Shown: positions 1 through 31,688 of the stretch, one piece after another | Numbering within the stretch: the stretch's first letter is position 1 | Layout of the letters: the number at the start of each line of letters is the position of its first letter | Made by a program: the position numbers and the translations under genes | Virus record (IMG/VR): IMGVR_UViG_3300030099_003428 | Coordinates: 1 to 31,688 of that record | DNA from: a virus | Length of the DNA: 31,688 nucleotides | Direction: 5' to 3' (one strand) | The notes under the pieces: generated by a model | What the model was told of the DNA's origin: nothing | Seen by the model: only the letters and a program-made list of their open reading frames with translations | The model's database searches: none

Positions 1-106
1 TAACCCATCACTTCATTACATCTAACGTGACAATAGGTTGTATAATAATATTAGTAAATACCAACCGTCATATTAAAAAGAAAAGCATATATGCAATTAT
101 ATATTT

Positions 107-337
107 ATGAAACAGAAACTTAGCAAGAAAGCACTGGCTGCAAAAAGAGTGCGAGATAAAAAATACGCAATGACCGCAGACCGTAGAATGAAGAAAGCGG
201 AAAACCAAAGAAAAAGACGTGCCGCTCTTAAAAGAGGTATGAATATAAAAGGCATGGACTATGATCACACCAGAAGAAGATTTGTATCTGTTAAAGTAAA
301 CAGAGGTAACGGTGGTAAAGGTACTAAAAAATCTTAA
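107..337 (+). CDS. Small basic protein, 76 aa, unknown function
   Basis: Function not known. The 76-residue product is very rich in Lys and Arg and has no Cys. Its N-terminal half (about residues 1-45) looks like a charged helix. The C-terminal part carries the short motifs YDHT and NRGN, which faintly recall the spacing of conserved residues in HNH-type proteins, but no convincing nuclease motif is present. Similar small basic proteins of the form 'KALxAKRxRD ... AENQxKRRAA ... NRGN' are familiar from marine phages. The start follows an AT-rich leader without a Shine-Dalgarno sequence. It is the first gene in the window and is separated by 48 bases from the next one. A nucleic-acid-binding or virion-internal role is an inference from charge only. 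Confidence 0.7.
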   Translation: MKQKLSKKALAAKRVRDKKYAMTADRRMKKAENQRKRRAALKRGMNIKGMDYDHTRRRFVSVKVNRGNGGKGTKKS

Positions 338-385
338 ATGCGCGTGATATTATAAAACAGGAATAAAAACCTAATAACCAAAATT

Positions 386-700
386 ATGACATTTTTTTAT
401 AAAACCTATTCTTTATCACAAGGTGGTCAAAGAATACCCGAAGAAACCAGGAAGCTTTGGGAGCTTTTAACAGACAAGAAGAACTGGAGAATAGTTCAAT
501 TACCAAACGGATACTACCAAGCCGAATACTGTTCAGTATCATGCAAGGAAGATGAAAACTGTGATGATTGCAAATGGCACGACGTAACTAGAAGAGAAAC
601 TATAGATGCGTGTGAAACAGCAATAGACAAGAGCATAGAACATTACCAAAAGAAACTCGAGTTTATAAACGGACCAAAAGTAGTTAAGACATTCAAATAA
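386..700 (+). CDS. Cysteine-rich small protein, 104 aa, unknown function
   Basis: Unrecognised protein. Residues 49-62 hold four cysteines in the pattern C-x3-C-x5-C-x2-C, followed by W-H, and a fifth Cys lies in the C-terminal helix. This spacing could bind zinc or an iron-sulphur cluster, or form disulphides; the sequence alone does not decide. The C-terminal third is a charged helix. The start is preceded by the leader AAAATTATG that recurs in this phage. It lies 22 bases upstream of groEL, so the two are probably co-transcribed. The reading frame is clearly open and codon use matches its neighbours, so I take it as a real gene with no assigned role. Confidence 0.75.
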   Translation: MTFFYKTYSLSQGGQRIPEETRKLWELLTDKKNWRIVQLPNGYYQAEYCSVSCKEDENCDDCKWHDVTRRETIDACETAIDKSIEHYQKKLEFINGPKVVKTFK

Positions 701-722
701 TCACTTACACAAATTAAATTAA

Positions 723-2288
723 ATGGAATTACATAACCCAAGTGAGATAGTAAAAAATCTTTCCTTTGGAAGCAAAGCGAGAGATAAAGTTATGATCGGT
801 GTTGAAAAATTAGCTAATGCAGTTAAATCAACACTGGGAGCTTCAGGAAAATGTGTTATATACGAAGATGCAATGGGTAGCCCAGTTATTACAAAAGACG
901 GTGTTACAGTTGCAGAATCAATTGTATTGATAGACCCGGTGGAAAATATAGGGGCAACACTAATAAAAGAAGCAGCAAAGAAAACTGTCAGAGAAGCAGG
1001 TGACGGGACTACCACCGCAACCGTGCTTGCTCAATCTCTGCTCCAGGCCATGAATGATAGTATGCAAACATACTCTATACGTGAAATCAAAGACGGGATT
1101 TCGGGAGGCCTGGATAAAATATTAAAATACTTAGATAAGAAAAGTATACAGATAAAGGACGATATGCTAGATAACGTTGCTTCTATATCTTGTAACAATG
1201 ATGTTGAGTTAGGCGGTATAATCGCTGATGCTTACAAATCTGTTGGGGATAATGGGGTTGTTCTTATGGAAGAATCCGGTACTGAAGAAACATTTAGCGA
1301 AATAGTTGACGGGGTTCAATTCGATTGTGGTTTAAAATCTCCTCATCTTGTAACAGATAAGGAAAAGAATAAAGCTATTCTCGAAAACCCGTATGTCCTT
1401 ATTATAGCTTCTACAATACCTAGCATACGTAAAATACAAAATGTACTTGAACACGTAATCAGGGAAAAAAGAAGTTTACTTATAGTTGCAGGTATGGAAC
1501 AACAACCTATGGCTGCGCTTCTTATGAATAAAGTAAAAGGAAATATACAAGTTAATATTATTGACACACCAGGATTCGGAGCAACTAAAATGGATACTAT
1601 GCAAGATCTAGCTACGATAACAGGCGCGAAAGTAATTAACGAAGAATTAGGTGATGATTTAGACCTAATAGATCCCGAGGTTCTCGGCGAAGCCGTGAAA
1701 TCGGTAACGGACCAAAATTCTACGATTATCACAATCGAAAAAATGCCGCAAGCGGCAAAGGATCGAATCGGTCTTGTAACTAAAAAAATTAAATCGGAAA
1801 AAAATCAATTTATTAAAAACAAGCTAGAGCAAAGATTAGCTATGCTATCAGGTGCTGTTGCTATTTTAAAAGTTGGTGCTAACTCAAAGATAGAGTTAAA
1901 AGAAAAGAAAGACAGAGTTGAAGATGCAATATATGCTGTAAAAGCAGCAATAAAAGAAGGTATTGTATCAGGTGGTGGAGTTGCACTTCACAACGCATCA
2001 AGCGTATTAAAAACAAAAAACTCGCCCGAACAAATACTCTGTGAAGCTATTAAGTCACCATATAAAACAATATTAGAAAATGCTAATATTAAATATGGGC
2101 CGTATGCAGATGAAGGCAACGGTGTTGATGTAATTACCGGCAAAACAGTTAATATGATAAAGCATGGAATAATTGATCCCGTGCTTGTAACTAAAACAGC
2201 ATTAATAAATGCAGTGTCGGTAGCAACAACAATATTATCTGCTGATTGTGTAATATCAAATGTAAGAGAATATGCAAGCAGTAAATAA
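723..2288 (+). CDS. groEL: Phage-encoded GroEL-type chaperonin (60 kDa)
   Basis: ATP-driven protein-folding chamber subunit, expected to act in the host cytoplasm on phage proteins. The 521-residue product aligns along its whole length with bacterial GroEL. Present are TKDGVT with Asp59 (E. coli Asp52), GDGTTTATVLA at 93-103 with Asp94 (E. coli Asp87), the KxKKxRVEDA segment matching the E. coli Asp398 region, and SGGGVAL. It departs from host GroEL in three ways. The phosphate-loop TLGPKG reads TLGASG. The apical substrate/GroES groove residues equivalent to Y199, Y203 and F204 are L, H and L. The flexible Gly-Gly-Met tail is absent; the protein ends REYASSK. It overlaps groES by 17 bases. 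Such divergence is typical of viral chaperonins and suggests a narrow set of clients. Identity is very secure; the client proteins are unknown. Confidence 0.97.
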   Translation: MELHNPSEIVKNLSFGSKARDKVMIGVEKLANAVKSTLGASGKCVIYEDAMGSPVITKDGVTVAESIVLIDPVENIGATLIKEAAKKTVREAGDGTTTATVLAQSLLQAMNDSMQTYSIREIKDGISGGLDKILKYLDKKSIQIKDDMLDNVASISCNNDVELGGIIADAYKSVGDNGVVLMEESGTEETFSEIVDGVQFDCGLKSPHLVTDKEKNKAILENPYVLIIASTIPSIRKIQNVLEHVIREKRSLLIVAGMEQQPMAALLMNKVKGNIQVNIIDTPGFGATKMDTMQDLATITGAKVINEELGDDLDLIDPEVLGEAVKSVTDQNSTIITIEKMPQAAKDRIGLVTKKIKSEKNQFIKNKLEQRLAMLSGAVAILKVGANSKIELKEKKDRVEDAIYAVKAAIKEGIVSGGGVALHNASSVLKTKNSPEQILCEAIKSPYKTILENANIKYGPYADEGNGVDVITGKTVNMIKHGIIDPVLVTKTALINAVSVATTILSADCVISNVREYASSK

Positions 2289-2535
2289 TTATATTATAAT
2301 ACAGCCTATAAAAGAAGACCCGAAAGAACAGGAAGATAAAGGGCTTCTAATAATGGATCAACACGTTGATGACATTAGGTACTTAAAAGCAAAAATTATT
2401 TCCGTGGGCAACCTTACAGAAGGTGTTGAACCCGGCAACATAGTGTACTACGACCGTAGAGCTGGGCACGGAATAGAATACGACGATAATCTATATCAGG
2501 TTATAAAGCAGCAAGATGTTGTTTTAGTCGGTTAA
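2272..2535 (+). CDS. groES: GroES-type co-chaperonin (10 kDa)
   Basis: Lid subunit for the GroEL chamber. The 87-residue product has the GroES pattern: an N-terminal NNYIIIQPI strand; a mobile-loop segment, rich in charged residues, with KGLLI in place of the usual GGIVL; then KIISVGN; a PGNIVYYD strand; and a closing VVLVG. The stretch between IISVGN and PGNIV is only about seven residues long. The roof hairpin found in E. coli GroES is therefore missing or very short, a feature that would widen the cage opening, as described for T4 gp31. It starts inside the end of groEL (17-base overlap). The order EL-ES is the reverse of the usual bacterial operon, and the overlap implies coupled translation. 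Confidence 0.88.
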   Translation: MQAVNNYIIIQPIKEDPKEQEDKGLLIMDQHVDDIRYLKAKIISVGNLTEGVEPGNIVYYDRRAGHGIEYDDNLYQVIKQQDVVLVG

Positions 2536-2594
2536 TACCAAAATCCAAAAGCCATAAACCAAAAACATTTGTTTAACTTTCAAAAAAATAAATC

Positions 2595-2945
2595 ATGGCT
2601 TTAAATAATCACGAACATTTTTTAGTATTTATTGATGCTGCGGATGACGCAGGTATGTTTCCAGTAAGCAAAATTCAATCTGTAACTTGTGCTTCTGATG
2701 GCGCAGTACTTATTAAGTTTGCTCCAGGTAGCTTAGGTGATGGTCAAGCTGGCTCTGTAGATGTTGTAACATTAACTGTTACCGCTGACACAGAAAAAAC
2801 AGTAATGATCGCAATTGCTGATGCAATTAACCAAGTAACTAAGAATCTTAAAAATACTTTAAATTATACAGTAATAGCTGATGACGTAAACAGTATTTAT
2901 GTTAATTCTAACATAACTGCATGTGCTATAGCGTTAGATGCTTAA
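2595..2945 (+). CDS. Conserved 116-aa protein, possible small virion protein
   Basis: Function unknown. The product is acidic, rich in Ala, Val, Thr and Asp, and predicted to be mostly beta strand with one helix (about residues 74-88). Family resemblance is to short proteins common in marine phage genomes that share an N-terminal 'FxxFxDADDxxxxPVSKIxxVT' type region and a C-terminal 'VIADD...YxNxxITAC' type region. The three Cys residues are scattered. It starts 59 bases after groES and is directly followed by the terminator at 2954-2998, so it seems to be the last gene of the chaperonin transcript. A small capsid-decorating or tail protein, and thus a possible chaperonin client, is an inference only. 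Confidence 0.7.
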   Translation: MALNNHEHFLVFIDAADDAGMFPVSKIQSVTCASDGAVLIKFAPGSLGDGQAGSVDVVTLTVTADTEKTVMIAIADAINQVTKNLKNTLNYTVIADDVNSIYVNSNITACAIALDA

Positions 2946-2953
2946 TAATAAAT

Positions 2954-2998
2954 AAGACCGCAGACGGGCTCACGAGCTGGGCCTGTAGGTCTTTTTTT
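2954..2998 (+). terminator. Rho-independent terminator after the chaperonin operon
   Basis: Outer stem AAGACC (2954-2959) pairs with GGTCTT (2988-2993). Inside, CAG/CTG and GCTC/GAGC can extend the pairing of a GC-rich core, and seven T residues follow at 2992-2998. It is by far the most GC-rich intergenic stretch near here. The next start codon lies at 3001, immediately after the T-run. Confidence 0.85.
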
Positions 2999-3000
2999 AT

Positions 3001-3441
3001 ATGAAATTAACTGCAAGCGATTTACGTAACTTAAATATATTTAAATATTATAGGCTTGTTAGAAAGTGGGCATGTAAGACTTACGGGTTAAAAGATGCCG
3101 ATTTAGAATTACTTATATATTTTGATTGTATTGGAAGATTTACACGTAATGACTATATAAACGGTGTTTACACTATGTCTTGGGACAAATCTCGCTGGGA
3201 AAGATTAAGAAAAAAAGGCTGGATAGATGTTTGGAGACATAGAAATAGAACAACAATTAAGTATAGTATATTTCAAACATCATTTAAATGCAAAAGGATG
3301 ATAACTAGAATATATAATATTCTTTTAGGATATGAAGATATTCCAACATCTGAGCAAAATATATTTTATAAAAACAAAACATATACAGATAAAGTTTTTA
3401 ATAAAGCAATAGATGATATGTTAAAAGATAATAACAGATAA
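3001..3441 (+). CDS. Putative winged-helix-like DNA-binding protein, 146 aa
   Basis: No certain assignment. The 146-residue product is basic. Residues about 10-100 read like a MarR-type winged helix: a helix with RLVRKWACKTYGLKDADLEL, a second helical segment after LLIYFDCIGRFTRNDY, a charged helix SRWERLRKKGWIDVW, and a beta wing ending TTIKYSIFQ. The tail (residues 115-146) is Lys/Asn rich. Similar proteins appear next to structural genes in marine phages. The ATG follows the preceding terminator's T-run by only two bases, so its message either reads through the terminator or starts very close to the gene. A transcription regulator is the best guess, at low certainty. Confidence 0.7.
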   Translation: MKLTASDLRNLNIFKYYRLVRKWACKTYGLKDADLELLIYFDCIGRFTRNDYINGVYTMSWDKSRWERLRKKGWIDVWRHRNRTTIKYSIFQTSFKCKRMITRIYNILLGYEDIPTSEQNIFYKNKTYTDKVFNKAIDDMLKDNNR

Positions 3442-3454
3442 AAATTTAAAAATT

Positions 3455-3550
3455 ATGCCAAGTGGAATGGGAACTTATGGGTCTATGAGAGGAAGACCTA
3501 AGAAAAAAGCTAAGAAAAAAGTAAAAGTTAAGAAAAAAAAGAAAAAATAA
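3455..3550 (+). CDS. 31-aa Lys-rich microprotein (MPSGMGTYGS type)
   Basis: This very short gene encodes a protein that starts MPSGMGTYGSMRGRPKKK and finishes as an almost pure Lys tail (more than half of residues 16-31 are Lys). Very similar microproteins with the 'MPSGxGTYGSxxGRPKKK' form recur in marine phages, which is the reason for calling it despite its size. The start has the recurring leader AAAATTATG. There is no Cys. The final codons include a run of eight A residues. Its role is unknown; tight binding to nucleic acid is likely from charge. Confidence 0.75.
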   Translation: MPSGMGTYGSMRGRPKKKAKKKVKVKKKKKK

Positions 3551-3553
3551 GTT

Positions 3554-3844
3554 ATGAGCGAACTAGATATAGAGAAGATTAAAAAATCAAAATTTAATAT
3601 ATCAGTAGAGAACTTAATTACTATCGGTGCGGTCGTTGTGACCGTTACCGGTATGTGGTATTCTTTACAGGCAGACATAGAACTTGCTAAGGAATTACCC
3701 GAACCTCCAGTTTCAAGAACAGAATATGATTTAAAAGATCAATTAATTCGTGAAACAATTATTAATACACAAGAAAAAGTTGAAGAGAACGGGAAAAAAC
3801 TAGAAGATATTGATAATAAGTTGTATGAAATAATTAAAAATTAA
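3554..3844 (+). CDS. Single-pass membrane protein with coiled-coil tail, 96 aa
   Basis: There is one predicted membrane segment at about residues 20-40 (LITIGAVVVTVTGMWYSL), preceded by a short charged N-terminus. It is followed by a Pro-containing linker and a charged heptad-like helix (residues 57-96) that should form a coiled coil. This layout fits small phage inner-membrane proteins such as lysis accessory proteins or inner-membrane spanins, but no family-specific motif is visible. It starts three bases after the preceding stop and ends three bases before the exported thioredoxin-like gene. A spanin-like or holin-accessory role is possible but unproven. Confidence 0.75.
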   Translation: MSELDIEKIKKSKFNISVENLITIGAVVVTVTGMWYSLQADIELAKELPEPPVSRTEYDLKDQLIRETIINTQEKVEENGKKLEDIDNKLYEIIKN

Positions 3845-3847
3845 AAT

Positions 3848-4162
3848 ATGAAAAAGTTTATTACAATCTTATTTTTTTTACTAACATTCAATATTTATTC
3901 TCAAGATATTACGGTTATTCATTTTAATTATAAATGGAATCAACAAAATGATTATTCAAAACTAGAGTCTATTAGAAGAGCTAATGTTTCAAAAGCTCTT
4001 GTTGAAGACCAAAGTGCTGATTTACAAAATAGTATTAAATCAGTTCCAGTAATAATTATTTTTAGAAACGGTAAGCCCGTAGCAAGGATAGAGGCTGGAT
4101 TAAGTATGAAAATAGAAGCTAGGCTTGAAGAAATTCAAGAATTAGTAGATAGATACAATTAA
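3848..4162 (+). CDS. Exported thioredoxin-fold protein lacking the CxxC motif
   Basis: The 104-residue product starts with a signal peptide (Lys-Lys, a hydrophobic core at 4-14, likely cleavage at YS|Q about residue 18), a form common in Flavobacteriia, so it should act outside the inner membrane. The remainder matches thioredoxin order: strand VIHF, then W30, where WCxxC is expected but WNQQN stands. There is no Cys anywhere in the protein. The second half keeps the cis-proline strand SVPVIIIFRNGKPVARIEAG (Pro67) and the final helix. The fold is probably thioredoxin, but a disulphide reaction is impossible. It could serve as a binding or scaffold module, for example at the envelope during lysis or exclusion. 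The role is inferred. Confidence 0.75.
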   Translation: MKKFITILFFLLTFNIYSQDITVIHFNYKWNQQNDYSKLESIRRANVSKALVEDQSADLQNSIKSVPVIIIFRNGKPVARIEAGLSMKIEARLEEIQELVDRYN

Positions 4163-4169
4163 TAAAATT

Positions 4170-4457
4170 ATGGCAAGAAAAAACGCACCATCAAGAAAAA
4201 AATCTCTTGGCTATTATGCCAAAGTTAAAAAAGGCTCAGGTCGAGGTAAAAAAGCCGGTGGTGGTATGACCGCTAAAGGTGTTGCCAAATATAGAAGGGA
4301 TAATCCTGGAAGTAAATTAAAAACTGCAGTAACTACTCCACCTTCAAAATTAAAAAAAGGAAGTAAAGCTTACAAAAGAAGAAAAGCATTCTGTGCAAGA
4401 TCAAGAAGTTGGACTTCAGAAAGAGGTAAAGCTGCAAGACGTAAATGGAACTGTTAA
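4170..4457 (+). CDS. Small basic protein, 95 aa, FCAR/WNC type
   Basis: Highly basic protein with a Gly/Lys-rich N-terminal half, then a conserved-looking block with PGSKLKTAVT, PPSKLKKGSKA, RRKAFCARS and the C-terminal RRKWNC. This block is characteristic of small proteins found widely in phages of aquatic bacteria, whose function is not known. It contains exactly two Cys, one at residue 75 and one as the final residue. The start has the leader AAAATTATG. It opens a run of microproteins that ends at 5866. A DNA-condensing or virion-internal role is an inference from composition. Confidence 0.8.
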   Translation: MARKNAPSRKKSLGYYAKVKKGSGRGKKAGGGMTAKGVAKYRRDNPGSKLKTAVTTPPSKLKKGSKAYKRRKAFCARSRSWTSERGKAARRKWNC

Positions 4458-4467
4458 TATAAAAAAT

Positions 4468-4611
4468 ATGGATAATAAAAATAAAAATATGGATTTAGAC
4501 GGATCTCAAGTTCTGTCTCCTAAACAAAAAAGAATAGCGGCAATGGCTCCACCATTTAATAAAATAACTGGTGCTGATTTTAAAATGCTAAGAAATAAAA
4601 ATAAAAATTAA
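4468..4611 (+). CDS. 47-aa microprotein, SPKQKRIAAMAPP type
   Basis: I choose the ATG at 4468, which follows an A-rich leader after the preceding stop. A longer in-frame reading from 4393 would overlap the previous gene and adds unlikely residues. The product has an Asn/Lys-rich start, then LSPKQKRIAAMAPPFNKITG and ADFKMLR. This core, with KQKxIAAxAPPxxxITGxDFxxLR, is a recurring phage microprotein pattern and is the main evidence that the gene is real. There is no Cys. Both ends of the gene contain near-identical AAATAAAAATAAAAAT stretches, encoding NKNKN. Function unknown. Confidence 0.75.
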   Translation: MDNKNKNMDLDGSQVLSPKQKRIAAMAPPFNKITGADFKMLRNKNKN

Positions 4612-4615
4612 AATT

Positions 4616-4750
4616 ATGCCAAAAGACGCATGTTATTACAAGGTAAAAGCTAGATATAAAGTATTTCCAAGCGCATATGCAAGCGGAGCAATAGCTAAAT
4701 GTAGAAAAGTTGGCGCTGCTAATTACGGAAAATCATCTAAGAAAAAATAA
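4616..4750 (+). CDS. 44-aa basic microprotein, YKVFPSAYASGA type
   Basis: The 44-residue product begins MPKDACYYKVKARYKVFPSA and continues YASGAIAKCRKVGAANYGK. The segment CYxKVKxRYKVxPSAYASGAxxKCRKVGA is a very recognisable pattern seen in many aquatic phages, so the gene is trusted despite its size. Two Cys residues (6 and 29) are part of the conserved pattern. The start has the leader AAAATTATG. The stop TAA shares its last base with the next gene's ATG (TAATG). Function unknown; binding of DNA or RNA is plausible from charge. Confidence 0.85.
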   Translation: MPKDACYYKVKARYKVFPSAYASGAIAKCRKVGAANYGKSSKKK

Positions 4751-5034
4751 TGGCTGATCCAAAAACTGGTACAGGTAAAAAACCTAAAGGTTCAAGTAGA
4801 AGATTATATACAGACGAAAATCCTAAAGATACAGTTAGGATTAAGTATGCTACTATGGCTGATGCAAGAGCAACCTGTGCTAAAGTTAAAAAAAGTGGCA
4901 AGCCTTTTGCTCGTAAAATACAAATATTAACAGTAATGGAGCAAAGATCAAGGTTTGGTAAAAAACCAAAACAAGCTGCATATGCTAAATCATGCAAAAA
5001 TGCAATAAGAAGACAACATGGCAAAAAGACCTGA
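4750..5034 (+). CDS. Small basic protein, 94 aa, GTGKKPKGSSRRLYTDENP type
   Basis: The N-terminal motif GTGKKPKGSSRRLYTDENPK is typical of a widespread aquatic phage protein family of unknown role. The centre (residues 31-65) is a mixed strand/helix segment ending FARKIQILTVMEQRSRFGKK, and a basic helix follows. There are exactly two Cys, in RATCAKV and KSCKNA. Its ATG overlaps the previous stop by one base, indicating coupled translation, and it overlaps the next gene by 17 bases. The regular positive charge along helices suggests contact with nucleic acid; nothing more can be said from sequence. Confidence 0.85.
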   Translation: MADPKTGTGKKPKGSSRRLYTDENPKDTVRIKYATMADARATCAKVKKSGKPFARKIQILTVMEQRSRFGKKPKQAAYAKSCKNAIRRQHGKKT

Positions 5035-5260
5035 ATTTAAAGAAAGTAAATATCCAGACGCAAAGGGCAAGTTTAAAGAACTTTCTTGTGCGGATCTAGC
5101 TAAATATATGATAAGCAGCCGTAAAGGCAATAAAAGAGCTATTATAGGGTCTTTAAACCAGCAAATTGTGTTTAATAGAAAGAAAAATCCTTCATATGCA
5201 AAAAAAATGGTTTGCACACGTAATAAAGTAAGCAAAATATTAACTAAAAATAAAAAATAA
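5018..5260 (+). CDS. Small basic protein, 80 aa, unknown function
   Basis: The product is Lys-rich throughout, with a predicted helix-loop-helix centre (LSCADLAKYMISS ... KRAIIGSLNQQIVFNRK) and a basic tail. Two Cys residues lie in LSCADL and MVCTRN. The gene starts inside the last 17 bases of the preceding gene and ends with a TAATG overlap into the next, so it belongs to one tightly coupled translational unit. I recognise no named family. The even Lys spacing and short length match its neighbours. Confidence 0.75.
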   Translation: MAKRPEFKESKYPDAKGKFKELSCADLAKYMISSRKGNKRAIIGSLNQQIVFNRKKNPSYAKKMVCTRNKVSKILTKNKK

Positions 5261-5436
5261 TGAAAATAAAAGGAGTAGACGTTACTTGTTTATCTAAAAA
5301 ACAGCAAAAAACAATGAAGGCTCACTCAAAACATCATACAGGAAAGCATATTAGAGGTATGGTAAATAAAATGTGTGGTAAAGAAAAAATGAGTTTTACT
5401 GAATCTCATAAATCTGCAATGAAAATTGGCAAATAA
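5260..5436 (+). CDS. 58-aa basic microprotein, His/Lys-rich
   Basis: The gene encodes a product beginning MKIKGVDVTCLSKKQQKTMK, followed by a His-rich patch (HSKHHTGKH) and a second Cys in KMCGKE. The pattern VDVTxLxxxQxxTMxxHSKHHTxxHxxxM, with FTxSHKxAM near the end, recurs in aquatic phage genomes. It is linked by TAATG overlaps both to the gene before and to the gene after. Two Cys and a cluster of four His could coordinate metal, but this is an inference. Function unknown. Confidence 0.8.
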   Translation: MKIKGVDVTCLSKKQQKTMKAHSKHHTGKHIRGMVNKMCGKEKMSFTESHKSAMKIGK

Positions 5437-5711
5437 TGGCTGTTAGAAAAACAAAAGAAGGTGCAGCTCTTAAACGCTGGTTTAAAGAAAAGTGGGTAGA
5501 TGTGCGTACTGGTAAACCTTGTGGTAGACGCAAAGGCGAAAAAAGAGGTACTCCATATTGTAGGCCAAGCAAAAGAGTATCTAGCAAAACACCTAAAACC
5601 GCTTCTGAAATGTCATCTGCTGAAAAAAGATCAAAAATAGCAGAAAAGAAAAGATTAGGGCAACCAGCCGGCAAGCCAAGAAGAGTTAAATCATTAAAAA
5701 GAAGAAAATGA
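5436..5711 (+). CDS. Small basic protein, 91 aa, RWFKEKWVDVRTGKPCGR type
   Basis: The N-terminal half holds the well-known block ALKRWFKEKWVDVRTGKPCG, then YCRPSKRVS and KTPKTASEM. This block is shared by a family seen in phages and large viruses of aquatic microbes (listed as a domain of unknown function, DUF5872 if I recall the number correctly). The pair of Cys residues in GKPCGR and PYCRPS belongs to that block. The C-terminal 35 residues are a Lys/Arg-rich helix and tail. It is joined by TAATG to the gene before and by ATGA to the gene after. The role is unknown. Confidence 0.88.
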   Translation: MAVRKTKEGAALKRWFKEKWVDVRTGKPCGRRKGEKRGTPYCRPSKRVSSKTPKTASEMSSAEKRSKIAEKKRLGQPAGKPRRVKSLKRRK

Positions 5712-5866
5712 AAAAATCAAGAGGACTAGGAGATTCAATAGAAAAGGTTACAAAAGCAACCGGTATTAAAACCATGGTTGATACAATATCAAAAGGATTA
5801 AACATTCCATGTGGATGTGAAGGTAGAAGGGATGCCTTAAATAAAATATTCCCATATAAAAAATAA
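5708..5866 (+). CDS. 52-aa microprotein, GLGDSIEKVTKATGIK / CGCEGRR type
   Basis: The sequence is SRGLGDSIEKVTKATGIKTM, then a helix and IPCGCEGRRDALNKIFPY. The pattern GLGDxIxxxTxxTGIKxxVD...CGCxxRxxxLNxxFPY is a recurrent microprotein of phages of Bacteroidetes and other aquatic hosts. Two cysteines form a C-G-C pair, suited to metal binding or a strained disulphide. The start overlaps the preceding stop (ATGA). It is the last of the coupled run and the only one with a near-neutral N-terminal helix. Function unknown. Confidence 0.83.
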   Translation: MKKSRGLGDSIEKVTKATGIKTMVDTISKGLNIPCGCEGRRDALNKIFPYKK

Positions 5867-5870
5867 AATT

Positions 5871-6065
5871 ATGAATTATACATTAATATTAATAGCTATA
5901 GTCGCATTTGTAATTGGTATAGTAATTGCATCAATGTGGTTAGAAAAAAAAGGTATTACAAAAGACGATAACGATAATTATATTCCTGATGTTTTAGAAG
6001 ACAAAGCTAAAGAAATTAAAAAGAAAGCTAAAGATATAGGAAATATTGTTAAGAAGAAAAAGTAA
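5871..6065 (+). CDS. Small membrane protein, 64 aa
   Basis: The N-terminal residues 4-23 form one membrane segment (YTLILIAIVAFVIGIVIASM). Next comes an acidic D-rich loop (DDNDNYIPD) resembling a calcium-binding Asp repeat, then a Lys-rich helix (residues 46-64). It sits immediately upstream of the holin with a TAATG overlap, so it may help lysis or be a second membrane component. Proteins with the 'KKGIxKDxxxNxIPDxLE' form occur in phages of Bacteroidetes. No function can be assigned with certainty. Confidence 0.75.
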   Translation: MNYTLILIAIVAFVIGIVIASMWLEKKGITKDDNDNYIPDVLEDKAKEIKKKAKDIGNIVKKKK

Positions 6066-6526
6066 TGTCAAAACAAAGAAAAAAATTAAAGGATACAGCA
6101 GTTGGTAAATTTTTAGCAGGTGCTGGTTCAAATATAATCGGCAGTCTTGGAGATGTTCTTCCTGATAAAGGAGTTATGGGGTTAGTTAAAAACCTTATTA
6201 AAAAAGATCCTGAATTACCAGCAGAAGATAAAGAAAAAGCATTAGCGCTTTTACATCAAGATACTGTTGAAATGCAAGAGGTTTCAAAACGCTGGCAGGC
6301 GGATATGAAATCAGATTCGTGGCTTTCAAAAAACACAAGACCTTTAACATTAGTATTTTTAACTGTGTCAATGGTCTTATTAATATTTATAGATAGTACT
6401 GGAATAGATTTTGATGTAGACAGCGGGTGGGTTGATCTTTTAAAATCTTTATTAATTACTGTATATGTAGCTTATTTTGGATCACGTGGTGCAGAAAAAT
6501 TCAAAACAATACAAAACAAAAACTAA
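6065..6526 (+). CDS. Holin of the gene-transfer-agent 3-TM type
   Basis: Probable holin, forming the lesion in the inner membrane that times lysis. The 153-residue protein has an N-terminal amphipathic region (residues 1-45), a charged helix, and then the signature SDSWLSKNTRPLTLVFLT, where a membrane segment starts (about 94-110). A second membrane segment lies at about 123-139, followed by FGSRGAEK. 'SWLxKNxRPL' before the first strong membrane segment is characteristic of the GTA_holin_3TM family (Pfam PF11351). It overlaps the small membrane gene by one base and lies six bases before the fibre gene. No endolysin is recognisable nearby. The family call is good; the holin activity is from family knowledge. 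Confidence 0.8.
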   Translation: MSKQRKKLKDTAVGKFLAGAGSNIIGSLGDVLPDKGVMGLVKNLIKKDPELPAEDKEKALALLHQDTVEMQEVSKRWQADMKSDSWLSKNTRPLTLVFLTVSMVLLIFIDSTGIDFDVDSGWVDLLKSLLITVYVAYFGSRGAEKFKTIQNKN

Positions 6527-6532
6527 TAAAAA

Positions 6533-9322
6533 ATGCCTAAAATAGATACTTATTCATTAGATACAACCTTAACAGATAACGATAGTTTATTAGGTATAAA
6601 TGCAGCAGACGGTAAAACTAAAAGATATGCCATGTCTGCTATTAAAACTTTCGTTGCTTCTGTAGCTGATATTGAAGGTGTAACAGCCGGCACAGGTTTA
6701 ACTGGTGGTGGTACTAGCGGCACGGTAACATTAGCTGTAGCAGCAGCTCAAACTGGAATTACCTCTGTAGTCAATACAGCGTTAGAAATTGGTAGAGATG
6801 CTGATAATAGAATTAAATTTGGTACAGATAATCAAATAATATTTGAAGTTGACGGAGGCGATAATGTTATATTTAAAACATCGGGTGAAATAGAAGCTAC
6901 TAGTTTGGATATATCAGGAGATGCTGATATTGATGGAACTTTAGAAGCTGATGCTATTACAGTTAATGGAACTGCACTAGCAGAAGTAATATCTGATACA
7001 ACAGGAGCAATGTTTACTGGTAATACAGAAACATTTATAACAGCTACGTATGAAGATAGTGATAATACTATAGATTTAGTTGTGCCTGTTTTAGATGAAG
7101 ATAATATGGCTTCTAATTCAGCCTCTCATTTAGCAACACAACAATCAATTAAAGCTTATGTAGATTCACAAGTAGCTACCGCAGATACATTAGCTGAATT
7201 AAGCGATACAAATATAGGTTCATTAGCTTCTGGTCATATTTTAATATATGATGGTTCTGATAGCTTTGATAATAAAGCTGTTTCAGGTGATATAACTATA
7301 GCTAGTACAGGTGCCGTTACAATTGCCAACGACGCTGTTGAAACAGCAATGTTAAATGATAATGTTGTAACAGGTCAAAGTGAATTAAGTACTGTAGCTA
7401 ATGATGATGTATTATTAATATATGATACATCGGGTTCTGCTCTTAAAAAAATTACAAGAAGCGCTTTAGTAGCAGGGTTAGCAACATCAGGAGCTATATC
7501 AAATGTAGTTGAGGATACAACGCCACAGTTGGGAGGTGATTTAGATGTTAACGGAAATGGGCTAGTATCTACAAGCAACGGTAATATTGCATTAACACCA
7601 AATGGTACAGGAGTTGTTAGATTAGATACAAATGTTGATATTGAATCAGGTAAAATATCTATTAAAAATTCAGGTTCACAATCATATGTAAGGTTTTATT
7701 GTGAAGTAAGTAATGCACATTATGCTCAATTACAAGCCCCAGCGCACTCGGCTTTTTCAGGAAATGTTATATTAACTCTTCCTACTACTACAAGTAATAT
7801 AGTTGGTGACACGGCAACGCAAACTATTACTAATAAAACTATAGACGTTGATAATAATACAGTTTCAAATATTGAAGTTGATAACTTAAAATCAGGAGTA
7901 CTAGATACTGATATATCTTCTGTATCAGGAAGTGATGATACTTTAGCATCAGCAAAAGCTATAAAAACATATGTTGACGCGCAAATTCAAACAGAAGATA
8001 CTTTAGTTGAATTAAATGATACTAATATTACTTCTCCAGCAGCAGGTCATATTTTAATATACGACAATACAGCAGGTGTTTTTGATAACGCAACTATAAC
8101 CGCTGGTAGTGGTATTAGCGTTACAAATGGGGATGGGGCTATAACAATAGCTAACACAGCAGCAGGTGATAACGCATTTGGAACTATAGCAGTATCAGGG
8201 CAAACAAATGTTGTAGCTGACAGCGTAAATGATACACTAACTTTAGCGGCTGGAACAGGTATTGCAATAACTACAACACCAGGTACAGATACTGTAACTA
8301 TAACAAACAATGCTACCGGGGCTAACGCTTTTGGTAATATTGCGGTTTCTGGGCAAACAACAGTAGCGGCAGATTCAACTAATGATACACTAACTTTAGC
8401 AGCAGGGTCAAATGTAACATTAACAACAGACGCTTCTAGCGATACCGTTACTATAGCTGCATCAGCAGGCGCAAATACTATAGATGTTAATGAATATACA
8501 GGTAATGGATCAACGGCTGCTTATACTTTAAATACTAGTGCGTCAAGCGAAAATGAATTACTTGTATATATGGATGGTGTTTACCAGCATCACAATACGT
8601 ATTCTGTTTCAGGAACAACGCTAACGTTTGACACTAATGTTCCTAATGGATCTAAAGTTGAGGCCTTCCACATGAGAAGCGTTAACTTGTCAAATGTTGT
8701 AACAAGCGCAGTAGCGGGTGAGGGTATAGATGTTTCAGCATCAACAGGCGCTGTAACTATTTCGGCAGAAGACGCAACAACATCAAATAAAGGTATTGCA
8801 TCATTTAGCTCAGATAATTTTGCTGTATCTTCCGGAGCGGTTACAATAAAAGACGGAGGTATTGTAACAGCAGAGCTAGCGGCAGACGCGGTTACTGGAG
8901 ATAAGATAGCAGACGATGCAATCAATTCAGAACATTATACAGACGGTAGTATTGATAATGCGCACATAGCTGATAATCAAATAAGTTATGAAAAAATAGA
9001 CGATGAATTTTCTACGGTCGATACTTTAAGCGCAGGTGCAACGGTTGCAGTTGATTTTGACGCAGCACAAGTATTTACGTTAACACCAAATCAAAACACA
9101 ACATTAAATATAACAAACCCTAAAATTGGTATTACTAAAACAATAATAATGACAGGGGCAGGAAGCAGTTATACTTTAGCTTTTCAAGTAGGAGGATCAT
9201 CAGGTACATTTAATAAAATAGCTGGCGATTATGATGACACTTCAAGTAAAAAGAATTTTATTCAAATTACATGTGTAGCTGCTACAGAATTCTGGTATAG
9301 TATAAGTCAAATAGCAAGTTAA
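6533..9322 (+). CDS. Large tail fibre / appendage protein, 929 aa
   Basis: Likely host-contact fibre on the outside of the virion. The product is rich in Thr, Ala, Asn, Asp and Gly, with many short beta repeats and very few Lys or aromatic residues, typical of a trimeric fibre. The N-terminus (1-50) is a candidate attachment domain. Related units lie at about 208-247 and 478-517 (both 'YVDxQ...DTLxELxDTNI..AxGHILIYD'), and an imperfect tandem repeat lies at 547-594 and 598-643. Residues 655-714 form a beta module (YTGNGSTAAYTL...) also seen in the connector gene at 26845. The C-terminus (828-929) is a close paralogue of the C-terminus of the 179-aa protein at 11542. It opens the host-recognition module. 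Confidence 0.85.
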   Translation: MPKIDTYSLDTTLTDNDSLLGINAADGKTKRYAMSAIKTFVASVADIEGVTAGTGLTGGGTSGTVTLAVAAAQTGITSVVNTALEIGRDADNRIKFGTDNQIIFEVDGGDNVIFKTSGEIEATSLDISGDADIDGTLEADAITVNGTALAEVISDTTGAMFTGNTETFITATYEDSDNTIDLVVPVLDEDNMASNSASHLATQQSIKAYVDSQVATADTLAELSDTNIGSLASGHILIYDGSDSFDNKAVSGDITIASTGAVTIANDAVETAMLNDNVVTGQSELSTVANDDVLLIYDTSGSALKKITRSALVAGLATSGAISNVVEDTTPQLGGDLDVNGNGLVSTSNGNIALTPNGTGVVRLDTNVDIESGKISIKNSGSQSYVRFYCEVSNAHYAQLQAPAHSAFSGNVILTLPTTTSNIVGDTATQTITNKTIDVDNNTVSNIEVDNLKSGVLDTDISSVSGSDDTLASAKAIKTYVDAQIQTEDTLVELNDTNITSPAAGHILIYDNTAGVFDNATITAGSGISVTNGDGAITIANTAAGDNAFGTIAVSGQTNVVADSVNDTLTLAAGTGIAITTTPGTDTVTITNNATGANAFGNIAVSGQTTVAADSTNDTLTLAAGSNVTLTTDASSDTVTIAASAGANTIDVNEYTGNGSTAAYTLNTSASSENELLVYMDGVYQHHNTYSVSGTTLTFDTNVPNGSKVEAFHMRSVNLSNVVTSAVAGEGIDVSASTGAVTISAEDATTSNKGIASFSSDNFAVSSGAVTIKDGGIVTAELAADAVTGDKIADDAINSEHYTDGSIDNAHIADNQISYEKIDDEFSTVDTLSAGATVAVDFDAAQVFTLTPNQNTTLNITNPKIGITKTIIMTGAGSSYTLAFQVGGSSGTFNKIAGDYDDTSSKKNFIQITCVAATEFWYSISQIAS
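8171..8461 (+). repeat. Imperfect tandem repeat inside the 929-aa fibre
   Basis: Two copies of a roughly 50-residue unit follow each other. Each begins NAFGxIAVSGQT, passes through VNDTLTLAAG or TNDTLTLAAG, and ends DTVTI. At DNA level both contain AATGATACACTAACTTTAGC. The copies fit a beta-repeat fibre shaft that can lengthen or shorten by recombination. Confidence 0.85.
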
Positions 9323-9323
9323 T

Positions 9324-11135
9324 ATGTTTGGACAAGGTATAAATTTTGGTTTATTAGCAGCAGTAGAAGTAGTTGTAGATTTCCTCGTAGTAGCAGGTGC
9401 AGGAGCAGGGGGTGGATCTTACGGTGGAGGAGGAGGTGCAGGTGGTTTACGCACATCATACGGATCTTCCAGTGGCGGTGGATCAAGTAATGAAGCACAA
9501 ATAACATTAGCAGATACAACGTATACATTCACAGTAGGCGCAGGTGGTACTGGTGTTATAGGAACAGTTAAAGGAAATGATGGTAACGATTCATCTATAG
9601 CAGCTTCAGGCTTAACTACAATCACATCTGTAGGAGGTGGAGGTGGAGGTACTGCTGGAGGTGGAGCAAATTATAATACATCATTTGTTGTCGGTCAAGA
9701 CGGTGGTTCAGGTGGTGGAGGTGGAACTTTAGCACAAGCTAGTCCATATACAGTAGCAGGGGGAGCAGGAACAGCAAATCAAGGTTATGGTGGTGGTACA
9801 GGAGGTTTAGGTTCTTTCAACGGCACAACAGGTGCAGGTGCAGGTGGAGGTGCGAGTGCAGTAGGTGGTAATGGTAAAACAACAGGTTATAGGCTTGGTG
9901 GTGATGGGGGTGCAGGTCTTGCAGTTTCAATAACTGGAAGTTCAACATCATACGCAGGTGGTGGGGGAGCAGGTAGTGAAGGATCACCTGGAGGTTCAGG
10001 TGGTACAGGGGGTGGCGCTAGTGGTGGTGTAGCTAGTTCAACATCTGCTAGTAGCGGAACTGCTAACACTGGTGGAGGCGGAGGTGGTAACGGAAATAAT
10101 TCAACACTTAGTTCAGGTGCAGGTGGATCAGGTGTTATTGTATTTAGATTACCTACATCAGCATATACAACAGGTTATACTACTGGTTTTCCTACAGTTA
10201 CAACTAGCGGAACAGATACAATATTAAAATATACAGGCTCAGGAACATATGTTCATAATGCAACAGCACCAAATTTTATGTACTATTTAGTTTTAGCAGG
10301 TGGTGCTTCTGGAGCTTCTAATGGTGGAGGCGGAGGAGCAGGAGGACTTAGAACATCTTATGGAGCACAAGGATCAGGAGGTGGAAGTGCATTAGAAAGT
10401 GCAATTACATTATCCAATGGAACCTATACTATTACAGTAGGTGGAGGTGGTGCAGGATTAAATAACTCAACTGATTATCAAGATAGAGGTAATGCAGGTT
10501 CAAACAGCACAATTACAGGTAACGCTTCTGTAAGTACTAATGGGGGTGGTGCTCCAGGTTCTAATGATTTAACAGCATCGTCGGGCGGTGGTTGTGGTGG
10601 TGGACAAGGTGCGCACCCAAGCTCAGCAAGATCTGCACAAGCAGGAACGACTGGAGAAGGTTATGCAGGAGGTGCAACCCCCTCAACTGGACATCCATAT
10701 CGTGGCGGTGGTGGTGGAGGAACTGGACAAGCAGGTTTTTCTAATAATGCAGGTAGCGACACAAGTAACGGTGGTGATGGATTAGCAGTGAGTATAACTG
10801 GATCTTCTGTTAATTATGGAGCAGGAGGTGGTGGTACTGGAGGTACTGGTTCAGGTTATACAGGCGCAGGTGGTACTGGTGGCGCAGGTGGTGGCGGTAA
10901 CGGAGGTGCTTATAATGGAAGCGGTACTGCAGGAACAGTAAACACAGGAAGTGGTGGTGGTGCTACTGGTGATGCAGGTAGTCTTACGTCAGGAGCAGGA
11001 GGTTCTGGAATAGTAATATTAAGAATGGCAACATCAAATTATTCTGGATCAGTAAGCGGGAGCCCAACAGTAACCACAAGTGGAAGCGATACAATAATAA
11101 AATTTACAGGAAGCGGTAGCTATACTCATAGTTAA
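9324..11135 (+). CDS. Glycine-rich duplicated tail adhesin, 603 aa
   Basis: Probable receptor-binding adhesin. After a short hydrophobic N-terminus, the protein consists of two diverged copies (about 18-313 and 318-603). Each copy begins LVVAG or LVLAG, has GGGGGAGGLRTSYG, passes through Gly runs broken by short strands (YTFTVGAGG, YTITVGGGG), has GLAVSITGSS, and ends GAGGSGVIVFR or GAGGSGIVILR followed by TVTTSG and KYTGSGTY or KFTGSGSY. Glycine runs of this type pack as polyglycine-II helices in the gp38 adhesins of some T-even-like phages, so a similar tip is an inference. It begins one base after the fibre stop. Gly codon bias gives high local G content. Confidence 0.85.
   Translation: MFGQGINFGLLAAVEVVVDFLVVAGAGAGGGSYGGGGGAGGLRTSYGSSSGGGSSNEAQITLADTTYTFTVGAGGTGVIGTVKGNDGNDSSIAASGLTTITSVGGGGGGTAGGGANYNTSFVVGQDGGSGGGGGTLAQASPYTVAGGAGTANQGYGGGTGGLGSFNGTTGAGAGGGASAVGGNGKTTGYRLGGDGGAGLAVSITGSSTSYAGGGGAGSEGSPGGSGGTGGGASGGVASSTSASSGTANTGGGGGGNGNNSTLSSGAGGSGVIVFRLPTSAYTTGYTTGFPTVTTSGTDTILKYTGSGTYVHNATAPNFMYYLVLAGGASGASNGGGGGAGGLRTSYGAQGSGGGSALESAITLSNGTYTITVGGGGAGLNNSTDYQDRGNAGSNSTITGNASVSTNGGGAPGSNDLTASSGGGCGGGQGAHPSSARSAQAGTTGEGYAGGATPSTGHPYRGGGGGGTGQAGFSNNAGSDTSNGGDGLAVSITGSSVNYGAGGGGTGGTGSGYTGAGGTGGAGGGGNGGAYNGSGTAGTVNTGSGGGATGDAGSLTSGAGGSGIVILRMATSNYSGSVSGSPTVTTSGSDTIIKFTGSGSYTHS
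9375..11132 (+). repeat. Two-copy internal duplication of the glycine-rich adhesin
   Basis: Copy one covers about 9375-10262 and copy two about 10275-11132. Both keep the same order of landmarks (GGLRTSYG, GLAVSITGSS, GAGGSG, TVTTSG) but differ at many codons, so the duplication is old. The Gly-rich stretches between the landmarks differ in length. Confidence 0.85.
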
Positions 11136-11152
11136 TAATTAAAATAAATAAA

Positions 11153-11530
11153 ATGGCACATTTTGCAGAAATAAATGAAAATAATATAGTAAAGCAAGTA
11201 ATTGTAATACATAACAATGTTTTACTTGAATCAGACAATACTGAGTCTGAAATTAAAGGTATAGATTTTTGTGAATCATTATATGGACACAGAAATTGGG
11301 TACAAACATCCTATAATGGAAATATGAGATATAATTATGCGGGTATAGGCTACACTTGGGATCCTGAAAATAATGCGTTTTATGCACCACAGCCATTTGC
11401 TAGTTGGTCATTAAATGAAAATTATAAGTGGGAAGCACCTGAACCTTATCCTGAAGATGCTTCAGCTGAAAAAAGATATGAGTGGGACGAAGATAATCTT
11501 ACTTGGAAAGTAGTTGAAATAACAGTATAA
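11153..11530 (+). CDS. Conserved marine phage protein, 125 aa, tail-associated
   Basis: The protein begins MAHFAEINENNIVKQVIVI and has WVQTSYNGNMRYNYAGIGYT, then DPENNAFYAPQPFASWSL and a Trp-rich acidic end (YEWDEDNLTWKVVE). This layout is a very frequent short protein of marine phages, often near tail-fibre genes. Its biochemical role has not been established as far as I know. It has many aromatic residues and a single Cys (FCESL). It stands between two fibre-type genes, which suggests that it belongs to the tail appendage or its assembly. The start follows an A-rich leader. Confidence 0.85.
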   Translation: MAHFAEINENNIVKQVIVIHNNVLLESDNTESEIKGIDFCESLYGHRNWVQTSYNGNMRYNYAGIGYTWDPENNAFYAPQPFASWSLNENYKWEAPEPYPEDASAEKRYEWDEDNLTWKVVEITV

Positions 11531-11541
11531 ATAATTAATAA

Positions 11542-12081
11542 ATGGCAACAACTAAAGTAACAACTAACGTAATTGCAGACGATGCAGTAACACAAGCAAA
11601 AATAGCAGACGACGCTATCGGCGCGGATCAACTAGCAGCTAGCGCCGTAGTAACGGCATCTATGGTTGATGACGCAGTAACAGCAGCAAAACTAGCTTCG
11701 GATGCTGTAGTAACTGCTTCAATAGTGAATGACGCTGTAACTAGCGATAAACTAGGAGCTGAATACACGAGTGCGGAAGCTGTATCAAGCTCAGCTACCA
11801 TAACACTGGATACAGACGCTTATGACGTATTTACTTGGACAGTGGGGCATACAGCTAACATAGACTTCACAAACGTTTTAGTAGGAAAGGTGAAAACATT
11901 AGTTGTTACTGGAGGAGGTGGCTCATACGCTCTAACTCTTAGAAACATAAATGGAAGCTCAGGAACCTTTAATTTAATATCGGGTACTTACGACGATACT
12001 AGCTCAACAAAAAATATTATACAAGTCAAATTTATATCAACATCTGAGGCTTGGTATACAATATCTAAAATATCAAGTTAA
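11542..12081 (+). CDS. Short fibre protein sharing its C-terminal domain with the 929-aa fibre
   Basis: The N-terminal region (8-72) is built from repeats of the form 'ADDAVTxAKI(A/V)', which also appear at residues 778-815 of the large fibre. The C-terminal domain (80-179) follows the fibre's C-terminus closely: AVDFDAAQVFTL-like strand, then TLVVTGGGGSYALTL, GSSGTFNLISGTYDDTSSTK, and WYTISKISS at the end. It is probably a second, shorter appendage or a separate receptor-binding tip carrying the same terminal fold. It begins 11 bases after the previous gene and ends one base before the next. Confidence 0.82.
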   Translation: MATTKVTTNVIADDAVTQAKIADDAIGADQLAASAVVTASMVDDAVTAAKLASDAVVTASIVNDAVTSDKLGAEYTSAEAVSSSATITLDTDAYDVFTWTVGHTANIDFTNVLVGKVKTLVVTGGGGSYALTLRNINGSSGTFNLISGTYDDTSSTKNIIQVKFISTSEAWYTISKISS

Positions 12082-12082
12082 A

Positions 12083-12565
12083 ATGAAAGCAATAAATAAT
12101 CAAGGAACAATAACTGTTTATCAAACGGTGCCTAGCACACTTAAAACGCCAACAGGCACTATATTAAACGCACCAGCATTATCAAATCAAGAGTTAAAAG
12201 AAAAAGGTTTATTTGATTTAATTATACCAAATGACTATGATGATAGAATACATGATTTAGGTGAGATATATTTTGACAGTACAGCGCAATGTTTTAGAAA
12301 AGATATAGTAGATAAAACATGGGCAAAAACTTTAGAAGAAATAAAGGAGCAAGCAATAAATAACTTTAAACATAAAATAAATTCGAAGCTTCAAGAAACA
12401 GATTGGTATATTATTAGAAAAAATGACAATGGCGAAGAAATACCAAGTGAAATACAAGAGGCAAGACAAGATTTAAGAAACACATCAGATACAGTAGAAA
12501 ATGAAATCAATGCTTTAACAACTAAAGCAGATATAATGGTATATGATTACCCCAATATTGACTAA
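12083..12565 (+). CDS. Tail-fibre assembly-like protein, 160 aa
   Basis: The C-terminal half contains KINSKLQETDWYIIRKNDNG followed by EEIPSEIQEARQDLR. A 'LxxTDWYxxRxxExGxxIPxEIxxxR' segment is typical of phage fibre-assembly and related (DUF4376-like) proteins. The N-terminal half has LSNQELKEKGLFDLIIPNDYD and a strand-rich segment with IYFDSTAQCFRKDIVDK. The position directly upstream of the giant adhesin, with a TAATG overlap, fits a chaperone for that adhesin. Whether it stays in the virion cannot be told from sequence. Confidence 0.75.
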   Translation: MKAINNQGTITVYQTVPSTLKTPTGTILNAPALSNQELKEKGLFDLIIPNDYDDRIHDLGEIYFDSTAQCFRKDIVDKTWAKTLEEIKEQAINNFKHKINSKLQETDWYIIRKNDNGEEIPSEIQEARQDLRNTSDTVENEINALTTKADIMVYDYPNID

Positions 12566-15500
12566 TGAGTTTAAACGATAAATTATTAAAAGCGGCAGCA
12601 GCAGAAGGAATTACGCCGAGTGAACATTTTGGAGTAATGTTATACGAGGGTGATGGTTCTTCTTCTCATTCTATTAACGGAGGTAAGTTTGGTGGTGCCG
12701 CATCATTTAATGGTAGTAATGGTGAAATAACTTTACCCGCTGGAATACAAAGCAGCAAAATGTCGGTTTCATTATGGTTGTATTCACACGATAATGCACC
12801 AACTGATAAAATTGTAATTGAATTTTCTAATGGTTATGGTTTAAATTTTAATACTGTAGGAGCTGGTAAAATTGCTGCTCAATATGCTAATTCAAATTCA
12901 AGTCATATATTATCTAATTCAACAATATCATCAGGACAATGGTATCATATTGTAGGAGTTTTTAATAGTTCAAGTGCTGCTTTATATATAAATGGTTCAA
13001 GCCAATCAGGAGGAACTGTTACAGATTATTTAACATCAGACCAAAATACAATAGGTTCAAGAAGAACAGGGCAATATTTTGATGGTAAAATAGACCAAGT
13101 AAGAATATTTAATAAAGAATTATCCTCATCAGAAGTTTCAACGCTATATGCAGAAACAGCATCGACAGTAGAATCATTAGATCCTTTATCAGAAGATACA
13201 ACAGATACTTTACAAGTTCTTGGAGATACATCTTGTATTGCTTTATATAAGTTTGAAAACAATGAAAACGATAAGAGCGGTAACCATAGCGGTACAGGAA
13301 CACAAATTCAATATGCAGCGGGTAGATATGGACAGGCAGCAAGTTTTAATAATACCGCAGACAGTAAAATGGTTATTGGTGCTATGAATAGCGTTATACC
13401 TAATAATACTACAGGTGTAAGTTTTTCTTTTTGGGTTTATTTAGATTCAGTAAATACAGGTTCAGATTACGACCACTGGTTTGTAGGGCAAGAAAATTAT
13501 GGTGGTTCATTTGATAATGGAGAATTTTCAGTAAGATTATATGAGGGAAAAGTTTATACTGACTATGCACAGTCAAGCAGTATATACAGACAAAGAAAAG
13601 CTAGTACGACATTAGAAACAAATAGGTGGTATCATATAGTAGCAACTTATGATACATCAAATGCAAACATAACAGAAGTATATTTAAATGGTGTTTCTGA
13701 AACAAGTAGTAATTTAACATCAGGGGGTACTTTTACAACTACTGCTTTAATGCAGAGTTCAGCTAATATGTCTGTGGGAGGTGGCCCAACAGGAACAGAT
13801 GGTAGAATTGATCAATTTAGAATATTTACAAAAGTATTATCAGCAAGTGAAGTAACTACATTATATAATGAAAACTCACTTGTAGCTTCTTATAGATTTG
13901 AAGGTAATAGTTTAGATGATAAGAGAACTTTTAATGGCACGGATTCTAATGTTACTTATGAGTTTGGCGTAGATTTTAAACCTGATTTGGTTTGGATAAA
14001 AGATAGAGATAATGCTGAACAACATATATTAAACGATTCAACAAGAGGAGCAACTAAAGATTTATCACCTGACCGTACTAATGCAGAAGCAACTCGTAGT
14101 ACTGGTTTTCTTTCATTTGATAATGGTGGGTTTACTTTAGGTTCAGATGGAGGTGGTGTTGTTAATGATTCATCAAGAGGTCCATATGTTGCTTGGTGTT
14201 GGAAAGCAAATGGAGGAACTACAAGCAGCAATACTGATGGAAGTATCACGAGTACAGTACAAGCAAACACAGATGCGGGGTTTTCAATAGTAAAATATAC
14301 AGGTACTGGAAGCACAGGTACTTATGGTCACGGATTATCATCCTCGCCTGACTGGATAATAACAAAAAGAACAGATGCTGCTGAAGGTTGGTTGGTTTGG
14401 TCTAGTTCTTTGTCGGCAAGTAATTATATTTATTTAAATGGCTCAGGAGCAGCAGGAACAGATACAAATGCGTATAAAACAATAGGTGCTACTACAAATC
14501 AAATAGGAGGAGATGTAACTGTAAACACAAGTGGAGGTACATACATATCCTACTGTTTCCATAATGTTGATGGTTTTTCAAAGTTTGGCTCATATGCTGG
14601 TAATGGTTCTAACGATGGAACGATGGTAGAAACGGGATTTGAACCTGCTTTTGTAATGATTAAGGATTCAAGCGAAGGTCATAGCTGGACAATACACGAT
14701 AATAAAAGAGATTTAACTAATCCAAGAAAAAAATATGTGTTACCTAGCGCGACTAATGTAGAAGCAGCAGATTTAAATGGTATTAATTTTTACTCAAATG
14801 GATTTCAATTATTAGATGATTACCAATATTACAATAAAGATGGTAATACCTATATTTATATGGCATTTGCTGCAGATCCTGATACAGAAGCACCAACAGT
14901 AGCAAGAAGTTTTAGTACAGTTGCTTATGATGGAACAAGCTCAACTCAATCAATAGAAGGCTTAAATTTTAAACCTGGTCTAATTTGGATGAAAAGAAGA
15001 AGTAGTTCACAAGAGCACGCTTTAGTAAATATAGTAAGTGGTGTTCAAAAACACCTATATTCAGATTTGACAAGTGCCGAACAAACTACTACAAATGGTG
15101 TTAGTTCATTTAATGATGATGGTTGGACTATGGGTTCTAATGGATTAATGAATTACAATGGTACAACTTATGTTGCTTGGGCGTGGGCTGCTGATGACAA
15201 TGAAGCTACACTTTCTGCTCGTAACGCTACGGCAATATATAAAATGGAAGATAATGTAAATGATGTAACTGGAAACAATAACGCAAGTTCCACTTCTATT
15301 ACATATTCATCAGGAAAATTTAATAAAGCCGCAAACTTTACAGGGGGTAATTCACAGAGTGGAAGTCAAATATCTGTAAACAACAGTGTTTTAGGTTCTT
15401 CGTCAACTGGGCCTTGGTCAATTTCATTATGGTTTAAGGCAGATAATACTGCAGGAGAAGTGCCATTGGTTGGAAACGGCGGTACTGTAGGTGGAACTTC

Positions 15501-16521
15501 TGGTTTTGTTTTATATTTACAGAATGGTAGTCTTAGCTTAAGTTTTAGAACTAACCCAAGTCAGGAATTTTACGAAAGCATAATTTCACTAAACGATAAT
15601 AATTATCACCACGTTGTAATGACATACGATAACGGGCCTTTTAAAATCTATGTGGATAACGTTTTAGTAAAATCGGGTACATCGTCAAATTACCAAAATA
15701 ACACAACCCCAACTTATGATTTATTTTTTGGTAACAGGTGGAATAGAAACGATAACAATGCTGTTTTAAATGGGCAAATGGATCAAATAAGAATTTACAA
15801 GGGCATAGTATCTGATATTGGTGTTGAAGCTCTATACAATGAAGCAGACACTGACAATAATGATTTATCTTTAGGAGGGCCTGCAGAAATAGTAACTAGC
15901 ACAAATGCTAATGCAGGATTTAGTATAGTTAAATATGAAGGTACAGGTGTTGCAGGAGCAAAAATTCCTCACGGACTTTCAGCAGCACCTGAAATGGTAA
16001 TTAGTAAAAGTTTAGATTCAACTAATAGTTGGAATGTTTACCATACATCTTTATCTACAAACTATATGATGAAGTTAAATAGTTCAAATGCAGCTTTTGA
16101 TGCAACTGCAGGAACGAAAGGTGGTGGTATAACAGTTGATGCTACGAATATGACAATTTTAGCTGGTGCGAGTAATCAAGAGAACAATAATAAATCTGGT
16201 GATGATTTTATTGCATATTGTTGGCATTCAGTAAGTGGATATAGCAAGATTTCAAGCTATACAGGAAATGGAGGTACACAAAGTATTACTGGTCTTGGAT
16301 TTCAGCCAGACTGGGTGCTTATTAAAGAAAATGATGGTGTTGATAGTTGGCAGATTTATGATTCTGTAAGAGGGGCTGGTAAGGTATTATATCCAAATGG
16401 AAATAATGCAGAGTATGCAGGAAGTGAATTATCAAGTTTTAATAGTGATGGATTTACAGTAACAGGTAATCCGAATGAAAATGGAAAAACCTATATGTAC
16501 ATGGCATTCAAAATAAACTAA
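12565..16521 (+). CDS. Giant modular adhesin with LamG-like domains, 1318 aa
   Basis: Probable receptor-binding tail protein for surface glycans. Three concanavalin A-like/LamG domains are visible, at about 25-197, 224-436 and 886-1093. Each has 'GxAxxFNG', 'WYHIVGVFN' or 'YHHVVMTYD', and closes with 'GxxDQxRIFxKxLSxxEVxxLY'. Between and after them are six copies of a second module (about 440-547, 571-665, 670-769, 781-876, 1116-1221, 1224-1316). Each has a strand with a 'GFxPxxVxIK' pattern and ends in 'YVAWCWKA', 'YISYCFH', 'YIYMAFA', 'YVAWAWA', 'FIAYCWH' or 'YMYMAFK'. The N-terminus (1-22) is a short helix, perhaps for attachment. No catalytic motif was seen. Confidence 0.85.
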   Translation: MSLNDKLLKAAAAEGITPSEHFGVMLYEGDGSSSHSINGGKFGGAASFNGSNGEITLPAGIQSSKMSVSLWLYSHDNAPTDKIVIEFSNGYGLNFNTVGAGKIAAQYANSNSSHILSNSTISSGQWYHIVGVFNSSSAALYINGSSQSGGTVTDYLTSDQNTIGSRRTGQYFDGKIDQVRIFNKELSSSEVSTLYAETASTVESLDPLSEDTTDTLQVLGDTSCIALYKFENNENDKSGNHSGTGTQIQYAAGRYGQAASFNNTADSKMVIGAMNSVIPNNTTGVSFSFWVYLDSVNTGSDYDHWFVGQENYGGSFDNGEFSVRLYEGKVYTDYAQSSSIYRQRKASTTLETNRWYHIVATYDTSNANITEVYLNGVSETSSNLTSGGTFTTTALMQSSANMSVGGGPTGTDGRIDQFRIFTKVLSASEVTTLYNENSLVASYRFEGNSLDDKRTFNGTDSNVTYEFGVDFKPDLVWIKDRDNAEQHILNDSTRGATKDLSPDRTNAEATRSTGFLSFDNGGFTLGSDGGGVVNDSSRGPYVAWCWKANGGTTSSNTDGSITSTVQANTDAGFSIVKYTGTGSTGTYGHGLSSSPDWIITKRTDAAEGWLVWSSSLSASNYIYLNGSGAAGTDTNAYKTIGATTNQIGGDVTVNTSGGTYISYCFHNVDGFSKFGSYAGNGSNDGTMVETGFEPAFVMIKDSSEGHSWTIHDNKRDLTNPRKKYVLPSATNVEAADLNGINFYSNGFQLLDDYQYYNKDGNTYIYMAFAADPDTEAPTVARSFSTVAYDGTSSTQSIEGLNFKPGLIWMKRRSSSQEHALVNIVSGVQKHLYSDLTSAEQTTTNGVSSFNDDGWTMGSNGLMNYNGTTYVAWAWAADDNEATLSARNATAIYKMEDNVNDVTGNNNASSTSITYSSGKFNKAANFTGGNSQSGSQISVNNSVLGSSSTGPWSISLWFKADNTAGEVPLVGNGGTVGGTSGFVLYLQNGSLSLSFRTNPSQEFYESIISLNDNNYHHVVMTYDNGPFKIYVDNVLVKSGTSSNYQNNTTPTYDLFFGNRWNRNDNNAVLNGQMDQIRIYKGIVSDIGVEALYNEADTDNNDLSLGGPAEIVTSTNANAGFSIVKYEGTGVAGAKIPHGLSAAPEMVISKSLDSTNSWNVYHTSLSTNYMMKLNSSNAAFDATAGTKGGGITVDATNMTILAGASNQENNNKSGDDFIAYCWHSVSGYSKISSYTGNGGTQSITGLGFQPDWVLIKENDGVDSWQIYDSVRGAGKVLYPNGNNAEYAGSELSSFNSDGFTVTGNPNENGKTYMYMAFKIN
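13882..16512 (+). repeat. Six diverged copies of a beta module interleaved with LamG domains
   Basis: The six units lie at about 13882-14205, 14275-14559, 14572-14871, 14905-15192, 15910-16227 and 16234-16512. The fourth is followed by the third LamG domain before units five and six. Units two and five start with the same line, AGFSIVKY plus a short Gly/Thr loop and HGLSxxP. Units one, three, four and six share FxPxxVxIK and NAE or SAE. The alternation suggests that pairs of units were duplicated together. Confidence 0.7.
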
Positions 16522-16548
16522 AAATTAAGTTAAATTAAATTAAAAAAA

Positions 16549-16800
16549 ATGGCAAAAATAAATAAAAAGCAATTAGAAGAATTGCAGAAGATTAGTAGTT
16601 TTATTACTGATCTTCAAACAGAAATAGCAAGAAATACAATTAATAATCATAAGTTAGCTCATGCTTATTCACAACAAGAAGTAAAATTAAATGAGTTAAA
16701 AAAAGAACTTCAGGAAAAATATGGCAATATAACAGTTGACGTTAAAACTGGAGAAATAGAAAAGCAACAAAATAATGAGCAAGCTAATAAGAAAAATTAG
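16549..16800 (+). CDS. Coiled-coil small protein, 83 aa
   Basis: Residues 5-60 form one long charged helix with heptad-like spacing (LEELQKISSFITDLQTEIAR ... VKLNELKKELQEKYG), followed by a short strand (ITVDVKTGEIE) and an Asn/Lys/Gln tail. Short coiled-coil proteins of this type commonly stand near the packaging genes of flavobacterial and other marine phages. It is preceded by a TTAAATTAAATTAA leader and overlaps the next gene by 26 bases. Role unknown; an oligomerising accessory protein is likely. Confidence 0.75.
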   Translation: MAKINKKQLEELQKISSFITDLQTEIARNTINNHKLAHAYSQQEVKLNELKKELQEKYGNITVDVKTGEIEKQQNNEQANKKN

Positions 16801-16996
16801 TATAGGAAAAGACTATAAAGATAACGCTATGCACTACGCTGTAGGTCAAGAAGTTTACGGTGGACATAAAATATGCGATATAATAGAAGAAGATGATAAG
16901 TATTCTATATATATCAGAAAAGGTAACGATGTATTACCTTGGAAAGATTTTAATAAAAACATGGCAATATCAGTAGAGTTTAATCTTGAATATTAA
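16775..16996 (+). CDS. Conserved 73-aa phage protein
   Basis: It begins inside the end of the previous gene (26-base overlap). The sequence has RKISIGKDYKDNAMHYAVGQ, then EVYGGHKICDIIEEDD, IYIRKGNDVLPWKDFNK and ISVEFNLEY. 'KKIxIGxDYKxxAMHYxVGQ' with 'LWKxFN' and a final 'xxEYxxxF' strand is a frequent phage pattern next to terminase genes, with no established function. It is probably a small beta protein. It ends in TAATG with the next gene. Confidence 0.8.
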   Translation: MSKLIRKISIGKDYKDNAMHYAVGQEVYGGHKICDIIEEDDKYSIYIRKGNDVLPWKDFNKNMAISVEFNLEY

Positions 16997-17583
16997 TGAA
17001 ACCTATATATAATTTTTTAATAAAACCAAAAAATAAAAGATACGATAATATTAAAAAAATTAATGATACAGAATTAATTTTAAACACAGATATTTCGGAT
17101 CATAAGTTCATAAGTAGGCAAGCTATAATATATGAAACCCCAATAACAAATGACAGCAATCTTACTAGAGGCACTGAGCTTTATGTGCATCATAATATAT
17201 TTCGTCGTTGGTACGATATTAGAGGTATTGAAAGAAATAGTAAAAGTTATTTCAAAGATAATTTATACTTCTGCGAATTTGATCAAATATTTCTTTATAA
17301 AAATAATAAAGATTGGAAAGCAAATGACGGCTACTGTTTCGTCGCACCCTTGGCAAACGAAGACGATTTTTCAATTGAGAAGGAACAGTCTTTAATAGGT
17401 ATTGTAAAGTATATTGATAATTCAAATTTATTACAAATAGGCGATAAAGTTGGATTTACACCTTGGAGTGAATATGAGTTTATAATAAATGGCGAAAAGT
17501 TATATAGGGTAATGACAAAAGAAATTTCAATTAAATATGAATATAAAGGAAAAGAAAAAGAATATAATCCGAGCTGGGTATAA
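16996..17583 (+). CDS. Putative tandem GroES-like (chaperonin-10 fold) protein, 195 aa
   Basis: Residues 4-100 read as one GroES-like barrel: strand YNFLIKP, a charged loop to LILNTDISDHKF, RQAIIYETP, RGTELYVHHNIF, and closing strands CEFDQIFLY. Residues 109-180 read as a second: DGYCFVAPL, a loop to QSLIGIVKYI, then IGDKVGFTPWSEYEFIINGE and KLYRVMTKEISIKYE. In each, the order 'first strand - mobile loop - xGxVxYI - GDxVxF - residue loop - last strand' matches Cpn10. Phage relatives with this double layout are, from memory, sometimes labelled co-chaperonin. It may partner the phage or host GroEL during head assembly, since it lies just upstream of the terminase genes. Fold inferred; function unproven. 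Confidence 0.72.
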   Translation: MKPIYNFLIKPKNKRYDNIKKINDTELILNTDISDHKFISRQAIIYETPITNDSNLTRGTELYVHHNIFRRWYDIRGIERNSKSYFKDNLYFCEFDQIFLYKNNKDWKANDGYCFVAPLANEDDFSIEKEQSLIGIVKYIDNSNLLQIGDKVGFTPWSEYEFIINGEKLYRVMTKEISIKYEYKGKEKEYNPSWV

Positions 17584-17809
17584 AGCTGTTGATGAACTTG
17601 TAAAAGTTGCTAAAGAAGCTATAGTTGAAACTGAAGATGATGTTTCAGCAGATAGATTAAAAAATGCAGCAGCAACTAAAAAACTAGCTATATTTGATGC
17701 ATTTGAAATACTTAATAGAATACAAGCAGAAGAAGCTTTATTAGAAAATAAACCATTACAAAATAAAGAAAAAGCTTTTAGTGGTTTTGCAGAAAAAAGA
17801 TCTAAGTAA
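17537..17809 (+). CDS. Probable small terminase subunit, 90 aa
   Basis: The product is helical, with VKVAKEAIVETEDDVSADRL, then KNAAATKKLAIFDAFEILNR and IQAEEALLE. The 'DRLKNAAATKKLAIFDAFEIL' block is a repeated feature of the gene directly upstream of the large terminase in flavobacterial phages. The position and the TAATG overlap with terL are the main arguments for a DNA-recognition or packaging role. At 90 residues it is short for a small terminase and lacks a clear helix-turn-helix. It overlaps the previous gene by 47 bases; a later start is not obvious because the conserved part begins soon after. Confidence 0.65.
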   Translation: MNIKEKKKNIIRAGYKAVDELVKVAKEAIVETEDDVSADRLKNAAATKKLAIFDAFEILNRIQAEEALLENKPLQNKEKAFSGFAEKRSK

Positions 17810-20025
17810 TGAGCTATAAACAAACTTTATATCAAGTTATAACACCTATAAAGCAAAACACAATACATAGATTAAATAAAAAGAAAGCTTGGAAGTATGG
17901 TTATAACAAAGAGCATGACGTTATTGTTATAAGTAAAACAGGTAAGATAGGAGAGGTTTACGAAATACAAAATTTAAAGATAGCTTTACCGAAAGAAGAA
18001 AACGTGTATAGCAAAATAAATAAGTGGACTAGATTCGAATATCCAAAAGAACTAAAGAATATTAAAACAATATTCAATTGGGAAACATATCCTATAGAGT
18101 TTAAAAATAAATGGTATGAATATATTGATAAAGAGTTTACAAGACGTGAAGAAGGCTTTTGGTTTACTAATAAAAACAAAAGTACTTATATTACTGGCTC
18201 TCATTACAATTACCTGCAGTGGTCCAAGATTGATGTTGGGAACCCAGACTTTCGAGAAGCAAACAGACTATTCTTCATATTCTGGGAAGCTTGCAAGGCA
18301 GACGATAGATGCTATGGAATTTGCTACCTTAAAAATAGGCGTTCCGGATTTTCATTCATGTCAAGTGCTGAAACGGTTAATCAAGCCACAATTTCGTCAG
18401 ACTCTAGATTCGGAATCTTATCGAAGACTGGTGGAGATGCAAAGAAGATGTTTACCGACAAGGTTGTACCAATATCAACCCACTACCCGTTTTTTTTCAA
18501 ACCCATACAGGACGGAATGGACAGGCCAAAAACTGAACTTGCCTTCAGGGTACCAGCGTCCAAGCTCACCCGTAAATCCATCACCACCCCAAGCACCAGC
18601 ACCGCCAACGAGATCGAAGGGCTCGATACAACAATAGATTGGAAAAACACAGGAGATAACTCTTATGATGGTGAAAAGTTAAAATTACTTGTTCACGATG
18701 AATCTGGTAAATGGGAAAGACCAGATAATATATTAAATAACTGGCGTGTTACAAAAACAACGTTGAGACTTGGAAGTAGAATTATAGGTAAATGTATGAT
18801 GGGATCTACTTCAAATGCCTTAGATAAAGGTGGAGATAACTTTAAAAAATTATACTATGACTCAGACGTTACAAAAAGAAACCGCAATGGACAGACTAGC
18901 TCGGGACTATATAGTTTGTTCATACCTATGGAATGGAACTACGAAGGATTCATTGATTCTTATGGATTACCTGTATTCGACACACCCGAAACTGCAATTG
19001 AAGGACCCTATGGTGATAAAATCGACATTGGTATAATAGAACATTGGGAAAACGAAGCAGATGGTTTAAAGAATGATCAAGATGGATTAAATGAATTTTA
19101 TAGACAATTTCCAAGAACAGAAGAACATGCATTCCGAGATGAAACAAAAAATAGTATATTTAATTTACAAAAAATATACGAACAAATAGATTACAATGAA
19201 AATGTTAAATCTAGTGGATTAATATCAAAAGGTAATTTTCAATGGGAAAATGGTGTTAAAGATTCAAAAGTAATTTTTATGCCAGATACCAAAGGCAGAT
19301 TTAATATTTCATGGGTTCCTCCAATTCATTTACAAAATAAAATACAAATGAATAAAGGAATAAAAAAACCTGCAAATGAACATATAGGAGCATTTGGATG
19401 TGACTCGTATGATATATCAGGCACAACTGATGGAAGTGGATCAAAAGGTTCTTTGCATGGATTAACAAAATTTAGTATGGATGATGCCCCATCAAATACA
19501 TTTTTTTTAGAATATGTAGCTAGACCGCAAACAGCTGAAATATTTTTTGAAGATGTATTAATGGCATTAGTGTTTTATGGTATGCCACTTCTTGCAGAAA
19601 ATAATAAACCAAGATTATTATATTATTTAAAAAGAAGAGGATATAGAGGTTATTCAATGAATAGACCAGATAAGCCATCAAATAAATTATCTGTAGCAGA
19701 AAGAGAAATAGGAGGAATGCCTAACTCATCAGAAGATATAAAACAAGTTCACGCTGCAGCAATAGAATCTTATATAGATAAATATGTGGGATTACAAGAA
19801 AACGGTGATTATGGTAATATATACTTTAACACTACATTAAATGATTGGTCTAAATTTAACATAAATAATAGAACAAAGTTTGATGCATCTATAAGTTCAG
19901 GTTTAGCAATAATAGCATGTAATAGACATTTGTATCAACCTAAAAAATTAAGAACAACTAAAACATTAGATTTTGGTTTTAAAAAATACAATAATCAAGG
20001 AAGTATTTCAAAAATAATAAGATAA
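17809..20025 (+). CDS. terL: Large terminase subunit (packaging ATPase and nuclease)
   Basis: Motor that pumps DNA into the procapsid and cuts it. The 738-residue product has EGFWFTNKN-STYITGSHYNY (115-135), then the ATPase core. An unusual Walker A-like loop, LKNRRSGFSF, lies at 174-183. LKLLVHDESGKW (291-302) contains the Walker B acidic residues D297 and E298. A coupling motif CMMGSTSNA is at 329-337. The C-terminal nuclease starts with the acidic FGCDSYDIS (529-537) and contains later acidic residues (EDVLMAL, ESYIDKYVG). The length suits crAss-like and flavobacterial TerL proteins. Nucleotides 18181-18660 are sharply GC-richer than both flanks. It overlaps the upstream gene by one base, and its stop is directly followed by the portal ATG. 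Confidence 0.94.
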   Translation: MSYKQTLYQVITPIKQNTIHRLNKKKAWKYGYNKEHDVIVISKTGKIGEVYEIQNLKIALPKEENVYSKINKWTRFEYPKELKNIKTIFNWETYPIEFKNKWYEYIDKEFTRREEGFWFTNKNKSTYITGSHYNYLQWSKIDVGNPDFREANRLFFIFWEACKADDRCYGICYLKNRRSGFSFMSSAETVNQATISSDSRFGILSKTGGDAKKMFTDKVVPISTHYPFFFKPIQDGMDRPKTELAFRVPASKLTRKSITTPSTSTANEIEGLDTTIDWKNTGDNSYDGEKLKLLVHDESGKWERPDNILNNWRVTKTTLRLGSRIIGKCMMGSTSNALDKGGDNFKKLYYDSDVTKRNRNGQTSSGLYSLFIPMEWNYEGFIDSYGLPVFDTPETAIEGPYGDKIDIGIIEHWENEADGLKNDQDGLNEFYRQFPRTEEHAFRDETKNSIFNLQKIYEQIDYNENVKSSGLISKGNFQWENGVKDSKVIFMPDTKGRFNISWVPPIHLQNKIQMNKGIKKPANEHIGAFGCDSYDISGTTDGSGSKGSLHGLTKFSMDDAPSNTFFLEYVARPQTAEIFFEDVLMALVFYGMPLLAENNKPRLLYYLKRRGYRGYSMNRPDKPSNKLSVAEREIGGMPNSSEDIKQVHAAAIESYIDKYVGLQENGDYGNIYFNTTLNDWSKFNINNRTKFDASISSGLAIIACNRHLYQPKKLRTTKTLDFGFKKYNNQGSISKIIR

Positions 20026-22443
20026 ATGGATATAGTACCAAGAGGGATATTCCCAAGCCAAACAGTTTCCAATGCTACTAAAGCAAGTGAGCCATACGGA
20101 TTAGAAGTTGGAAAAGCTATAGAATCTGAATGGTTTAAAAGAGATTCAGGTCCTAACAAGTATTACGCTAATAGAGATCAATTTCATAGATTAAGATTAT
20201 ATGCTAGAGGGGAGCAATCAATTCAAAAATATAAAGATGAATTATCAATAAATGGTGATTTATCATATTTAAATTTAGATTGGAAACCTGTACCTATAAT
20301 ACCAAAGTTTATAGATATAGTTGTAAATGGTATAGCCGAAAGAACTTATGATATAAAAGCATATTCACAAGATCCTCTTTCTATAAAGAAAAGAACTGAT
20401 TACGTAGAGTCTATGCTAAGAGATATGAGAACTGTAGAATTTTCAGATTCTGTATATAATGAATTAGGTATAAATATATATGAAAATGATCCTGATATGA
20501 TACCTGAAACAGAAGAAGATTTAGAGTTGCATATGCAATTAGATTATAAAGACTCTGTAGAAATTGCTGAAGAAGAAGCTATTAATAATGTTATGGATCA
20601 TAATAAATATGATTTAATAAAGAAAAGATTAGATTATGATATAGCTGTTGTTGGAATGGGTGCTGTTAAAAATGAATATACAAATTCTGAAGGTATAAAT
20701 ATTAAGTATGTTGATCCAGCTGATTTAGTTTATTCATATACGGAATCGCCTTATTTTGATGATATATATTACATAGGTGAAATTAGAAAAGTATCATTAG
20801 TTGATTTGAAAAAACAATACCCTGATTTAACAGATGAAGATATTAAAAAATATGTTGAAGGCCAAGGAACTAATGTAAAGTTACATAATAAATCTTATGC
20901 AGCTGCGGACGCTGAAGATTTTTCTTATGCATATGTACTTTATTTTGAATATAAAACCTATAGAGATCAAGTATATAAAATTAAAGAAACAGCAACTGGC
21001 GGTAAAAAAGCTTTAGCTAAAGAAGATACTTTTAATCCGCCTAAAGATCAAAGATCAAGATTTGAAAAATCAAATAGAACAATTGAAGTAATTTATTGTG
21101 GTGCAAAAATAGTAGGATCAGATAAAATGTTAATGTGGCAGTTAGCAGAAAACATGACAAGACCTAAATCAAATACAGTAAAAGCAATGTTTAGCTATGC
21201 TGTAGTTGCCCCTAGAATGTATAAAGGTAAAGTTGAATCATTAGTTAGCAGAATGACAACGTTTGCTGATATGATACAATTAACTCATTTAAAATTACAA
21301 CAGGTATTATCAAGAATGGTGCCAGATGGAGTGTACTTGGATGCAGATGGTATAGCTGAAGTAGATTTAGGTAATGGAACAAATTATAATCCACAAGAAG
21401 CTTTAAACATGTATTTTCAAACCGGTTCTGTTATTGGTAGATCTATGAATCAAGACGGAGAGTTTAATAACGGTAGAGTTCCAATACAAGAATTACAAAC
21501 AGGAAATGGTGGTGGAAAAATTAGTAGTTTAATTACAGCTTATAATTATTACTTGCAAGGAATGCGTGACGTTACAGGTTTAAATGAAGCAAGAGATGGT
21601 TCAACACCTGATAAAAATGCTTTAGTAGGCTTGCAAAAATTAGCAGCAGCAAATTCAAATACAGCTACTAGGCATATATTACAAGCAGGATTATTTTTAA
21701 CATTAAGAACAGCAGAGGCTATTTCATTAAGAATATCAGATGTATTAGAATATGGCCCAACTAAAGAATCTTTTATACAAGCAATAGGAAAATACAATGT
21801 TGGTACATTAACAGAAATGAAAGATTTACAGCTTTATGATTTTGGAATATTTTTAGAATTATCTCCAGATGAAGAAGAAAAACAATTACTTGAAAATAAT
21901 ATTCAAATGTCTTTACAAAAAGAACAAATTAATTTAGAAGACGCTATTGATATAAGAGAAGTTAAAAATTTAAAACTTGCAAATCAATTATTAAAATTAA
22001 GAAGAAGAAGAAAATTTGAACAAGATAGAGTAATACAACAACAAAATATTCAAATGCAAACGCAATCTAACGCACAAGCAGCTCAAGCTGCTGCCCAAGC
22101 AGATGTTCAAAAGCAACAAGCTTTAACAGAAAGCAAAGCTCAATTAGCTCAGGTGCAAGCTCAGTTAGATTCACAAAAACTTGAAAAAGAAGCAGAAATT
22201 AAGATGATGTTAATGCAAAGAGAATTTGAAATGAACATGCAGCTTAAAGGTGTAGATTTACAGGTAATTAAAGATAAAGAGAAGTTTAAAGAAGATAGAA
22301 AGGACGAAAGAACAAAAATACAAGCTTCTCAACAGTCTGAATTAATAGATCAAAGAAAAAATAATAAACCGCCTAAAAACTTTGAATCAGCAGGGTTTGA
22401 TAATTTAGGTGGATTTGGTTTAGAGCAATTTGAACCAAGATAA
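20026..22443 (+). CDS. Portal protein
   Basis: Dodecameric ring at the packaging vertex. The 805-residue length, the position right after terL and the overall character support the call. There is a helical N-terminal part with FHRLRLYARGEQSIQKYKD and PIIPKFIDIVVNGIAERTYD, typical of portals of this group. A beta-rich wing follows (IKYVDPADLVY, YVLYFEYKTY), then a long stem region, and then a Gln/Ala-rich coiled coil (about residues 660-760) that fits the portal barrel inside the head. The middle contains YNYYLQGMRDVTGLNEARDG, a pattern common to portals with this architecture. A putative RNA pseudoknot lies directly after the stop. No enzyme motif is expected. Confidence 0.88.
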   Translation: MDIVPRGIFPSQTVSNATKASEPYGLEVGKAIESEWFKRDSGPNKYYANRDQFHRLRLYARGEQSIQKYKDELSINGDLSYLNLDWKPVPIIPKFIDIVVNGIAERTYDIKAYSQDPLSIKKRTDYVESMLRDMRTVEFSDSVYNELGINIYENDPDMIPETEEDLELHMQLDYKDSVEIAEEEAINNVMDHNKYDLIKKRLDYDIAVVGMGAVKNEYTNSEGINIKYVDPADLVYSYTESPYFDDIYYIGEIRKVSLVDLKKQYPDLTDEDIKKYVEGQGTNVKLHNKSYAAADAEDFSYAYVLYFEYKTYRDQVYKIKETATGGKKALAKEDTFNPPKDQRSRFEKSNRTIEVIYCGAKIVGSDKMLMWQLAENMTRPKSNTVKAMFSYAVVAPRMYKGKVESLVSRMTTFADMIQLTHLKLQQVLSRMVPDGVYLDADGIAEVDLGNGTNYNPQEALNMYFQTGSVIGRSMNQDGEFNNGRVPIQELQTGNGGGKISSLITAYNYYLQGMRDVTGLNEARDGSTPDKNALVGLQKLAAANSNTATRHILQAGLFLTLRTAEAISLRISDVLEYGPTKESFIQAIGKYNVGTLTEMKDLQLYDFGIFLELSPDEEEKQLLENNIQMSLQKEQINLEDAIDIREVKNLKLANQLLKLRRRRKFEQDRVIQQQNIQMQTQSNAQAAQAAAQADVQKQQALTESKAQLAQVQAQLDSQKLEKEAEIKMMLMQREFEMNMQLKGVDLQVIKDKEKFKEDRKDERTKIQASQQSELIDQRKNNKPPKNFESAGFDNLGGFGLEQFEPR

Positions 22444-22444
22444 T

Positions 22445-22478
22445 AAAGGGTCAAGTATTCTACCTTTTTAAAGAATAC
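22445..22478 (+). promoter_or_regulatory. Candidate H-type RNA pseudoknot between portal and scaffold genes
   Basis: Stem 1 would pair AAAGG (22445-22449) with CCTTT (22463-22467). Stem 2 would pair GTATTCT (22455-22461) with AGAATAC (22472-22478). The stems cross, with loops of five, one and four bases. Stem 2 alone would be a simple hairpin with a 10-base loop. No T-run follows, so it is not a typical terminator. A role in mRNA stability or in setting scaffold translation is inferred. Confidence 0.35.
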
Positions 22479-22495
22479 AATAATTATATTATATT

Positions 22496-23734
22496 ATGTC
22501 AGAAGAAATTAAAGCACAAGTTGTAGAAAATGAAAATCTATCTACAACTGAAAAAGAAACTGCAGCACTTAAAAAAATAGGTGCTGATATTGGTGAGGAA
22601 ACAATAACCAAAGTTGATTTAAGACAACCTATAAAAGAAGAAACAGATGCCGTTCAAGAGCAAAGCACAGATGAGGTTCCTGTACGCGACGGATCCGAAG
22701 CTAGCGAAGAGGTTCAAGAAGAAAACCAAACGCAGCCTGAAGAGTCTTCCGGAGAAAGTAAAAAAGAAGAGGAAGAAACGCAAGTAACTTTAGAAGAAGT
22801 TATTGAAGAGGAAGAATCAAAGCAAAAAGAGGAACCTAAACAAGAAGCTGAGGTTGAAGAACTAAAGCAAGAAATAGAAGAAGCTGTACAAACATCACAA
22901 GATACAGCTACAGCATTACCAGAAAACATTCAAAAAGTTGTAGATTTTATGAATGAAACTGGTGGAACGCTAGAAGATTATGTAAAAATTAATCAAGACT
23001 ATTCTAGCATGGAAGACTCAACGCTCTTATATGAATATTATACTCAAACTAAATCGCATTTATCAAAAGATGAAATAGATTTTTTAATTGAAGATAATTT
23101 TAGTATAGATGAAGAGATTGATGAACCAAATAATATTAAGCGTAAAAAACTCGCTTATAAAGAAGAAATTGCAAAAGCTAAAAGCTATTTGGAAGATATG
23201 AAGAATAAATATTACGAAGAAGTCAAGTTGGGTTCTAAGTTATCTCCAGATCAACAAAAAGCTATAGAGTTTTTCAATTCCTATAATAATGAACAATCAA
23301 AACAGCAAAAGCTGCAAGAAAAGCAAACTGCTCATTTTAATAATGAATCTAACAAAATCTTTTCAGATGAATTCAAAGGTTTTGAGTTTAAAGTTGGAGA
23401 TAAAAAATATAGATACAATATTAAGGATAAGCAAGAGCTAAAAGATAAACAATCAAACATTTTGAATATATTAAATAAATATATAAATGAAGATAATATG
23501 TTACAAGATGCTAGTGGTTATCATAAAGCACTTTTTGTTGCAGATAACGCAGATGCAATTGCAAATCACTTTTATGAACAAGGTAAAGCAGATGCAATAA
23601 AACAACTTAACGCGGAATCAAAAAATATAAATATGGAGCCACGTAAAGCTGGTATTGTTGAAGCTGGAGGAGTAAAAGTAAGAGCAATTTCTGGTGATGA
23701 TAGTTCAAAGTTAAGAATAAAACTTAAACAATAA
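22496..23734 (+). CDS. Acidic scaffold-like head assembly protein, 412 aa
   Basis: Likely internal scaffold for the procapsid. It lies between portal and capsid genes, the usual scaffold place. Residues 1-140 are almost wholly disordered and Glu-rich, with VPVRDGSEASEEVQEEN as a landmark also seen in other aquatic phage scaffolds. A helical middle follows (about 140-260, VVDFMNETGGTLEDYVKIN ... EEIDFL), then a charged coiled coil, and a basic C-terminus (VKVRAISGDDSSKLRIKLK) suited to docking on the capsid protein's inner face. This acid-to-base layout is typical of scaffolds. No protease motif (Ser-His pair) was identified. It is not proven to be removed during maturation. Confidence 0.72.
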   Translation: MSEEIKAQVVENENLSTTEKETAALKKIGADIGEETITKVDLRQPIKEETDAVQEQSTDEVPVRDGSEASEEVQEENQTQPEESSGESKKEEEETQVTLEEVIEEEESKQKEEPKQEAEVEELKQEIEEAVQTSQDTATALPENIQKVVDFMNETGGTLEDYVKINQDYSSMEDSTLLYEYYTQTKSHLSKDEIDFLIEDNFSIDEEIDEPNNIKRKKLAYKEEIAKAKSYLEDMKNKYYEEVKLGSKLSPDQQKAIEFFNSYNNEQSKQQKLQEKQTAHFNNESNKIFSDEFKGFEFKVGDKKYRYNIKDKQELKDKQSNILNILNKYINEDNMLQDASGYHKALFVADNADAIANHFYEQGKADAIKQLNAESKNINMEPRKAGIVEAGGVKVRAISGDDSSKLRIKLKQ

Positions 23735-23755
23735 TAATTTAAAAATAAAAACAAA

Positions 23756-25204
23756 ATGGCAGCAATAACTCCAACGGCTGGAGCCTCGTTGAATTCAACA
23801 CCAGCTCCGGTTAAACAAACACTGTCTTCTAACTATCTATCATTTACAGGTGGTTCGAATGACTGGTCTCAGCAGTATTTGCCAGATTTATATGAGCAAG
23901 AAGTAGAAGTATTTGGAAACAGATCTATAGCTTCTTTCTTAAGAATGGTAAGTGCTGAAATGCCTATGACTTCTGACCAAGTAGTTTGGTCTGAGCAAGG
24001 TAGACTACATTTATTTTACACAGGTGCTTCTGTAACGAACGCAGGTGTAATTACAATTGCTTCTTCAGGAACTCATGCAGTAAGAGTTGGTCAAACTATC
24101 GTATTAAGCGATAACCAAACTTCTCCTACAGTAATTAAAGCTTATGTTTCTGCAGTAGCATCAGACAATACTACACTAACAGCAATTCCTTATTCAGGAG
24201 GTGCAACAGTTGGTGCTGTATCTGGATTCACAACCGCTGATGATAGTGGTAGTGCAACGTGTGACTTTTTCGTATTTGGTTCTGAATTTAAGAAAGGAAC
24301 TGCGGGAATGTCTAACGCGGTACAGCCTTCTTTCGCTTCATTAACTAACAAGCCAATTATAATTAAAGATAAGTATGAGGTTTCAGGATCTGATACTTCT
24401 CAAGTTGGATGGGTTGAAGTAACAGGAGAGCAAGGACAAACAGGTTACCTATGGTACTTAAAAGCTGAAGGTGACACAAGACAAAGATTCGAAGACAACC
24501 TTGAAATGGCAATGGTTGAAGGTGAACTAGCAAAAGCATCAGGTGGTGTTGACTCAGAACTTGGAACAGCAGGTGCTAATGACACTGCTGGTACTGAAGG
24601 TCTTTTTGCAGCAATTACTGCAAGAGGTCACATTACTACTGGTATTACTGGTTCTTCAGCTACAGATGATTTAGGATCGTTTGATAACATTCTAAAGAAA
24701 TTTGATGCTCAGGGTGCAATCGAAGAAAACATGTTATACATCAACAGAGAAGTAGCTCTAGCGATTGATGATATGTTAGCAGGGCAAAATTCTCATGTAG
24801 CAGGTGGTACATCATTTGGTGTATTCTCTAACAGCGAGGATATGGCACTTAACTTAGGTTTTTCTGGTTTTAGAAGAGGTTCTTATGACTTCTACAAAAG
24901 CGATTGGAAATACTTAAATGACGGCTCAACAAGAGGTATTATTGAAAACGATATAAGAGGTGTACTTATACCAGCGGGTACTTCTACTGTTTATGACCAA
25001 ACACTTGGTAAAAACATTAAAAGACCTTTCTTACACGTAAGATATAGAGCTTCAGCAGCAGATGATAGAAAAATGAAATCTTGGACAACTGGTTCAGTTG
25101 GAGGAAACTTCAGCTCTGATCTAGACGCAATGGAGGTTCACTATCTATCAGAAAGATGTTTAATTACACAAGGTGCTAACAACTTTATGTTATTAACTTC
25201 TTAA
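23756..25204 (+). CDS. Major capsid protein
   Basis: The 482-residue protein after the scaffold, with the A-rich leader AATAAAAACAAAATG, high Ala/Gly/Ser content and balanced codon use, is the best candidate for the main shell protein (HK97 fold inferred). The N-arm (1-40) has TAGASLNSTP and NYLSFTGGSNDWSQQYLPDL. Residues about 45-75 hold IASFLRMVSAEMPMTSDQVV, a helix/strand pair typical of flavobacterial phage capsids. A Thr/Ser/Gly-rich insertion (about 90-165) may be a surface domain. The C-terminal part has LHVRYRASAADDRKMKSWTT and SERCLITQGANNFMLLTS. A strong terminator directly follows, as expected for a heavily expressed gene. Confidence 0.88.
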   Translation: MAAITPTAGASLNSTPAPVKQTLSSNYLSFTGGSNDWSQQYLPDLYEQEVEVFGNRSIASFLRMVSAEMPMTSDQVVWSEQGRLHLFYTGASVTNAGVITIASSGTHAVRVGQTIVLSDNQTSPTVIKAYVSAVASDNTTLTAIPYSGGATVGAVSGFTTADDSGSATCDFFVFGSEFKKGTAGMSNAVQPSFASLTNKPIIIKDKYEVSGSDTSQVGWVEVTGEQGQTGYLWYLKAEGDTRQRFEDNLEMAMVEGELAKASGGVDSELGTAGANDTAGTEGLFAAITARGHITTGITGSSATDDLGSFDNILKKFDAQGAIEENMLYINREVALAIDDMLAGQNSHVAGGTSFGVFSNSEDMALNLGFSGFRRGSYDFYKSDWKYLNDGSTRGIIENDIRGVLIPAGTSTVYDQTLGKNIKRPFLHVRYRASAADDRKMKSWTTGSVGGNFSSDLDAMEVHYLSERCLITQGANNFMLLTS

Positions 25205-25214
25205 TATTTTTACA

Positions 25215-25254
25215 GTAGAGCAGGGCGTGTTTTATCGCCCTAGCTTTACTTTTT
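25215..25254 (+). terminator. Rho-independent terminator after the major capsid gene
   Basis: The outer stem GTAGAGC (25215-25221) pairs with GCTTTAC (25243-25249), including one G-T wobble. The inner stem GGGCG (25223-25227) pairs with CGCCC (25236-25240) around an eight-base loop. T residues follow at 25250-25254. It lies 11 bases downstream of the capsid stop. Confidence 0.88.
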
Positions 25255-25277
25255 ATTAATTTTTATTATATTATATC

Positions 25278-26075
25278 ATGGCAAAAACAAAAAAAGCCGA
25301 AAAGGCTACAGAAACCGTTGAAGCGGTTATGGAACAACCAGCTGTTAAAACAAATAGTTGGGTTATAAAAGATAGAGTATATGCTCTTAAAGATGGATTA
25401 GCTCCATTAACTTATACAGTAAAAAGTTCTAATATATATTATTTTGATGAAGAAAAAGGATATGAAAGAGAACTTAAATACACAAGTAATCAAAAAACTC
25501 CTTTTGTTGATGAATTTAAAGGAGATGCTAAATTAGAACATATAACTTTTGAAGATGGTTTGTTAAAAGTACCAAAAGAAAAACAAACTTTACAAAAATT
25601 ATTATCATTATATCACCCAAACAGAAATAATTTATTTTTTGAATTTGATGCAGAAGCAGAAGCGGAAGATCAATTAGATATGATGGAATTAGAAATAGAC
25701 GCGTTAAATGCAGCAATGAACATGGAAATTGACCAAATGGAGGCAATTGTACGTACACAGGCTGGAAATAAGGCATCTATGATGACTTCTAAGGAACTTA
25801 AACGTGATTTGATTAATATAGCTAAGAGTGATCCTGTTTTGTTCTTAGAATTAGCGAATGACGAAAACATAAATATTAGAAATATGGGTATAAAAGCAGT
25901 TGAAGCGGGAATAATTAAACTATCAGCTGACCAAAGAACTTTTATGTGGGGGTCTAATAACAAAAAATTAGTTACAGTACCATATGAAGAAAATCCATAT
26001 TCTGCATTGACTGCATTTTTCAAAACCGATGATGGTATTGAAATTTATTCAGCAATAGAAAAAAGACTACAGTAA
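25278..26075 (+). CDS. Conserved 265-aa protein after the capsid gene
   Basis: No named function. The N-terminus is Lys/Glu-rich. A beta-rich region (about 26-95) has WVIKDRVYALKDGLAPLTYT and YERELKYTSNQKTPFVDEF. A Pro-Asn-Arg turn leads to an acidic coiled coil (125-160). The C-terminal domain (170-265) is helical, with ELKRDLINIAKSDPVLFLEL and NIRNMGIKAVEAGIIKLS, then WGSNNKKLVTVP. Similar proteins follow the capsid gene in other phages of Bacteroidetes. A head or head-completion protein is likely from position alone. It stands between a terminator and another hairpin, so it may be expressed mainly by readthrough or from its own promoter. Confidence 0.75.
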   Translation: MAKTKKAEKATETVEAVMEQPAVKTNSWVIKDRVYALKDGLAPLTYTVKSSNIYYFDEEKGYERELKYTSNQKTPFVDEFKGDAKLEHITFEDGLLKVPKEKQTLQKLLSLYHPNRNNLFFEFDAEAEAEDQLDMMELEIDALNAAMNMEIDQMEAIVRTQAGNKASMMTSKELKRDLINIAKSDPVLFLELANDENINIRNMGIKAVEAGIIKLSADQRTFMWGSNNKKLVTVPYEENPYSALTAFFKTDDGIEIYSAIEKRLQ

Positions 26076-26083
26076 AGTCTAAT

Positions 26084-26121
26084 TATAGTGAAAGGTCGCT
26101 ATAATTGCGGCCTTTACTATA
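26084..26121 (+). promoter_or_regulatory. Long hairpin between the 265-aa and 234-aa genes
   Basis: TATAGT (26084-26089), AAAGG (26091-26095) and TCGC (26096-26099) pair with GCGG (26107-26110), CCTTT (26111-26115) and ACTATA (26116-26121). One bulged G and one wobble pair are involved, and the loop is TATAATT. The 3' arm is followed by ATAAATATAAAAAATATG, not a T-run. It may mark the end of an RNA, slow ribosomes or act as a processing site; intrinsic termination alone is doubtful. Confidence 0.55.
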
Positions 26122-26136
26122 ATAAATATAAAAAAT

Positions 26137-26841
26137 ATGGCAATAAGCGTAGATACAGTTTACCAAAGAGTACAAGCTATTCTTAATAAAGAAAACCGTG
26201 GTTATATAAGCCCACAAGAATTTAATTTGTTTGCAAATCAAGCACAGCTTGAAATATTTGAACAATACTTTTTTGACTTAAATCAATATGAAAGATTGCC
26301 AAAAAAAGATACTGAATACAGTGATTTAGTAAAAACTTTTAATGAAAGAATAAGTAAATTTAAAAAATCTGCTACTCTTACATACTCAACAAGTTATTTT
26401 ACTATGCCTTCTGATTTACATAAATTAGGAACCGTAATATATAATAGTACTACACCTGTTGAACAAATAGATCAAAAAAATTTATTAGAATATACTCTTT
26501 CACCTTTAACTTCACCCACAACTTCAAATCCAGTATATATACAAAATATTCAAACTACTTCATCAGTATGGAGTATAACTGTTTATCCTACATCTATAAC
26601 TTCTTTAATAACAGCAACTTATATAAGAAAGCCAAATGACGTACAATGGAGTTCTCAAACTGTAGTAGGTAATGCATTATATAACGCTAGCACATCAACA
26701 GATTTTGAATTACATGATTCTGAAGAAATAAATTTAGTTTTAAAAATATTATTATATGCGGGTGTAAGTGTAAAAGCGGCTGACGTGGCTCAATTAGCTG
26801 ACGCAAAAGAAACTAAAAAAATAACACAAGAAAAATCTTAA
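26137..26841 (+). CDS. Probable head-tail connector (adaptor/ring) protein, 234 aa
   Basis: The protein starts with AISVDTVYQRVQAILNKENR, GYISPQEFNLFANQAQLEIF and EQYFFDLNQYERL. This helical N-terminal pattern is familiar from marine phage proteins that sit next to the large tail protein. It continues with a beta-rich middle (YSTSYFTMPSDLHKLGTVIY; SVWSITVYPTS) and a helical C-terminus (LVLKILLYAGVSVKAADVAQ). The layout of helices framing a beta domain, and the place between capsid and tail genes, fit an adaptor that joins portal and tail. The exact ring position cannot be told. There is an A-rich leader, and the hairpin at 26084-26121 stands just upstream. Confidence 0.65.
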   Translation: MAISVDTVYQRVQAILNKENRGYISPQEFNLFANQAQLEIFEQYFFDLNQYERLPKKDTEYSDLVKTFNERISKFKKSATLTYSTSYFTMPSDLHKLGTVIYNSTTPVEQIDQKNLLEYTLSPLTSPTTSNPVYIQNIQTTSSVWSITVYPTSITSLITATYIRKPNDVQWSSQTVVGNALYNASTSTDFELHDSEEINLVLKILLYAGVSVKAADVAQLADAKETKKITQEKS

Positions 26842-26844
26842 TAA

Positions 26845-27951
26845 ATGGCATTAATAACACAAAGCGAAAGAGAATATTACGAAGGACATCAGTTATTTAC
26901 AGGTAATGGTTCAGCAACTACATTTACTTTAACTTTTACGCCACTGCCAACAGCGGAGTCAAAATTTAGAGTATTTATAGATGGCACAGAACAGGATGAT
27001 GATTTACATAGTTATAATTCAAGTACAGGTGTTATAACTTTTACTTCAGCCCCTGCAGACGGTGCCGCTATTAAAGTTCAACTAGAAAACCCTAATACCG
27101 GTAATTATAGATATATATCTTTAGATAATATAGTAAATAATTTTTTAGTATCATATGTAGGAGATGGAAAAATTATTGACAATGCTAGAAAGCTTGACGT
27201 TGTATTTCATACTAAAAGAGCAATACAAGAATTTAGTTATGATATAACAAGAGTTGAAAAAATATTTGAACAAATAGTTCCTGATAGTCTGGTAATACCA
27301 ATGCCGCAAGATTATGTTAATTATGTAAAACTTTCTTTTATAGATGATAATGGGTTAGAAAGAACACTATACCCTGTTAAAGAAACATCAAGGCCATCAA
27401 AAACAATATTGCAAGATTCTGATTCTGAATATATATATGATAATGATGATTCATTATTATTATCAACTAATTCAACCGCTATAGATAATTTTAGCGGTAT
27501 TGAAACAAATGCTGCATTAGGATCCTCAAGTGCTGATGATTACTTTGCGCAAAATCCAACTTATAGTGATAGTATTATAGGGTTTGGTAGAAGATATGGT
27601 AGTAATCCAGAATTGTTACAAGTTAACGGTGTATTTGTAAATGACGAAGTAAACGGACAATTTGGATTTAGTAGTAATCTTGCAGGTAAAACAATAACAC
27701 TGCATTATGTATCAGATGGGCTAGGAACTGATGCAGAAATGCAAATACATAAATTTGCTGAAGAAGCAATATATAAATATATAGCTCATGCTATTTTATC
27801 AACAAAAGCAAATGTTCCAGAATTTATTATAAATAGATTTAAAAGAGAACGAAGAGCTACAATGCGTAATGCAAAACTAAGATTATCTAATATTAAATTA
27901 AACGAACTTGCACAAGTTATGAGAGGCAAGTCTAAGCATCTTAAACACTAA
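26845..27951 (+). CDS. Probable head-tail connector protein with N-terminal beta module, 368 aa
   Basis: The main body (about 88-368) has YISLDNIVNNFLVSYVGDGK, then a region with VVFHTKRAIQEFSYDITRVE and PQDYVNYVKLSFID. This is a frequent phage pattern 'SLDxIxNNFxVxYVGxGKxI ... DVxFHxxRxxQExSYD ... PQDYVNYVKLxxID', assigned to structural connector proteins. The C-terminus is a basic helix (FKRERRATMRNAKLRLSNIK). Residues 18-81 form a separate beta module (FTGNGSATTFTL ... TGVITFTSAPADGAAIKV) that is related to one in the large fibre (residues 655-714 there). A connector carrying such a module may display it outward. It is spaced three bases from the gene before and four bases from the next. 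Confidence 0.68.
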   Translation: MALITQSEREYYEGHQLFTGNGSATTFTLTFTPLPTAESKFRVFIDGTEQDDDLHSYNSSTGVITFTSAPADGAAIKVQLENPNTGNYRYISLDNIVNNFLVSYVGDGKIIDNARKLDVVFHTKRAIQEFSYDITRVEKIFEQIVPDSLVIPMPQDYVNYVKLSFIDDNGLERTLYPVKETSRPSKTILQDSDSEYIYDNDDSLLLSTNSTAIDNFSGIETNAALGSSSADDYFAQNPTYSDSIIGFGRRYGSNPELLQVNGVFVNDEVNGQFGFSSNLAGKTITLHYVSDGLGTDAEMQIHKFAEEAIYKYIAHAILSTKANVPEFIINRFKRERRATMRNAKLRLSNIKLNELAQVMRGKSKHLKH

Positions 27952-27955
27952 TTAA

Positions 27956-30900
27956 ATGCCAGAAATAAAAAACGTCTTCCTGCGAGGAAGAATGAATAAA
28001 GACCTCGATGAGAGAATCATACCTGAAGGTGAATACAGAGATGCTGCAAATATTCAAATTTCTAGTACTGAATCAAGTGATGCTGGAACTGTTCAAAATA
28101 TATTAGGAACAAGATATGCTAATTGTACTTTAGATTCAACAGGTAAAGCCTGTGCGGATCCCGCTACTTATACAACTACATATGGAATAGGTGGAAATTG
28201 TGTTGGTATTGTTGAAAATACAGAAACTGAAAAAGTATACTTATTTGTTAAGGGAACATCGGTAAATGCTATTATTGAATTTGATGAAAAAACATCATTG
28301 TCTGTTCCTGTTTTAGTAGATTCAAGAGATGAACAAAATAAAGTTTTAAAATTTACTAATAAAATAACTGGAATTACAATAATTCAAAACTTTTTAATAT
28401 TTACTGATTTTGATAATGCAGAGCCAAAAATAATTGATATAGGAGATAGTTCGTTATTTAAATCTGGTTCTTTAGACAGTAATGGTAGAGCACAATATAC
28501 AGCAACTACACAAATTAATTCAGCAAACTTTATAGAATCAGATATTACTTTAATTAGAAAAAAACCATTAAATGCGCCTAAATTAGCTTTTACATTTAAT
28601 AGCACAACAGATCCAGGTAATACTTTTTCAAGCAGAGTAGATGGTACTGAAATATATAAAGACAAATTTGTTAGATTTGCTTATAGATGGAAATTTACAA
28701 ATGGTCAATATTCTGCATTTTCTCCTTTTACAGATCCTGTATTTTTTCCAAATAATGCAAAGGAATATGATATATCAGAGGGGCATAATAAATCTATGTT
28801 TAATAATTTAATAGGCGCTAAGCTTGTTAATATTGAACATGGTAAAGCTGCTACTAATAGTAATGCTGAAATAGTTAATAATATTAAATCTGTTGATATA
28901 TTATATAAAGAATCAAATAATGAAAATATTTATTTATATAAAAATATAAAAGTTGCTACTGTAGAAGCTGCTTATCAAACTGGAATTGATATTTCAAAAC
29001 CAAGTAAAAAATTAGTATTGCCAAATGATCAATTATCAAGAGCATTTGATAATGTTCCTCATAAAGCTAAAGCTTTAGATGTTGTAGGTAATAGATTAAT
29101 TTTTGGAAATTATATTGATGGATTAGAATTAGAAGATTATACGCCTTCATTTACAGTTAAGCTAGAAGATAGAGAAGATTTAAATAGTGAAGATTCAAGA
29201 AAATATTTAGATTCTAATGGGGATGAAGTATCTATTACTAGCACAACTAGTATTAAAGATACGGCAACAGTAAAATCAGGTAGAGAATATCAAATAGGTG
29301 TTGTTTTTGAAGATGAATATGGTAGACAAAGTCCTGTAGTAACAAATGAAACAGGATTTATAAATGTTCCTTTTCATACCGGAGTATTAGCACAAAATAT
29401 AAACGGTTCTATAGATACAGGAGTAGACGATGCAAATTACGGTAAAAGATTTAATATTGTAAACACATCAGCCGCACCTACAGATAGTAGAATAAAAAAA
29501 TTCAGATATTATATAAAGTCTTCTTCAAATAATTTTAATAATATAATGGTTGAAGATGTTAAAAAAGATTCAACAGATGCTAATACATTATATTTAGTTG
29601 TTCCTTCTTATGAAGTTAATAAAGTATCTGAAGGGCAATTTTTAATGCTTAAAAAAGGATTAGGTAGTGATACTCCTTTAGCTAGTAATGCCGTAGTAAC
29701 TACAAACACACTTTATACACCTTCTGATTTTAAAGTAAAAGTATTAGATATAATTTCTAATAAACCAGATAATATTGCAGCAACAGAATCTTTTGATGAT
29801 AAATTTTTTATTAAAATAAAAAGTAATGCTTATGTATTATCAGAGGTATTTAATAAACAAGGATTAGCAGGTTCAACTGGAGAAATAGCTGAGTCTGCGT
29901 TTGTATATGGAGAAACAGAAATACCAGAGTTTCCAAGATTATTTTTAGGAGAAACTCAAGAGCCGCATGAAAATGACTTTTATCAATATTATTTTAAAGA
30001 AGGAAAAATATTTGAAGTTAAAAGATCGGTGCCATCAGGATATACTGTTACTACAACTTTTCAAACAGCTAGTTTTAGTGGATCACCTAACGGACAAAGT
30101 TTTGTTACATTAATTGGTTCAGGAGACACATATACTAATGATAGTAATAGAGCATTAGGGACACAACCATATATTGACGCTACTGGAACTGTAGAAAAAG
30201 TTGAAGTAAAATTTGCAAATAACTTTCCAACAGATTTTAAAATAACATATACAAATTCTGGAACAGCATCTAATGGAAGCCCTGCTGTTTTTGAAACTAT
30301 ACCTGAAGATGAAGTTTTAGATGTATATTTTGAAACTAGTGAAACGTATAATATAGGCGACTGGACAAGAAGCCAGGGTTATAATTTAAATTTTCATAAT
30401 GCTTTTGCAATGGGTAATGGCGTTGAGTCAAGTATTATAGCTGATGATTTTAATGAAGATAGAATAGCTAATGGAGTAAAAGTTTCAACTATAACAGAAG
30501 AAGGATATAGTCAAAGTACTAAATCATCTAGCTTAATATTTTCAGGAATATTTAACTCTGAAACTAATATAAATAAATTAAATGAATTTAATACAACATT
30601 TGATATTGTTAAAGATTTAAATCCAGAGTATGGTAGTATTCAAAAACTATATACAAGAGATACTAATTTAGTAGCTTTATTAGAAGATAAAATATTAAAT
30701 ATACAAGCAAATAAAGATGCTTTATTTAATGCTGATGGTAGCGTTAATTTAATAGCTAATAATAATGTATTAGGTCAAGCAATAGCCTTGTCAGGAGAAT
30801 ATGGTATATCTCAAAATCCTGAATCTTTTGCTGTTTATGGCTATAATATATATTTTGTTGATAGAGCAAGAGGAGCTGTATTAAGTTTAATAGGTCAAAG

Positions 30901-31688
30901 AATAAATGTTATTTCTGATAAAAATATGTCTGCATATTTTAGAGAAAATTTATTATTAGAAACAGGAAATATTATAGGTAGTTATGATATTTACTCTGAT
31001 CAATATATATTAACTTTACCGCAGACTGGAACTTCATTAAGTTATAAAAACGATGTAGATGGTTGGGTTTCAAGATTAGATTTTTTACCAGATGCGGGAG
31101 TATCAATAAACGGTAATTATTATACTTGTTATCAAGGGGAATTATATTTACATCATGCTGCAGAAGAAAACAGAAATGTTTTTTATGATTTAGAAAAAGA
31201 AGCTGCTATTAAATTAATATTTAATCAAAATGCTTCTCAAATTAAAAACTTTAAAACTATAGGTTATGAAGGTACAACAGGTTGGAATACTAATACTGAA
31301 GCAATAAAAACAGACCAACAAAAAGGAGAGATAATAGAATTTAAAGAAAAAGAAGGTAAGTATTTTGGTGTAATATCAGGAATAGATGAAAATATTAAAG
31401 ATATACCAACATCTGAGCATGAAGATAAATTAAAAGATTTTTCAATACAAGGATTAGGTAACATATCTTCACATAGTGGCACATTAACATTTGGCTGTGC
31501 TAACGCAGCATTATCAATAAACTCTGGCACAGTAGGTGAAACTGTAACAGGAACTGTATCATCTGGTACAATACAATCTATATCTCCATCTACTTATCAA
31601 TCAGGAACAAATTTTTATACAGCAACTATTTTAGTTCCTTCAGGTTTCGATAATTCTGGAAGCACTATAGACTGTCCAGCAAGCGCAG
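27956..31688 (+). CDS. Very large tail protein (nozzle/muzzle or stabilisation type), cut by the window end
   Basis: The open frame runs from the ATG at 27956 to the right edge, giving 1244 codons without a stop, so the 3' end is missing. The N-terminus MPEIKNVFLRGRMNKDLDER followed by IIPEGEYRDAANIQIS is a strong phage family landmark. Residues about 885-965 hold EYGSIQKLYTRDTNLVALLE, KDALFNADGSVNLIANNNVL, GEYGISQNPESFAVYGYNIY and VDRARGAVL, which look like blades of a propeller. This protein type occupies the distal tail of short-tailed phages, comparable with T7 gp12, P22 gp10 or the crAss-like muzzle. After about residue 1180 an immunoglobulin-like stretch begins (ALSINSGTVGETVTGTV). Family recognition is good; the exact position in the tail is inferred. 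Confidence 0.75.
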   Translation, partial: MPEIKNVFLRGRMNKDLDERIIPEGEYRDAANIQISSTESSDAGTVQNILGTRYANCTLDSTGKACADPATYTTTYGIGGNCVGIVENTETEKVYLFVKGTSVNAIIEFDEKTSLSVPVLVDSRDEQNKVLKFTNKITGITIIQNFLIFTDFDNAEPKIIDIGDSSLFKSGSLDSNGRAQYTATTQINSANFIESDITLIRKKPLNAPKLAFTFNSTTDPGNTFSSRVDGTEIYKDKFVRFAYRWKFTNGQYSAFSPFTDPVFFPNNAKEYDISEGHNKSMFNNLIGAKLVNIEHGKAATNSNAEIVNNIKSVDILYKESNNENIYLYKNIKVATVEAAYQTGIDISKPSKKLVLPNDQLSRAFDNVPHKAKALDVVGNRLIFGNYIDGLELEDYTPSFTVKLEDREDLNSEDSRKYLDSNGDEVSITSTTSIKDTATVKSGREYQIGVVFEDEYGRQSPVVTNETGFINVPFHTGVLAQNINGSIDTGVDDANYGKRFNIVNTSAAPTDSRIKKFRYYIKSSSNNFNNIMVEDVKKDSTDANTLYLVVPSYEVNKVSEGQFLMLKKGLGSDTPLASNAVVTTNTLYTPSDFKVKVLDIISNKPDNIAATESFDDKFFIKIKSNAYVLSEVFNKQGLAGSTGEIAESAFVYGETEIPEFPRLFLGETQEPHENDFYQYYFKEGKIFEVKRSVPSGYTVTTTFQTASFSGSPNGQSFVTLIGSGDTYTNDSNRALGTQPYIDATGTVEKVEVKFANNFPTDFKITYTNSGTASNGSPAVFETIPEDEVLDVYFETSETYNIGDWTRSQGYNLNFHNAFAMGNGVESSIIADDFNEDRIANGVKVSTITEEGYSQSTKSSSLIFSGIFNSETNINKLNEFNTTFDIVKDLNPEYGSIQKLYTRDTNLVALLEDKILNIQANKDALFNADGSVNLIANNNVLGQAIALSGEYGISQNPESFAVYGYNIYFVDRARGAVLSLIGQRINVISDKNMSAYFRENLLLETGNIIGSYDIYSDQYILTLPQTGTSLSYKNDVDGWVSRLDFLPDAGVSINGNYYTCYQGELYLHHAAEENRNVFYDLEKEAAIKLIFNQNASQIKNFKTIGYEGTTGWNTNTEAIKTDQQKGEIIEFKEKEGKYFGVISGIDENIKDIPTSEHEDKLKDFSIQGLGNISSHSGTLTFGCANAALSINSGTVGETVTGTVSSGTIQSISPSTYQSGTNFYTATILVPSGFDNSGSTIDCPASA

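Follow-up and report, generated by a model that had tools for sequence, protein, structure and literature searches.

Of the eight consecutive genes for small, strongly basic proteins in the 31,688-nucleotide stretch of viral DNA analysed here (the window, which belongs to a 38,696-base virus record), seven encode proteins with two cysteines, which are gained and lost as pairs in these families. The genes (p1–p8) lie on the + strand at 4170–5866, nearly abutting or overlapping, and encode products of 95, 47, 44, 94, 80, 58, 91, and 52 aa with net charges of +30, +6, +11, +21, +18, +12, +26, and +7 and 2, 0, 2, 2, 2, 2, 2, and 2 Cys, respectively. Every family has homologues in uncultured viruses, indicating that p1–p8 are genes. 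The open reading frames, net charges, and Cys counts bear out the preliminary description of this region as a run of eight basic proteins of 44–95 aa, seven of them with exactly two Cys and one, the 47-aa p2, with none.

Homologues were gathered from uncultured viruses, and all row counts given below are among the matches listed. The 95-aa product of p1 (4170–4457) is a DUF6321-type module, matching Pfam PF19846 over residues 27–84 (E = 5e-11, 43.5 bits vs. a curated cut-off of 28.5), with one Cys at C75 (FCARS) and the other at its C-terminus (C95). Among the matches listed, the second Cys is retained in 209/209 distinct homologues and the first in 182/209; in the other 27 it has moved by 5 columns, leaving a total of two, and some homologues add a further Cys pair. 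Homologues of p2 (47 aa, 4468–4611; no Cys) occur in at least 49–88 loci, and the aligned region is Cys-free in all of those listed. By eye, against genes of P-SCSP2 and HTVC023P, p2 resembles, in degenerate form, the small EF-hand-like genes that other phages carry in their cassettes. The EF-hand loop is clear (DKNKDGKISGEDF) in p2-like small genes at L084 9761–9886 and L085 8278–8643, and degenerate in the p2 of the window.

The p3 product (44 aa, 4616–4750) is a CYYKVKxRYK..PSAYASGA..KCRK module that matches 366 phage records, nearly all from cyanophages, and internal segments of the long PHROG families 727, 38880, and 3477 (E to 8e-17). Both of its Cys are present in 127 of 139 distinct rows among the matches listed; 11 rows have no Cys at these columns (shifted in some), and a single row has one. 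For p4 (94 aa, 4750–5034), a predicted three-helix protein with Cys in helix 1 and helix 3, the 108 distinct full rows listed divide into 39 with both, 69 with neither, and none with one; for p5 (80 aa, 5018–5260), the corresponding numbers among the matches listed are 54, 7, and 0. The pair of p6 (58 aa, 5260–5436), an HSKHHTxKH protein, occurs in 3 distinct rows of the window lineage, while in the other 32 listed the first Cys is absent and the alignment is gapped at the second; five conserved His are present in Cys+ and Cys– rows alike. The p7 product (91 aa, 5436–5711) is a DUF5872 C-terminal module (GKPCGR..YCRPS; Pfam PF19197, E = 2e-15, 58.1 bits vs. a curated cut-off of 27.5) with two Cys in 122/124 of the aligned regions listed, the pair being shifted in position in some homologues, and p8 (52 aa, 5708–5866; IPCGCEGRR) retains its CxC in 90/90 distinct rows among those listed. 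Three further families from the same loci behave similarly: x1 (CNKPK..KAC; e.g., L284 6770–7054) carries two Cys pairs that switch independently of each other, both in all-or-none fashion, and x2 (MYC..KGCGH) and x3 (DVTC..MHNC) are all-or-none, with Cys– rows that often lack the partner residue in the alignment.

Taken over several hundred homologues among the matches listed, the two Cys of each module appear and vanish together. In trees built with the Cys columns masked, the minimum number of switches was 3 for p4, 2 for p5, 1 for p3, 1 for p7, and 5 and 4 for the pairs of x1 (six pairs, five families), and both sites changed together in every independent pair (16/16 over all branches, 10/10 over supported ones). 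A matching partner was found for 17/24 polymorphic Cys columns in the cassette vs. 17/132 in control families from the same loci (p = 1.5e-8, a value somewhat overstated by treating columns as independent), and an odd number of Cys in 38/821 cassette rows vs. 177/697 rows of small controls. Pairwise loss or gain, sometimes with a shift in position, in family after family strongly supports the shared constraint on Cys that had been suggested for the window. Common loss of the pairs among homologues had been named as evidence against such a constraint; p4 and p6 do show common loss, but its all-or-none character points the opposite way. Global avoidance of Cys does not account for Cys-free cassettes, other large proteins having 0.45% Cys in Cys+ loci vs. 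0.64% in Cys– loci. The Pelagibacter phage HTVC033P (L492 7659–9004) offers a natural Cys-free comparison: six of its seven consecutive small basic genes are Cys-free, and the DUF6321 protein alone has a pair.

Sequence comparison further identifies the cassette families as modules. Five pairwise fusions (p1+p3, p1+p7, p3+p7, p4+p5, and p4+p7) occur in uncultured viruses, including p4+p5 in L147, p3+p7 in L202, L207, and L237, and p1+p3 in several proteins of 365–685 aa. So varied a set of fusions suggests a shared site or process of action for the modules. The p3 hits that we examined fall in T4-GC 119, a multi-module protein of about 365–500 aa in T4-like phages (cyanomyoviruses; PHROG 727-like) that is encoded in the packaging region, usually between terminase genes. 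In P-RSM4 it combines a DUF5872-like segment and the p3 module with another two C..C segments and DUF6321, with two Cys in each, and S-B43 has a similar chain to which a domain and a Cys-rich segment are added. The fused protein matches 489/50,697 phage records. In the window the p1 and p3 modules and the DUF5872-like segment are instead encoded by small genes of their own, and the terminase of this phage resembles those of Flavobacterium and Cellulophaga phages. The cassette is thus a stand-alone form of a modular protein family with a wide distribution.

The same holds for the two Pfam families. Although p1 matches DUF6321 above the curated cut-off, it stands alone, with an FCARS..WNC Cys pair. 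p7 matches the second half of DUF5872 (profile positions 48–111 of 116), whose two-part, one-chain architecture is absent from the window: the first part resembles the separate p3 gene (E = 0.18 only), and each half has its own Cys pair. The cassette proteins had been called dissimilar to one another; the matches of p7 and, weakly, p3 to the C- and N-terminal parts of DUF5872, which are fused in some viruses, indicate at least some shared origin among their sequences. They had also been thought to be without described function, and this still applies in that no function is attached to DUF6321, DUF5872, or T4-GC 119, all of which are already on record. An algal giant virus carries a DUF5872 annotation as well (PMC12085832), and literature searches for DUF5872 or DUF6321 gave a single passing mention. 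PDB sequence searches with p1 and p7 returned no match, PDB fold searches with p4 and p1 none below E 0.001, comparison of the p4 model with viral models only uncharacterised relatives, and an NCBIfam search nothing useful. A GTDB scan gave ten matches (nine metagenome-assembled genomes and one Prochlorococcus assembly), which are presumably phage contigs.

Cassette genes lie in late regions. In phage isolates, they are found beside genes for terminase, portal, scaffold, capsid, or lysis: P-RSM4, S-CREM2, and S-SM1 have a homologue between TerS and TerL, CRP-7 and Venkman have cassette genes just before the terminase, and between the scaffold and capsid genes of the T7-like P-SCSP2 lie five small ones (p3-like, EF-hand-like, p6-like without Cys, DUF5872, and DUF6321). 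The window cassette adjoins lysis and tail genes, being followed on the + strand by genes for a 64-aa membrane protein and a holin (together 5871–6526; holin at 6065–6526, PHROG 3427, E = 4e-20). Terminase, portal, and capsid-type proteins are encoded at 17809–25204, the cassette being some 12 kb away from terminase and portal. The nearest terminases are those of MW202828 (62%) and then of Flavobacterium and Cellulophaga phages (47%), so the host is probably a member of the Flavobacteriia.

We tentatively propose, as a reading that is possible and not yet probable, that the cassette supplies late, basic, interchangeable modules, each locked by a disulphide, that act on packaged DNA or at the inner head surface. 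These small proteins would form one functional unit, made as separate polypeptides in some phages and as a multi-module protein (T4-GC 119) in others. The two Cys of each Cys-bearing module would close on each other in an intramolecular disulphide, and since the cytoplasm reduces disulphides, the bond would form after exit from it, in particles that have been assembled or released. The set would neutralise or organise DNA near the packaging machinery; a DNA-associated role in the head is our best guess from the charge of the proteins and their late-gene context. The CxC of p8, an unusual disulphide, counts against this proposal, as do the position of the window cassette beside lysis and tail genes, far from terminase and portal, and the failure of p4 and p1 to match any solved fold.

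Proteomic data bear on the location of these proteins. ORF137 of S-CREM2 (L087 6717–8189), with a non-basic part of 400 aa and a C-terminal DUF6321 module, was detected in CsCl-purified virions by 4 unique peptides (4.1% coverage; PMC10665884), which may stem from the non-basic part. In S-SM1, the T4-GC 119 gene is still annotated as hypothetical, though the virion proteome of this phage was mapped for annotation; its product has 24 tryptic peptides of usable length, which makes the apparent non-detection meaningful. The DUF6321 protein gp084 of S-SZBM1 (by gene order probably S-SZBM1_192) is not in the S-SZBM1 proteome table. The window proteins have 2–4 usable tryptic peptides each, and failure to detect proteins of this size would say little. 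With one fused homologue in virions and two others apparently not, these data point at most weakly to a virion location. The idea of a phage chromatin or DNA–protein core, raised in the preliminary description, is plausible given the charge and the late-gene context, and the proteomic data lend it little direct support.

The proteins could instead be late intracellular factors (RNA- or DNA-binding, or associated with host takeover or lysis) in which the Cys pair is structural or a redox switch. The apparent absence of the S-SM1 and S-SZBM1 homologues from proteomes and the position of p8, at the cassette end, next to the holin are what such factors would predict. We consider this somewhat unlikely given the virion detection of S-CREM2 ORF137 and the repeated placement of cassette genes between packaging and head genes.

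Among the chemistries that had been offered for the Cys, an intramolecular disulphide in each Cys-bearing module fits best. In Cys– rows of p4, C-C is replaced by V-G, I-A, or A-A, which suggests a buried contact rather than a surface ligand set, and an AF2 model of p4 (pLDDT about 90 or more for residues 31–90) puts one Cys in helix 1 and the other in helix 3 of a three-helix core modelled with confidence. No His or Cys was lost along with the pair in any of the seven families tested, making an internal Cys2His2 zinc site unlikely; of the metal binding that had been suggested, a Cys/His site within one protein is therefore disfavoured. The zinc ribbon class does not fit either, as it requires four co-switching Cys/His ligands and the modules offer two Cys with no His co-switching. 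Phage redox enzymes gave no firm link to the Cys state: glutaredoxin was absent from 38 contigs, and a thioredoxin fold was found in 8/19 Cys+ vs. 3/19 Cys– contigs, which are of unequal length.

Zinc might still be bound if each protein lent two Cys to a shared site, as 2+2 in a dimer or between proteins. All-or-none loss of Cys is known from the zinc ribbons of ribosomal proteins, and the cassette families resemble them in this respect; moreover, p6 and x2 are His-rich, and families in one locus tend toward a common Cys state. The ribosomal proteins, for which alternative zinc-free forms are described in PMC5912738 and PMC13343924, differ in that theirs are ribbons with more ligands, while a cassette module has one Cys pair and no linked His. 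With only two Cys per module, His unchanged with Cys in seven families, no well-conserved His that tracks the Cys in p4, p5, and x3, His retained without Cys in p6 and x2, and replacements (V-G, I-A, A-A) that better fit a buried contact, we regard a shared zinc site as unlikely.

Within a locus, p4, p5, x1, and x3 are mostly in the same Cys+ or Cys– state, with few discordant loci, and on the p5 tree the states of p4, p5, and x3 agree in both of the independent comparisons with support (2/2). We treat genome-wide switching of the families in concert as a lead, with one or two independent events per comparison and some mixed loci. A phage protamine system would place this switching in a wider frame: unrelated basic microproteins, each disulphide-locked or cross-linked, would form chromatin in the head, and marine lineages would jointly switch the set between Cys and Cys-free forms, perhaps depending on the redox or storage environment of the virions. 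We consider this system quite unlikely. The closest concept is that of the protamine-like condensers of eukaryotic viruses: the baculovirus P6.9, adenovirus core proteins, and DVNP (PMC3281028, PMC11953307) are likewise small, basic, and tied to viral DNA or virions, a resemblance of character rather than of demonstrated sequence relation. For phages, a 2012 paper sees no evidence of a major part for basic proteins in neutralising dsDNA genomes (PMC3281028). A late, head-associated disulphide set like the cassette would probably be new for bacterial viruses.

The disulphides could also join different cassette proteins, as bivalent cross-linkers in a protamine-like network around DNA. Several basic proteins with two Cys each are found together, as in sperm chromatin networks (PMC5122968), and the agreement of p4, p5, and x3 and the scarcity of discordant loci are in keeping with such links. 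Coupling within each protein, however, is explained without partners, p3 is Cys+ in the mixed loci L153, L163, and L167 while p4, p5, and x3 are Cys–, and the DUF6321 pair persists in the otherwise Cys-free cassette of HTVC033P. Cross-linking between proteins is therefore distinctly improbable, and the intramolecular disulphide remains the pairing that we favour.

The prevalence of two-Cys proteins was compared with 106 control families of other small ORFs (40–110 aa) from related loci. Exactly two Cys were present in 11% of control members, in 8% of those with K+R below 20%, and in 20% of those with K+R of at least 20%, a class that itself includes further cassette families; these rates are approximate, the gene calls coming from a simple length-maximising script. 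The post hoc probability of at least seven of eight proteins with two Cys is 1.7e-6, 1.6e-7, and 7.9e-5 at rates of 11%, 8%, and 20%, respectively. The comparison with small proteins of related loci, which might have undercut the pattern, favours it, with 8–20% of members vs. 7/8 in the cassette. That two Cys are simply commonplace in small basic proteins is hardly credible, since even the 20% rate in such ORFs, from a set containing cassette families, leaves a probability of 8e-5, and pairwise switching differs from that of controls at p = 1.5e-8.

The modules are very common in marine phages and have no assigned function. We know of no accepted protein-based DNA packaging aid in dsDNA phages; if the proposed role is true, the cassette could reveal one. 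The pairwise Cys signature is concrete and cheaply testable on cultured isolates.

The genes flanking the cassette have features of their own. Immediately upstream on the + strand, a 104-aa protein (3848–4162) has a signal-peptide-like start and a C-terminal half that looks thioredoxin-like (VPVIIIFRNGKPV) but lacks CxxC; it has no significant Pfam match of its own, and proteins of similar length with weak thioredoxin matches are present in the related-phage contigs G008 and G016. Genes for GroEL (521 aa) and GroES (87 aa) lie directly upstream of the late region, at 723–2535, in the same order as in MW202828. The region directly 3′ of the holin, at 6533–11135, encodes two long proteins, of 929 aa and 603 aa, that both contain internal repeats; glycine is very abundant in the second.
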